Below are positions 1 to 50,007 of a stretch of DNA of 50,007 bases, piece after piece; position 1 is the first letter of the stretch, and the number at the start of each line of letters is the position of its first letter. The notes under the pieces were generated by a model that saw only the letters and a program-made list of their open reading frames with translations, searched no databases and was not told the DNA's origin. Position numbers and translations under genes: made by a program. This stretch comes from Candidatus Wolfebacteria bacterium RIFOXYB1_FULL_54_12 (lineage in GTDB: Bacteria > Patescibacteriota > Minisyncoccia > UBA6257 > UBA9933), in assembly GCA_001793895.1 (NCBI GenBank), contig MGIT01000002.1, forward strand, positions 85,520 to 135,526. Reading direction: 5' to 3'.

Positions 1-2
1 GC

Positions 3-332
3 AGCAGTCCCGAGGAGTGTAACTCGTATTGTCAAAGCCATCCGCAGGAGTGTGGTGGGCAGTCTCAAATGCAGCAACCGGTAATGCAACCGGGGACGGA
101 AGGGCAACCGATGTACCGGGAGGGGACTCAAATGATTCCGATGGAAAGGCAAGTGCTGCCCGTCGACTATCAGCAATTCCAACCGATGCAGGGCGATCAA
201 ATGATGACGCCGCCATCGGATGGCACCACTATGCCGCCGATCGAAGTACGGCAGCAAACCATTTCAGGAAAGGTTATGCCGCTACTGGATCGAATGGCAC
301 ATAGCCTCTATCGATTGATCGGTATTGAATGA
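3..332 (+). CDS. C-terminal part of a Cys-rich hypothetical protein (5' end outside window)
   Basis: An open frame enters from the left edge and ends at TGA 330-332. The first visible residues contain SPEECNSYC and then HPQEC, a Cys-rich EEC/YC module that I recall from many hypothetical Patescibacteria proteins. The rest is a Met/Gln/Pro-rich low-complexity stretch and a short C-terminal segment, LDRMAHSLYRLIGIE. An internal ATG at 69 is a possible start, but the Cys-rich module upstream is in frame, so the gene very probably begins before the window. A strong terminator follows directly. Function unknown. Confidence 0.6.
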   Translation, partial: SSPEECNSYCQSHPQECGGQSQMQQPVMQPGTEGQPMYREGTQMIPMERQVLPVDYQQFQPMQGDQMMTPPSDGTTMPPIEVRQQTISGKVMPLLDRMAHSLYRLIGIE

Positions 333-333
333 T

Positions 334-365
334 AAAAAAGCCCGCCGAATGTTCGGCGGGCTTTT
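334..365. terminator. Bidirectional intrinsic terminator
   Basis: An 11-bp perfect stem (339-349 with 352-362) is flanked by A and T runs. It sits between the Cys-rich gene and the convergent DUF378 gene and can serve both. Confidence 0.9.
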
Positions 366-379
366 ACAAATAAAACAGC

Positions 380-586
380 TTACTGCTTCGCAAGCTTCAT
401 TGATATTGTGGAAAGATATACGGCTGAAAGTCCGACTAAGGTGTACACTGTTTTCGAAAGAGCGGACATGACGCCGAAGGTGGCGGTAACGAGATCAAAA
501 TTAAAAATGCCCACCAAGCCCCAATTCAAACCACCAACGATAACCAAGACCAACGCAATCCAATCAAGCGCGTTGAGTTTCCTCAT
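380..586 (-). CDS. DUF378 family small membrane protein
   Basis: This 68-residue protein has the features of DUF378: N-terminal LDWIALVLVIVGGLNWGLVG followed by a second hydrophobic segment around residues 43-60. Two transmembrane helices are expected. The family is widespread and uncharacterised. The gene is convergent with the upstream Cys-rich gene and shares its terminator. A TTGACA on the minus strand (669-664) and AT-rich TATAGT/TATACT sequences follow upstream, so the promoter lies in 600-670, but I cannot fix the exact -10. Confidence 0.85.
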   Translation of the reverse strand: MRKLNALDWIALVLVIVGGLNWGLVGIFNFDLVTATFGVMSALSKTVYTLVGLSAVYLSTISMKLAKQ

Positions 587-693
587 GGTACTTATATTTT
601 ATCGGTTAATGTGATATGCGTTTCGACCTCCAACGCACTATGATAAGTATACTATAAAATATTTGTCAACGATATGTTCGCGGCGGTGATGGC

Positions 694-816
694 TGAATTC
701 TAACCTGAATTACAATGGTGTATATATTGCTTCGTCGTAGCTTTTGGCGAAGGCGGGGGCTGGAATGACAGCTCAACTACGCATGCCGAGTGTGCTGCGA
801 TTCAAGGCACAATTTA
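694..816. repeat. Degenerate copy of a dispersed inverted-repeat element
   Basis: This gene-free stretch resembles the element at 14813-15029. The left end (TGAATTCTAACCTGAATTAC) matches the ends of that element, the middle holds GGAATGACA, and the right end has GCGATTCAAGG near 797-807. It is shorter and more decayed than the 14.8-kb copy. No gene is seen in 587-861. Confidence 0.55.
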
Positions 817-826
817 AGATGTACAT

Positions 827-855
827 TTGAGGGATGCTATAAAAAGATCTATAAT
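827..855 (+). promoter_or_regulatory. Promoter of rhodanese gene
   Basis: TTGAGG (827-832), 17-bp spacer, TATAAT (850-855). Six bases separate the -10 from the ATG at 862, so the transcript should begin at or next to the start codon. Confidence 0.7.
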
Positions 856-861
856 AAATAC

Positions 862-1164
862 ATGAACGTACAAGAACTAAGGGAAAAACTTAAAAGCGGC
901 GAACGCATAGTGTTGTTGGATGTGCGTGAGCAGGATGAACTAAAGGAAAGCCCTAAAATAGAGCGTGCGTTAAATGTGCCGATGGGGGAAGTATCGCTTG
1001 AAGAAGAAAAAGGCACCTTCGCGAAAGACGTAAAAATAGTGGCGATCTGCAGATCCGGTGCAAGGAGCGGGATGATCGCGAGGGCTTTGAAACAAAGGGG
1101 ATACGATGCTGAAAACTTGGAAGGTGGTATGCTCGAGTGGGAGCGGACCCGGCAAGTCTCATGA
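862..1164 (+). CDS. Single-domain rhodanese-like protein
   Basis: A 100-residue single rhodanese domain of the GlpE/PspE type, which can bind sulfane sulfur on a Cys and transfer it. The active-site loop is CRSGARS with the catalytic Cys at about residue 63, and the family LLDVRE motif is near residue 18. An upstream in-frame ATG at 790 would add 24 residues, but it precedes the TATAAT promoter, so 862 is preferred. The cupin gene follows 40 bases downstream. The physiological acceptor is unknown. Confidence 0.88.
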   Translation: MNVQELREKLKSGERIVLLDVREQDELKESPKIERALNVPMGEVSLEEEKGTFAKDVKIVAICRSGARSGMIARALKQRGYDAENLEGGMLEWERTRQVS

Positions 1165-1204
1165 TATATCGAAGAAAGGTTAATAATTAACACTACACAC
1201 GACT

Positions 1205-1603
1205 ATGAAAGGATTTAATGCAAACATAGAGCAAGACACGCATGATAACGATGATTTTCGTAAGGTGCTGTATACGGGGAAACATTCCCAGCTTGTGCTT
1301 ATGAGCCTCAAACCGAACGAGGACATTGGAATGGAAGTGCACGAAGAGAACGATCAATTTTTCCGTTTTGAAGAGGGTGAAGGAAAGTGCATCATCGATG
1401 GCAATGAATATGCATTGAGCAACGGGTCGGTGATCATCGTTCCGGCAGGCGCGGAACACAACATCGTAAACACATCCGATTCGGAAGATCTGAAATTGTA
1501 CACGATCTATTCGCCGGCACATCACAAAGATGGTGTTGTACGCGCGACCAAAGAAGAAGCGCAAGCCGATAGTCCCGAGTTTGATGGCAATACGACCGAA
1601 TAA
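1205..1603 (+). CDS. Cupin domain protein
   Basis: A 132-residue single-domain cupin. The metal-binding motif 1 region reads VHEENDQFFRFEEGEGKC and motif 2 reads PAGAEHNI, supplying two His and a Glu of the usual 3-His-1-Glu set. The acidic C-terminal tail (ATKEEAQADSPEFDGN) lies outside the fold. Such small cupins may be isomerases, dioxygenases or sugar-binding proteins, and the substrate cannot be told from sequence. It sits between a rhodanese and a response regulator; co-transcription with the rhodanese is possible. Confidence 0.8.
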   Translation: MKGFNANIEQDTHDNDDFRKVLYTGKHSQLVLMSLKPNEDIGMEVHEENDQFFRFEEGEGKCIIDGNEYALSNGSVIIVPAGAEHNIVNTSDSEDLKLYTIYSPAHHKDGVVRATKEEAQADSPEFDGNTTE

Positions 1604-1620
1604 TATTGGTGCAGATATGG

Positions 1621-1626
1621 TATACT
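1621..1626 (+). promoter_or_regulatory. -10 box of response regulator gene
   Basis: TATACT lies nine bases before the ATG at 1636, predicting a leaderless or nearly leaderless mRNA. A second TATACT (1630-1635) abuts the ATG directly. Confidence 0.6.
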
Positions 1627-1635
1627 ATGTATACT

Positions 1636-2013
1636 ATGAATAAAAAGATATTGATCGTGGAAGACGATCGCGCGGAGGCAAATGTGCTCGTGGATAAGTT
1701 CACGCAGGAAGGGTTTTTGGTAAGCACTGCAGAAAACGGTAGAAAGGGGTTGGAGCGTGCCTTGCTTGATCATCCGGAGCTGATATTGCTTGATATCGTG
1801 ATGCCGGAAATGGATGGCCTTTCGATGCTGGAAGAATTAAGAAAGGATGAGTGGGGCAAGACGGTGCCGGTCGTCATATTGACCAATTTGAATCCGGACG
1901 ATGAGATCGTACGAAGAAAGGGCCCTGCCGGGTTTTCCTATTTCTTGATAAAATCGAATTGGAAACTGGACGATGTAGTGAGTGCGGTCAAAAAGGAATT
2001 AGAAGTCGTGTAA
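1636..2013 (+). CDS. Stand-alone response regulator (receiver domain only)
   Basis: This 125-residue CheY-like receiver has no output domain. Acidic residues of IVEDD lie near residues 7-11, the phospho-acceptor is Asp53 in LLDIVMPEMDG, the switch Thr is in VVILTNL and the Lys is in FLIKSN. The start at 1636 is preferred over 1606 because the promoter -10 box lies between them. It closely resembles the regulator at 48431-48829 (shared DEWGK/DAWGK and LKSN segments). No kinase is adjacent. It ends one base before msrA. Confidence 0.9.
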   Translation: MNKKILIVEDDRAEANVLVDKFTQEGFLVSTAENGRKGLERALLDHPELILLDIVMPEMDGLSMLEELRKDEWGKTVPVVILTNLNPDDEIVRRKGPAGFSYFLIKSNWKLDDVVSAVKKELEVV

Positions 2014-2014
2014 G

Positions 2015-2563
2015 ATGAAGCAACAAATGGAAACGGCTGTCTTTGGCGGAGGGTGCTTTTGGTGTACGGAAGCGGTTTTTGATGCGCTCAAGGGTGTCAT
2101 TTCGGCAACGCCCGGGTATTCGGGCGGACACGTGCATAACCCGACATACGAGGCGGTCAGTTCGGGAATAACAGGTCACGCGGAAGCGACCAAGATAGAA
2201 TTTGACTCTAATGAGATTTCGTTCAAGGACCTGCTGGCGGTCTTTTTTGCAACACATGATCCAACGACGGTTGATAGACAGGGAAATGATATTGGCCCGC
2301 AATACCGATCCGCAATTTTTTATACAAGCGAAGGCCAACGCAAGCAGTCGGAAGAATACATAAAGAAGATCTTGGATTCCTTCTCAGGCCCGATCGTTAC
2401 CGAATTGAAACCGTTTGAAGTATTTTACGAGGCGGAGGATTATCATAAACAGTATTATGAACTGCATAAGGATGCGCCGTATTGCCGCGTGGTCATTGAT
2501 CCAAAAATGGAAAAGTTGCAAAAGCAGTTTGGCGAGCTGCTAAAAAAGCATATAAAAAAATGA
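2015..2563 (+). CDS. msrA: Peptide-methionine (S)-S-oxide reductase MsrA
   Basis: A 182-residue MsrA, which reduces the S epimer of methionine sulfoxide in proteins. The hallmark GGGCFWC gives the catalytic Cys14. GYSGGHVHNPTYEAV, the GHAEA segment and DPTTVDRQGNDIGPQYRS are family signatures. ATG 2015 follows the regulator stop by one base; an internal Met five codons in (METAVFGGG) is an alternative start. It overlaps msrB by four bases, so the S- and R-specific enzymes are made as a unit. Confidence 0.97.
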   Translation: MKQQMETAVFGGGCFWCTEAVFDALKGVISATPGYSGGHVHNPTYEAVSSGITGHAEATKIEFDSNEISFKDLLAVFFATHDPTTVDRQGNDIGPQYRSAIFYTSEGQRKQSEEYIKKILDSFSGPIVTELKPFEVFYEAEDYHKQYYELHKDAPYCRVVIDPKMEKLQKQFGELLKKHIKK

Positions 2564-2934
2564 AAAAAGACGGAGAGCTGTCACCTGAGCTATATCATAT
2601 TGCGCGGGGAAAAGGAACGGAAGCACCCTTTAGCGGAAGGTATTGGAACACACACGAAAAAGGAATGTACAAGTGTGCCATATGCGGAGCGGAGCTGTTT
2701 TCTTCAGATACGAAGTTTGATTCCGGAACAGGGTGGCCAAGTTTTACCGAACCGACGAATCTCGAACATATCGAATTGCGCACGGATGAAACCGGTGGAA
2801 TGCGTCGAACGGAGGTGGTGTGCAAGAAATGCGGAGCGCATTTGGGGCATGTATTTGATGACGGTCCGGCGGAAAAGGGCGGAAAGCGGTTTTGCATCAA
2901 TTCAGTGTGTCTTGAGCTGGAAAAGAAAGGGTAA
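2560..2934 (+). CDS. msrB: Peptide-methionine (R)-S-oxide reductase MsrB
   Basis: A 124-residue MsrB for the R epimer of methionine sulfoxide. Two CxxC pairs (Cys39/Cys42 and Cys88/Cys91) form the structural zinc site. FDSGTGWPSF and GHVFDDGP are family motifs, and the catalytic Cys112 lies in RFCINS. The start codon overlaps the msrA stop (ATGA). The pair repairs oxidised protein Met, usually with thioredoxin as reductant; no thioredoxin gene is in this window. Confidence 0.97.
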   Translation: MKKDGELSPELYHIARGKGTEAPFSGRYWNTHEKGMYKCAICGAELFSSDTKFDSGTGWPSFTEPTNLEHIELRTDETGGMRRTEVVCKKCGAHLGHVFDDGPAEKGGKRFCINSVCLELEKKG

Positions 2935-2978
2935 TAAACAAAAAAATAAACCGAAGTGGAGTTTTTGGACTTATGTGG

Positions 2979-2984
2979 TATAGT
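2979..2984 (+). promoter_or_regulatory. -10 box of EamA transporter gene
   Basis: TATAGT lies eight bases before the ATG at 2993, predicting a leaderless transcript separate from msrAB. Confidence 0.55.
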
Positions 2985-2992
2985 AAGAATAT

Positions 2993-3886
2993 ATGAGTTG
3001 GTTTGTGCTTGCGCTTATCGCCGCATTTCTATTTGGAGCGACAAATTTCATTGACCGGTTTCTGGTCGAAAAGCGGATCCCCGATCCGTTTTTTGTAAGT
3101 ATTATTGGTGGCATTGCGGCGGTGGTTGGTGGGTTTGTGGTCATGCTGATAAACGGCATTCCGGCAATAGGATGGGTTGGTGCGACAACCCTGCTTATAG
3201 GTGGCCTTGCTGCAGAGCTTGCGCTGGTGCCGTGGTATAAGGCGATCAAACAGGATGACACTTCGCGGGTGGTTCCGTATTTACAGCTGATACCGGTTGT
3301 AGTGCTTGGATTGTCATATGTGCTGCTGGATGAGCAGCTGACGCGCAATCAATTGATCGGATTTGCATTGATCATTGCAGGGGGGGTGTCATTGGCCATT
3401 GAACGGTCGCCGAAGGAATTATTCAGGATCAGAAAATCATTTTGGTATATTTTGATCTCGATCATGTTATGGGCACCGGTGGTGGTGTTATTTAAAATGG
3501 TCGCCATCGAGCAGGATTTTTGGGACGCAATCGTATGGGAGGCGATTGGCATGGGGATGGGGGCTATTATGTTGTGGTTGTATGCAAAAACAAAAGTAGT
3601 GGAAGAATTGCGGGCAATGACGGTCGGAACATGGGGAGTAGTAGGAGTAAATGAAGCTGCTTATATTGCGGCTCGCGTCCTGCAATTTTCCGCGGTAATG
3701 GTAGGTCCGGCTGCGTTGGTATCGGTCGTAGGAGGTATTCAGCCGTTGTTCGCGTTGATCGTCGGGTTGTTGTTTTCAAAATGGTTCCCGCAGATCATTA
3801 AGGAAGACATAAAAAAAGAAACGGTTCTCTTGAAGCTGGTTGCGATAGTGATTGTCTTTGCGGGGATCGTGACGATGAATATGTAA
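2993..3886 (+). CDS. EamA/DMT-family transporter
   Basis: A 297-residue integral membrane protein with about ten hydrophobic helices in two homologous halves, typical of the drug/metabolite transporter superfamily. Each half ends in a Gly-rich helix (LIGFALIIAGGVSLAI and the C-terminal VAIVIVFAGIVTMNM). PWYKAIKQDDTSRVVPYLQLIPV matches the conserved region of EamA proteins. The substrate is unknown. A terminator directly after the stop is shared with the convergent SET gene. Confidence 0.85.
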   Translation: MSWFVLALIAAFLFGATNFIDRFLVEKRIPDPFFVSIIGGIAAVVGGFVVMLINGIPAIGWVGATTLLIGGLAAELALVPWYKAIKQDDTSRVVPYLQLIPVVVLGLSYVLLDEQLTRNQLIGFALIIAGGVSLAIERSPKELFRIRKSFWYILISIMLWAPVVVLFKMVAIEQDFWDAIVWEAIGMGMGAIMLWLYAKTKVVEELRAMTVGTWGVVGVNEAAYIAARVLQFSAVMVGPAALVSVVGGIQPLFALIVGLLFSKWFPQIIKEDIKKETVLLKLVAIVIVFAGIVTMNM

Positions 3887-3911
3887 AAAACGACCCTTTC
3901 GGGTCGTTTTT
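3886..3911. terminator. Bidirectional intrinsic terminator
   Basis: An 11-bp stem (3886-3896 with 3901-3911), tetraloop TTTC, with A/T runs on both sides. It lies between the convergent transporter and SET genes. Confidence 0.92.
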
Positions 3912-3912
3912 G

Positions 3913-4335
3913 TTAGGCAATGCGGCGGGCGTGGCATTTGTCGCAGCGGCATCCGAGCGGTTTGATGTATTCCTTGAAGTACTCGGTACCGTAGTCATAG
4001 GAAAGCTCCTCCCCTGATTTGATGTTTTTGATCGAGTGGATGGTTACCTTGCCTTTGGCAACGCGTGATTCGCAGTTCGGACGGCAGGAGTGGTTGATGT
4101 AGCGGGCGGTGTTGTGGTGCCCTTTGCCGTCGATCGTCCATTTGGTGTTGATGTTGAACAGGTAGCGTCCGCCACGGCGGTCGGCTTCTGCGTTGGCGAT
4201 CTTTTCACCGGTGTATTCGATGATGAATGTTCCCTTGGAAATATCGGCCGTTGCGAAGAGGCCGAGTCCGGCTCCTGCGCGGGATCGCTTTACTGCAAAG
4301 ACGGGTTTAGAGGTTGTTGATTTTTTTGCTTGCAT
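3913..4335 (-). CDS. SET-domain protein-lysine methyltransferase-like protein
   Basis: A 140-residue protein that is almost only a SET domain. It shows RSRAGAGLGLFA (SET-N), the catalytic NHSCRPNC segment, GEELSYDYG, and a post-SET Cys cluster (GCRCDKCHARR) that with the NHSC Cys could bind zinc. The family transfers methyl groups from S-adenosylmethionine to lysine side chains. The start is set at ATG 4335 (MQAKK); an upstream in-frame ATG at 4416 would precede the promoter (TTGTAC 4392-4387, 17 bp, TATCAT 4369-4364). The target is unknown. Confidence 0.88.
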   Translation of the reverse strand: MQAKKSTTSKPVFAVKRSRAGAGLGLFATADISKGTFIIEYTGEKIANAEADRRGGRYLFNINTKWTIDGKGHHNTARYINHSCRPNCESRVAKGKVTIHSIKNIKSGEELSYDYGTEYFKEYIKPLGCRCDKCHARRIA

Positions 4336-4363
4336 GGTGGTTAGATGAACGGTAATGTTGTTT

Positions 4364-4392
4364 ATGATATCGCATTGCATGACAGTGTACAA
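4364..4392 (-). promoter_or_regulatory. Promoter of SET-domain gene
   Basis: On the minus strand: TTGTAC (4392-4387), 17-bp spacer, TATCAT (4369-4364), then a leader of about 20 nt to ATG 4335. An imperfect inverted repeat at about 4402-4430 separates it from the divergent TATACT at 4431-4436. Confidence 0.5.
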
Positions 4393-4430
4393 TAGGGGGC
4401 ACGCCCCGTGACGCAAAGCGTTTTACGGGG

Positions 4431-4436
4431 TATACT
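4431..4436 (+). promoter_or_regulatory. -10 box of small coiled-coil gene
   Basis: TATACT directly follows the inverted repeat 4402-4430 and would start a transcript about 30 nt upstream of ATG 4472. Confidence 0.45.
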
Positions 4437-4471
4437 AATGTAAAGGTCGGTATGAAAATATCGAAATTAAA

Positions 4472-4687
4472 ATGATCATGAAAAACATAAATTACGATCT
4501 GCTAAAACTATTGCACACGAAACTGGATACCGTGTGGCGATTGGAAAAGCATTATATCGAAGATGCGGAAAAGGCAAAGTGCCATAGCATTGGTGCAATG
4601 AAGCAGATGCTTGAAGAAGATAAAAAACAGATTGCGATGCTCAACGAAGAGATCAAAATGCGCATGGATGCAGGAGAGTGGAATTGA
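4472..4687 (+). CDS. Small hypothetical protein, mostly helical
   Basis: A 71-residue charged protein (MIMKNINYDLLKLLHTKLD start) with heptad-like Leu/Ile/Met spacing, probably a helical hairpin or short coiled coil. I do not recognise a family. ATG 4478 is an equally possible start. Placement between a TATACT promoter and a strong terminator supports a real monocistronic gene. Confidence 0.6.
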   Translation: MIMKNINYDLLKLLHTKLDTVWRLEKHYIEDAEKAKCHSIGAMKQMLEEDKKQIAMLNEEIKMRMDAGEWN

Positions 4688-4690
4688 TAT

Positions 4691-4728
4691 AAAACACCGA
4701 TCCGTCAACTGACGGACCGGTGTTTTTA
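4691..4728. terminator. Bidirectional intrinsic terminator
   Basis: Stem 4692-4699 with 4718-4725 plus inner stem 4701-4707 with 4710-4716, flanked by A and T runs. It separates the small helical gene from the convergent mgtA. Confidence 0.9.
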
Positions 4729-4738
4729 TAGCGGGGGA

Positions 4739-7216
4739 TCATATTGCAGCTTTTGCGATGCGTGCGTAGAATATCCGTTTGACAAACTCCACTGCAATGA
4801 GATAAGCGATGATAATAAGTGTGATACTGGCGAGTATTCGCAGTGAAAGTGTGCCAAATAGGAAATAATCACCAAGTGATGTGAAGGGAATGGCCCAGCC
4901 GATAAATACGGCTGCAAGGGTGGTTGCGAGCAAAAGTGGGCTTGGCATGCTTTGGAGAAATGGGATCTTCTTGGTGCGAATGATATAGACCACGAATACC
5001 TGGGTCGCAAGCGATTCAATGAACCAGCCGGTCTGGAACTGTTGCTTGGATAGATCGAACACGAAGTAAAGAATGCCGAAGGTGATGAAATCGAATATTG
5101 AGCTAAGCAGTCCGAAGACAAGCATGAAGCGTTTAAGGAATGGAAGGTCCCATTTGGGAGGCGCTTTGACGTCATGGTCGTCGACCGAATCGGTGGGCAG
5201 GGTGACTTGCGAGGAATCGTAGAGAAAGTTGTTGAGCAGGATCTGTGAAGGAAGCATGGGGAGAAATGGGATGAATAGCGAGACTACAGTCATCGAAAGC
5301 ATGTTCCCGAAATTGGAACTCAAGCCCATGAGAATATATTTGGTCGTATTGTGAAATGTCTTGCGCCCTTCAATGACGCCATCGCGCAGTGCGTGTAGAC
5401 TTTTGCGGAGCAGAATGATGCTTGCGGTTTCTTTTGCCACATCGACTGCATTGTTCACGGAAATACCGACGTCGGCGGCGCGCAAGGCGGGGGCGTCATT
5501 GATGCCGTCGCCCAAGTAGCCGACCACGGCGCCCATGCGTTTCAAGGCGAGCACGATGCGTTCTTTTTGTTCCGGATTGATGCGGGCGAAGATCGTGGTC
5601 ATGCGGGCGCGGTGCATCAATTCCGCATCGTTCATGGTGGCGACTTCTGCGCCGGTAACGATGCCGCGCACGGGGAGGCCGATTTCGAGGCAGATCTTTT
5701 TTGTCAAAATATCGCTATCGCCGGTAAGGATCTTGATCTCTACGCCCAACTCGTGCAGATCGCGTACGGCTTCGCTTGCGGTTGCTTTGGGCGGGTCGAG
5801 AAAGATGATAAACCCAAGGAAGGTCATGTTGTGCTCCTCGTTTTTTGTATATGGCGTGGATTGCAATGCGATGGAACGGGTAGCGACCGCAAGGACGCGA
5901 AAACCGTCGGCGCTGAGTTGTTGGTAGCGTTCGGTGGCAGTGTGAACAAGTTCGGGAGAAAGCCGGCAAGACTCACCGTTTTGTTCGCAGGAAGTGGATA
6001 TGGCCAATACGTCTTCCGGTGCGCCTTTGGTTATCAAAAGGCCATCGCCCAAATGGTCGACCACAATACTGCCACGCTTGCGTTCATAGTCAAATGGAAT
6101 CTCGTCTATCTTTGTGTACGCGGAAATATCAAGCGTTTTATGTTTTGCGATGGCATCGTCGAGCGGACTTTTGATGCCCGCATGGAACGCGCTGGTAATG
6201 TACGAATGGAGAAGGATGGACTCATATACTTCGCCGAAGATATCCAAATAATTTACCATGACGATCTTGTCTTCGGTAAGCGTGCCGGTCTTGTCGGTGC
6301 AAAGTACGGTCATGCTGCCGAAGTTTTGAATTGCCGGCAGATGTTTTACGACGACGTCCTTTTTTGCCATAGCCAGCGAACCGCGGCTTAAGGAAACGGA
6401 AATGATGACCGGTAGCAGTTCGGGGGTAATGCCGACCGCAACGGCGACCGCAAATAGGAACGTTTCAAACATGGTATGTCCGAGGAAGATGTGGATGAAA
6501 AAGACCGCAAGAATGAGCAGGATGGTGACCCGCATGATGAAGTAACTGAAGTTCTTGATGGCTTTGTCGAAATCGGAATCGGGAGTGGCGGTCCCGAGGC
6601 GTTGCGCTATTTTCCCGAACTCGGTCATCGGGCCGGTGGCCCGGACGATCGCCGTGGCCGAGCCGGTCACGACGCTGGTACCCATGAAAACAACGGCGTG
6701 ATCGGTGTCGCTGTTGGGGTGCTTCTCCAAGGGGAAGGATTCGCCGGTAAGGGTCGCCTGATTGACGAAGAAGTCTTCGGCGGTAATGAGCTCGGCGTCT
6801 GCGGGTACGACATCGCCTGCGGAAAGAAAAATAATGTCGCCGGGTACGAGCAGGGAAAGACCTATTTCTTGGCGCGTATTGTCGCGCAGCACGGTTGCGG
6901 ATGTCGCAACGCGGGAGGTGAGTCGGGAAACCGCCTTTTCCGAGCGATAGGAATTGCTGAAATCAAGCACGGCCGAGATGACCACCATCAAAAGAATGAT
7001 GATTGAATTGGTGCGCTCGCCGAGAAAAAAGGATATGATCGATGCGATGATCAAAATGATCAAAAGAGGGCTGTTGAATTTCTCGACGAACGCAATGACG
7101 GGGCGAAGTCGTTTTTTCTTGTAGACGGTATTGGGTCCGTACCGAAGAAGTCGGCGATGGGCCTCTGCGGAAGTAAGGCCGGTTGGTAAGGAAGACGAAA
7201 TGGGAGCGTGCTTCAT
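4739..7216 (-). CDS. mgtA: MgtA-type P-type ATPase, probable Mg2+ importer
   Basis: An 825-residue P-type ATPase of the P3B (MgtA/MgtB) class. The order is an N-terminal cation-ATPase segment, an actuator domain with LTGESFP, the phosphorylation motif CTDKTGTLTE near residue 308, the KGAPEDVL nucleotide-binding motif, and a hinge with GDGINDAPAL. The C-terminal membrane block contains LLNNFLYDSSQVTLPTDSVD and FIESLATQVFVVYIIRT, which are distinctive for MgtA. Length is slightly below enterobacterial MgtA (about 900) because the N-terminus is short. The -10 box is nine bases before the ATG, so there is no room for an MgtA-style leader. Confidence 0.93.
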   Translation of the reverse strand: MKHAPISSSLPTGLTSAEAHRRLLRYGPNTVYKKKRLRPVIAFVEKFNSPLLIILIIASIISFFLGERTNSIIILLMVVISAVLDFSNSYRSEKAVSRLTSRVATSATVLRDNTRQEIGLSLLVPGDIIFLSAGDVVPADAELITAEDFFVNQATLTGESFPLEKHPNSDTDHAVVFMGTSVVTGSATAIVRATGPMTEFGKIAQRLGTATPDSDFDKAIKNFSYFIMRVTILLILAVFFIHIFLGHTMFETFLFAVAVAVGITPELLPVIISVSLSRGSLAMAKKDVVVKHLPAIQNFGSMTVLCTDKTGTLTEDKIVMVNYLDIFGEVYESILLHSYITSAFHAGIKSPLDDAIAKHKTLDISAYTKIDEIPFDYERKRGSIVVDHLGDGLLITKGAPEDVLAISTSCEQNGESCRLSPELVHTATERYQQLSADGFRVLAVATRSIALQSTPYTKNEEHNMTFLGFIIFLDPPKATASEAVRDLHELGVEIKILTGDSDILTKKICLEIGLPVRGIVTGAEVATMNDAELMHRARMTTIFARINPEQKERIVLALKRMGAVVGYLGDGINDAPALRAADVGISVNNAVDVAKETASIILLRKSLHALRDGVIEGRKTFHNTTKYILMGLSSNFGNMLSMTVVSLFIPFLPMLPSQILLNNFLYDSSQVTLPTDSVDDHDVKAPPKWDLPFLKRFMLVFGLLSSIFDFITFGILYFVFDLSKQQFQTGWFIESLATQVFVVYIIRTKKIPFLQSMPSPLLLATTLAAVFIGWAIPFTSLGDYFLFGTLSLRILASITLIIIAYLIAVEFVKRIFYARIAKAAI

Positions 7217-7225
7217 ATACTGCTA

Positions 7226-7231
7226 AGTATA
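7226..7231 (-). promoter_or_regulatory. -10 box of mgtA
   Basis: TATACT on the minus strand (7231-7226) lies nine bases before ATG 7216, predicting a leaderless mRNA. Confidence 0.6.
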
Positions 7232-7268
7232 CTACGGTTTATCGGTTGGAAAAACAGCGAATACTCGA

Positions 7269-7274
7269 TATACT
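7269..7274 (+). promoter_or_regulatory. -10 box of NERD gene
   Basis: TATACT seven bases before ATG 7282. It excludes the longer in-frame start at 7183. Confidence 0.6.
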
Positions 7275-7281
7275 GAAGCAT

Positions 7282-7965
7282 ATGTCGCATAACGAATGGC
7301 AGATCGTAAAGAATATCGGGAAGGCGGGCTTGTTGGTTGTGTTGATCGGCGCAAGTATTGCGCAACCATTATATCTTTTGTTGGGTGGGTCAGGTGCGGC
7401 GCTCGCCGTGCATTTGATCGTGATAGGCATTCTTTTGAAACTACTATGGAGCGTGTTTCGCGATATTCGCGTGCGCACGCAGGGTGCCGGCGGTGAAGCG
7501 TGCGTGCGGGTGGCGCTCAAAGGGCTGGATGACCGGTTCCGCGTACTGGAAAGTGTGGTGATCGGCAATAAGGGAGATATAGATTTTGTGGTAGTGGGTC
7601 CTACGGGCGTGTGGGTTATTGAAGTAAAAAGCCATAAAGGCCGAATTCGCATCGAGGGCGGGCGGCTGTTGCGCAACGAGAAACCGTTCGATAAAAATTT
7701 CATTCGGCAGGTATGGGGTGCAACATATGCGCTGAAAGATGCGTTAAAGCGGCGCATGCCGAAACAATTGCATATGCAACCGGTTGTAGCATTTTCAAGC
7801 AAGCATGCGCGAGTGGGCGTTGATCTGCAAAAGATCGACAATGCATATGTGGTCGGAGTAGACCGGCTGATACGCCTGATAGAGCGACAGGAAGTACAGC
7901 GGTTGACCGCCGATGAAGTGGAGCGAATATTCGACGCAATAAGAAATGCCATCCGTGGAAATTAA
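7282..7965 (+). CDS. Membrane-anchored NERD-domain protein
   Basis: A 227-residue protein. Residues about 12-55 form two hydrophobic helices; the remainder is a NERD (nuclease-related) domain. Visible motifs are the Glu in GGEACV, GDIDFVVVGPTGVWVIEVKS (the D...ExK core of the PD-(D/E)xK-like fold) and a late Gln/Trp segment FIRQVWGATYALKD. NERD proteins are predicted nucleases or DNA-processing factors, but activity is rarely shown. The start at 7282 is chosen because TATACT lies just upstream. The RNase H gene begins four bases after the stop. Confidence 0.85.
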   Translation: MSHNEWQIVKNIGKAGLLVVLIGASIAQPLYLLLGGSGAALAVHLIVIGILLKLLWSVFRDIRVRTQGAGGEACVRVALKGLDDRFRVLESVVIGNKGDIDFVVVGPTGVWVIEVKSHKGRIRIEGGRLLRNEKPFDKNFIRQVWGATYALKDALKRRMPKQLHMQPVVAFSSKHARVGVDLQKIDNAYVVGVDRLIRLIERQEVQRLTADEVERIFDAIRNAIRGN

Positions 7966-7969
7966 ACAT

Positions 7970-8578
7970 ATGAAACCGAAAAAACAGTATGCATATAGCG
8001 TGCCTTCGATCGGCGCGCAGGGGGTAACGGATAGTTGGGAAGAATGCAAGGCGATCGTGTCGGGAAAACGCGATGCGCGGTACAAGGGGTTTAAGACGCG
8101 ACAGGAGGCGGAGGCATGGTTGAACGCGGGAGCGCGCTATGAAGTAAAGGTAAAGAAGGAAAACATGCCGGGCATTTATTTCGATGCGGGCACGGGCCGG
8201 GGAAAAGGCGTCGAGATCAGTGTGACGGATGAAAACGGCGCGGACCTGTTGGCGAAGATCGTGGATAAGGAGTTTATCAACGAGCATGGCAAGCATTTGC
8301 TGTCTGCGGATAAAACGAACAATTACGGAGAATTGCTCGCGTGCAAACATGCGATAGAACTTGCGTTGCGGGAAGGAGTGAAGAATGTATTTGGCGACAG
8401 CAAGATCATCATCGATTATTGGTCAAAGGGCCGCATAAAGGTGGAGGGGATAGCGCCTGAAACGCGCGTACTTGCGTTTGAAGTGAAAAAACTACGCGAT
8501 GCGTTTGAGGCGAAAGGTGGTTCGGTGCATCGGGTATCCGGTGACGATAATCCTGCGGATCTTGGATTTCATCGATAA
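7970..8578 (+). CDS. Viroplasmin-RNase HI fusion protein
   Basis: A 202-residue protein with an N-terminal viroplasmin (caulimovirus VI) domain, residues about 5-50, including TDSWEECKAIVSGK and YKGFKTRQEAEAWL. An RNase H domain follows. Its catalytic acidic residues are visible as FDAGTG (Asp), NNYGELLACKHAIE (Glu), GDSKIIIDYW (Asp) and DDNPADLGFH (Asp). The enzyme should cut RNA in RNA-DNA hybrids, with the viroplasmin domain helping hybrid binding. A start at 7946 overlapping the NERD gene is possible; 7970 keeps the family's usual N-terminus. Confidence 0.9.
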   Translation: MKPKKQYAYSVPSIGAQGVTDSWEECKAIVSGKRDARYKGFKTRQEAEAWLNAGARYEVKVKKENMPGIYFDAGTGRGKGVEISVTDENGADLLAKIVDKEFINEHGKHLLSADKTNNYGELLACKHAIELALREGVKNVFGDSKIIIDYWSKGRIKVEGIAPETRVLAFEVKKLRDAFEAKGGSVHRVSGDDNPADLGFHR

Positions 8579-8608
8579 CGAAACATAGGGCGGGAATCAT
8601 CTTCGTGG

Positions 8609-8614
8609 TATACT
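8609..8614 (+). promoter_or_regulatory. -10 box upstream of DUF262 gene
   Basis: TATACT; the predicted leader to ATG 8657 is about 36 nt, with no clear SD. Confidence 0.45.
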
Positions 8615-8656
8615 AAGTGTATAGAATGTAACGCGCGCAGAGATACCAATCGGCTT

Positions 8657-9946
8657 ATGATATACAATACAAACCACTACACCATTGCCGACCTTTTTAG
8701 GGAGGGTGGAAATGTCCGCTATGTGATCCCTAAGTTCCAGCGGGAATATATTTGGTCCCGCGAAAACTGGCGGATATTGTTCGACGATATGCTGGAGGGT
8801 AACGGAGAAGGTAATTTTATCGGGTCGATCTTGTGTGTCAAAAACGAAACGCCGTCGATTCCGGAAGTGCAGGAGTTGGAGGTGGTGGATGGGCAGCAAC
8901 GGCTTGCGACCATCTCGCTGTTACTGTGCGCGCTATATGTGACCATTAAAGACAGGTCGGACAATAGATTTGCTGCGGTGGATGATCTGCTGAAGATCAT
9001 TAAGACGCGATTGGTACATGAGGGGGCGGGCTTGCAAATGAAGGTGGTTTTATCGCAACAGCATGGGAATCTCGCCGATTACGGGGCGCTTTTGGCGGAC
9101 CTTGGTTTGTTAAAAATGGGAGATGAGGTAAAGGGAAAAAAGGCGAGAAAGATATACAAGGCGTACGCGTATTTTCTTGATCGGCTCAAGGAATACGATG
9201 TGGACGGTTTAAGAAAACTGCTCTCTTGGGTGGATACTATTTTGGTGGTTATGATAGAGGTCAGTTCGCACGCGGATGCGTTTATGCTGTTTGAGGGGTT
9301 GAACGATCGCGGCGTACCGCTGGCGGCTGGCGACCTTATTAAGAACAAGATGCTGTCGGAGCTGGAGCGAAAGGGCATGAATATAGACGATGCATTTAAG
9401 GGGTGGAATATGTTTCTGGACAATATGATCAACCACACCGTGCAAGAGCGGTTTTTGCGCCAGTATTACAATGTGTTTCACTTGTTCCGTCACGAGTTAA
9501 AGATCGATGCGATAGAAAAAGCGACAAAGGCAAATTTGGTAAAGATATATGAATCGTTGATCTCGCGCGATGCAAAGCTGTTGTTCGATGAATTGGTTGC
9601 AAAGTCGGCGACATATCATGCGTTGATGAAAGGAGACGAAAAGCATCCGTTGTTCGGATCGCTATCGACCGAGCTGGAAGCGCTCGCCGATGCCAAGGCA
9701 TCGCCGGCATATATGGTACTGCTGTATCTCGCATCCGCAAATGTAAGCGATCGGGAATTTTACAAAAAGGTCATCGACGCGCTGATAAGCTACTTCAACA
9801 AAAGGAATCTGACGGATTATCACGAAGAAAAAGATGTAGACCTATTTTTTATGGATCTGATCAAAAAAATAGAGGAAGACAAGGCAAATCGGCTCAATGC
9901 GGACTATATTGCCGGCTATCTGACACACACGATCTATTTGAAGTAA
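8657..9946 (+). CDS. DUF262 (GmrS-like) domain protein without the C-terminal nuclease
   Basis: A 429-residue protein carrying the DUF262 ParB-like domain found in GmrSD type IV restriction enzymes and related defence proteins. Motifs are VIPKFQREYIWS (residues about 21-32), VVDGQQRLATISLLL (about 75-89) and FEGLNDRGVPLAAGDLIKNKML (about 210-230). GmrSD and SspE proteins usually continue into a DUF1524 HNH nuclease; here the C-terminus is helical and I see no His-Asn-His motif. It could be an effector acting with another protein, a regulator, or a reduced relic. The neighbours are nucleic-acid enzymes. Confidence 0.85.
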   Translation: MIYNTNHYTIADLFREGGNVRYVIPKFQREYIWSRENWRILFDDMLEGNGEGNFIGSILCVKNETPSIPEVQELEVVDGQQRLATISLLLCALYVTIKDRSDNRFAAVDDLLKIIKTRLVHEGAGLQMKVVLSQQHGNLADYGALLADLGLLKMGDEVKGKKARKIYKAYAYFLDRLKEYDVDGLRKLLSWVDTILVVMIEVSSHADAFMLFEGLNDRGVPLAAGDLIKNKMLSELERKGMNIDDAFKGWNMFLDNMINHTVQERFLRQYYNVFHLFRHELKIDAIEKATKANLVKIYESLISRDAKLLFDELVAKSATYHALMKGDEKHPLFGSLSTELEALADAKASPAYMVLLYLASANVSDREFYKKVIDALISYFNKRNLTDYHEEKDVDLFFMDLIKKIEEDKANRLNADYIAGYLTHTIYLK

Positions 9947-10236
9947 AGCTATCCGCGCATTATGTCTGCGAGCTTATAAAATAGGGCGCTTCCGCATCCT
10001 GTATTCTCAGTGCGAGCCTGTGAAAATGACGGATCAAATGGACGAAAGAAATTTGCTCAAAAACTGCGGTGTCTGAGCGGCGAACAGGAGCGAGTTCGCA
10101 GTTTTGTGCAAAATTTCAGAGTCCATTCCGTCATTTTTATTCGCTCGCGATTTTTGCCCTACTTTTACTAAAAAAGTAGGAAAGAGTGGATCCCCGCCTC
10201 CGCGGGGATGACGGCGACGGTGACCCGGCACGAAGG
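9947..10236. repeat. Gene-free, repeat-rich intergenic region
   Basis: No convincing gene. A hairpin with arms around CCTACTTTT...AAAAAGTAGG (10159-10180) may terminate the DUF262 transcript. At 10190-10209 is a perfect palindrome of the form ATCCCC-N8-GGGGAT followed by GACGG, which resembles the TGTCATTCCC repeats elsewhere in the window. A 69-codon minus-strand frame (10243-10034) overlaps these repeats and is judged spurious. Confidence 0.6.
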
Positions 10237-10265
10237 TTGACACCGAATACTATATATTGTATAGT
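10237..10265 (+). promoter_or_regulatory. Canonical promoter of DEAD-box helicase gene
   Basis: TTGACA (10237-10242), 17-bp spacer, TATAGT (10260-10265). The expected start near 10272 gives a leader of about 277 nt, in contrast to the leaderless genes around it. Confidence 0.75.
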
Positions 10266-10271
10266 GAATCG

Positions 10272-10548
10272 TCAGTTCAAATTAAATCAGGTCGGTCTCG
10301 AAAGACGCCGACGGATTCCTTATCGCCACCCGTACATACGGAGACCGTAGGCGAATGAACTTCTTGTCATGTTATTGCTATGTGATTCGAGTTACCATAA
10401 GGAATCGCACAACTGAAATGCACAATTTTGGCGAACTGCATCGTTGCCTTCCTCGTTTGCTCCCGCGGAGTAGTTTACTACACCTTGGTTGCAAGCCTCG
10501 TCGGCGCCTTGCATTTCATCCAAAATGGCGCGTTTCAAACAATAATGT
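10272..10548 (+). promoter_or_regulatory. Long structured 5' leader of DEAD-box helicase mRNA
   Basis: Two structured blocks are visible. Block 1: 10-bp arms 10314-10323 with 10397-10406, enclosing CGCC/GGCG (10324-10327 with 10350-10353) stacked on hairpin 10337-10341/10345-10349. Block 2: 9-bp arms 10414-10422 with 10510-10518, an inner hairpin GTAG/CTAC (10470-10473 with 10478-10481), and a competing or pseudoknotted pairing 10425-10431 with 10520-10526. No reading frame with an SD is seen inside. A cis-regulatory RNA is likely, and temperature control is one possibility. Block 2 may also be a copy of a dispersed structured repeat. Confidence 0.6.
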
Positions 10549-12063
10549 ATGACAACTAAAAAACCCACCGAGGGTTTTTACGGGCTCGGCATTGCGCCGA
10601 AATTGCTCGAGATCCTCGACAAGAAAAAATTCACCACACCGACCCCCATTCAGCATGAGGCTATTCCGGTCGCCATCGGCGGCAAGGATATGATCGGCAT
10701 TGCGCAGACGGGAACGGGTAAAACGCTTGCATTCGGTATTCCGATGATTCAGCGCCTTGCAAGCGGCAACAGTCAGGGCGTCATTTTGGTCCCGACGCGC
10801 GAACTTGCATTGCAGGTTGACGAACAGATACAGGCCATCGGCCGCGATCTCGGATTGTATACCGCAGTTCTGATCGGTGGAGCATCCATCGAAGTGCAGA
10901 AAAAAATGCTGCGCAGAAACCCGCACATTATCGTAGCAACGCCGGGTCGGTTCCTTGACCACATGAACCAGCGCACGCTCCGATTGGAAGGCGTGAACAT
11001 GTTGGTGCTCGACGAGGCGGATCGCATGCTCGACATGGGATTTGCGCCGCAGATCAACAAGATATTTGAGGCATTGCCGAAGGTGCGACAGACGCTGTTG
11101 TTTTCCGCAACCATGCCGGCGGATATCGTAAAGATAGCGCAAAAACACATGCAGTTGCCGGTACGCGTTGAAATGGCGCGCCCGGGTACTACGGCGGAAA
11201 ATGTCATTCAGGAAATGTTCATCGTTCGCAAGGATGATAAGGATCGTTTGCTGGAGGCCTTGCTTGGAACCTATCAGGGAACGGTGCTGGTATTTTCGCG
11301 CACGCGCCATGGCGCAACGAAGATCTGTCGCGCGATCAAGCGCATGGGGCATACTTCGGCCGAGATACACTCGAACCGATCGCTGTCTCAGCGAAAGGAG
11401 GCCTTGCTTGGCTTTAAGATAGGTAAATATCGCACATTGGTTGCAACCGATATCGCCGCACGCGGCATTGACGTAACGGGAATTGAATTGGTCATCAACT
11501 ACGACCTTCCGGATAGTCCGGAAGATTATGTGCACCGCATTGGGCGCACGGGCCGCGCAGGCGCAAAGGGCCGCGCGATATCGTTTGCGGCACCGGACCA
11601 GCGGTTCAAGGTGCGCATCATTGAGCGCTTGGTTCAGTCACAGATCCCTTCATTACAGCTTCCGGAATTGCCGCCGCATCGCGAGCCCGCATTTCGTGAA
11701 GAGGAAGAAGATAGTCGGGAATCCCGCGGTAGCCGTTTTGGCGGACAGCGGGGAGGAGCTCGCCGTCCGTTTGGGCGAAGCAACGAGCGAGGCGAAGGTT
11801 TCGCGCCGCGAAGGCCGATGCTTGAAACGCGAGCCCCGCATGCAGGCACAGCGCCTGCACGAAGGTCCGCGGCAACACCGACAGCTTCTGCCGCAATGGG
11901 AGAACGATCACCGCGGGAACGCGTGATCGCATCCGGAAATCGCGAAGATCGACGCAAGTCGGTCCAGCGTGGTCCGGCCAAAAAAAGCGATCGGGGAGGT
12001 TCTTCTCATGGACGCATGTTCGGGAAGAAGCCGCGCAAGAGCGCAGGTAAATCTGAACGATAA
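10549..12063 (+). CDS. DEAD-box ATP-dependent RNA helicase (RhlE-like)
   Basis: A 504-residue helicase of superfamily 2. Visible motifs are TPTPIQHEAIP (Q motif), AQTGTGKT (residues 52-59), PTRELALQ, TPGR, DEAD in VLDEADRMLDMGF (about 153-158), SAT, ARGIDV and HRIGRTGRAG. The core ends near residue 370. The rest is a basic Arg/Gly/Ser-rich tail (RGSRFGGQRGGARRPFGRSN) typical of RhlE/CsdA-like proteins that act on structured rRNA and mRNA. It has no SD and starts at ATG 10549; an ATG at 10545 is out of frame. Family role: ribosome assembly and mRNA unwinding, often important in the cold. Confidence 0.95.
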   Translation: MTTKKPTEGFYGLGIAPKLLEILDKKKFTTPTPIQHEAIPVAIGGKDMIGIAQTGTGKTLAFGIPMIQRLASGNSQGVILVPTRELALQVDEQIQAIGRDLGLYTAVLIGGASIEVQKKMLRRNPHIIVATPGRFLDHMNQRTLRLEGVNMLVLDEADRMLDMGFAPQINKIFEALPKVRQTLLFSATMPADIVKIAQKHMQLPVRVEMARPGTTAENVIQEMFIVRKDDKDRLLEALLGTYQGTVLVFSRTRHGATKICRAIKRMGHTSAEIHSNRSLSQRKEALLGFKIGKYRTLVATDIAARGIDVTGIELVINYDLPDSPEDYVHRIGRTGRAGAKGRAISFAAPDQRFKVRIIERLVQSQIPSLQLPELPPHREPAFREEEEDSRESRGSRFGGQRGGARRPFGRSNERGEGFAPRRPMLETRAPHAGTAPARRSAATPTASAAMGERSPRERVIASGNREDRRKSVQRGPAKKSDRGGSSHGRMFGKKPRKSAGKSER

Positions 12064-12079
12064 GAATTATCTAAATAAT

Positions 12080-12147
12080 TCTTGGAATCGGGTCGCTCGC
12101 GCTACATGCAAATGCAATTTTCATGTAGCTACTTCGCTACCGATTCT
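12080..12147 (+). other. Imperfect hairpin downstream of helicase gene
   Basis: GAATCGG near 12086 pairs with CCGATTC near 12140, and CTACATG pairs with CATGTAG inside it. A smaller hairpin, AGAATTAT-CTAA-ATAATTCT, precedes it. It could protect the mRNA 3' end. Confidence 0.45.
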
Positions 12148-12150
12148 AAA

Positions 12151-12182
12151 CACAAAAAACGGAACGCGTTCCGTTTTTTGTG
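12151..12182 (+). terminator. Intrinsic terminator of helicase gene
   Basis: A perfect 32-base palindrome centred on CGCG (arms 12151-12166 and 12167-12182) that ends in a T6 run. Confidence 0.85.
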
Positions 12183-12206
12183 TGGCGCGACTGAATCGAA
12201 AAGGAG

Positions 12207-12307
12207 TACGTATGCAAAACACCTCCGGAGAGGTGCTCTGCATACGTAGCAGCTCGAAACCTTCTACTCGTCTTACGACTTGCAAACTGCCTTTTTGCTG
12301 CTACGTA
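12207..12307 (+). promoter_or_regulatory. Mutually exclusive hairpins (switch-like element)
   Basis: Segment 12207-12216 pairs perfectly (10 bp) with 12239-12248, enclosing a second hairpin CACCTC/GAGGTG (12220-12225 with 12230-12235). Segment 12243-12253 pairs perfectly (11 bp) with 12297-12307. The middle strand 12243-12248 is needed by both, so the two structures exclude each other. The first covers the ATG at 12212. Confidence 0.5.
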
Positions 12308-12310
12308 TAA
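12212..12310 (+). CDS. Possible SD-led small peptide overlapping hairpins
   Basis: A 32-codon frame begins at ATG 12212, five bases after AAAAGGAG (12199-12206), one of the few good SD sites in the window. It encodes a peptide starting MQNTSGEVLC and ending CKLPFCCYV, with four Cys. The frame coincides with the alternative hairpins 12207-12307, and a terminator lies just upstream, with no clear promoter between. It may be a regulated leader peptide, or chance coding over a structured repeat. No family is recognised. Confidence 0.3.
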   Translation: MQNTSGEVLCIRSSSKPSTRLTTCKLPFCCYV

Positions 12311-12391
12311 ATATATTCGCATAGGGCAAAATGAAAGTCAATAGGTTGCATGGAGGTATGGATATGTGAAAGGGAGTTATTGGGAATATGC

Positions 12392-12397
12392 TACAAT
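12392..12397 (+). promoter_or_regulatory. Extended -10 promoter of SdpI-like gene
   Basis: TGC-TACAAT, with the hexamer at 12392-12397. Eight bases follow to ATG 12406, so the mRNA should be nearly leaderless. Confidence 0.6.
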
Positions 12398-12405
12398 AGA
12401 GGCAT

Positions 12406-13044
12406 ATGAAAACGATCAAGGGGACAATTGCATGGATCGTGATCGGGCTCACATGGGTAACTGCAATCGTATTGTACGATGGGATGCCGGCCCGCATGGC
12501 AACGCATTGGAATGCGTCCGGTGTTGCGGACGGGTATGCAGGGAAGGTATTTGCATTGTTTTTGATTCCCGCGATCATGCTGCTTCTGCAGGGGTTATTC
12601 GTGCTGATTCCGAAGATCGATCCGTTGCGGAAAAATATCGAAGCATTCAGGAGCCAATTAGAAGGGTTTGCGTTGCTGTTATCCGCATTCATGGCGTATG
12701 TGTTTGCGTTGACAATGCTATGGAGTAAGGGAAGCGTATTTTCGATGACCGTTGCGCTTATGCCCGCACTTGCCATTATGTTTTACGGTATAGGCTCATT
12801 GCTTAAAGGAATCAAACGCAATTGGTTTGTTGGAATCCGTACGCCGTGGACGATGAGCAGTGATGTGGTATGGGACAAGACGCATGCGTTGGGGAGTAGA
12901 TTGCTCAAGTTGTCGGGGGTGGTCATATTGGCAGGGGTGGCGCTCCCGCAATATGCGATATGGTTTATGGTGGGGCCTATACTGACAAGTACGCTGGTGA
13001 CCGTGGTCTATTCGTATAAGGTGTTCAAAAAAGAAAACAAATAA
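12406..13044 (+). CDS. SdpI/DUF1648 family membrane protein
   Basis: A 212-residue protein with about six transmembrane helices. The N-terminal half has the DUF1648 signature (MPARMATHWNASGVADGYAGK), and the C-terminal half has the SdpI signature (RNWFVGIRTPWTMSSDVVWDKTH). In Bacillus, SdpI is the immunity membrane protein against the SdpC toxin and also signals to SdpR. No SdpC- or SdpR-like gene is next to it here. Related proteins occur widely without the toxin, so the role may be envelope homeostasis or resistance to others' toxins. Confidence 0.88.
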   Translation: MKTIKGTIAWIVIGLTWVTAIVLYDGMPARMATHWNASGVADGYAGKVFALFLIPAIMLLLQGLFVLIPKIDPLRKNIEAFRSQLEGFALLLSAFMAYVFALTMLWSKGSVFSMTVALMPALAIMFYGIGSLLKGIKRNWFVGIRTPWTMSSDVVWDKTHALGSRLLKLSGVVILAGVALPQYAIWFMVGPILTSTLVTVVYSYKVFKKENK

Positions 13045-13069
13045 CACCGGCAAAGGCCGGTGTTATTTG
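13038..13069. terminator. Bidirectional terminator overlapping two stop codons
   Basis: Stem 13038-13051 with about 13055-13069 (AATAACACCGGC...GCCGGTGTTATT). The stop codons of both convergent genes lie inside the stem. Confidence 0.88.
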
Positions 13070-13629
13070 TTTCGAATGCTGAATATGCATCCGCAATAAT
13101 TTTGATGATAAAAGCCGTGCTCTTTTGCAAGCGCGCGCGTCTTTGCCCACATGTCTTTTTTGGGTTCGCCAAAGTCGGCCATGGTAAGAAAGGTAAGCCC
13201 GAGCTTGTTTGCGATATCCGTACCGATGACTCCGATGATATCCTCGTTTTTATACGGACTCGCGGCCAGTGTGGTGGTGAAATGCGTTGCGCCTTTTGCA
13301 AGCGCAAGTTCGCCGGTTTTAGCAAGACGCAAGCGGAAACAAAGCGGACATCGTTTTCCACCCTCGGGTTCGCCTTCAAAACCCGCGATCGTTTTATGCC
13401 AGTTTTGCGTATCGTATGCGCCTTCGATGAACTCCGAGCCATAGAGGGACGCAAGTTTGACCACCGAATCCCTGCGGCGTTCATATTCTTCCTGCGGATG
13501 AATATTGGGATTGTAGTAGTAATAAACGATCGTAAACCGGTCTTTGAACAGTTCGGAAAGATAAGCTCCGCAAATGGCGCAACAGATATGAAGGACCAAT
13601 GTTGGTTTTGGTTCAGTCGCAGTGTTCAT
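13063..13629 (-). CDS. queH: Epoxyqueuosine reductase QueH
   Basis: A 188-residue QueH (formerly DUF208), which reduces epoxyqueuosine to queuosine in the anticodon of certain tRNAs. Family motifs are HICCAICGAY (residues 14-23), YYYNPNIHPQEEYERR, GGKRCPLCFRLRL and YCGCIFS. The conserved Cys residues would hold a [4Fe-4S] cluster and a neighbouring metal. It is the non-homologous alternative to QueG. No other queuosine gene is in the window, suggesting salvage or distant genes. Confidence 0.95.
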   Translation of the reverse strand: MNTATEPKPTLVLHICCAICGAYLSELFKDRFTIVYYYYNPNIHPQEEYERRRDSVVKLASLYGSEFIEGAYDTQNWHKTIAGFEGEPEGGKRCPLCFRLRLAKTGELALAKGATHFTTTLAASPYKNEDIIGVIGTDIANKLGLTFLTMADFGEPKKDMWAKTRALAKEHGFYHQNYCGCIFSIRNK

Positions 13630-13636
13630 TGGGGAA

Positions 13637-13665
13637 ATCGTAAGGGATTATGCCAAGTCTGTCAA
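13637..13665 (-). promoter_or_regulatory. Promoter of queH
   Basis: On the minus strand: TTGACA (13665-13660), 17-bp spacer, TACGAT (13642-13637). Seven bases remain to ATG 13629, so the mRNA should be leaderless. Confidence 0.6.
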
Positions 13666-13676
13666 AAGCGGGCTTG

Positions 13677-13711
13677 CCCCACACCAACTTGCGAAGCATT
13701 TTGGTGTGGGG
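13677..13711. promoter_or_regulatory. Inverted repeat just upstream of a -10 box (possible operator)
   Basis: Perfect 11-bp arms (13677-13687 and 13701-13711, CCCCACACCAA / TTGGTGTGGGG). The right arm ends two bases before TATACT (13713-13718), covering the -35 and spacer of the next gene. No T run follows, so a terminator is unlikely. Confidence 0.45.
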
Positions 13712-13712
13712 G

Positions 13713-13718
13713 TATACT
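13713..13718 (+). promoter_or_regulatory. -10 box of poly-gamma-glutamate hydrolase-like gene
   Basis: TATACT six bases before ATG 13725; predicts a leaderless mRNA. Confidence 0.6.
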
Positions 13719-13724
13719 GTAGTC

Positions 13725-14312
13725 ATGATAGATGTGTATTCGAAATTCGATGATCTTGCGGCGCGCATGGTCGAGGGAAAGGATTACCGGATCGTGGCGC
13801 AAAAAAGAAACAGCCCGTATCTGATCATGGCGATACATGGAGGGCTCATAGAGCCGTTCACCTCCGATATCGCGACCGCTCTTGCGGGCGAGGAATACGA
13901 CCTCTATGTCTTTGAAGGCATGCGAAAGGAAAGAAATGGAGAATTGCATATCGCAAGCGAATATTTCGATGAGCCGCAGGCAAAAGATATGATCCGGGTT
14001 GCCGAAACGGTGGTTTGCATCCATGGGCACCACGATGCGGAGCATGAGTTTGTGATGATTGGCGGGTTGGATGAAAGACTTGCGGAGAAGATGCGGACAC
14101 ACTTATCCGAGATCGACATAGTAACGCGGGCGTTTGACGGACGGCTCGTCCCGGAGAGTCGGAATAATATCTGCAATCAGGGTATGTCGGGCGGAGGCAT
14201 TGAAATAATGATCAGTAGAAAATTAAGGGATGCGCTACGCGAAGACGCGGGGTTATATAGATTATTCATCAACGCGATGAAGCATGCGATCGCGGCACAT
14301 AAGAACGACTAA
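13725..14312 (+). CDS. Poly-gamma-glutamate hydrolase family protein
   Basis: A 195-residue protein resembling the phage poly-gamma-glutamate hydrolase family (PghP/YmaC/YjqB type, DUF867). MAIHGGLIEPFTSDIATALAG and YDLYVFEGMRKE match the conserved block with His and Glu zinc ligands; CIHGHH gives a further His. Known members are zinc peptidases that cleave the gamma-glutamyl polymer of capsules. There is no signal peptide, so it acts inside the cell or is released by another route. The start 13725 fits the -10 box; 13650 would precede it. A membrane-anchored gene follows four bases downstream. Confidence 0.82.
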   Translation: MIDVYSKFDDLAARMVEGKDYRIVAQKRNSPYLIMAIHGGLIEPFTSDIATALAGEEYDLYVFEGMRKERNGELHIASEYFDEPQAKDMIRVAETVVCIHGHHDAEHEFVMIGGLDERLAEKMRTHLSEIDIVTRAFDGRLVPESRNNICNQGMSGGGIEIMISRKLRDALREDAGLYRLFINAMKHAIAAHKND

Positions 14313-14316
14313 GGAT

Positions 14317-14778
14317 ATGAAGATACAATGGAACAAGGTCACGTGGTATTCGACGGTTGCGGCAGTACTGCTGGGTATCGGCATTTTTGCGCTGGGTACG
14401 TACATTGGTTCGCTGTATGAACGCGGACGCGCTGCAATGGAAATCGTGGAAGGGTTAAAGATCGATCGCAAGCCCATTGTGGAGCACGCAACGGAGGATA
14501 TCGCGCCGACCGCTTTGTTCATGCAAGAGGGAAATATAAAGAACATGGCGACGGGTGAAATCGAGGAAGACGATTGGATGTTGATCTACGATCAGCCGGG
14601 CGCTCCGGCGTTGACGAGAAAGCTCATATTCACGACGGAAAGCAGATGCGTGGTCGAGAAGGGGATCCCGTTGTTCTGCAATACGGCTAATTTTGAACAA
14701 GGGGAGCGCGTAGTGATCATGGGCGCTCCCGATGTGGACGGTGCGATCGTTGTTGATCGATTAGAGTCGGTGCACTAA
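14317..14778 (+). CDS. Membrane-anchored hypothetical protein
   Basis: A 153-residue protein with one N-terminal transmembrane helix (TVAAVLLGIGIFALGTYIGS, about residues 11-30) and a soluble domain outside or at the membrane face. I do not recognise a family. Two Cys (about residues 111 and 120, CVVEKGIPLFC) might form a disulfide. The C-terminal portion (FEQGERVVIMGAPDVDGAIVVDRLESV) reads like an OB or beta-barrel strand pattern. It is probably co-transcribed with the preceding hydrolase-like gene. Confidence 0.65.
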   Translation: MKIQWNKVTWYSTVAAVLLGIGIFALGTYIGSLYERGRAAMEIVEGLKIDRKPIVEHATEDIAPTALFMQEGNIKNMATGEIEEDDWMLIYDQPGAPALTRKLIFTTESRCVVEKGIPLFCNTANFEQGERVVIMGAPDVDGAIVVDRLESVH

Positions 14779-14812
14779 GGAGTAGTAGGGGAAATATCTT
14801 TGGCTACAAGCT

Positions 14813-15029
14813 TGAATTCAACCCTGAATTGCAACAGTGTGTCATTCCCGAACGCGGGCCCCGTGTCGTGGCACGGGGTAAACTCCGGCGGGAATCCATT
14901 TCAATCTTGTGCGGCACGCACGATAGAATAATTTTACATGCGCGTGCCGCGCGGAAGTGGAAGTGGATTCCGGCTCGGAGGCCGGAATGACAATCCAACT
15001 GCGCGTGTTGCGATTCAGGTTAGAATTCA
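14813..15029. repeat. Inverted-repeat element with nested palindromes (MITE-like)
   Basis: The ends are inverted repeats: TGAATTCAACCCTGAATTGC on the left (from 14813) and its near-complement at 15006-15029 (GCGATTCAGGTTAGAATTCA). Inside, TGTCATTCCC (from 14839) faces GGAATGACA (14983-14991), with further GC-rich palindromes. A degenerate relative lies at 694-816. No coding potential is seen. Confidence 0.6.
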
Positions 15030-15039
15030 GCAAGCGGTA

Positions 15040-15068
15040 TTGTCAAATTATATGGATTATGCTATTAT
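15040..15068 (+). promoter_or_regulatory. Promoter of ABC-F gene
   Basis: TTGTCA (15040-15045), 17-bp spacer, TATTAT (15063-15068). Transcription should start near 15075, after the ATG at 15069. Confidence 0.6.
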
Positions 15069-15107
15069 ATGGCCATAAGTACGGCACGGGCCGATTTTTT
15101 TAACACC

Positions 15108-16562
15108 ATGGCACACGGAAACGTCATTATCAGATTCAACGAGGTATCATTTGGATACCAGCATAACCGCCCTCTTTTGGAGGAGGCGGATTGTTCGGTG
15201 CGCGAAGGGGCAAAGGTGACCATCATGGGGCAGAATGGTGCAGGGAAAAGCACATTGTTCAAGCTATTGTTAGGAGAGCTGGAGCCGACCGAAGGATCTA
15301 TTGCCATAGAAAAAGATGCATCGATCGCCATTGCGCGGCAGGTGCTTTCGCGCGAACAGCTCGAGCTGACCGTGAAGGAGTTTTTTGAGAGCATGTTCGA
15401 TCGCAAGGTGTATGATATCGATCCGAAGATCGCGGAGGTGTTGGAAGTGGTCAATTTGCATGCGCCGCTCGATCGGCAAATGAAGACATTTTCCGGCGGG
15501 CAGCAGGCGCGTTTGCTGTTGGCATCGGCGTTGATCCAGAAGCCGGACATTTTATTGCTCGACGAACCGACGAACAATTTGGACAAGGCGGGTATCGCCC
15601 ATTTGACGGCGTATCTGAAGGCATACGACAAGACCTGTTTGGTCATTTCCCATGACGCAGAGTTTTTAAATGCGTTCACGCACGGAGTTTTGTATTTGGA
15701 TGTATTCACACGAAAGATAGAACAATATACCGGAGATTATTTTAAGGTAGTGGAAGAGATCAAGCGTCGCCTTGAGCGCGAACGCAGTCAGAACGCGCGT
15801 TTGGAAAAAGATATTTCAAACCGCAAAGAGCAGGCGAACTTTTTTGCGCAAAAGGGCGGCAAGCTGCGCAATGTTGCGGCGACCATGCGTGAAAAGATAG
15901 AAGAGCTTGAGGAAGACAAGGTTGACATACGGCGCGAAGACAAGACGATCCCGGCGTTTACTATTGGCAATCAGGATATATCCCACCCTGCGGTCCGGTT
16001 CGAGTCGGTATGTATCGTCAAGGACCATAAGCGCGTAGGAAAGAAATTTGAGCTGATCCTGCGCAAGAAGATGCACTTGCTTATTACGGGGCCGAATGGC
16101 ATCGGTAAAAGCACATTGCTTGAAGCATTGTACAACGGAACGGAAAAAGGCATGAAGATCGAAAGCGGCACGATCGTCGGTTATTATCGGCAGGATTTTT
16201 CCACGCTCGATTTTGATGCAAGCGCGTATGATGTATTGAAGGAGGTCGCGCTTGATGCGACCGACCAGGACATCCGCGGCGCTGCGGCACGATTTTTGAT
16301 CACTGGCGATCTGCTCGCTGCAAAAGTGAGCAGCTTGTCCGAAGGGCAAAAGGGGCTGCTGTCGTTCGCACGATTCACCTTGCAAAAACCGGGCCTGTTG
16401 ATTCTTGACGAGCCCACCAACCACATCAACTTCCGTCACTTGCCGGTCATTGCAAAGGCGCTGGACAAATACGAAGGCGCCATGATACTGGTAAGTCACA
16501 TGCCAGAATTCGTAAAACAGATCCGCATCGACGAAGAGTTGGATCTCGGGAAAATCGGATAA
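15108..16562 (+). CDS. ABC-F family ATPase
   Basis: A 484-residue protein with two ABC ATPase domains and no membrane part. Domain 1: GQNGAGKST, signature FSGGQQARL, Walker B LLLDEPTNNLD. A charged linker (about residues 225-300) follows. Domain 2: GPNGIGKST, an unusual signature LSEGQKGLLSF, Walker B LLILDEPTNHI. ABC-F proteins bind the ribosomal E site and relieve stalled or drug-bound ribosomes. An in-frame ATG at 15069 would add 13 residues, but it lies directly after the -10 box, so 15108 is preferred. The second domain's signature deviates from SGGQ. Confidence 0.9.
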   Translation: MAHGNVIIRFNEVSFGYQHNRPLLEEADCSVREGAKVTIMGQNGAGKSTLFKLLLGELEPTEGSIAIEKDASIAIARQVLSREQLELTVKEFFESMFDRKVYDIDPKIAEVLEVVNLHAPLDRQMKTFSGGQQARLLLASALIQKPDILLLDEPTNNLDKAGIAHLTAYLKAYDKTCLVISHDAEFLNAFTHGVLYLDVFTRKIEQYTGDYFKVVEEIKRRLERERSQNARLEKDISNRKEQANFFAQKGGKLRNVAATMREKIEELEEDKVDIRREDKTIPAFTIGNQDISHPAVRFESVCIVKDHKRVGKKFELILRKKMHLLITGPNGIGKSTLLEALYNGTEKGMKIESGTIVGYYRQDFSTLDFDASAYDVLKEVALDATDQDIRGAAARFLITGDLLAAKVSSLSEGQKGLLSFARFTLQKPGLLILDEPTNHINFRHLPVIAKALDKYEGAMILVSHMPEFVKQIRIDEELDLGKIG

Positions 16563-16570
16563 GTCGCTAA

Positions 16571-16644
16571 GTTGTCATTCCGGCTCACGAGCCGGAATCT
16601 CATCAAATGAACGCGGGATCCTGAAATAAATTCAGGATGACAAT
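16571..16644. repeat. Palindromic repeat of the TGTCATTCC type
   Basis: A 10-bp hairpin ATTCCGGCTC/GAGCCGGAAT (16577-16586 with 16589-16598), then ATCCTGAA/TTCAGGAT (16618-16625 with 16631-16638), framed by TTGTCAT and ATGACAA. Confidence 0.6.
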
Positions 16645-16665
16645 GTAAAAAGATTATAAAAGGTG

Positions 16666-16704
16666 TATAATAAGGGCATATTCATTAATGCCCTTATTTT
16701 TTAC
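16666..16704 (+). promoter_or_regulatory. Promoter plus terminator-like hairpin directly before ATG
   Basis: TATAAT (16666-16671) is followed by a 9-bp hairpin (16671-16679 with 16688-16696), a T6 run (16697-16702) and ATG 16705. The hairpin plus T run has the form of an intrinsic terminator inside the leader. Depending on the exact start site, part of the left arm may not be transcribed. Confidence 0.5.
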
Positions 16705-17862
16705 ATGAAGCACATACAACGGATTGCCATCATTGCATTTGCAGTTTCAATGGTATTGCTCCCGGCGGCGACGAATGCCACGGAGCTCAAAGCAGCGCGT
16801 GAGTATACGCTGCAAAAAGACGTAGTAGAACAGGGAGATCTGTATGTTGCCGCACAGACAAACGTGGTTGCCGGAGAAGTGGCGGGCGACCTTGCGGTTG
16901 TGGGTGCGAATGTATTGATAACCGGCAATGTCGAACAAGACCTGTTCGCTGCCGGCGGCACGGTAAACATATTAGGCGACATTGGCGATGATATTCGCGT
17001 AGTCGGCGGCACGGTCACGATCGGCCGACAGGTTGGCGGTGACGTGGTGGCTGCCGGCGGCATGATTCACATCATTTCCGGAGCAAAGGTTGCAGGCGAC
17101 GTGGTGGTCGCCGCGGGCCAGGTCATCATTGATGGTGATGTTGCCGGCACGGTGAAGATATCCGGAGGCGAAGTGGTGATCAATGGTTCCGTAGGCAAGA
17201 GCGCGGTCATCCGTGTAAGCGAGCGGGTGTCGGTAGGTAGGGAGGCGAAAATCGGGGGCGATCTTGCATATAAGTCATTTGATGCGGCGTCAATCGCCGA
17301 AGGTGCGCAGATTGCCGGTGAGACAAAATTTGAAAAAATAGAACGTCCGACGCGCGTTGATAAGCGTGCAAGCGCGGCTATGGTCGGATTGCTCGGCGTT
17401 ATGGCATTGCTCCGATTGGCGGCAATGATCATTACGGCGGTACTCGCGGTCGTATTGTTCCGCAAGGCGGCCCAATCGTTGACAAAATCGTCGATCGATC
17501 ACTTTGGCAGGGAATTGGTTCGTGGGTTTGTGGTATTGGTCGTGATTCCTTTCGCCATTCTGTTTGCGCTTGTAAGTATCATTGGTATCGGATTGGGTAT
17601 TGCGGCTGCGCTTGTTTACATCCTATTGCTCATGATAGCAAAGGTGCTTGCGAGCATCTTGTTCGGCGCGGTCGTGCTGAAACTGATAAAGAAAAAGAAG
17701 GACTACGAGGTTACATGGCAAAGCGCCGTGGCTGGCGTGATCGCATTGTCTATTGTTTCTTTGATACCGATCTTTGGTTGGCTGGTTGCCTGCCTGGCAT
17801 TCCTTGTATCACTGGGAAGCATCTCAATGCTGTTGTATCAAAAGGCATGGCTAAAACGATAA
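16705..17862 (+). CDS. Bactofilin-like beta-helix membrane protein
   Basis: A 385-residue protein. A signal peptide (residues 1-26, ending in ATNATE) precedes a repetitive region of about 160 residues with short hydrophobic-Gly repeats (GDLAVVGANVLITGNV, GDVVAAGG, GDIGDDIRVVGG), the pattern of a polymer-forming right-handed beta-helix. Three to four transmembrane helices follow (about residues 225-385). Related exported proteins are annotated as polymer-forming cytoskeletal; here the beta-helix should face outward. An upstream ATG at 16663 is part of the promoter region. Confidence 0.75.
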   Translation: MKHIQRIAIIAFAVSMVLLPAATNATELKAAREYTLQKDVVEQGDLYVAAQTNVVAGEVAGDLAVVGANVLITGNVEQDLFAAGGTVNILGDIGDDIRVVGGTVTIGRQVGGDVVAAGGMIHIISGAKVAGDVVVAAGQVIIDGDVAGTVKISGGEVVINGSVGKSAVIRVSERVSVGREAKIGGDLAYKSFDAASIAEGAQIAGETKFEKIERPTRVDKRASAAMVGLLGVMALLRLAAMIITAVLAVVLFRKAAQSLTKSSIDHFGRELVRGFVVLVVIPFAILFALVSIIGIGLGIAAALVYILLLMIAKVLASILFGAVVLKLIKKKKDYEVTWQSAVAGVIALSIVSLIPIFGWLVACLAFLVSLGSISMLLYQKAWLKR

Positions 17863-17905
17863 AAACTTTTGTAAGTCGTCACTCTTCCCTGTACAGCTCT
17901 CTGTC

Positions 17906-17925
17906 ATTCCCGCGCAGGCGGGAAT
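17906..17925. repeat. dRS3-like palindrome
   Basis: ATTCCC-GCGCAGGC-GGGAAT within TGTCATTCCC...GGGAATCCAGAG. It has exactly the layout ATTCCC-N8-GGGAAT known as dRS3 in Neisseria. Confidence 0.65.
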
Positions 17926-17940
17926 CCAGAGTGCTATCAC

Positions 17941-17968
17941 AAAAATGCGCCCTAAAGGGCGCATTTTT
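17941..17968 (+). terminator. Intrinsic terminator
   Basis: A 12-bp stem (17941-17952 with 17957-17968), loop TAAA, ending in T5; terminates the bactofilin-like gene. Confidence 0.9.
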
Positions 17969-17996
17969 ATTGCTATATAAAACTTAATAAGATACG

Positions 17997-18776
17997 ATGC
18001 AAATCATGGAGGCGATACTCAATATATACAAACCGCAAGGCATGACACCGTTGCAAGCGCTCGATATGATACGGGCGAGTGAGCCCGCATATCAAAATGA
18101 AAAAATGACCTACGCGGGGCGATTGGACCCGATGGCGGAGGGCGTGTTGCTGGTGCTTGTTGGAGGCGCGGTGCATAAAAAGGATATATACAATGGACTC
18201 GACAAAACATACGAAGCGGATGTGCTCTTTGGTGTCGGTACGGACACGCACGATCTGCTCGGCATGCCTATGATCGTTGCAACGGAAGATATGTCCGACG
18301 CGCGGTTTAAAAAAGAAGCGGATAGTCTGCTCGGCATGCATGAATATGCGCTTCCTATATATTCATCAAAACCGGTGCAGGGCAAGCCGCTATTTCAATG
18401 GGCGCGCGAGAACAGGGTGCATGAAATAACGGTGCCAAAGCGGACGATGCATGTGTATGAGATCGATATGCTTGATCGTAAAAAAATAACAGCCGGCGCA
18501 TTGCGCAAGGAGGTCGCGCAGCGTATTGAAAGGGTGACGGGTGACTTCAGACAGGAAGCCGTAAAGGATGCATGGAGCGCGCTATTGGAAGCTGATGCCA
18601 ACGCATCATTTCACGTTGCGCACATACGGGTGAGGTGTGCAAGCGGAACATACATCAGAACGCTTGCGCACGAATGGGGAAAGCGATTGGGAACGGACGC
18701 AGTGCTATCGCGCCTGGTGCGGACAAGGGTGGGGGGATATGCAATCGGCGAAAGCATGCAATTTGACAATAAGTGA
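17997..18776 (+). CDS. truB: tRNA pseudouridine-55 synthase TruB
   Basis: A 259-residue TruB, which isomerises U55 in the T-loop of tRNAs. The catalytic motif is TYAGRLDPMAEGVL, with Asp near residue 43. KTYEADVLFGVGTDTHD and the C-terminal RCASGTYIRTLAHEWG and LVRTRVGGYAI blocks are conserved. ATG 17997 or ATG 18006 (MEAILNIYKP) may be used; the second fits the usual TruB N-terminus. An extended -10 (TGC-TATATA, hexamer 17974-17979) lies upstream. The gene lacks a clear C-terminal PUA extension. Confidence 0.93.
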   Translation: MQIMEAILNIYKPQGMTPLQALDMIRASEPAYQNEKMTYAGRLDPMAEGVLLVLVGGAVHKKDIYNGLDKTYEADVLFGVGTDTHDLLGMPMIVATEDMSDARFKKEADSLLGMHEYALPIYSSKPVQGKPLFQWARENRVHEITVPKRTMHVYEIDMLDRKKITAGALRKEVAQRIERVTGDFRQEAVKDAWSALLEADANASFHVAHIRVRCASGTYIRTLAHEWGKRLGTDAVLSRLVRTRVGGYAIGESMQFDNK

Positions 18777-18791
18777 TACTTTTCACATACT
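18763..18791 (+). promoter_or_regulatory. Promoter of Cys-rich mini-protein gene
   Basis: TTGACA (18763-18768) inside the end of truB, 17-bp spacer, CATACT (18786-18791); leader of about 40 nt. Confidence 0.55.
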
Positions 18792-18838
18792 GTACCCAGT
18801 AAATAAAAGGGTACATTCATTCGTAAAAGGAGGGTGCT

Positions 18839-19072
18839 ATGCCTCACTGTATGCTGTGTGGAAGGTCACATATTCCGTTGTGTTTGTTGACGCCATTACC
18901 TGAACGCGATCGAACGGGAAAAGAGATTGTGACATGTACCGCATGTTACAATAAGCGGCGAATCGGGAAATGGTGCGAGAAGCACCGGTGTTACCACGAG
19001 ACGATCTTGGGCGCCGATTCCTATGAAGGGTGTCTGTATTGTCTCGCCGAAGAAAGACGGGCGATACGGTAA
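18839..19072 (+). CDS. Cys-rich, probably zinc-binding mini-protein
   Basis: A 77-residue protein with four Cys pairs: CMLC (residues 4-7), CTAC, CEKHRCYH and CLYC. Together with His this would suit two zinc knuckles. I do not recognise a named family. The start is unusually well defined by a strong SD, AAAGGAGGG (18826-18834), five bases before ATG 18839, whereas most neighbours have none. It has its own promoter and terminator. A nucleic-acid-binding or regulatory role is a guess from the zinc-finger-like spacing. Confidence 0.65.
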   Translation: MPHCMLCGRSHIPLCLLTPLPERDRTGKEIVTCTACYNKRRIGKWCEKHRCYHETILGADSYEGCLYCLAEERRAIR

Positions 19073-19086
19073 GGGAGGTAAGTAGA

Positions 19087-19115
19087 CTGCGGGCGATATG
19101 CCCGCGGTTTTTTTT
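19087..19115 (+). terminator. Intrinsic terminator of mini-protein gene
   Basis: Stem 19088-19094 with 19100-19106, then T8. Confidence 0.92.
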
Positions 19116-19130
19116 ATGTCCACGAAAGGA

Positions 19131-19136
19131 TATAAT
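19131..19136 (+). promoter_or_regulatory. -10 box of proB
   Basis: TATAAT eight bases before ATG 19145; predicts a leaderless mRNA. Confidence 0.6.
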
Positions 19137-19144
19137 GAACGGAT

Positions 19145-19888
19145 ATGAAGATCGTCATAAAACTTGGCAGCGCGGTATTGGTGCGGGAAAAGGACCAATC
19201 GATAGATCGAAAGACCGTGCTGGCGGTGGTGCAGCAAGTGGATGAGCTGATGCGCCGGGGGCACGCGGTGGTATTGATATCATCGGGGGCGGTGGCAAGC
19301 TGTCCAAATACGTTGTATTCAAAGAGTCTTCGCGCGGCCATCGGGCAACCGAAGTTGATGCATTTATATGAGGATTATTTCGGCATCTTCGATCGGGAAA
19401 CATGCCAGCTATTGTATACGCATGAAGATCTGGGAGGCGGGCGCAGTGCCTATACAAAAAAAATAGTGAATGAAGCGCTCGAGCGCGGCGTTGTTCCGGT
19501 GATCAACGCGAACGATAGCGTAAACAGCGTGGAGCTGGATGCGCTAAAGGAATATGCCGACAATGATACGCTTGCGGCGCGGGTGGCGATGATGATCGGC
19601 GCAGATCGCGTGTATCTATTGATCGGCGAGAAGGGATTGATGGATTACGATACCGGCGAGATCATGCGCACGGTAGATGATATCAAAAAAGCAACGAAGC
19701 TGGTGCGCGGAAAAAGCGCCGTGGGGAGCGGAGGGATGAAGAGTAAATTGGCGGTTGCCGATACGCTTTGCAAGAAAGGGATCGGGGTTTGGCTGCTGCC
19801 CGGCAAGGAGCGGAATGCGATCATTGATTCGTTTGAGGGAAAAGCGATCGGAACCGAATGCATGGCGAAGAATAAAAAGAGACCGTGA
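19145..19888 (+). CDS. proB: Glutamate 5-kinase-like amino acid kinase (ProB type)
   Basis: A 247-residue amino acid kinase. KIVIKLGSAVL at the N-terminus and LISSGAVA match the ATP/substrate loops, VPVINANDSV and DNDTLAARVAMMIGAD the glutamate-site region, and GSGGMKSKLAVAD the C-terminal phosphate-binding block. ProB phosphorylates the gamma-carboxyl of glutamate at the start of proline synthesis. It ends after the kinase domain, with no PUA domain as in E. coli ProB. No proA or proC is adjacent. A start at ATG 19145 is fixed by the nearby TATAAT. Confidence 0.88.
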   Translation: MKIVIKLGSAVLVREKDQSIDRKTVLAVVQQVDELMRRGHAVVLISSGAVASCPNTLYSKSLRAAIGQPKLMHLYEDYFGIFDRETCQLLYTHEDLGGGRSAYTKKIVNEALERGVVPVINANDSVNSVELDALKEYADNDTLAARVAMMIGADRVYLLIGEKGLMDYDTGEIMRTVDDIKKATKLVRGKSAVGSGGMKSKLAVADTLCKKGIGVWLLPGKERNAIIDSFEGKAIGTECMAKNKKRP

Positions 19889-19903
19889 TAACGGTCTCTT
19901 TTT
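19874..19903. terminator. Bidirectional intrinsic terminator
   Basis: A 13-bp stem (19874-19886 with 19891-19903), with A5 and T6 flanks, between convergent proB and prs. Confidence 0.92.
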
Positions 19904-19917
19904 TATGATTGGCAAAA

Positions 19918-20802
19918 TCAATACGATCGCTCCGATTGCAAGAGCGGTACAATATGAATGATGGCGATGCGCGGATCTTTGGGAATCAATGTTGGCGGGA
20001 TCGAATCGGTGCAGTAGATCCGCTCAACACCAAGCTTCCAAAGTTGGGTCCATGCGGATCCGGTAAACAATCCATGGGTCACCATAATGGTGATGCGTTT
20101 TCCGCCAAGTGCTTTGAGCTTTTTACAGCAAGCGATGAGGGTTTGTCCGGTGTCGATCATATCGTCGATGATGATTACATTTGGCTTTATGGTGCCGGAT
20201 AATTGGGAAAGGGTGACTCCGGTTTTGGTATGGCGCTTTTTGAACGAAGCGACATTGGTTTGCATCTCGGCGGCGCGCTTGACGGCTTCGCAGCGGGCGA
20301 TAGCACCTTCGTCCGGTGCAACAATCGCTGCGTCGGTCAGTGACCGATCGGCGATGATGCAAGCAAATGTTTCGGAGAGTGAAAGGGAATTGATCGGGAG
20401 CGGAATATATTCGCGGTCCTCGTCGCTATGAAGGCTGAATGTGGTAATGGCGTCGATCCGGGACCGCTCAAGGAGTCCACCGACCCATGCCGTCGCAAGG
20501 CTTTCCTTGTTTACGATCTTATCGTGCCGGGCGTAGGCAAGGTAGGGAAGTAGCGCGGTTACCCTGCGCGCCCCCTGTTGCTTAAGTGTGTCAGCGAGTA
20601 GGAGAAAGGATGTGAGGTTTTCATCGGGGGGAGTGATAGACCCAAGGATGACACATTCTTGACCACGTACGTCGGTTCCGATGGTAATATGTAGTTCGCC
20701 ATTTGGATAGCGATTTGCTGCAAAAGCGCCTTTTTTATGATTTGGCAATTTACGGAGTGCGCTTCCTATATATTCATATTGGGGGAAGGTAAAAAGGATC
20801 AT
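19918..20802 (-). CDS. prs: Ribose-phosphate pyrophosphokinase-like protein (PRPP synthetase)
   Basis: A 294-residue member of the PRPP synthetase family, which makes PRPP from ribose 5-phosphate and ATP. ANRYPNGELHI corresponds to the FPDGE motif, LLPYLAYARHDK to the ATP flexible loop (PYxxYxRQDR in others), and VIIIDDMIDTGQTL is the PRPP loop. It is shorter than typical Prs (about 315), and several motif residues differ (NGE, RHDK), so it may be a divergent Prs or a paralogue. The flanking phosphoribosyltransferase gene would use its product. Confidence 0.85.
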   Translation of the reverse strand: MILFTFPQYEYIGSALRKLPNHKKGAFAANRYPNGELHITIGTDVRGQECVILGSITPPDENLTSFLLLADTLKQQGARRVTALLPYLAYARHDKIVNKESLATAWVGGLLERSRIDAITTFSLHSDEDREYIPLPINSLSLSETFACIIADRSLTDAAIVAPDEGAIARCEAVKRAAEMQTNVASFKKRHTKTGVTLSQLSGTIKPNVIIIDDMIDTGQTLIACCKKLKALGGKRITIMVTHGLFTGSAWTQLWKLGVERIYCTDSIPPTLIPKDPRIAIIHIVPLLQSERSY

Positions 20803-20892
20803 AGGTATTATGGAACACTTATAGAACAGTTTATATTACCGCAAAAGCACAGAAAGGATTTGTTTGTAGAACGGATAGTGAACGCGTAGAAT

Positions 20893-21540
20893 CTATCGGG
20901 CCTTGCGCATCAGCGCTATCACTTCGGAATCTTCGACCTGAGGGAAAGAATTATAAAATGAGCCAATTGCGCCCATGTATTCAGGCATTGAAAGACAAAC
21001 GACCTCATCTACCAGCTTGCTGATCTCGGATAGGCTATCGGGAGGCGCTACAGGAACCGCAACGATGATCTTTTTAGGGTTGCGATGCTTAAGTTCCGCT
21101 ATGGCACATTTCATGGTTAGGCCAGTGGCAATGCCATCATCGACGATAATGGCGACTTTATCGAAAATAGCGATGGGTTGGGCGCTTGGAAGATATGTTT
21201 CGCGTCGGCGCTTTGCCTCGGTGCGTTGTATATTGATCTCTGCCTGTAGCCATTGCTGGTCAACGGAGGAGAGAATGGTTGGATCGCCGATCAGGTGGCC
21301 ATCCTCGGCGACGGCGCCGATGGCGTATTCCGGGTCGGTCGGGTGGCCGATCTTCCGCGGAATGATCAGGTCGAGCGGCAGGTGAAGTACGCTTGCGATT
21401 TCGAATCCGGTAACCACACCACCGCGCGGAAGTGCATAGACGACCGCGTCGGTATCGGCGTACGGGAGTAACCGTTGCGCAAGGAGCTGTCCGGCGTCTT
21501 TACGATCGGCAAAGCGGATTTGTTGGGAAGGAGTGGTCAT
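20893..21540 (-). CDS. Predicted phosphoribosyltransferase (COG1926 type)
   Basis: A 215-residue type I phosphoribosyltransferase fold. VYALPRGGVVTGFEIA and IIPRKIGHPTDPEYAIGAV are hallmark segments of this group, and the PRPP-binding loop is VAIIVDDGIATGLTM. The base substrate is not known. It lies 90 bases upstream of the PRPP synthetase-like gene on the same strand, suggesting shared metabolism of PRPP. ATG 21540 begins MTTPSQQIRFADRKDAGQ, the usual N-terminus of the group. Confidence 0.88.
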   Translation of the reverse strand: MTTPSQQIRFADRKDAGQLLAQRLLPYADTDAVVYALPRGGVVTGFEIASVLHLPLDLIIPRKIGHPTDPEYAIGAVAEDGHLIGDPTILSSVDQQWLQAEINIQRTEAKRRRETYLPSAQPIAIFDKVAIIVDDGIATGLTMKCAIAELKHRNPKKIIVAVPVAPPDSLSEISKLVDEVVCLSMPEYMGAIGSFYNSFPQVEDSEVIALMRKAR

Positions 21541-21563
21541 GGATGTACTCGCCTGCGTTGTTC

Positions 21564-21635
21564 TGTCATCCCGAGTCTGTCGAGGGATCTGCAGATTCCT
21601 CGGCTACGAAGAGTACTTTTTCGCTCGGAATGACA
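21564..21635. repeat. TGTCATCCCGAG-type inverted repeat
   Basis: TGTCATCCCGAG on the left faces CTCGGAATGACA on the right (ending 21635), with smaller palindromes between. It belongs to the same general class as the other TGTCATTCC repeats. Confidence 0.55.
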
Positions 21636-21711
21636 AGGCAAAGAAGGGTAATTACTATTGCTATAATAATAGCACTGCTGGTTCGTATGTTCCATAGCGC
21701 ATATTCCGTGA

Positions 21712-21717
21712 TATACT
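21712..21717 (+). promoter_or_regulatory. -10 box of DUF4015 gene
   Basis: TATACT twelve bases before ATG 21730. Confidence 0.55.
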
Positions 21718-21729
21718 AAAAGCATAATT

Positions 21730-22908
21730 ATGAAAAAATTCTTTCTGATCGGTATTGGTGGTATGGTGGTAAGCGCGGCGGCGTTTGGTTTGTCGCAAAC
21801 AAACAACAACCTGTTCGTGCATTCAAACGAGGCAGGTCAAAATAGTGCCAATAAAGAATCGCTTGCACCGAAAGAGGTTATGAAAAGAATGGAGACGCCA
21901 AAGGTCGTGCGAGCGGTATATCTTACCGCACCATCGGGAGGTCGCGAAGATAAGATACAGGCGATCATTAACATGAAAAAGGACGGACTCAATGCCGTGG
22001 TCATAGACATAAAGGATTCATTTGGGGTGGTCGCATATGATACGCAATTAGACATGGTCAACCGGTATGAATTGGAAAGAAAGTTCATTCCCGATCTTGC
22101 GGCGCTGGTGCAGCGGTTTCACGATGAAGGCATCTATGTAATAGCGCGTGTCGCGGTATTCCAAGATACGGCGTTTGCGGAAGCGCGACCCGAACTGGCA
22201 GTGCATGACAAGCGCAAGCTAAACGCGGCGGGGGGTGTGATGTCAAAAAAGACGCTTTGGCGCGATGGAAAGAATCTCGCATGGGTAGACCCGTCTTCGC
22301 GCGAGGTGTGGGAATATGTGGTCGCGCTTTCGAACGATGCATTAAGCTACGGGTTTGACGAACTGAATTACGATTACATTCGGTTCCCGTCCGACGGGAA
22401 GATATCGACCATCGCATACTCGGTAACAAAACCAGACGCATCATATCCGGTACAGATAAGAGGATTCATGCAATATCTGCGTGAACAGTTGCGTGACACC
22501 GTGCTATCGGTAGATCTGTTCGGTTTTACGATGGTCAAGAGCGAAGACATTGGCATCGGTCAGATCGTAGAAGATGCGTATGCCTACTTTGACTATGTGG
22601 CACCGATGGTCTACCCATCGCATTACCCGAGCGGATTTATGGGGTACAAAAATCCTGCGGCTTGGCCATATGAGATAATCGCGGATTCGATGCAAAAAGG
22701 ACAAGCGCGATTGGATGCGTATCAAGCGACTGCATCGACTACGGCGAAGTTGCGCCCATGGCTGCAAGACTTCGATCTTGGTGCCGACTACGATGCGGCG
22801 ATGATCGGAAAACAGATACAGGCAACGGAAGATATGTTGGGTGAACAGTATGCAGGCTATATGTTATGGAACCCATCAAGCAACTATACGGTAAGCGGTA
22901 TTCGATAG
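21730..22908 (+). CDS. Exported DUF4015 glycoside hydrolase-like protein
   Basis: A 392-residue protein with an N-terminal hydrophobic segment (FFLIGIGGMVVSAAAFGLS) acting as signal or anchor. From about residue 55 it has the DUF4015 (GHL-type TIM barrel) pattern: VRAVYLTAPSGG, LNAVVIDIKDSFGVVAYD, GIYVIARVAVFQD, FDELNYDYIRFPSDG and YVAPMVYPSHYP. The family is predicted to hydrolyse polysaccharide; conserved acids are visible in DELNYDYIRFP. It stands just before the giant surface protein, so a role at the cell surface is plausible. Confidence 0.85.
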   Translation: MKKFFLIGIGGMVVSAAAFGLSQTNNNLFVHSNEAGQNSANKESLAPKEVMKRMETPKVVRAVYLTAPSGGREDKIQAIINMKKDGLNAVVIDIKDSFGVVAYDTQLDMVNRYELERKFIPDLAALVQRFHDEGIYVIARVAVFQDTAFAEARPELAVHDKRKLNAAGGVMSKKTLWRDGKNLAWVDPSSREVWEYVVALSNDALSYGFDELNYDYIRFPSDGKISTIAYSVTKPDASYPVQIRGFMQYLREQLRDTVLSVDLFGFTMVKSEDIGIGQIVEDAYAYFDYVAPMVYPSHYPSGFMGYKNPAAWPYEIIADSMQKGQARLDAYQATASTTAKLRPWLQDFDLGADYDAAMIGKQIQATEDMLGEQYAGYMLWNPSSNYTVSGIR

Positions 22909-22948
22909 AAATAAAGTTATCCCCATACATCGGTCGATGCAATGGTGC

Positions 22949-22954
22949 TATACT
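22949..22954 (+). promoter_or_regulatory. Extended -10 promoter of giant surface-protein gene
   Basis: TGC-TATACT (hexamer 22949-22954); leader of about 38 nt without a visible SD. Confidence 0.55.
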
Positions 22955-22999
22955 TATAGAAGTAATCAACGCAATCGTAACGTAAACAAATAAATACTT

Positions 23000-25900
23000 A
23001 TGTCCCATAAAAAAGGTGTACCGTTGTTTAGTATAATCACTTTGGTCGGACTGATGGTCGGCAGCGCCATTTTTGGCGCTACGCCTGCATATGCCGCAGA
23101 CGGTTCAGGGACAAATGCCGTCACGCCGACCAGCACGGATGTCGGTTCGACCGGGAATACGTTTACGTTTACATTCACTGCCGCCGAGTTGATGGATTCC
23201 GGTAGTATTTCTATTGCTGTGCCGGCAGGATGGTCTGCGCCGCAAGGGACTCCAGGGACGGCAGGCTACACAACTGTCAGTACATCAGCGGGAATAGTAG
23301 GTGATATTGTATCTAATGCGGATGTGATAACTGGATGGCAGGAGGATGATGCTGACGTATGCAATACTGCAAACCTGGCAGTGAACGGTACGACAAAAAA
23401 GGAGGGAGTCAATTCCATCGCGTGTAGCAACTCGGGAAGCAATGCTCCGGATGATTCAGATTCGTTCAGCTATCGCTTTGCAAACCAGGATTGGTCGGGA
23501 TATACGAAGCTGGGCGTATGGCTGTATTCGACCGTGGCAATCTCGAGCGCAACGAACTATATACAGGTTGCCTATGTTGACGGAACCACAGGGACTGATC
23601 TCGGCGATGGCGCAGCGGAAGAAGTGTTCAATGTGCAATCATTGGCGGCGAACACATGGACATATGTTACATTTGACCTCGCCGCGGCGCGCTCCTCTAT
23701 AAATGGCGTGGGTATTATTTGTAAAGGAAGCGGTTGTGACGGCAGAAATATTTTTGTCGATTATATTTTGATCGGCCCCGGCGCGCCGACATTTTCCGGG
23801 TCCGGTCCGTGGACGGTCAATGCGCCGTTTTTGAGCATGCCGACGTCGCAGACTGTGGAGATTATATATGGAAGTGGGGGTGGTACGGGTGGTGTTACGG
23901 CGCCGAGCACCGCAGGTGATTATACGTTTACGACGCAATCGCGTTTTGATGCCGGGGGAACGCTGACCAATATTGCATCATCGCCGGTCATTCAGGTGCG
24001 TAATCCGGCACCAGCCATCGCAGCAGTGTCGCCGACATCGACAACATATGGAGCAACGCCAACGCTGACGATAACCGGAGCGGGGTTCAATACAAACACC
24101 GTGGTAACATTCAATGGCGCGAGTAAGACGCCGACCGTTGCGTCATCTACGCAACTCTCGATCACATTGAACGGAACAGATACTGCAACGGTCGGAACAT
24201 CGACGATCGTAGTAACCAATCCAACGCCAGGTGGTGGGACTGCGACATCGACTGCTTTTGCCGTTACGAAGGCAAACGTAACGATTGCACTGGGATCATC
24301 GTTAAACCCATCTGCGTATGGAGACTCGGTAACCTTCACTGCAACGACGACCAGTGGCGTAGGAACGCCAAGCGGCGCGGTAACATTCTTCGACGGTGCA
24401 ACGCCTCTTGCAACGAGTACGCTTTCTTCCGGCGTGGCGGTGTTTGAAACTTCATTACTAAGCGTTGCAACGCACTCCATTACCGCCACATACAACGGCG
24501 ACACCAATTTCAATGCCAGCACATCAGCCGCAGTATCACAGACGGTGAACAAGGCGAACATAACGATCACATTGGGATCGTCACTAAACCCGTCAACCTA
24601 CGGCGACACGGTGACGTTTACCGCGACTACGACCAGCGGAGTAGGAACGCCAAGCGGCACAGTTACCTTTAAAGACGGGGGTGTTGTATTTGCGATCAGC
24701 ACACTGACAAGCGGTGTTGCGACGGTCGCGACAAGCACGTTGTCGGTCGGCATTCATTCTATTACTGCAACTTACAACGGAGATGAGATCTTCAATGCCA
24801 GTACCTCAGTCGCAGTATCACAGACGGTCAACAAGGCAAATATTACGATCACCATTGGTTCTTCGCTAAATCCATCTACCTACGGTGATGTAGTGACACT
24901 CACTGCAACAACCACAAGTGGAGCAGGGACTCCAAGTGGAACTGTCACATTCAGAGACGGAGTTACAAACTTAGCGACCAGTACCTTGGCTGGAGGAGTG
25001 GCAACATTTGCAACCGACATATTAACTGTCGGAATACATTCCATCACTGCCACATACAACGGCGACATAAACTTCAACGCCAGCACCTCCGCCGCAGTTT
25101 CGCAGGTAGTAAATAATCCTGTTCCAGTTATTGCATTGCTTTCTCCGGATACTGTTGAGGAGGGGAGCGCCACAACTTCGCTGACGATCAGTGGAAATAG
25201 TTTTGCCGATGATGCGACGGTGACTTTCAATGGAACACCGCTGGCGATCGATTCGCAATCTTCGACCACGATCAATACCAGTATCCCGGCGTCGCTGTTG
25301 ACCACCTTTGGAACTGCAACGGTTGCGGTTATCAACCCGGCCCCGGGAGGAGGAACGGCTACATCTTCATTTATCATTTCCCGCGGTGCGGTGAAATTTG
25401 CATTTAGCGGTGCTCCGTATGGCGGTACCGTGGATGAATTGATCACAGTGACGATACAGGCACAGCGAGAAAATGGAACGGTGGTAACCAATTATCAAAA
25501 CGATGTAACGCTCAATGTAAGCGGTTCCGCAACACCGGAAAGTGTGCTGGTCAATATCATTAATGGCGAGGGGACGACGACCATAGCAAACACGGTAGCG
25601 GAAACGGTAACGCTTTCACTGACAGATACGCAGGGAACAGGCTTGGATGTAACTGCGACAACGTCGGCAACATTTGCACACGGTGCAATAACGCAATTCG
25701 CGCTTGCGGGAACGGCAACACTCAATGTGGGCGACCGCGCAGCATTTACAGCGACACGAAAGGATCAGTACGGTAATCCGGTGACCGGCGGCCCGGATAC
25801 CACGGTATATTTCTATACGACATCGACTTCATCATCGGCAGTGTTTTACGACGCCGCGACTAATGGAAATACGATAACCTCCGCGATCATCGGATCGGGA

Positions 25901-28900
25901 GCGAGTGCGACAATAGTTTGGTATTACGATGAAGAGCCGGGCGTGTATACGATAACCGCATCGGACAACGGAACGGATCCCGACGGCAACACGGGTATCG
26001 ACGACGCAACCAGCACCATTACGGTTAACGCAGTGGCGACCCGTTTCGTGATCATCGATCCGACCGACGGCACGGTAGACGAGCCGATCACGGTGGTAGT
26101 ACAGGCACAGGATAACCTCGGCAGAATTATTACGGACTATCAGACCGATGTGACGTTGATCGCATCAAGTACCGGTGGGCAAGTGAACGCAACCAGCACA
26201 CTGATCAATATTGTGAATGGCTCCGGTACGACGGCCATTTCAAATACCGTAGCGGAAACGATACTCCTTTCGCTGTTTGATTCGCAGAGCACCGGATTGA
26301 ATGTCGCGTCATCGACGCAGGATGTGGTGTTTGCGCCCGGCGCGGTTACGCAGTTTTCGCTGACGCATACCGGCAACATGGAGCAGAACACGCGCAAGGA
26401 ATTTGTTGCGGGGCGAAAGGATCAATACGGAAACTTCGTAAGTGCAAGCACGACCCCTGCATATTTGTATGCAAGCCCGACCAGTACGGTAAAGTTTTAT
26501 GATGCCGATGCGGGTGGCAACGAGGTTACCTCGATCACATTTACGCCCGGTAATGCGACGACCAGCTTCTGGTTCTATGGCAACACACCGGCAACGACGA
26601 CCATAACGATTTCCGATAATGCGACCGCGCCGGACGGCGATACGGGCATCGACGATGCAACGAATGAGATTTTGGTGACACCGACGGCGGTGCGGTTTGA
26701 GATCATCGATCCAACCGATGGAACGGTAGACGCAGCGATAACGGTGACCGTGCACGCACTGGATGAATTCGGACAGGTAGTGCCGGGCTTTACCGAAGAT
26801 GTAACGCTGTTGGTAGCGGGAAGCGCGGTTGCCAATCCGGTACTGATCGATATTGAAAACGGCATAGGTATGACTCAAGTAAGCGATACGGTTGCGGAAA
26901 CCGCAACGCTGTCGCTGTCGGACACGCAAAGTACGGGTCTCGCGGCGACATCGACGCAGGATGTGGTATTTGCGGTAGGCGTATTCGCAAAATTAAATCT
27001 GAACAACGTGGTCAATGCAACAGCCGGAGACCTGGTTGCCTACACGGTTACGCGTACCGATCAATATGATAATCAGATAATTGGTGGCTCGATAGCGGTG
27101 GCCCTTTCGATTTCGCCGACCACGACACCGGGAGTATTCTATAGTAGCAACTCGACCTCAAGTTCGGTGATCACATCGGTAGCGATCGATGTCGGAAATG
27201 CTTCGGCGCAATTTTGGTATTACAACGAAGCGGCAGGGTCGTATCAGGTGACCGCACAAAGCGGCGCAGTGATCGGATATGATGACATCGTGATCAACCC
27301 TGCAGTAATCGCCAAGTTCACGATCAACGATCGAACCAGCATGAATCCGGCGAGCCGTGTGCAATATACGGTGGTGCGCAAAGATATGTTTGATAATCTG
27401 GTTACAACGGGAGATGTGACCGCCTATTTGTATGCAGATCCAAGCGGGGCTGCAACCGCGTTTTATGACGCTGCAATAAATGGAAACGGCATCACAAGTG
27501 TGGTTATTAGTAATGGCCAATCATCGCAAAGCGCATGGTATTACGAAGAGGCCAGTGGTAATCATACGATCACCACTTCGGATAACGCGACCGCGCCGGA
27601 TGGGGTGGTGGGTATCATCGATGCGACTGATGTGATTTCGGTACAGACTGCAACCGGAACACGGTTTATGTTTGAGCCGGAACCGAATCCGCAGACATTG
27701 GCAGCGGGAGCATCTTCGTTGGTGACAATGCAAGTACAGGATGACTTCGGAAATATCGACACGAACTATCAGAACGATGTGACGCTGGTGACCGGCGTAA
27801 CATCGGTAAGCGGTACCGGATTGACAAACGGGCAGGTATTGATAGACATCGTAAATGGTGAAGGAACGATCACGCTAACCGACACGGTCGCCGAAACCGT
27901 CAATTTGGCGCTGTCTGATACGCAAGGAACGGGGTTGGTCGTGACCGACACTTCGTCGATCACGTGGACCGCCGGTGCAGTGACACAGTTCACGCTTACC
28001 GATCAGACCAGCATGGTGGCGGGAACGAGTACACCGTACACGGTAACAAGAAAAGATCAATATGGAAACGTAGTAACTTCGGGAAGCAATCTTGTATACC
28101 TCTATACTAACTCGACCGGAGCGCAAGCACGATTTCAGACAACGGAAACGGGAACGACATCAATATCATTCGTGACGCTTGCAAACGGGTTTGCATCGAC
28201 GACATTCTATTATTACGACGAAGAGGCGGGCACGTGGGATATTACCGCGGCAGATAATGCGACGACTCCCGACGGAGCGGCGGGGATCATAGATGCATCT
28301 GATTCGCTGATTGTAACGCCGGCGCCGGTCGTAGCGGATCGGTATGTGATTCTTGACCCGGCAGATGCGGGATTAAGCGAAGCTACGGTTGTGATCATTC
28401 AGGCGCAAGATGCCAATGGTGGATTGGATACGACCATCCAGGAAGATATTTATTTGGTCTTTAGCACGTCATCGGTGCAGACCGCGGGACTTGTCGGTCA
28501 GCGCGTTCAAGTGAGTATAATAGACGGTATTGCTACGGTATCGATTCATGATACCGTAGCGGAAACAGTGCAGCTTTCGTTGGAACGTTTGGCCGGGTCC
28601 ACATCGACACTTATGATCACATCGACGCAGGATGTTATGTTCTTCGCGCGGCAATCATTTGCCGGCGGCGGTGTGTTTACCGGATTCCCAACGCCGACCG
28701 TTACTTTTACCGGTCGGGCATATCCGGGGGCTCGCGTATCGCTTTTCGCGCGTGTTGGCGGGCAGGATATTCCGCTTGAGCGCGATATCGAAGTACGTGC
28801 CGATGGTACGTTTACGATAGACTTCTCCGGGGCATTGCGTGGATTGGAATCGTTCGGGCTTGCCATCCTCGATAAGGACGGAAAGGTTGCGCAAATAAAG

Positions 28901-29407
28901 ACCTATACTATGGATAAGATAACGCACGCGACCGAAGGAAAGAACTTGTATATCGCACCGACCGCAGGATTGGTTTCGCGCACGGTGACTATTGGTAACA
29001 ATGTCGGGATCACGGGTTCAGCTGCGCCGGGGAGTGTGGTAAAGGCTGAAGTTGACGGGCAGCCGGTTGACGCGCAAGCGACAGTGGGGAGCGATGGAGC
29101 ATATAGACTTTTGATCAATACGCAGGATCTTTCCTATGGAGGACACATTATTCGAACCAAGCAGATTGATAAAAATGGAATTGAAAGTGATTGGTCACCG
29201 CTGAAGGTGTTTACGGTAACGCGCACATTGGTTACCCGGGCCGACTTGAATAATAACGGCGGGGTTGATATTGGTGACTGGAGTATTTTCTTGACGAGAT
29301 TTGCTTCAACCAACGAAGAAGAAAAGCGGCAGGTGGATCTGAATATTGATGGCAAGGTTGATATATCCGACTTTAGCATCTTTATCCGATCGGCACTCAA
29401 TAGATAA
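23000..29407 (+). CDS. Giant Ig-like surface protein with C-terminal dockerin
   Basis: A 2135-residue exported protein. Residues 1-33 are a signal peptide ending TPAYA. About 115-280 resembles a beta-sandwich binding domain (two CxxxxxC-like pairs, NQDWSGYTKLGVWLYS). Then an IPT/TIG-like domain (about 330-420), three near-identical Big_3-type Ig repeats (starts about 422, 516, 610; LGSSLNPSTYGD), another IPT-like domain (about 705-790), and a long series of invasin-like repeats (QAQDNLG, TVAETVTLSLTDTQGTGL, RKDQYGN) from about 795 to 1880. The last 60 residues form a dockerin with two calcium loops, DLNNNGGVDIGD and DLNIDGKVDISD. It probably docks to the adjacent cohesin protein. Confidence 0.85.
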   Translation: MSHKKGVPLFSIITLVGLMVGSAIFGATPAYAADGSGTNAVTPTSTDVGSTGNTFTFTFTAAELMDSGSISIAVPAGWSAPQGTPGTAGYTTVSTSAGIVGDIVSNADVITGWQEDDADVCNTANLAVNGTTKKEGVNSIACSNSGSNAPDDSDSFSYRFANQDWSGYTKLGVWLYSTVAISSATNYIQVAYVDGTTGTDLGDGAAEEVFNVQSLAANTWTYVTFDLAAARSSINGVGIICKGSGCDGRNIFVDYILIGPGAPTFSGSGPWTVNAPFLSMPTSQTVEIIYGSGGGTGGVTAPSTAGDYTFTTQSRFDAGGTLTNIASSPVIQVRNPAPAIAAVSPTSTTYGATPTLTITGAGFNTNTVVTFNGASKTPTVASSTQLSITLNGTDTATVGTSTIVVTNPTPGGGTATSTAFAVTKANVTIALGSSLNPSAYGDSVTFTATTTSGVGTPSGAVTFFDGATPLATSTLSSGVAVFETSLLSVATHSITATYNGDTNFNASTSAAVSQTVNKANITITLGSSLNPSTYGDTVTFTATTTSGVGTPSGTVTFKDGGVVFAISTLTSGVATVATSTLSVGIHSITATYNGDEIFNASTSVAVSQTVNKANITITIGSSLNPSTYGDVVTLTATTTSGAGTPSGTVTFRDGVTNLATSTLAGGVATFATDILTVGIHSITATYNGDINFNASTSAAVSQVVNNPVPVIALLSPDTVEEGSATTSLTISGNSFADDATVTFNGTPLAIDSQSSTTINTSIPASLLTTFGTATVAVINPAPGGGTATSSFIISRGAVKFAFSGAPYGGTVDELITVTIQAQRENGTVVTNYQNDVTLNVSGSATPESVLVNIINGEGTTTIANTVAETVTLSLTDTQGTGLDVTATTSATFAHGAITQFALAGTATLNVGDRAAFTATRKDQYGNPVTGGPDTTVYFYTTSTSSSAVFYDAATNGNTITSAIIGSGASATIVWYYDEEPGVYTITASDNGTDPDGNTGIDDATSTITVNAVATRFVIIDPTDGTVDEPITVVVQAQDNLGRIITDYQTDVTLIASSTGGQVNATSTLINIVNGSGTTAISNTVAETILLSLFDSQSTGLNVASSTQDVVFAPGAVTQFSLTHTGNMEQNTRKEFVAGRKDQYGNFVSASTTPAYLYASPTSTVKFYDADAGGNEVTSITFTPGNATTSFWFYGNTPATTTITISDNATAPDGDTGIDDATNEILVTPTAVRFEIIDPTDGTVDAAITVTVHALDEFGQVVPGFTEDVTLLVAGSAVANPVLIDIENGIGMTQVSDTVAETATLSLSDTQSTGLAATSTQDVVFAVGVFAKLNLNNVVNATAGDLVAYTVTRTDQYDNQIIGGSIAVALSISPTTTPGVFYSSNSTSSSVITSVAIDVGNASAQFWYYNEAAGSYQVTAQSGAVIGYDDIVINPAVIAKFTINDRTSMNPASRVQYTVVRKDMFDNLVTTGDVTAYLYADPSGAATAFYDAAINGNGITSVVISNGQSSQSAWYYEEASGNHTITTSDNATAPDGVVGIIDATDVISVQTATGTRFMFEPEPNPQTLAAGASSLVTMQVQDDFGNIDTNYQNDVTLVTGVTSVSGTGLTNGQVLIDIVNGEGTITLTDTVAETVNLALSDTQGTGLVVTDTSSITWTAGAVTQFTLTDQTSMVAGTSTPYTVTRKDQYGNVVTSGSNLVYLYTNSTGAQARFQTTETGTTSISFVTLANGFASTTFYYYDEEAGTWDITAADNATTPDGAAGIIDASDSLIVTPAPVVADRYVILDPADAGLSEATVVIIQAQDANGGLDTTIQEDIYLVFSTSSVQTAGLVGQRVQVSIIDGIATVSIHDTVAETVQLSLERLAGSTSTLMITSTQDVMFFARQSFAGGGVFTGFPTPTVTFTGRAYPGARVSLFARVGGQDIPLERDIEVRADGTFTIDFSGALRGLESFGLAILDKDGKVAQIKTYTMDKITHATEGKNLYIAPTAGLVSRTVTIGNNVGITGSAAPGSVVKAEVDGQPVDAQATVGSDGAYRLLINTQDLSYGGHIIRTKQIDKNGIESDWSPLKVFTVTRTLVTRADLNNNGGVDIGDWSIFLTRFASTNEEEKRQVDLNIDGKVDISDFSIFIRSALNR

Positions 29408-29432
29408 TGGTGTGTGCCGACATGTTCTGTGA

Positions 29433-29438
29433 TATACT
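29433..29438 (+). promoter_or_regulatory. -10 box of cohesin-protein gene
   Basis: TATACT; leader of about 32 nt to ATG 29477. Confidence 0.5.
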
Positions 29439-29476
29439 GTAATAAAAGTTCTTCAATATTCATCATTCATCGAGTC

Positions 29477-31192
29477 ATGAAATATAAAATCTCAATTCTT
29501 GTCGCGAGTGCATTGTTTCTTGGCGCAACGATGCACAGCGCGTCAGCCGCAACGCTGCAGCTGACGACCAATAAAGACGCGTTTGCGATCGGCGATCAAT
29601 TTACGGTCGACGTGAAGGCGGACAGCGAGAGTGTCGGTATCAATGCGGCACAGGGAACTGTACAGATATCAAAAGATGTTTTAGAGATCGTAAGCGTCGA
29701 CAAGACCGGCTCGGTGTTTAATTTTTGGCTTACGGAGCCGACGTTCTCAAATGATTCCGGACAGGTCAATTTTATCGGCGGCTCTACTAGTGGATTTTCG
29801 GGCCGTTCGCTGCAGATCGTAAAGATAACCTATAAGGTGAAGGGAAGCGGAGCTACCGATATCGTCTTTACCGATGGTGCCGTAACGGCAAGCGATGGAA
29901 GTGGGACGAATGTACTCACCTCGATGAAAGGCCTTTCTATAACAAGCGCCCCCTCGACGGAGTTGGAAACGATCGTGTCCAAGCCGACGCAAATTACGCG
30001 TCCGGCCTCGCGCGCAGAGCGTTTACCGGAGCGCCCGACCATTCAAGTGGCAGGGTATCGGGATCCTGAAGTATGGTATAATTTCACGACTAGATTCTCC
30101 GTATCATGGCAATTGGCCGACGATATCACCGACGTGACTACGGCAATAAACAGGGATCCGCTATTCTCCCCGACTGTTTCCGAGGGGCTATTCGACAATA
30201 AGATCTTTCCGCCGCTCAGTGAAGGAGTTTCTTATCTGCACGTGCGCATGCGCAATGGCATCGGCTGGGGCCCGACACTGCACTACCGGTTGGCGATCGA
30301 CCTCACTCCACCTCCGGTATTTCAGGCGCGTGTTCAGGAAGGTGTCGCGACCGATAATCCGACTCCGACGATCGAATATGCCGCAAGCGATGGCTTGTCC
30401 GGGTTGAAGCGGTACTATATACAACAGGACGGAGGCGAAGTGCGCACGATCGAAAAGGGTCCGTATAAAATGGACCTGCAAAAACCCGGTAAGCATTTGG
30501 TCAAGATAGGGGCGGAAGATAACGCGGGCAATAGCGTGGAAAGCATCTTGGATCTGGATATCTTGCCAATAGAAGCTCCAAGGATAACTTCGATCATGGG
30601 TGATGTGTTCGTGGGCGAGGGGAGGCTCGACGTCATAGGAACGGCTTTGCCGGATATCATATTGCAGGTAGTGCTAAAAACAAAGGAGGGGCAGATCGAG
30701 CAGTCGAATGAGGTCAGGTCGGATATGCACGGCAGTTGGGTTATGCGATTTGATAGACCGCTTAAAAAGGGTGACTACATTATCGAGATCGTTGCGCGTG
30801 ACGCGCGGGGGGCGATGAGCTACTCCGTTACATCAGATGTCATCAAGGTTCGTCCGCGGCCGGCATTAGTGATAGGCGGTTTGGAGCTGACCCAATTCTG
30901 GTTCTTTATTGTCCTAGTACTTGGCTTGATCGGCGCATTTGTCGCGGGATGGCTGTTTGTGCGATTCGAGCGGGAGCAGCGCGCGCGAAAGATCGTTATC
31001 TGCCAGCGCGATATAACGAACATGCTCGCAATGGTCAAAAAGGATATTGAAAGGATTCTCGAAAAATATGCCGATGATAAGATAGACGAAGCCGAGGTTT
31101 CGGAGATCAAGCATATTGCGAAGAAGGCGAACGAAAACATAGAGAAATCAGGAAAATATTGCGTGCAAAGCATCGGCGAGATCAATAGATGA
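29477..31192 (+). CDS. Membrane-anchored cohesin-like domain protein
   Basis: A 571-residue protein. A signal peptide (residues 1-24, ending ASAA) is followed by a cohesin-like domain (about 25-150): FTVDVKADSESVGINAAQGTVQ, LEIVSVDKTGSVF, GQVNFIGGSTSGFSG and ITYKVKGSGATDIVFTDG follow the cohesin strand pattern. Two Ig-like or FN3-like regions lie at about 190-460. One transmembrane helix (about 471-495) and a charged coiled-coil tail of about 75 residues inside the cell end the protein. It would present the cohesin outward. The dockerin partner is encoded immediately upstream. The start 29477 is chosen over 29414 because it gives the signal peptide. Confidence 0.8.
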   Translation: MKYKISILVASALFLGATMHSASAATLQLTTNKDAFAIGDQFTVDVKADSESVGINAAQGTVQISKDVLEIVSVDKTGSVFNFWLTEPTFSNDSGQVNFIGGSTSGFSGRSLQIVKITYKVKGSGATDIVFTDGAVTASDGSGTNVLTSMKGLSITSAPSTELETIVSKPTQITRPASRAERLPERPTIQVAGYRDPEVWYNFTTRFSVSWQLADDITDVTTAINRDPLFSPTVSEGLFDNKIFPPLSEGVSYLHVRMRNGIGWGPTLHYRLAIDLTPPPVFQARVQEGVATDNPTPTIEYAASDGLSGLKRYYIQQDGGEVRTIEKGPYKMDLQKPGKHLVKIGAEDNAGNSVESILDLDILPIEAPRITSIMGDVFVGEGRLDVIGTALPDIILQVVLKTKEGQIEQSNEVRSDMHGSWVMRFDRPLKKGDYIIEIVARDARGAMSYSVTSDVIKVRPRPALVIGGLELTQFWFFIVLVLGLIGAFVAGWLFVRFEREQRARKIVICQRDITNMLAMVKKDIERILEKYADDKIDEAEVSEIKHIAKKANENIEKSGKYCVQSIGEINR

Positions 31193-31232
31193 TAGAAAGG
31201 GATGTGCGCTTTACCAACGGGGATATATACGA

Positions 31233-31238
31233 TATACT
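31233..31238 (+). promoter_or_regulatory. -10 box of response regulator gene
   Basis: TATACT six bases before ATG 31245; predicts a leaderless mRNA. Confidence 0.6.
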
Positions 31239-31244
31239 GTAACC

Positions 31245-31628
31245 ATGCATAAAATTGTTATCGTCGAAGATGAGGAAGCCCTGGCAAGGGTGCTCAAAGA
31301 AAAATTTGAAGGCGAAGAATTCGTCGTGGAACTGGCAATGGATGGAAAGGTTGCACTTCCAATCATACAAAAGATGCGCCCCGACCTCGTACTGCTCGAC
31401 CTGATGCTCCCGAAGAGGGACGGAATAGATGTTTTAAAGGACATTAAAGCCGATCGGGATTTGGAAAACCTCCCGGTCATAGTGCTTTCCAATTTGGACG
31501 GCGATGAGGACATCAAGCAGGCGATCGCGCTCGGAGCGAAGGACTATTTCGTAAAAAGCCAACATCCGATCAAGGAAGTCGTAGAAAAGGTCAAGGACTT
31601 TTTGATCAATCCGCAGCAATATAAGTAA
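31245..31628 (+). CDS. Stand-alone response regulator (receiver only)
   Basis: A 127-residue CheY-like receiver. IVEDEEA supplies the acidic pocket, Asp52 in LLDLMLPKRDG is the phospho-acceptor, VIVLSNL gives Ser in the Thr/Ser switch position, and Lys is in YFVKSQ. No output domain. It resembles the OmpR-type receivers used singly in Patescibacteria. It follows the cohesin gene with its own promoter, so a functional link is uncertain. Confidence 0.9.
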   Translation: MHKIVIVEDEEALARVLKEKFEGEEFVVELAMDGKVALPIIQKMRPDLVLLDLMLPKRDGIDVLKDIKADRDLENLPVIVLSNLDGDEDIKQAIALGAKDYFVKSQHPIKEVVEKVKDFLINPQQYK

Positions 31629-31637
31629 GCCATAAAG

Positions 31638-31662
31638 CTCCGCCGTGCATGGCGGGGTTTTT
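31638..31662 (+). terminator. Intrinsic terminator
   Basis: A 7-bp stem (31638-31644 with 31651-31657), then T5. Confidence 0.8.
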
Positions 31663-31683
31663 AAGCACAAGAAGCATTTTGTC

Positions 31684-31703
31684 ATTCCCGCGTAGGCGGG
31701 AAT
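31684..31703. repeat. dRS3-like palindrome
   Basis: ATTCCC-GCGTAGGC-GGGAAT, again inside TGTCATTCCC...GGGAATCCAGA. It differs from the 17.9-kb copy at one of eight spacer bases. Confidence 0.65.
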
Positions 31704-31772
31704 CCAGAATCATATAGATTCCGTCGGTTGGCGGACGGACGGGAATAACAACACAAGTAGCGGATTATAATT

Positions 31773-33059
31773 ATGAAAAAAAGAAAGTATTATGATGTGG
31801 CAGTTATAGGCGGCGGACCCGCCGGCATGATGGCGGCGGGTCGCGCCGCGGAACTGGGCGCGCGCGTCGTATTGGTGGAAAAAAATGAAAGCCTGGGTAA
31901 GAAACTGCTACTTACCGGAGGCGGGCGATGCAACCTTACGAATGCCGAGCCGGATGCGCGAAAGTTTATAGAAAAACTTGGCGGCAAGAACGGCAAATTC
32001 TTTTTTTCGCCGCTCGCGGCATTTGGAACGCAACAGGCAATCGATTTTTTTGAACGTATGGGGGTGAAGACCAAAGTAGAGGATCGTAAGCGCGTATTTC
32101 CGGTGTCCGATGATGCTGCGGATATTTTACGCGCTTTGGAGGCATACATGGAGCGCGGCAACGTTACCGTAATGACGGATGCAACGGCTGCAGGATTCAA
32201 TACAAGAGAGAACAAACTGACCCAACTATTATTGCGAGGAGGAGAAGTGGAAGCTTCGTCGTATGTGTTGACAACCGGCGGGCGTTCGAGGCCGGAAACG
32301 GGTTCAAGCGGGGAAGGATTGAAATGGGTCGCGAAACTGGGACATCGCGTGCTGAATCCATTCCCGGCACTGGTACCGTTAAAAATATCCGATGCATGGG
32401 TAAAAAAGACACAGGGGCTGAGCATGGACAACATAGCCGTAACGCTATTGGTGAATGGAAAAAAAGATTCTGCGCGTACGGGAAATATTTTGTTCACGCA
32501 TTTCGGCATGAGCGGTCCGACGATACTGGATATGAGCAAGCGGGTTGGAGAAGTGCTAAAGGATAAGGGTGCGGAAGTGTTTTTATCGCTCGATCTTAAA
32601 CCGGCGCTGACGATTGCGCAGCTGGACGAACGCGTGCAGAAGGATTTTAAAAAATATCAAAACAAGACATTTCGAAATGGTCTCGATGACCTGTTGCCAA
32701 GAAAACTGATCCCCGCGATCATCGCGTTGGTAAAGATAAACCCCAACAAGGCGGTGCATGAAATAACGCGCGAAGATCGATTGCGGCTTGTAAAAATGCT
32801 TAAAGACCTACGCATGACGCCGATCGGACTTTTGGGATTCGACAAAGCGATCGCATCAAGCGGCGGCGTAGATCTCAATGAGGTGGATTCAAAAACGATG
32901 GGCTCGAAATTGGTGGAAAATCTTTATTTCGCCGGCGATGTGCTTGATATTGATGCGCCGACGGGTGGGTTTAATCTGCAGTTATGCTGGAGTGCCGGAT
33001 ATGTAGCCGGTGAAGCGGCGGCTCGAGCGGCAATAAAGGAAAAAAATGCAAATGCATGA
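31773..33059 (+). CDS. HI0933-like FAD-dependent oxidoreductase (BaiN/RdsA family)
   Basis: A 428-residue flavoprotein. The N-terminal dinucleotide fold has VAVIGGGPAGMMAAGRAAELG, then LVEKNESLGKKLLLTGGGRCNLTN, the family signature. GNILFTHFGMSGPTIL and the C-terminal ASSGGVDLNEVDSKTM and YFAGDVLDIDAPTGGFNLQLCWSAG blocks bind FAD. The family is broadly distributed with poorly defined substrates. Its stop overlaps the next start by four bases, indicating one operon. Confidence 0.92.
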   Translation: MKKRKYYDVAVIGGGPAGMMAAGRAAELGARVVLVEKNESLGKKLLLTGGGRCNLTNAEPDARKFIEKLGGKNGKFFFSPLAAFGTQQAIDFFERMGVKTKVEDRKRVFPVSDDAADILRALEAYMERGNVTVMTDATAAGFNTRENKLTQLLLRGGEVEASSYVLTTGGRSRPETGSSGEGLKWVAKLGHRVLNPFPALVPLKISDAWVKKTQGLSMDNIAVTLLVNGKKDSARTGNILFTHFGMSGPTILDMSKRVGEVLKDKGAEVFLSLDLKPALTIAQLDERVQKDFKKYQNKTFRNGLDDLLPRKLIPAIIALVKINPNKAVHEITREDRLRLVKMLKDLRMTPIGLLGFDKAIASSGGVDLNEVDSKTMGSKLVENLYFAGDVLDIDAPTGGFNLQLCWSAGYVAGEAAARAAIKEKNANA

Positions 33060-33967
33060 ACATAGCAATCATTGGAGCCCGCGGGTGCGTGGGGTCGGCA
33101 CTTATTGAACAACTTGTTGCCACAACGGATCATACGATCATTGCATCGTATAGGCCTGAAGAGGGCGTGGGGGTTGCGCACGGGCGCGTAGTATGGCGAT
33201 TTGTTGACCTTGGTTCCGATGAGGGGGCGGAGCGATTTTTATCGGCGCAAAATGGTATAGGTCCTGCTGATGTGCTGGTGTATTTGGTGCATTCGTTGGA
33301 TGATAAAAAATTTGAGGCAATGGATAGGGCATTTGCCGACCGGGTTGGCCGAGTGGCAAAAAAAGTGGGCGTGAAGCAAATGATCTATTTGGGAGGGATC
33401 ATCCCTAAAAAAGAACTGTTATCGCAGCATCTACGAAGCAGGCAAGAAACCGGAAAGCGCCTAGGGGCACATGGCGTGCCGTTGGCAGAGGTACGGGCGA
33501 GTATTTTGCTCGGGCCGTGCAGTGTTTCATATCGAATGGTCTATTGGTTATCCCGAAGATTTCCCGTGGTCATTATGCCACGGTGGAGCACGACAAAATG
33601 TTCGCCCATAGCGCTGGAAGACGCGGTTGCCATGGTGTCTGCATTGATCGGGCGCAGGACGGACGGACACGAGATATTCGAAATAGGATCGGAAACGATG
33701 GGATATGATGAGCTGATCATGCGCAGCGGGGCGGTCGTGCATGGAAGGCCCAACAGGGTTATCTACGTGGGATGGTTCCCGTTGCCGATCATCGCATGGG
33801 TGGTGCAAACGATCAGCGGCGTACCGAGGCATATAGCGGCGGCGCTTATGGGAAGTCTGAAAAACGACTCCATGATCGAACGAAATAGATTCGTAGAGGT
33901 CGTTGGTCGCGCGCCAAAGCCGGTTGATGAAACACTCCGCGGACTTGCTCAAGTAATGGCGAAATAA
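33056..33967 (+). CDS. NAD(P)-binding SDR-like protein
   Basis: A 303-residue atypical short-chain dehydrogenase/NmrA-type fold. The Rossmann start is IAIIGARGCVGSALIEQL (GxxGxxG type). VYLVHSLDD, MIYLGGIIPKKELLSQHLRSRQETGK and LAEVRASILLGP match the group of predicted nucleoside-diphosphate-sugar epimerases annotated near DUF2867 proteins. The classical YxxxK pair is not clear, so catalysis is uncertain. The start overlaps the flavoprotein stop (ATGA). Confidence 0.82.
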   Translation: MNIAIIGARGCVGSALIEQLVATTDHTIIASYRPEEGVGVAHGRVVWRFVDLGSDEGAERFLSAQNGIGPADVLVYLVHSLDDKKFEAMDRAFADRVGRVAKKVGVKQMIYLGGIIPKKELLSQHLRSRQETGKRLGAHGVPLAEVRASILLGPCSVSYRMVYWLSRRFPVVIMPRWSTTKCSPIALEDAVAMVSALIGRRTDGHEIFEIGSETMGYDELIMRSGAVVHGRPNRVIYVGWFPLPIIAWVVQTISGVPRHIAAALMGSLKNDSMIERNRFVEVVGRAPKPVDETLRGLAQVMAK

Positions 33968-33981
33968 AGCAGTCATGGGAC

Positions 33982-34011
33982 TTGCTCGGGAATAACGATC
34001 GATGGTATACT
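33982..34011 (+). promoter_or_regulatory. Promoter of a small intergenic transcript
   Basis: TTGCTC (33982-33987), 18-bp spacer, TATACT (34006-34011). The predicted RNA starts near 34018 and meets a terminator at 34074-34106. Confidence 0.45.
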
Positions 34012-34017
34012 TAATGC

Positions 34018-34106
34018 AAGATACCTTGTTTGAAAATTGAGTGAGGACTTTTTCAAATAAGAGATCGGAGCATAAAAGGCGTTCTTCTTTTGAAGGGCGC
34101 CTTTTT
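34018..34106 (+). ncRNA. Candidate small non-coding RNA
   Basis: About 90 nt lie between a promoter-like sequence and an intrinsic terminator, with no SD-led frame. I do not recognise an RNA family. It could also be the 3' part of a leader that attenuates dus, but dus has its own -10 box at 34146. Confidence 0.35.
34074..34106 (+). terminator. Intrinsic terminator
   Basis: Stem AAAAGGCG (34074-34081) with CGCCTTTT (34098-34105), inner CTTC/GAAG, then a T run. Confidence 0.8.
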
Positions 34107-34145
34107 GTGTGAATATTACATTTGCAAACGGAATGGCTGATGCAC

Positions 34146-34151
34146 TACACT
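34146..34151 (+). promoter_or_regulatory. -10 box of dus
   Basis: TACACT nine bases before ATG 34161; predicts a leaderless mRNA. Confidence 0.45.
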
Positions 34152-34160
34152 TAGCGATAT

Positions 34161-35165
34161 ATGATCAATTATGGATTTTGGGCTGATGTAAAGAAGCCGA
34201 TATTTGCGCTTGCTCCCATGGCAGATGTGACTGATGCGGCATTTCGTCGTATGATCGCGAAATATGGCAAGCCTGATGTGATGTGGACCGAATTTGTTTC
34301 CTGCGACGGGCTTTGTTCGGTGGGAAAGGAAGCGCTCCTCAAAGACCTTTGGTACGATGAGACCGAGCGCCCTATTGTTGCGCAAATTTTTGGCGCAACA
34401 CCGGAACATTTTTATCAAACGGCCCTATTGGCGCAGGAGCTGGGGTTTGACGGAATAGACATCAACATGGGATGTCCGGAAAAAAACATTCAAAAACAGG
34501 GCGCCGGCGCAAAATTAATACAAACGCCCAAGTTGGCGCAAAAGATAATAGCCGAAACGAAACGCGGTGCGGGAAAGATTCCGGTATCGGTAAAAACAAG
34601 AATCGGATACACGAAAAACACGATCGCTGAATGGTTGCCGTATGTCATGGAAATGGAGCCGGCGGCGATCACGATCCACGGAAGGACAAGAAAGGAAATG
34701 TCGGCCGTTCCGGCGCATTGGGATGTCATTGCACACGCCGTGGAACTGCGCGATACATATTACGGCGCGAAGGATCGTCCGCTACTCTTGGGAAACGGAG
34801 ATGTGCATACGCTGGCAGATGCATTCGAGAAGGTAAAAAATTATGGAGTTGACGGTATTATGGTCGGTCGCGGCATGTTTGGGAATCCGTGGTTCTTTGC
34901 CGGTAAGGATGCAATGAAAATATCGGGGCCGATTTCGCCAGGCGATATTGCGCTACAGGAAAAGATGCGCGTCATGCTTGAGCACACGGAATTGTTTGAA
35001 ACATTATTTGGGCAAACAAAGCGGTTTGATGTCATGAAAAAGCACTATAAGGCCTATGTGCACGGGTTTGACGGGGCGCGGGAACTGCGCATGAAACTGA
35101 TGGCTGCGCACAATGCCGAAGAAGTGAAGCGGACGCTGCACAAGGAGGGGTATCAGTATCTGTAA
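34161..35165 (+). CDS. dus: tRNA-dihydrouridine synthase (Dus)
   Basis: A 334-residue flavoenzyme that reduces uridine to dihydrouridine in tRNA D-loops. FALAPMADVTDAAFRRM begins the TIM barrel; DINMGCPEKNIQKQGAGAKL contains the catalytic Cys; SVKTRIGY, ITIHGRTRKEM and VDGIMVGRGMFGNPWFF form the FMN site. The C-terminal helical domain recognises tRNA. The exact uridine position cannot be assigned from sequence, since DusA/B/C classes are proteobacterial. Confidence 0.93.
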   Translation: MINYGFWADVKKPIFALAPMADVTDAAFRRMIAKYGKPDVMWTEFVSCDGLCSVGKEALLKDLWYDETERPIVAQIFGATPEHFYQTALLAQELGFDGIDINMGCPEKNIQKQGAGAKLIQTPKLAQKIIAETKRGAGKIPVSVKTRIGYTKNTIAEWLPYVMEMEPAAITIHGRTRKEMSAVPAHWDVIAHAVELRDTYYGAKDRPLLLGNGDVHTLADAFEKVKNYGVDGIMVGRGMFGNPWFFAGKDAMKISGPISPGDIALQEKMRVMLEHTELFETLFGQTKRFDVMKKHYKAYVHGFDGARELRMKLMAAHNAEEVKRTLHKEGYQYL

Positions 35166-35183
35166 CGGTGGCATGGAATCGTG

Positions 35184-35189
35184 TATAAT
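35184..35189 (+). promoter_or_regulatory. -10 box of hypothetical gene
   Basis: TATAAT eight bases before ATG 35198; predicts a leaderless mRNA. Confidence 0.6.
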
Positions 35190-35197
35190 AAGTACAT

Positions 35198-35641
35198 ATG
35201 AAAATCGCACAACAATTTCCACAATTCAAAAAGGAGCGGGCGTTGCTGATCCTCACTGGGACACAGGAAGCCGAGTTCTATCTTGCTGGAGACGGGCTGA
35301 TAGAAAAAGTAGAAATGTTTCGCATTCCGCGTATCCGTTATTCCGGCAATGAAGGTTTGGCGGTGCGCCCCGGGAAGACGGGGGTTACGGGTGGTAGTTC
35401 CAAATCGACCAAAGAACAATACCAACAGGAGTTCGCGGCAAAGTTTAAAACTGCGATAAAGCAGGTAGCTGCCCGAACGATGCCTACGCAAATCACCATT
35501 ATCTCGCCGATCATGGGTGAAATCGAGCAGATGCTGCCTATTGCATCAAAGAAATCGGTAACGATGCGATTGAAAAAGAATCTTTGCGAACGGCATCCGG
35601 AAGAAATACTTGGCCATATACAAAAGGCATTGGGTAAGTGA
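35198..35641 (+). CDS. Hypothetical protein, release-factor-fold or host-attachment-like
   Basis: A 147-residue soluble protein. The arrangement of strands (ALLILTGTQEAEFYLAGDG), a Gly/Ser loop (GVTGGSSKSTKEQY) and a C-terminal LCERHPEEILGHIQKAL segment is reminiscent of the small host-attachment/baeRF-type proteins related to the eRF1 core. The resemblance is weak and from memory. No catalytic residues can be named. It stands alone between dus and the convergent obg. Confidence 0.55.
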   Translation: MKIAQQFPQFKKERALLILTGTQEAEFYLAGDGLIEKVEMFRIPRIRYSGNEGLAVRPGKTGVTGGSSKSTKEQYQQEFAAKFKTAIKQVAARTMPTQITIISPIMGEIEQMLPIASKKSVTMRLKKNLCERHPEEILGHIQKALGK

Positions 35642-35680
35642 AGCGAAGACTACAAAGAAAATTATAGAAAGATAGATCGT

Positions 35681-35715
35681 AAAAAATATCCACCGTAGTT
35701 GATGGATATTTTTTT
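35681..35715. terminator. Bidirectional intrinsic terminator
   Basis: A 12-bp stem (35681-35692 with 35703-35714) with A and T flanks between the hypothetical gene and convergent obg. Confidence 0.85.
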
Positions 35716-35738
35716 GCACCCTTTTTAAATTTAAAATT

Positions 35739-36707
35739 TTAAATTTTTTTCCCCTTGATCACTTCATTCAATATGCGCTTGACGCCGTCAAGGCTTTCCC
35801 AATTGTAAACGGAAATGGGAACAACGGTCGGATTGAGTTTTTTAAGAAGCGATATCTTTTCATTGAGATCTGCCTCGGTAACCATGTCGCTCTTGCTGAG
35901 AAACAGGAACTCCTTCTTGGTCAGTAGGGCAGGGTTATGCGCTCCGAGTTCCGAGCGAATGACCGTATAATCGTGGACCGGGTCGGGGGAGTCGGCGGGC
36001 ACCAAATGAAAAAGGATTTCCGTGCGTTCAATATGGCGAAGAAACCGGTCTCCCAAGCCTTTTCCTTGGCTCGAGCCTTCGATCAAACCGGGAATGTCGG
36101 CAAGGATCAATTCGTAATAAACGCCGAGATTCGGTTCGAGCGTGGTAAACGGATAATTGCCGACCTTGCTTTGCGCGTTGGTCAGTTCGTTGAGTAGGCT
36201 GGATTTGCCGGCGCTGGGCAGGCCGATGATACCGACATCGGCGATCAGCTTAAGCTCCAACCGAAACAGAAACTCTTCTCCAGGTGTGCCGTCTTGGTAT
36301 TGGGTCGGACTGGTATTGACGGAAGATTTGAAGTGAAAGTTGCCCTTGCCGCCCTTGCCGCCCTTTGCAATGGTGATACACTCGCCGATCTTGACCAGTT
36401 CGTAGTCGGCTCCGGTGGTCATGTTATGGATGATGGTTCCAACCGGAACCTTGAGAATGAGATCTGCTCCGGTATGACCATCGTTGAACTGCGGCTTTCC
36501 GGGTTCGCCGCTTTCGGCAGAAACATCCTTTTTAAATCGGAATTGGTTGAGCAGGCTAAGGTCCGAGGCGGCCTCAACAACGACGTTTCCGCCATTGCCA
36601 CCGCTTCCGCCGGCGGGCCCGAGACTCTTCATGTTCTTATTAAAGGCAACCGCTCCGCGGCCTCCGCGGCCGGAGCTTACCTTGATTACGACATCATCAA
36701 TCAACAT
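35739..36707 (-). CDS. obg: Obg/CgtA GTPase
   Basis: A 322-residue Obg. The Gly-rich OBG fold occupies residues 1-157 (VSSGRGGRGAVAF, GGSGGNGGNVVVE, KGGKGGKGN). The G domain follows: GLPSAGKSSLL (G1), a G2 Thr in YPFTTLEPN, DIPGLIEG (G3) and LSKSDM in the NKxD position (G4, written SKSD). It ends with the G domain, without the variable C-terminal domain of some Obg proteins. Obg acts in 50S ribosome assembly and stress signalling. The mRNA should be leaderless. Confidence 0.96.
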   Translation of the reverse strand: MLIDDVVIKVSSGRGGRGAVAFNKNMKSLGPAGGSGGNGGNVVVEAASDLSLLNQFRFKKDVSAESGEPGKPQFNDGHTGADLILKVPVGTIIHNMTTGADYELVKIGECITIAKGGKGGKGNFHFKSSVNTSPTQYQDGTPGEEFLFRLELKLIADVGIIGLPSAGKSSLLNELTNAQSKVGNYPFTTLEPNLGVYYELILADIPGLIEGSSQGKGLGDRFLRHIERTEILFHLVPADSPDPVHDYTVIRSELGAHNPALLTKKEFLFLSKSDMVTEADLNEKISLLKKLNPTVVPISVYNWESLDGVKRILNEVIKGKKI

Positions 36708-36716
36708 AGTGGAATT

Positions 36717-36745
36717 ACTATAGCAGAGTTAGATGATATTGACAA
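36717..36745 (-). promoter_or_regulatory. Promoter of obg, sharing its -35 with a divergent promoter
   Basis: On the minus strand: TTGTCA (36745-36740), 17-bp spacer, TATAGT (36722-36717), nine bases before ATG 36707. The -35 overlaps the plus-strand TTGACA at 36739-36744. Confidence 0.7.
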
Positions 36746-36767
36746 GGTGTTGGTTTTGTTATATATT
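36739..36767 (+). promoter_or_regulatory. Divergent promoter of micropeptide unit
   Basis: TTGACA (36739-36744), 17-bp spacer, TATATT (36762-36767); start expected near 36774. The heptamer TTGACAA serves as the -35 in both directions. Confidence 0.7.
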
Positions 36768-36805
36768 GCCAATTAGTACAACGAATAACAATCTACGAGC
36801 ATATC

Positions 36806-36817
36806 AAAAAGGAGGTG
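36806..36817 (+). promoter_or_regulatory. Near-perfect Shine-Dalgarno site 1
   Basis: AAAAAGGAGGTGAT: twelve consecutive bases are complementary to the conserved bacterial 16S rRNA 3' end. This is far stronger than any SD before the larger genes in the window. Confidence 0.7.
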
Positions 36818-36824
36818 ATTTCTA

Positions 36825-36854
36825 TTGCCGTGTAACGGAAATTGCGGGGGTTGA
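36825..36854 (+). CDS. Possible micropeptide 1 (TTG start, Cys/Gly-rich)
   Basis: Nine bases after GGAGG, TTG 36825 opens a 9-codon frame, MPCNGNCGG, ending at TGA 36852-36854. If the TGA were read through, the peptide would continue GGCSASGRLH, giving CGG-x-GGC, which matches CKGEGGC in micropeptide 2. This may be a true 9-residue peptide, a mutated copy of micropeptide 2, or a recoded frame. No family is recognised. Confidence 0.3.
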   Translation: MPCNGNCGG

Positions 36855-36929
36855 GGTGGATGTAGTGCAAGCGGTCGCTTGCATTGATCAAGGGCGGCGC
36901 CACTAATGCCAATACCAATAGCTCGATGA

Positions 36930-36940
36930 AAAGGAGGTGA
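36930..36940 (+). promoter_or_regulatory. Near-perfect Shine-Dalgarno site 2
   Basis: AAAAGGAGGTGAG: eleven bases complementary to the 16S rRNA 3' end, eight to nine bases before ATG 36949. Confidence 0.75.
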
Positions 36941-36948
36941 GTTTGATC

Positions 36949-37017
36949 ATGTGGACACGGAAGCATCATATGCGGGCAGTAGCCCATTGCAGTTGTAAGG
37001 GCGAGGGAGGCTGCTGA
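36949..37017 (+). CDS. Micropeptide 2, 22 residues, Cys-rich C-terminus
   Basis: An ATG at the right distance from a near-perfect SD opens a 22-codon frame: a basic His-rich front (MWTRKHHMRAVAH) and a Cys/Gly-rich end (CSCKGEGGC). Too short for a domain. The unit has its own promoter (36739-36767) and terminator (37068-37095), so it is transcribed separately. Possibilities are a metal-binding peptide, a modified-peptide precursor or a regulatory peptide. No modification enzyme is adjacent. Confidence 0.45.
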   Translation: MWTRKHHMRAVAHCSCKGEGGC

Positions 37018-37021
37018 CGAT

Positions 37022-37095
37022 GGGGCGGTCGGATCCGACCATCTCGCCGCCCCGACAATCAAGACCGACCCGGCTTATGCCGGGTTATTTTTTTT
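37022..37095 (+). terminator. Hairpin and intrinsic terminator of micropeptide unit
   Basis: Hairpin GGGGCGG/CCGCCCC (37022-37028 with 37047-37053) containing the palindrome TCGGATCCGA, then terminator stem ACCCGGC/GCCGGGT (37068-37074 with 37079-37085) with T8 (37088-37095). Confidence 0.88.
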
Positions 37096-37122
37096 GTCAT
37101 TCTGCATAAAGCGGTATATAAT
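37094..37122 (+). promoter_or_regulatory. Promoter of thiol-hydrolase-like gene
   Basis: TTGTCA (37094-37099), overlapping the end of the preceding terminator T run, 17-bp spacer, TATAAT (37117-37122), six bases before ATG 37129. A textbook example of the leaderless arrangement here. Confidence 0.7.
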
Positions 37123-37128
37123 TGCCGT

Positions 37129-37584
37129 ATGACAAAGGAGTTGATCGAGCAGATCCAAAAAAAGATGGTACATCTATTGAAGAAGGTGGGGGACCGCCCG
37201 CTTCCGGTTTTGGTACAAAAATATTGCGATGAAACGACACCCTTGGCCGGTAATTGGATCCTCGACGAACTTCCCAGTGCGCGTATCTATATCGTCAAAG
37301 GCATCATAGATCGGCACGCGCACCATGATCTTTTGATCGTCGAATATGGCGGAAAGGCGTATATAATAGACCCGGTCATATGGCGATTTTTTAAGGGCAA
37401 GAAAACGATACTGGTAGCGGTGAAGCATGCCATGCCCGAGGCGTTGATTGAAATTCAAAAACTATACCACGGCATTTGGCGCATTTCGGAACGCATGGAA
37501 AAAAGCGGATTTGAACGGCGGCACGAATGGGAACGGCGCATAGAAACAAAGATCGACGAGGCAATGCAAGAGGCCGAGTTTTAA
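37129..37584 (+). CDS. Hypothetical protein with possible Cys-His-Asp thiol-hydrolase fold
   Basis: A 151-residue protein with no family I can name. The order Cys33 in KYCDETTPLAGNWILDEL, His in RHAHHDLLIVEYGG, and Asp in AYIIDPVIWRFF matches the Cys...His...Asp layout of transglutaminase-like and NlpC/papain-type enzymes. This is an inference from spacing only. The C-terminal third is a charged helix. It lies between the micropeptide unit and the helicase-nuclease, each separated by a terminator. Confidence 0.6.
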   Translation: MTKELIEQIQKKMVHLLKKVGDRPLPVLVQKYCDETTPLAGNWILDELPSARIYIVKGIIDRHAHHDLLIVEYGGKAYIIDPVIWRFFKGKKTILVAVKHAMPEALIEIQKLYHGIWRISERMEKSGFERRHEWERRIETKIDEAMQEAEF

Positions 37585-37593
37585 TAAGAGGGC

Positions 37594-37623
37594 AAAGCAG
37601 TCGCTTAAAAACGGCTGTTTTTT
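37594..37623 (+). terminator. Weak intrinsic terminator
   Basis: Stem CAGTCG/CGGCTG (37598-37603 with 37612-37617; one G-T pair), then T6. Confidence 0.65.
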
Positions 37624-37627
37624 ATGA

Positions 37628-37633
37628 TATGAT
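37628..37633 (+). promoter_or_regulatory. -10 box of helicase-nuclease gene
   Basis: TATGAT nine bases before ATG 37643. Confidence 0.45.
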
Positions 37634-37642
37634 ATCCATATT

Positions 37643-40600
37643 ATGACCAGCGACGCATTTCAAGAGGCATACGACAAACTGAACGCGCAACAAAAACATG
37701 CCGTGGACACCATTGAAGGGCCGGTCATGGTCATTGCGGGGCCCGGTACGGGCAAAACGCAGATACTCACGCTCCGCATCGCCAATATATTGATGCGGAC
37801 CGATACGGAGCCGGACAATGTACTGGCATTGACGTTTACGGAATCCGGAGTCGCCTCCATGCGTCGCCGGCTTATGGAAATGATAGGTGGTCCGGCGTAT
37901 GCGGTCGCCATCAAGACTTTTCATGGATTTTGCAATGACATCATCGGAAACCATCCGGAATATTTTCCGCGGATCATCGGATCGGAGCCGGTGACCGATG
38001 TCGATCGCGCGCAGATCATCGAGCGCATACTCGAAACGGCGCCGCTTGAATTGTTGCGCCCGTATGGCGATCCGACCTACTATGTAGGAAAAGTTTTGAC
38101 ATCGATCGACAAGCTGAAACAGGAGGGTATTTCGGTGGATCGGTTCGATGAGATAGTAGCACAGGAGTTGCGAATATTCGAAGGCATCGAGGACTTGTAT
38201 TACGACAAGGGGGCCCACAAGGGCAAGATGAAGGGTGCTTACCAAAAACAGCAGAAGAATATAAACAAGGCAAGTGAACTGGCGCTGTTGTATCGGCAGT
38301 ACGAGCAAGCGCTTCGTGAGCAAAAGTGGTACGACTATGCGGATATGATCATGGAAGTACTCGCCGTGTTGGAGCGCGACAAGAATCTGTTGCTGTTGTT
38401 ACAGGAACAATATCAGTATGTGTTGGTCGACGAACACCAAGATACGAATAATGCGCAAAACCGCATAGTGGAATTGTTGTGCGGGTTTCATCAAGACCCG
38501 AATTTGTTCGTGGTTGGCGATGAAAAGCAGGCGATCTACCGATTCCAAGGCGCATCGCTCGAGAACTTCCTCTATTTTCAAAAGCTTTATCCATCTGCGG
38601 AGTTGATCGTGTTGGAAGAAAACTACCGCTCCACGCAGGTCATCCTCGACGCCGCACACGGCGTCATTCCCGGGAAAAAAGAATTGCGGGCAAATGCTCC
38701 CCACGAAGCAAAGCCAATCCGCATTGGTGCGTTTACGACCGAAGACGCGGAACGGTATGGCATTGCAAAAGACATCAAAGAACGCATGGCGCACGGAGTA
38801 ACGCCGGAGAATGTCGCGATACTCTACAGAAACAACCGGGATGCGTTTCCTTTGTTGGAAATGCTTGAACGCATGGGCGTTCCTGCCGTCATAGAATCGG
38901 ATCAGGATATTCTGCGGGATAACGATATAGAAAAGTTGATTTGCATATTGCGTGCGATCAATGCGTTCGGCTTGCCCGAAGATCTCATCAGAATGCTGCA
39001 CATAGATTTTCTCGGAGTTGAACCGCTTGATCTGTACAAATGCATTGAATATGCAAATCGTAACCGCATGTCGATTTACGATGTGCTGCGTTCCGGGCAA
39101 CTGCTGAAAGGCGAACCTCTGCGACTGGAGCAACCCGATGCGCTGCTAACCATGTACGAAAGCATGGTACGCTGGAGTGCGACGGCAAGAAATAAAGGGT
39201 TGGCGGAAAGTGTGGAGGTGATCATGCGTGAGTCGGGATTGTTGGCGCATATGCTTGCAGGTTCGGAACCGGTGGAAAAAATGGAGAAACTTTCGGCGTT
39301 TTTCGATGAGATAAAAAAATTGATCGAAGCGCACCGCGATGCAAAACTTGCGGACCTGTTCGTTCATTTGGATGCCATGGAACGCCACGGGTTGACGATA
39401 AAGAGAAGTATCGGAGGATACGGAACGGGGAAGGTGCACTTGATGACGGCACATCGCTCAAAAGGGCTTGAATTCGATCATGTGTATATCATCAATGCGT
39501 TTGATACGCATTGGGGCAATAAAAAAAGCAGGGAGCTGTTAAAATTGCCCATGGCTGTCTTTGCGCGTGCAGACAAACCCATGCAGGATGACGAGGATGA
39601 AAATGCCGACGAGCGCAGGTTGTTTTATGTTGCACTCACCCGCGCAAAACAAACGGCAACAGTAACCTATGCGAAAGAAAACATACAAAAGCGCATGCTA
39701 TTGCCATCGCTTTTCATAGGCGAGCTGCGGGAAGATCTTTGCGAGCCCATGCCGATAGAACAACACGAGCAAGAACTGGCCCTGCACAAAGAAGTGCTGT
39801 TTGCGCCGCGCACAAGCACAACGGTGAATATCCGCGATAAGGAATACATCAAGGAGCTGTTCATGCGCAACGGCCTTTCTGCGACCGCGCTTAACAACTA
39901 CTTGGTCTGTCCGTGGCGTTATTTCTACTCAAACCTCTTGCGCATCCCGGGAGCGCCGGAAAAGTATCAGATGTTCGGTACGGCGATCCATAATGCATTG
40001 CAGGATTTTTTCAATGCACTCGCCGAACGGGGCGCCGACAGGCAATTTCTTATCGATAAGTTCGCGTATCATTTGGGAAAACAGGCAATTTCGGGAAGAG
40101 ATTTCGAGGATGCAAAAAAGAGAGGGGTAGCGGCGCTCGAAGGATATTACGATACCTATCACCACGCATGGCGAGGAAACGTGCTTACCGAGTATGCGGT
40201 AAGCGATGTCATGATAACGCCGGAAATTCGCTTGACCGGAAAGATAGACAAAATCGAATTTCTTGATGCGGGCAACAAGGTGAATGTAGTCGACTACAAA
40301 ACGGGGAAACCGAAATCACGCAATCAGATCGAAGGCAAGCCAAGGGAAACAGAGGGGGATGAAGCCGAAGAAGCGCAACATGAAGGAGGAGCCATAAAAC
40401 GGCAATTGGTTTTTTACAAAATATTGTTGGACCGCCAAGGTAAATACGACATGGCTTCGGCCGATGTTGATTTCATAGAACCGATGCCGAGCGGAAAATA
40501 TAAAAAGGAAATGTTTGAGGTGACACCGGACGAGGTCGGCATGCTTGAAAAAGAGATCATACGGGTTGGAACGGAGATTCTTGAGGGAATATTTTGGGAA

Positions 40601-40657
40601 AAGCGCTGCGGGGATTCAAAATGCGAATACTGCGCGCTGCGCGATATGATGGCATAG
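37643..40657 (+). CDS. UvrD-family helicase fused to a PD-(D/E)xK, Fe-S nuclease
   Basis: A 1004-residue protein. Superfamily 1 helicase motifs are AGPGTGKTQ (residues 32-40), LTFTESGVASMRRR (Ia), VLVDEHQDTN (II, about 262-270, with DEHQD instead of the usual DEFQD/DEYQD), GDEKQAIYRFQGA (III), ENYRS (IV), TAHRSKGLEFDHVYI (V) and RRLFYVALTRAKQ (VI). The C-terminal 260 residues are a RecB/AddB-type nuclease: TALNNYLVCPWRYFYS, LTGKIDKIEF, NVVDYKTGK and a terminal CGDSKCEYC. The four Cys are placed to hold a [4Fe-4S] cluster, as in AddB and Cas4. It probably processes DNA ends in recombination. Confidence 0.92.
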   Translation: MTSDAFQEAYDKLNAQQKHAVDTIEGPVMVIAGPGTGKTQILTLRIANILMRTDTEPDNVLALTFTESGVASMRRRLMEMIGGPAYAVAIKTFHGFCNDIIGNHPEYFPRIIGSEPVTDVDRAQIIERILETAPLELLRPYGDPTYYVGKVLTSIDKLKQEGISVDRFDEIVAQELRIFEGIEDLYYDKGAHKGKMKGAYQKQQKNINKASELALLYRQYEQALREQKWYDYADMIMEVLAVLERDKNLLLLLQEQYQYVLVDEHQDTNNAQNRIVELLCGFHQDPNLFVVGDEKQAIYRFQGASLENFLYFQKLYPSAELIVLEENYRSTQVILDAAHGVIPGKKELRANAPHEAKPIRIGAFTTEDAERYGIAKDIKERMAHGVTPENVAILYRNNRDAFPLLEMLERMGVPAVIESDQDILRDNDIEKLICILRAINAFGLPEDLIRMLHIDFLGVEPLDLYKCIEYANRNRMSIYDVLRSGQLLKGEPLRLEQPDALLTMYESMVRWSATARNKGLAESVEVIMRESGLLAHMLAGSEPVEKMEKLSAFFDEIKKLIEAHRDAKLADLFVHLDAMERHGLTIKRSIGGYGTGKVHLMTAHRSKGLEFDHVYIINAFDTHWGNKKSRELLKLPMAVFARADKPMQDDEDENADERRLFYVALTRAKQTATVTYAKENIQKRMLLPSLFIGELREDLCEPMPIEQHEQELALHKEVLFAPRTSTTVNIRDKEYIKELFMRNGLSATALNNYLVCPWRYFYSNLLRIPGAPEKYQMFGTAIHNALQDFFNALAERGADRQFLIDKFAYHLGKQAISGRDFEDAKKRGVAALEGYYDTYHHAWRGNVLTEYAVSDVMITPEIRLTGKIDKIEFLDAGNKVNVVDYKTGKPKSRNQIEGKPRETEGDEAEEAQHEGGAIKRQLVFYKILLDRQGKYDMASADVDFIEPMPSGKYKKEMFEVTPDEVGMLEKEIIRVGTEILEGIFWEKRCGDSKCEYCALRDMMA

Positions 40658-40668
40658 AAAGAATGGTA

Positions 40669-40688
40669 AAGCCCGCTTCGGCGGGTTG
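40669..40688 (+). terminator. Intrinsic terminator
   Basis: Stem AAGCCCGC/GCGGGTT with a TTCG loop (40669-40688) after the helicase-nuclease gene. Confidence 0.75.
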
Positions 40689-40711
40689 TTTACATACATA
40701 TAAGCAAGGTC

Positions 40712-40740
40712 TTTACACTTTTAACCATTTCCGATATAAT
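40712..40740 (+). promoter_or_regulatory. Canonical promoter of typA leader RNA
   Basis: TTTACA (40712-40717), 17-bp spacer, TATAAT (40735-40740); start expected near 40747, about 218 nt before the typA ATG. Confidence 0.75.
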
Positions 40741-40746
40741 GATAAC

Positions 40747-40962
40747 TCAATTAATAAACGTTGCCCTGAGTGCCCGTTCGGAATCTAATGCTTAGCCAGA
40801 ATTATAAAATTTTGAGCGAAAGCCGCTAATTTCGAGGAAGCATATCGAGATACGCTGACGGAGAATTAACGGCTTGCAGCCAAAATTTTGACATTCTGGC
40901 AGGCAAGCATGCATGTAATTCCACATGCGGTTAGATTACGAGCGGGCACTATGGGCTTTTTT
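40747..40962 (+). ncRNA. Rod-like structured leader RNA of typA with terminator-like closing helix
   Basis: Nested helices seen by eye: 40763-40766 with 40953-40956; 40769-40776 with 40943-40950 (8 bp); 40782-40788 with 40931-40937 (7 bp); 40795-40802 with 40893-40900 (8 bp); 40806-40814 with 40881-40889 (9 bp); 40822-40831 with 40864-40873 (one mismatch). There is a side hairpin 40911-40916 with 40923-40928. The closing helix is followed at once by T6 (40957-40962), then ATG 40965. It could be an attenuator, a thermosensor, or a free RNA of about 200 nt (6S-like size). I cannot assign it to a known family. Confidence 0.6.
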
Positions 40963-40964
40963 AT

Positions 40965-42749
40965 ATGGAAATCCGCAATATTGCGATCATCGCACACGTA
41001 GACCACGGCAAAACAACGCTTACCGACGCCATCTTGAAACAAACAGGGGCAGCCGCCGAGGGGGTCAGCATGGATAGCAACACGCTCGAAAAGGAGCGTG
41101 GCATCACTATCTACGCAAAGAATGCGTCCGTCATGTACAAGGGAACAAAGATCAACATTGTGGATACCCCGGGCCACGCGGATTTTGGCTCCGAGGTTGA
41201 GCGCGTATTGCGTTCCATCGATTCCGTATTGTTGGTCGTCGACGCACAGGAAGGTCCGATGCCGCAGACCCGGTTCGTATTGAAGAAATCGCTTGAACTC
41301 GGGCTGCAACCGATCGTGATCATCAACAAAATAGACAAACCGGCCGCAAACCCTGCGGCGGCGCACGAAATGGTGTTGGAACTGTTTATGGACCTTGGCG
41401 CAACCGACAAGCAACTCAATTTTACGACCGTTTACGCGATAGGCCGCGAAGGAATAGCGAAAAAGAATCTCGAAGACGATTCAAAGGATCTTGTGCCGCT
41501 TTTGGATGTGATCATCGACGAAGTGCATCCGAGCCACATGCGCGACGATCTGCCGTTCCGCGCACAGCCGTTCAACCTCGCCTATGATAATTTCTTGGGC
41601 CGCCTTGCGATAGCGCGCGTGTACGAAGGAACGGTAAAGGTGGGCGATACCATCACCATCAAAAAACCGACCGGCGAAACCCGCCCCGGCAAGATCACTA
41701 AACTCTTTACATTCAAAGGGTTGGAGCGTATCGATTCTCCGTCGGTCAGTTCGGGTGATATCGTCATGATCGCCGGATTGGCAAACATCGACATTGGAGA
41801 AACGCTTTGCGCGAACCCCACGCAGGAAGCATTGCCGGCGATCGCCATCGACGAGCCGACCATCTCTCTGAACTTTTTGGTCAATGATTCTCCGTTCGCA
41901 GGAAAAGAAGGCAAGTTTGTAACTACCCGCCAGATCAAAGAGCGTCTCGAAAAGGAACTTGAGGTAAATGTAGGTTTGAAAGTCGACTTCATGGAGGGTG
42001 AGAGCTTCAAGGTATACGGACGCGGTGAAATGCATATCGCAATTCTGCTCGAAAATATGCGTCGCGAAGGTTTCGAGTTGCAGGTATCCCAGCCGCAGGT
42101 TGTTATGCATGAAGAAAATGGACACCGCATGGAACCGTTCGAGGAGGTCGTCATAGACGTGCCGGAAAAGATGGCCGGTGTGGTCATCGAAACGCTGGGT
42201 AAGCGTCGCGGCATCATGACGCAGATGAAGCAGGTAGAAAGCTATACGCGCTTGTTGTTTGAGATCCCTACGCGCGGATTGCTCGGTTACCGTGGCCAGT
42301 TCACCATAGATACGCGCGGTGAAGGCATTTTGTGTAGCCGCTTCATCGGCTTTCGCCCGCACGCAGGAGAGATCATAAAGACGGAACTCGGTTCCATGAT
42401 ATCCATGGTAACCGGCAAGGCGCTGGCATTTTCATTGGCCAACCTGCAGGATCGCGGAACGTTGTTCATTGAAGCAAATACCGAGGTCTACGAAGGCATG
42501 GTCATCGGCAATACGTCAAAAGGAAATGACATGACGGTAAATCCGATCAAGGGAAAACAGCTTACAAACATGCGCGCATCCCGTGCGGACGAAGCCATTC
42601 AGCTGGTCCCGCCGTTGACGGTAACGCTTGAGCGCGGGCTTGAAGTGATGTCCGAAGATGAATACCTGGAAGTGACCCCGAAGAGCGTTCGCTTGCGCAA
42701 GCAAAGTTTGAACGAGACCGACCGGTCCAAGGCATCAAAGAAAAAATAA
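40965..42749 (+). CDS. typA: Ribosome-associated GTPase TypA/BipA
   Basis: A 594-residue translational GTPase. G1 is AHVDHGKTTL (residues 10-19), the switch I Thr is in EKERGITI, G3 is DTPGHADF, G4 is NKID. Domains II and III follow, and the C-terminal BipA-specific domain includes GNTSKGNDMTVNPIKGKQLTNMR. BipA aids 50S assembly, especially in the cold. It has no SD: the ATG comes two bases after a T6 run. A long structured leader precedes it. Confidence 0.97.
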   Translation: MEIRNIAIIAHVDHGKTTLTDAILKQTGAAAEGVSMDSNTLEKERGITIYAKNASVMYKGTKINIVDTPGHADFGSEVERVLRSIDSVLLVVDAQEGPMPQTRFVLKKSLELGLQPIVIINKIDKPAANPAAAHEMVLELFMDLGATDKQLNFTTVYAIGREGIAKKNLEDDSKDLVPLLDVIIDEVHPSHMRDDLPFRAQPFNLAYDNFLGRLAIARVYEGTVKVGDTITIKKPTGETRPGKITKLFTFKGLERIDSPSVSSGDIVMIAGLANIDIGETLCANPTQEALPAIAIDEPTISLNFLVNDSPFAGKEGKFVTTRQIKERLEKELEVNVGLKVDFMEGESFKVYGRGEMHIAILLENMRREGFELQVSQPQVVMHEENGHRMEPFEEVVIDVPEKMAGVVIETLGKRRGIMTQMKQVESYTRLLFEIPTRGLLGYRGQFTIDTRGEGILCSRFIGFRPHAGEIIKTELGSMISMVTGKALAFSLANLQDRGTLFIEANTEVYEGMVIGNTSKGNDMTVNPIKGKQLTNMRASRADEAIQLVPPLTVTLERGLEVMSEDEYLEVTPKSVRLRKQSLNETDRSKASKKK

Positions 42750-42751
42750 TA

Positions 42752-42781
42752 TTGCGCAAAGGCGGCCACATTCGCTATAAT
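42752..42781 (+). promoter_or_regulatory. Promoter of cyclophilin gene
   Basis: TTGCGC (42752-42757), 18-bp spacer, TATAAT (42776-42781); leader of about 24 nt. Confidence 0.5.
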
Positions 42782-42811
42782 GGATAAAAAGTTAACCGCA
42801 AAAACGAAACT

Positions 42812-43468
42812 ATGAATTACAAGGAAGGTATGGCGGTCGCGGTATTTCTTGCGCTTCTTGCCATTGGATTCAGTATGTATTGGAAATCGGACATGGCGCA
42901 AAAAGATTCGATAACGCCGCAAAAGGAAACACAGCTCAGTTCGCCGAATACGGCAAAAACATCTATGGAAATGACCACCTCGCAAACGACACCTCGCAGT
43001 GAAGTAACTCTACAGACATCGGAAGGAGCGATCATCATAGCACTCAATAGCGGACAGACCCCAAAGACAGTGGAGAACTTTGTAACGCTTGCGAAAAAAG
43101 GATTTTATGACGGCACGGTGTTTCACCGGGTCATCAGCGGGTTTATGATTCAAGGCGGCGACCCGAAGGGCGACGGCACGGGAGGCCCCGGCTATACGTT
43201 CGTCGACGAACCGTTTACCGGAGAATATGTGCGCGGCACGGTGGCTATGGCCAACGCGGGTCCTGATACGAACGGCAGTCAATTCTTCATCATGCATGCC
43301 GATTATCCGTTGCCGAAAAATTACACGATATTCGGTAGTGTCATACAGGGTATGGATACGGTCGATAAAATAGCCGGCGCCCCGGTAACACCAAATCAAT
43401 TTACCGGCGAACCATCCAAACCGGTAAACCCGGTAACGATCATCGGTGCGACGGTCACGGAAAAATAA
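42812..43468 (+). CDS. Membrane-anchored cyclophilin-type peptidyl-prolyl isomerase
   Basis: A 218-residue protein with an N-terminal transmembrane anchor (MAVAVFLALLAIGFSMYW), a Ser/Thr/Gln-rich linker to about residue 62, and a cyclophilin domain. FHRVISGFMIQGGDPKGDGTGGPGY contains the catalytic Arg and QGGD, and MANAGPDTNGSQFFIMH the Gln/Phe active-site segment. It should assist folding of exported proteins at the outer face of the membrane, which suits a cell that exports very large Ig-like proteins. Confidence 0.93.
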   Translation: MNYKEGMAVAVFLALLAIGFSMYWKSDMAQKDSITPQKETQLSSPNTAKTSMEMTTSQTTPRSEVTLQTSEGAIIIALNSGQTPKTVENFVTLAKKGFYDGTVFHRVISGFMIQGGDPKGDGTGGPGYTFVDEPFTGEYVRGTVAMANAGPDTNGSQFFIMHADYPLPKNYTIFGSVIQGMDTVDKIAGAPVTPNQFTGEPSKPVNPVTIIGATVTEK

Positions 43469-43484
43469 CACACGCTTATCATCC

Positions 43485-43733
43485 ATGTTTGAATCATTTA
43501 AACAATTGAAACAGCTCAAGGAATTGCAAAGCGCGATCCAAAAGGAGGAAGTTGCCGTGGAACGCGACGGCGTACGTATCGTTATGAACGGGGCGTTCGA
43601 AGTAAGGGAGGTGTCCATATCTTCGAACCTCTCGGGAACCAAACTTGAATCGGCCATGCGGGATGCATTCAACGATGCGGTCAAGAAAGCACAACAGGCG
43701 ATAGCCGGAAGGTTTGCCGCAATGCAAAAATAA
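43485..43733 (+). CDS. YbaB/EbfC-type nucleoid-associated protein
   Basis: An 82-residue YbaB-family DNA-binding protein, a bit shorter than the usual 100-110. FKQLKQLKELQSAIQKEEVAVERDG, VRIVMNGAFEVREVSI and the helical ESAMRDAFNDAVKKAQQAIAGRFAAM agree with the family fold. The start 43485 gives the usual MFESFKQ N-terminus; 43446 lies within the cyclophilin gene. It is 16 bases behind the cyclophilin stop and shares its transcript. Confidence 0.85.
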   Translation: MFESFKQLKQLKELQSAIQKEEVAVERDGVRIVMNGAFEVREVSISSNLSGTKLESAMRDAFNDAVKKAQQAIAGRFAAMQK

Positions 43734-43741
43734 GCGGGCCG

Positions 43742-43789
43742 ATACAACAAAAAAACAGCGCATGCCATTGCGCTGTTTTTTTGTTGTAT
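43742..43789 (+). terminator. Intrinsic terminator with 21-bp perfect stem
   Basis: Arms 43742-43762 and 43769-43789 are perfectly complementary, loop TGCCAT, with T7 inside the right arm. Confidence 0.9.
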
Positions 43790-43824
43790 GCGCTCCACGA
43801 TTACGGCGAAGGTAAAAATAGTGT

Positions 43825-43830
43825 ATACTA
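43825..43830 (+). promoter_or_regulatory. -10 box of sensor kinase operon
   Basis: TATACT; leader of about 26 nt to ATG 43863. Confidence 0.5.
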
Positions 43831-43862
43831 ACAAATAAGGAATCCGATATCATACATCGCTC

Positions 43863-46130
43863 ATGAAACTACGCGCGACGGTAAAAATAAAAATGATTTC
43901 GACGATCGCCGTAGTCACGGTATGCTTGGGTGCAATAGCGGCGTGTACCGTAATGCAAATGATGGAGCGAACGATATCCGACATGGCCTTGCACCATATC
44001 AAAACCGTCGCCGAACAGCAGGAGGCCATCATTGGACGCATAGTCACGGATTCGCTGTCGTTTGCGGAGCACCTCGGATCACAACAGCCTGTCATAGGGT
44101 ACCTGCAGCAACCGGAACAGAAAAAACAGCGCACGGAACTGCTCAGCTATATTGCCGGCCTTGATGCGAGCAATAAATATCAGGCAATTTACATTATGGA
44201 CATGGCGGGGAATGTTCTGTTCTCGACCGACTCGTCGCTTGTCGGACAGAATTATGAATTCCGCGCATATTTCAAGGATGCACTCGCCGGAAAATCGACG
44301 ATGGACGTGGTGATCGGCGGGATCAGCAACAAATTCGGATACTATTTCGCAAGCCCGGTAAAAGCCAAATCGGGGGATATCGTGGGTGTGGTGGCGACAA
44401 AATTAAACGAGGGATTGATCGCAAACGCACTGCACCCCAAAGGGCTGAATATTGAAGGAGATGCAATGCTTGTGGACAAATATGGAGTGGTATTTCAGGC
44501 GAATCGCCCGGAATTGCTCTTTAAAAGTCTCGGGGTATTGACTCCGGAAGCATATCGGGCAGTAGAGGATACCAAGCGATTCAGTGGAATCAATATAGTA
44601 TCACTGCAGTATGATCGGGTAGCTGAAGAAATTGCCGGACTGAGAGAACCAAAGGGACTTGTCTTGTATAACCGATTACACGATCACGACGAGCTGATAG
44701 GAGTGGCCCGCATAGCCGACACCCAATTTTTTATCGTAATAACGGAAGTGCGACAATTTTTTGCGCAGTCTGCCGGCAATATGGAGATCAATATCGGTTT
44801 GCTTGTATTCATGGTGTCGATCGTCACGGTACTCGCCTTGATATTGTTGACCACCCCTCTGTTGCGCCCGCTCTATTCGCTCAGGGATACATCATTGCGG
44901 ATGGAAAAGGGGAATTTTGCACAGCAGGCAACTGTCGAAACAGGCGATGAGTTCGGGGATGTGGCGAAGGCGCTCAATGCGACGATGGAGCAGATCAAAA
45001 AAACAAACGGGATTACAGAAGGTAAACTATGGGAACGCGCCGCGGATTTTGAAAAGTTCAAGCTCGCCGTAGAAAGCGCGTCCGATCATATCATCATTAC
45101 CGACGTAGACGGTCGCATACTACACGCAAACAAGGCGGCAGAAGCGATAACCGGATATTCCCACACCGAGATGATCGGCAGTAGGCCATCACTATGGGGA
45201 AAGCAAATGTCGGAAGAGTTTTACAGGAACATGTGGGCTACGATCAAAGATCAACGGAAGGTATTTTACGGAGAAATGACAAATCAGCGCAAGAATGGCG
45301 CTCTCTATACCGCCGAAGTGCATATTGCACCACTACTTACGGATAAGGGGGATCTATGCGGGTTTGTAGGGATCGAGCGGGATATTACGGCCCAAAAAAA
45401 TGCGGATCGTGCAAAAACGGATTTTGCCTCGGTCGTATCCCACCAGTTGCGCACGCCACTGGCGGCAATCAGCTGGTACGTAGAAATGCTATCCAACGAA
45501 GACGTAGGTGTGGTCAATGAAGCACAGCGCAAATATCTTGACCGGATTCACGCGGCAAGCACACGCATGGTCGATCTGGTCGGCTCACTCTTGAGCGCTT
45601 CCCATATCGATATGGGGACGCCATACGTGGAACCGGAACCGATTCCACTGCCGGATATAGCCGATTCGGTCATCGACGAATTGAGGCGATTCGTGGAAAA
45701 AAAGCACATGACGATAAACAGGATATATGACCCGCAACTTGGACAGGTTGACGTCGACCCGAACATGATGCGTGTAGTATTTCAAAATATTCTGTCCAAT
45801 GCGATCAAGTATACGTCCGAAAATGGGTTGGTAACGATAACCTTAAAAAGGGAGGGGGAAAATGCCCTTATAACGGTTTCCGATACCGGATATGGCATCC
45901 CTGCGGACCAACAGTCAAGAATCTTTACCAAATTTTTCCGCGCGGACAATGCGCGCAAAAAGGAGCCTGAAGGAAACGGCCTTGGCTTATACATTACAAA
46001 ATCAATCATCAATAATGCGCAAGGAACGATAGGATTCACGTCCGAAGAAGGAAAGGGGAGCGAATTCCGCATATTTATTCCACTTGCCGGCATAAAAAAA
46101 GAGTCGGAAAGCAAACAGATACCGGCATGA
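43863..46130 (+). CDS. Sensor histidine kinase (Cache-HAMP-PAS-HisKA-HATPase)
   Basis: A 755-residue membrane kinase. TM1 is about residues 10-33; an outer sensor of the dCACHE type extends to about 315 (AIYIMDMAGNVLFSTDSSLVG); TM2 is about 318-342; HAMP is about 340-392; PAS (about 405-515, HIIITDVDGRILHANKAAEAI); HisKA with His527 in VVSHQLRTPL; and HATPase with N646 (ILSNAIKYT), DTGYGIP and GNGLGLYI. It is paralogous to the next gene, 13 bases downstream. The ligand is unknown. Confidence 0.92.
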   Translation: MKLRATVKIKMISTIAVVTVCLGAIAACTVMQMMERTISDMALHHIKTVAEQQEAIIGRIVTDSLSFAEHLGSQQPVIGYLQQPEQKKQRTELLSYIAGLDASNKYQAIYIMDMAGNVLFSTDSSLVGQNYEFRAYFKDALAGKSTMDVVIGGISNKFGYYFASPVKAKSGDIVGVVATKLNEGLIANALHPKGLNIEGDAMLVDKYGVVFQANRPELLFKSLGVLTPEAYRAVEDTKRFSGINIVSLQYDRVAEEIAGLREPKGLVLYNRLHDHDELIGVARIADTQFFIVITEVRQFFAQSAGNMEINIGLLVFMVSIVTVLALILLTTPLLRPLYSLRDTSLRMEKGNFAQQATVETGDEFGDVAKALNATMEQIKKTNGITEGKLWERAADFEKFKLAVESASDHIIITDVDGRILHANKAAEAITGYSHTEMIGSRPSLWGKQMSEEFYRNMWATIKDQRKVFYGEMTNQRKNGALYTAEVHIAPLLTDKGDLCGFVGIERDITAQKNADRAKTDFASVVSHQLRTPLAAISWYVEMLSNEDVGVVNEAQRKYLDRIHAASTRMVDLVGSLLSASHIDMGTPYVEPEPIPLPDIADSVIDELRRFVEKKHMTINRIYDPQLGQVDVDPNMMRVVFQNILSNAIKYTSENGLVTITLKREGENALITVSDTGYGIPADQQSRIFTKFFRADNARKKEPEGNGLGLYITKSIINNAQGTIGFTSEEGKGSEFRIFIPLAGIKKESESKQIPA

Positions 46131-46142
46131 CACGGCACTCAT

Positions 46143-48374
46143 ATGTTTAAACGATTAACCATTGGATTTAAAATAATCAGCAGTTTGTCCGTGATCCTAT
46201 TGCTGGTCATCGGAACAAGCGTAGTGACGTTCATCGTGCAGCGCGATCGCATCTCGGGCGTGATCTTTTCAGAGCTGACGCTCATGAACAACGCATCTCG
46301 GGTGGTACTGCTTGATGTAATAGACGGGATGCGGCGACGGACCATAGATTTTTCTTCCGATGGCTTTGTCCGGGATGCCACGCAAGAAATAATCAAGACG
46401 GGCAACAGGGAAACGGTGGCTGCATTAGGAGAACACCTCAGAAAAAGCAAACTTGCGCTCGATCCGGCAATGTACGGCATCAATATATTGGACCGGTCCG
46501 GCACGGTCATTGCTTCCAGCGATGACCGGGAGATCGGAAAAGATGCGTCCGGCTACGCGCAAGAACTGCAATCGGAAGACTTCACGTACGGTACGGCGCA
46601 AGTAAGCGACTTCATGTCCATGGATAATTTTGGAATGCCCACGGTTGCACTGATCGTTGCCGCACCGCTGACCGATAGGACGACCGGGGATCGGCTGGGG
46701 TCTTTGGTAAGCTTTACAAAAGCGGGGGAGATTGCCGACGCATTAAAGATAAAAAATGAACTACTTACGGGGGTTGATATGCGCTACGCATCCATGGAGC
46801 TGTTTTTGGTAAATAGGGACGGCTTTGTCATTGATAAGCGATACTTTGATGGTTCACGCTTGACGCGGCAGGTGGATATAGCGACTATCCTGCAGTGTAA
46901 TGGGAAAAGGGGATACAAGAATACGGAGGGGGTGGATGTCATAAGCGCGGCGCTTTGCATGGAAAACGGCTGGACGTTGGTAACGGAAACATCGCAAGCG
47001 CAAGCGATGCAGTCGATAGAAGATACGCGACGGAGCTTGATCTATTCCGCGCTTCTGCTCGTCGCACTGATATTGATTATTATCAGTGCAGCGGGCAAAA
47101 AGATCATCGACCCGATCAAAGCACTCGCCGAAGCGGCACACAAACTGGGTGAAGGGGTTTTTGATATACAGACCAATATTGCAACATCGGACGAATTGGG
47201 CGATCTAAGCGATGCATTCAACAACACGGCTGAAAAACTGAGGGACTCTCACGTTTTGCTTGCCAAAAAGATACAGGAGACCACGGAAGACTTCGAGAAG
47301 TTTAAACTCGCCGTAGATGGAACATCCGATCACGTAGTCATTACCGATGCAAATGGCGTAATACTCTATGCGAACAAGGCTGCGGAATTGACGACGGGTT
47401 ATACGCGCAAGGAGATCCTTGGAAATACACCGGCGCTTTGGGGGAAACAGATGCCATCAGAGTTTTACCGGAACATGTGGCATGTCATCAAAGAGCAAAG
47501 GAAAAGCTTCTATGGGGAAATCACCAACAAGCGCAAGGATGGGCAATTATATATAGCCGAAGCACATATTTCTCCGCTCTTTGACGAGCGGGGAGACCTG
47601 TACGGATTCGTAGGGGTAGAACGAGACGTAACACACCAAAAGGACATAGATAAATCGAAGAACGAATTCGTTTCCATTGCTTCGCATCAGCTACGGACTC
47701 CGCTAACCATCATCAATTGGTATGTGGAAATGCTTTCCGACCCGGCCGGGGAATCGCTCTCCGTAAAGCAGCGGCAATATTTTGATGAGATAGCGCGCGC
47801 AAGCAAGCGGATGATCGAATTGGTAAATGCATTGCTGAATGTTTCGCGCATCGACTTGGGAACGTTCATGGTAGACGTGGAGCCGTTGGACTTTTCGATC
47901 GCGATGGAGGATGTGCTCAAGGATTTGTCGATGCAGATCGCGCACAAAAACGTCCACGTGACAAAATACTACGACAAAACGCTGCCGGCTATAAATGCGG
48001 ATCCGAAATTGTTGCGCATCATTCTCCAAAATCTGCTTACCAATGCGGTAAAATATACACCGGACAATGGGTCGATTACGGTTGAGCTGTTTAGAAAACA
48101 ATCAAGCGTCTTGATCAATGTGGCTGATACGGGTTTTGGCATTCCAGCGCATCAGCAAGGAAAGATATTTTCGAAGTTTTTCCGGGCCGACAACGCGCGG
48201 GAAAAGGAGCCGGACGGCAACGGACTGGGACTGTACATCGTAAAATCAATCGTGGAACATTCCGGCGGAAAGATCTGGTTCACGTCGGAAGAAAATAAGG
48301 GAACGACGTTCTCCGTAGAGCTCCCGCTTACGGGAATGCGCGCAAAGGAAGGCTCCAAGCCACTGGCGGCATAA
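46143..48374 (+). CDS. Paralogous sensor histidine kinase (Cache-HAMP-PAS-HisKA-HATPase)
   Basis: A 743-residue kinase with the same architecture as its upstream neighbour. From the PAS domain on, the two are closely similar (YANKAAELTTGY, PALWGKQMPSEFYRNMW, GFVGVERDVT; His515 in IASHQLRTPL; N634 in LLTNAVKYT; DTGFGIP; GNGLGLYI). The outer sensor domain (about residues 35-300) differs strongly, suggesting a duplication followed by a new input. It has no SD. A receiver gene follows with its own -10 box. Confidence 0.92.
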   Translation: MFKRLTIGFKIISSLSVILLLVIGTSVVTFIVQRDRISGVIFSELTLMNNASRVVLLDVIDGMRRRTIDFSSDGFVRDATQEIIKTGNRETVAALGEHLRKSKLALDPAMYGINILDRSGTVIASSDDREIGKDASGYAQELQSEDFTYGTAQVSDFMSMDNFGMPTVALIVAAPLTDRTTGDRLGSLVSFTKAGEIADALKIKNELLTGVDMRYASMELFLVNRDGFVIDKRYFDGSRLTRQVDIATILQCNGKRGYKNTEGVDVISAALCMENGWTLVTETSQAQAMQSIEDTRRSLIYSALLLVALILIIISAAGKKIIDPIKALAEAAHKLGEGVFDIQTNIATSDELGDLSDAFNNTAEKLRDSHVLLAKKIQETTEDFEKFKLAVDGTSDHVVITDANGVILYANKAAELTTGYTRKEILGNTPALWGKQMPSEFYRNMWHVIKEQRKSFYGEITNKRKDGQLYIAEAHISPLFDERGDLYGFVGVERDVTHQKDIDKSKNEFVSIASHQLRTPLTIINWYVEMLSDPAGESLSVKQRQYFDEIARASKRMIELVNALLNVSRIDLGTFMVDVEPLDFSIAMEDVLKDLSMQIAHKNVHVTKYYDKTLPAINADPKLLRIILQNLLTNAVKYTPDNGSITVELFRKQSSVLINVADTGFGIPAHQQGKIFSKFFRADNAREKEPDGNGLGLYIVKSIVEHSGGKIWFTSEENKGTTFSVELPLTGMRAKEGSKPLAA

Positions 48375-48413
48375 GCCGAGCGCGGCCAGATGGAATTTTC
48401 CATCGAACGGGGG

Positions 48414-48419
48414 TATACT
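48414..48419 (+). promoter_or_regulatory. -10 box of response regulator gene
   Basis: TATACT eleven bases before ATG 48431. Confidence 0.55.
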
Positions 48420-48430
48420 TACATGCACAT

Positions 48431-48829
48431 ATGGACAAAAAGAAACGCTCCGACATACGGATATTGATCGTCGAAGACGAAGATTCGATGCTATCCGCGC
48501 TGGCCGATAAGATACGACAAGCAGGCTTCGCAGAGTCGCTCATAGCACGCAACGGAGAGGAGGGACTCTCACTTGCGCTCAGCGAACATCCGGACCTGCT
48601 GCTTGTGGACATTCTTATGCCAAAAATGGACGGCATGACGATGATCAAACAACTGCGGAAAGACGCATGGGGCAAGGAAGTAAAGATTATCATTCTGACG
48701 AACTTCGACACCACCGATGAAATCTTGAAGGACGTGGCACTCGTGGAACCGTCGCACTATTTCCTTAAGTCGAACAGGGGAATAGACGACATCATAATAA
48801 ACATAAAGGAAGTACTCGAATTATCATGA
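48431..48829 (+). CDS. Stand-alone response regulator (receiver only)
   Basis: A 132-residue receiver with a short basic N-terminal extension (MDKKKRSD). Acidic pocket in IVEDEDS, phospho-acceptor Asp60 in LLVDILMPKMDG, Thr in IIILTNF, Lys in YFLKSN. It is a close paralogue of the regulator at 1636-2013 and the probable partner of one or both kinases upstream. No DNA-binding domain. It overlaps the SIMPL gene by four bases. Confidence 0.92.
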   Translation: MDKKKRSDIRILIVEDEDSMLSALADKIRQAGFAESLIARNGEEGLSLALSEHPDLLLVDILMPKMDGMTMIKQLRKDAWGKEVKIIILTNFDTTDEILKDVALVEPSHYFLKSNRGIDDIIINIKEVLELS

Positions 48830-49641
48830 CAGAAAAAATGAATGCATTTATAAAAAATGGCGCATGGACGATGGGAGCGATAGCAATGGCTATCATCGCA
48901 TATTCAGGCATGGTGTATGCCCGCGCTTATTCGGAATCGATCCAGCCGTCATCGTTCCGCAGCTTTTCGGTAAGCGGAGAGGGTAAGGTCACCGCGATCC
49001 CGGACGTGGCAGAGTTTTCGTTCGGCGTAATAACGCAAGGCGGAAAGAATATTGCCGAAGCGCAAAAGCAAAATACGGGAAAAATGAACACGCTGGTCGA
49101 CTTTATCAAGTCGCAGGGAGTAAAGGACGAAGATATCAAAACCCAACAGTTCAGCATAGAGCCGCGCTATCAGTATTATGATTGCTCATCACGAATGATT
49201 CTGAGTAGCGCCGTCGCCCCCACCCCATGCCCGCCGCCCGACATCGTCGGCTATACCATCACGCAAAGCGCCTTGGTGAAGGTTCGCGATTTCGACAAAA
49301 TAGGCGCCATCATGGGTGAGCTTTCGCAAAAGGGAGCGAACTCCGTGTCGCAGCTTTCGTTCACCATAGACGACAAGACGCGCATAGAAAGCGAGGCGCG
49401 CGAAGAGGCTATCAAGCAAGCTCAAGACAAGGCGCGCTCCATAGCAACGACCGGCGATTTCAAGATCGGCAAACTGCTTTCGATAACCGAAAACTTCTAC
49501 CAACCCGTACCGATGTACCGCGACGCGGTTGGTGGATATGGAAAAGCGGTTTCCATGGAAGCGGCTCCCGTGGCACCTTCGATAGAACCCGGCTCGCAAG
49601 AGATTTCCATTACCGTATATCTTAACTACGAAATACGCTAA
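48826..49641 (+). CDS. SIMPL (DUF541) domain protein, membrane-anchored
   Basis: A 271-residue protein with an N-terminal transmembrane segment (AWTMGAIAMAIIAYSGMVYA) and a SIMPL/DUF541 domain: FSVSGEGKVTAIPDVAEFSFGV, INYTI-like GYTITQSALVKVRDFDKIG, and AREEAIKQAQDKARSIA. A Cys pair and Pro-rich loop (APTPCPPPD) are inserted in the middle. The family forms ring oligomers in some bacteria (BP26) and is implicated in the envelope stress response. Its start overlaps the regulator stop (ATGA). Confidence 0.9.
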   Translation: MTEKMNAFIKNGAWTMGAIAMAIIAYSGMVYARAYSESIQPSSFRSFSVSGEGKVTAIPDVAEFSFGVITQGGKNIAEAQKQNTGKMNTLVDFIKSQGVKDEDIKTQQFSIEPRYQYYDCSSRMILSSAVAPTPCPPPDIVGYTITQSALVKVRDFDKIGAIMGELSQKGANSVSQLSFTIDDKTRIESEAREEAIKQAQDKARSIATTGDFKIGKLLSITENFYQPVPMYRDAVGGYGKAVSMEAAPVAPSIEPGSQEISITVYLNYEIR

Positions 49642-49644
49642 ACG

Positions 49645-49676
49645 TATAAAACAGCTTCGCAAGAGGCTGTTTTATA
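49645..49676 (+). terminator. Intrinsic terminator
   Basis: An 11-bp stem (49645-49655 with 49666-49676), AT-rich ends, after the SIMPL gene. Confidence 0.82.
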
Positions 49677-49682
49677 TATGCT

Positions 49683-49710
49683 TTGACAAACGCCTTGCCG
49701 GGGGTATACT
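49683..49710 (+). promoter_or_regulatory. Promoter of PhoH-like gene
   Basis: TTGACA (49683-49688), 16-bp spacer, TATACT (49705-49710); leader of about 65 nt ending in the SD GGGAGGG (49772-49778). Confidence 0.65.
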
Positions 49711-49782
49711 GCAAATAGAATATTGTCAGCTACATATTGGAATGGTACAACGCACATTCACTACTTACAAAGGGAGGGTGTC

Positions 49783-50007
49783 ATGTCAAAACCGGAGATC
49801 GCAAGGAAGGCTTTTTTTATCGACACCAATGTACTGTTGCATGATCGGGAATGTCTTTCGAAATTCGAGGATAATATTGTCGTCATCCCTATCTGGGCAT
49901 TGGAAGAACTTGACAAGTTCAAAAAACATCAGGATGAACTGGGCGCCAACGCCCGGGAAATATCGCGCCAGCTCGAAAAGATCCGCGAACACGGCTCGCT
50001 CGTAAAA
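49783..50007 (+). CDS. PhoH-family ATPase with N-terminal PIN domain (3' end outside window)
   Basis: The first 75 codons are visible from ATG 49783, four bases after the SD GGGAGGG. FFIDTNVLLHD is the start of a PIN domain with its first catalytic Asp; VIPIWALEELDKFKKHQDELGANAREISRQL carries the conserved Glu and matches the N-terminus of PhoH2/YlaK-type proteins, which join a PIN ribonuclease to a PhoH ATPase. The helicase part lies beyond the window, so the full domain set is inferred. This is one of the few large genes here with a good SD. Confidence 0.82.
   Translation, partial: MSKPEIARKAFFIDTNVLLHDRECLSKFEDNIVVIPIWALEELDKFKKHQDELGANAREISRQLEKIREHGSLVK

Follow-up and report, generated by a model that had tools for sequence, protein, structure and literature searches.

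A terminator-like hairpin ahead of typA in Patescibacteria, a candidate transcription attenuator with a long RNA rod in its loop in one Wolfebacteria lineage

Terminators ahead of genes can be melted by RNA chaperones, as with the Csp-responsive terminators of the E. coli nusA-infB-rbfA-pnp region. Premature termination of transcription within 5′ UTRs has been described in E. coli (PMC7815308), where BipA (TypA) is needed for 50S maturation and for growth at suboptimal temperature (PMC8313970, PMC6962249). Gene regulation is poorly understood in Patescibacteria, and a literature search found no report of a typA/bipA attenuator. Here, a window of 50,007 nucleotides from Candidatus Wolfebacteria bacterium RIFOXYB1_FULL_54_12 was analyzed, in which a promoter-like site, a hairpin and a U-tract precede typA; at the sequence level, this arrangement is conserved and recurs at typA genes. 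From these features we infer that transcription would terminate at the element, that termination would be regulated and that a trigger would set it.

The typA leader and its rod

The typA gene of the window genome (G000) encodes 594 aa (ORF 40965-42749, forward strand, as are the terminator, promoter and leader features below). Full-length relatives were identified by protein search, with 93-99% identity in the congeners (G001, G002 and G003) and ~70% in other Patescibacteria; the nearest named ones belong to Candidatus Wolfebacteria RIFOXYD12_FULL_48_21 (G003) and GW2011_GWB1_47_1 (G002). Upstream of typA lies a UvrD/PcrA-type helicase gene (37643-40657), and its probable terminator, a hairpin past the stop codon (AGCCCGC-TTCG-GCGGGTT, 40669-40687), sits upstream of the typA promoter. 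The latter is recognized at sequence level as a sigma70-type promoter (TTTACA-17-TATAAT, 40712-40740) with 11 of 12 consensus positions. Transcription is predicted to start at ~40747, and the start of the transcript, CTCAATTAAT (40746-40755), is identical in four congeners. There is no Shine-Dalgarno sequence ahead of typA, and a U-tract lies directly before the AUG region.

When the 218 nt from 40747 to 40964 were folded, positions 40763-40956 formed a single long rod (-94.3 kcal/mol) with 72 pairs, five of them G-U. None of 200 shuffled sequences was as stable (-52.5 ± 4.7 kcal/mol; z = -9.0), which confirmed the rod of nested helices that the initial annotation had proposed here. Its helices had been given as 7-10 bp; the rod is real, but the closing helix has merely 4 bp (GCCC/GGGC, 40763-40766/40953-40956) and is separated by a 3x3 internal loop from a helix of 12 bp (40769-40780/40939-40950). 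Located 4 bp above the U-tract, this loop may weaken a terminator. Further helices of 7 bp (40783-40789/40930-40936), 4 bp (40790-40793/40901-40904), 8 bp (40795-40802/40893-40900), 10 bp (40805-40814/40881-40890), 6 bp (40820-40825/40870-40875) and 6 bp (40827-40832/40863-40868) lead to the apex (40834-40862), where GAGGAAG...GACGGA surrounds a terminal hairpin, and a side hairpin (GCATGT/ACATGC, 40911-40928) branches off the rod. The closing helix is followed by T6 (40957-40962) as first described, but an AT spacer, missed in that description, separates T6 from the typA ATG at 40965.

The rod sequence is a near (imperfect) palindrome, and both strands therefore fold about equally, with the opposite strand reaching -90.6 kcal/mol (z = -9.2). 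The fold alone is thus no proof of a functional RNA made from the typA strand, and the case for one rests on conservation and position. Between G000 and G003, the leader has one difference in 222 sites while typA differs by 8.2%, nearly all of it at third codon positions; the first 53 coding bases of typA are identical. In sliding windows of 218 nt across the 50 kb, these two genomes have a median identity of 87%, and the rod ranks with the best-conserved windows. The sole leader change, U to C at 40792 where the partner is G40902, replaces a G-U pair with G-C, and with two near-identical examples of the rod a covariation test of its pairs reaches this one wobble change. A gene-conversion tract over the leader and the start of typA would also give such identity between G000 and G003.

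The hairpin with and without the rod

In G001 and G002, the equivalent promoter (TGGACA-17-TATAAT) and CTCAATTAAT are followed by only TGCCCCAAAGGGC-T6-AT-ATG or TGCCTCAGGGGGC-T6-GT-ATG. These two congeners keep the layout GCCN-loop-GGGC-U6-AU/GU-AUG without the rod, as a hairpin of few bp that ends ~40 nt from the transcription start. A search pattern made of the -10 box plus CTCAATTAAT (TATAATNNNANCTCAATTAAT, up to two mismatches) was found once per genome in four genomes, each time at typA. Both the 5′ half of the closing stem (GCCC, 40763-40766) and its 3′ half with the terminator-like end (GGGC + U6, 40953-40962) are shared with the rod-less congeners, and the rod (~186 nt, 40767-40952) therefore sits in the loop of a small terminator-like hairpin. 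Among 244 genomes of the order, the rod was present in G000 and G003 only, with one copy each, for which reason it was rejected as a multi-copy or mobile (MITE) element; none was found in phages, plasmids or viral contigs, the last scanned with two exact patterns. Most simply, the sequences suggest a ~185-nt insertion into the loop of an older hairpin, which on the simplest reading would have occurred in the ancestor of G000 and G003; loss of the rod from the other congeners would be less simple. A rod present and absent within one genus offers a rare natural before/after case of an RNA domain inserted into an expression platform.

Upstream regions of typA were compared in three sets: 67 genomes of the order, a second group of 75 mostly named loci, and 34 from the phylum at large. 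A hairpin was scored as a perfect stem of ≥4 pairs, ≥3 of them G-C, at ≤ -4 kcal/mol, followed by ≥4 T in 6 and within 25 nt of the ATG; since neither the rod itself nor a hairpin lying further upstream is caught by this rule, the resulting counts are lower bounds. Hairpins with a U-tract were found at a minimum of 27/67, 29/75 and 5/34 typA genes, respectively, when shuffled sequences predicted 1.6, 1.2 and 0.6 (for the order, 40% versus 2%). About 60% of the typA genes in the set have no detectable hairpin, and some of these look leaderless. Control genes of the same genomes scored 3/37 (lepA), 0/30 (csp) and 5/28 (ABC-F), which differs from typA with Fisher p = 3e-4 for lepA and p = 3e-8 for the three pooled. 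The background was taken from the window together with 400 kb of G002, where a loosely defined hairpin was seen at 24 of 401 genes, mostly outside leader position.

The upstream gene is divergent at 30 of the typA loci, and 14 of these still carry the hairpin, which is therefore not the terminator of that gene. Stem sequences vary by clade (GCCC/GGGC, GGCC/GGCC, CCGC/GCGG, TCTGC/GCAGA and others), so that pairing is kept rather than sequence. The layout of promoter, hairpin, U-tract and ATG recurs at typA across Patescibacteria, the hairpin lying a median of 18 nt from a -10-like hexamer. In the first two sets together, 41 of 56 hairpins have such a hexamer upstream, compared to 50% after shuffling, which is only moderately above chance in such AT-rich DNA. 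A -10 hexamer placed 4-10 nt before the ATG was more frequent at typA genes lacking the hairpin (21/114 versus 3/62, p = 0.01); many Patescibacteria typA genes show this placement (L080, L097, L098, L099, L103, L106 and others), as do 9/37 lepA genes, which suggests leaderless mRNAs for both. Literature searches found no paper in which Patescibacteria, leaderless mRNAs and Shine-Dalgarno sequences are treated together, and nothing of use on transcript starts in this phylum.

Other leaders were also observed. The ABC-F gene of the window is preceded (15040-15108) by a promoter (TTGTCA-17-TATTAT) and a hairpin (CGGCACGGGCCG) with T7 directly before the ATG, and G001 and G002 have a similar hairpin past the promoter, but there a copy of a dispersed rod (see below) separates hairpin and ATG. 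ABC-F was rejected as a second broad target because conservation of this layout does not extend beyond the genus to the phylum. The csp genes of Paceibacteria relatives (L250-L279) have a common leader motif, AGTCGAgTTTCT, usually 15-45 nt before the ATG and often inside a possible small hairpin, GAAAC-AUAGUCGA-GUUUC.

Attenuation and rival readings

We consider the typA leader to be probably a promoter-proximal transcription attenuator, which in the window species would need the rod to fold. The order of its parts argues for transcription attenuation: a promoter-like site lies upstream of the hairpin in the window genome (TTTACA-17-TATAAT) and in its congeners, and a GC-rich stem with a U-tract (GCCC/GGGC-U6) stands between transcription start and ORF. 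RNA polymerase would start at ~40747, transcribe the leader and meet the terminator at GGGC-U6, whose stem is closed by the GCCC near the leader's 5′ end. Some polymerases would stop at ~40962 and release an RNA of ~215 nt, and the remainder would read through into typA. In the rod-less congeners, the same device would take the form of the short hairpin, whereas in the window species and one sister the folded rod would join ends that are 190 nt apart. Folding of successive leader prefixes formed the closing stem only once the 3′ end had been made, with the 5′ GCCC free or paired elsewhere before then; a terminator in the window species therefore depends on completion of the rod, and delayed or altered folding of the rod would raise typA expression. 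Prefix and temperature folds of the leader produced no clear antiterminator fold. A leader peptide was rejected, as the short congener leaders contain no ATG and no signal supports the one short ORF of the rod, of 13 codons. Of the three options raised by the initial annotation, attenuation is the best supported, given the promoter, the GCCC/GGGC-U6 retained in congeners and the recurrence at typA.

The same parts could instead act after transcription, the U-rich stretch aiding ribosome binding and the hairpin or rod shielding the 5′ end from nucleases. This would suit a gene without a Shine-Dalgarno sequence whose AUG is single-stranded and directly preceded by the U-tract, but that tract also lies directly behind a GC-rich stem, as in a terminator. 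Moreover, in these genomes most leaders of lepA, csp and ABC-F have no such hairpin, and the element is therefore not a general start signal there, which makes a purely post-transcriptional role rather unlikely. Also unlikely is a reading of the rod as a palindrome, passive or selfish (foldback or MITE-like), that inserted into the hairpin loop and has no function of its own. The rod's presence and absence within the genus, its imperfect palindrome on both strands and the other dispersed rod elements of these genomes would all be expected of such an insertion; however, the rod is single-copy, has no relatives in the 244 genomes, the phages, the plasmids or the searched viral contigs, shows no target duplication, and lies in a leader that has barely changed while typA diverged by 8%, almost entirely at third positions. 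Quite unlikely is a free-standing small RNA of ~215 nt, 6S-like or trans-acting, with typA reached by read-through. The locus does have a promoter, a compact rod and a terminator-like end of its own, but the RNA is confined to two sister species and the other congeners keep promoter and terminator without it. Rfam covariance models (gathering score and E ≤ 10) gave no 6S or other relevant match in 40600-41100, and the 6S-like RNA first suggested, which might be the product of termination, is less well supported on this ground and because two of 244 genomes is a distribution unlike that of 6S RNA.

A thermosensor controlling typA in the cold had also been put forward, with appeal to the role of BipA. 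E. coli BipA is indeed needed at suboptimal temperature (PMC8313970, PMC6962249), and 6 of the 42 relatives with Csp (G048, G084, G018, G012, G061 and G053) carry a csp gene no more than 4 kb from typA, where ~0.5 would be expected. However, the closing helix keeps a pairing probability of 0.96-1.0 between 5 and 65 °C, and the AUG stays outside the main structure and is not sequestered, on which grounds an RNA thermometer was rejected and a thermosensor is very improbable. No Csp protein was found in the window genus, and hairpin presence is independent of Csp presence (13/28 versus 22/39, p = 0.46); the published E. coli work and the typA-csp clustering are what stands of the cold link, while Csp-dependent antitermination was rejected as well. 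In several relatives (e.g., L118 and L125), typA lies near ABC-F or DEAD-box helicase genes, and the typA/csp/ABC-F/DEAD-box neighborhood is possibly a cold or ribosome-assembly cluster. For the attenuator, a cold or ribosome-assembly signal is a reasonable guess as the trigger because of the csp genes near typA and the role of BipA in 50S maturation.

More tentatively, and with greater doubt than belief, the typA attenuator may be conserved across Patescibacteria as an undescribed class of riboregulator, to which one Wolfebacteria lineage added a sensor-like RNA domain inserted in the terminator loop, so that the device is seen before and after the gain. A terminator-like element that stands before typA in many families while its sequence changes would give a concrete RNA switch, open to testing, with a link to ribosome assembly.

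Dispersed rods and described systems

A separate family of dispersed, ~135-nt rod-like hairpins with no Rfam match was observed in these genomes (loci L357-L410; window copy at 10405-10538, reverse strand). Thirteen copies were counted in G000 (model R2), 26-30 in G001/G002 (up to 30 in G002) and 16 in G003 (model R1), and 23 in G033; elsewhere in the phylum the distribution is patchy, and distant Patescibacteria have a few. Compensatory changes were seen at 25/39 and 33/38 pairs in alignments of two subfamilies. Frequently, a copy is found tens of bases or less from a start codon, in either orientation, and the neighbors, named from protein sequence, include rpsL, tuf, rnpA, greA, ABC-F and DEAD-box helicase genes. 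The window copy is contained in the ~276-nt leader (within 10237-10548; promoter TTGACA-17-TATAGT) of a DEAD-box RNA helicase gene (10549-12063); this leader is ~99% identical to that of G003 and folds strongly (z = -5.1).

Like the typA rod, these rods occur in leaders near start codons of translation genes, and the apical motif GAGGAAG/GAC(C/G)GA is common to both. The typA rod is the only match to this motif in the window, with 0.04 expected, for a pattern that was chosen after seeing both. Conversely, the basal module GCGAGGCGC/GCAACGAAGC conserved in the dispersed rods is absent from the typA rod, and an nhmmer profile of the family did not match this rod. The typA rod scores 15.6-16.1 bits against R2, a true copy 95, and a plain hairpin of the window 20.4. 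Based on this low score, the missing module and the post hoc motif link, membership of the typA rod was rejected. The dispersed family is probably more interesting than the typA leader and deserves its own study.

Among described RNAs, 6S RNA is likewise a ~200-nt rod with its own promoter; the typA rod differs in having no covariance-model match, in its restriction to one lineage and in its position directly before an ORF. The Csp-responsive terminators of E. coli resemble the typA hairpin in standing ahead of ribosome biogenesis or cold genes, yet the window genus has no Csp and hairpin presence does not track Csp. Terminator-type attenuators (riboswitch, T-box and leader-peptide systems) share with the typA leader the order of a promoter and then a terminator-like hairpin with U-tract before the ORF. 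They differ from it in that the typA leader has no known aptamer, T-box or leader ORF, and typA was not found described as a target in the literature searched. The typA version is, furthermore, very short in the congeners, at ~40 nt, whereas in the window genome its stem closes a 190-nt rod.
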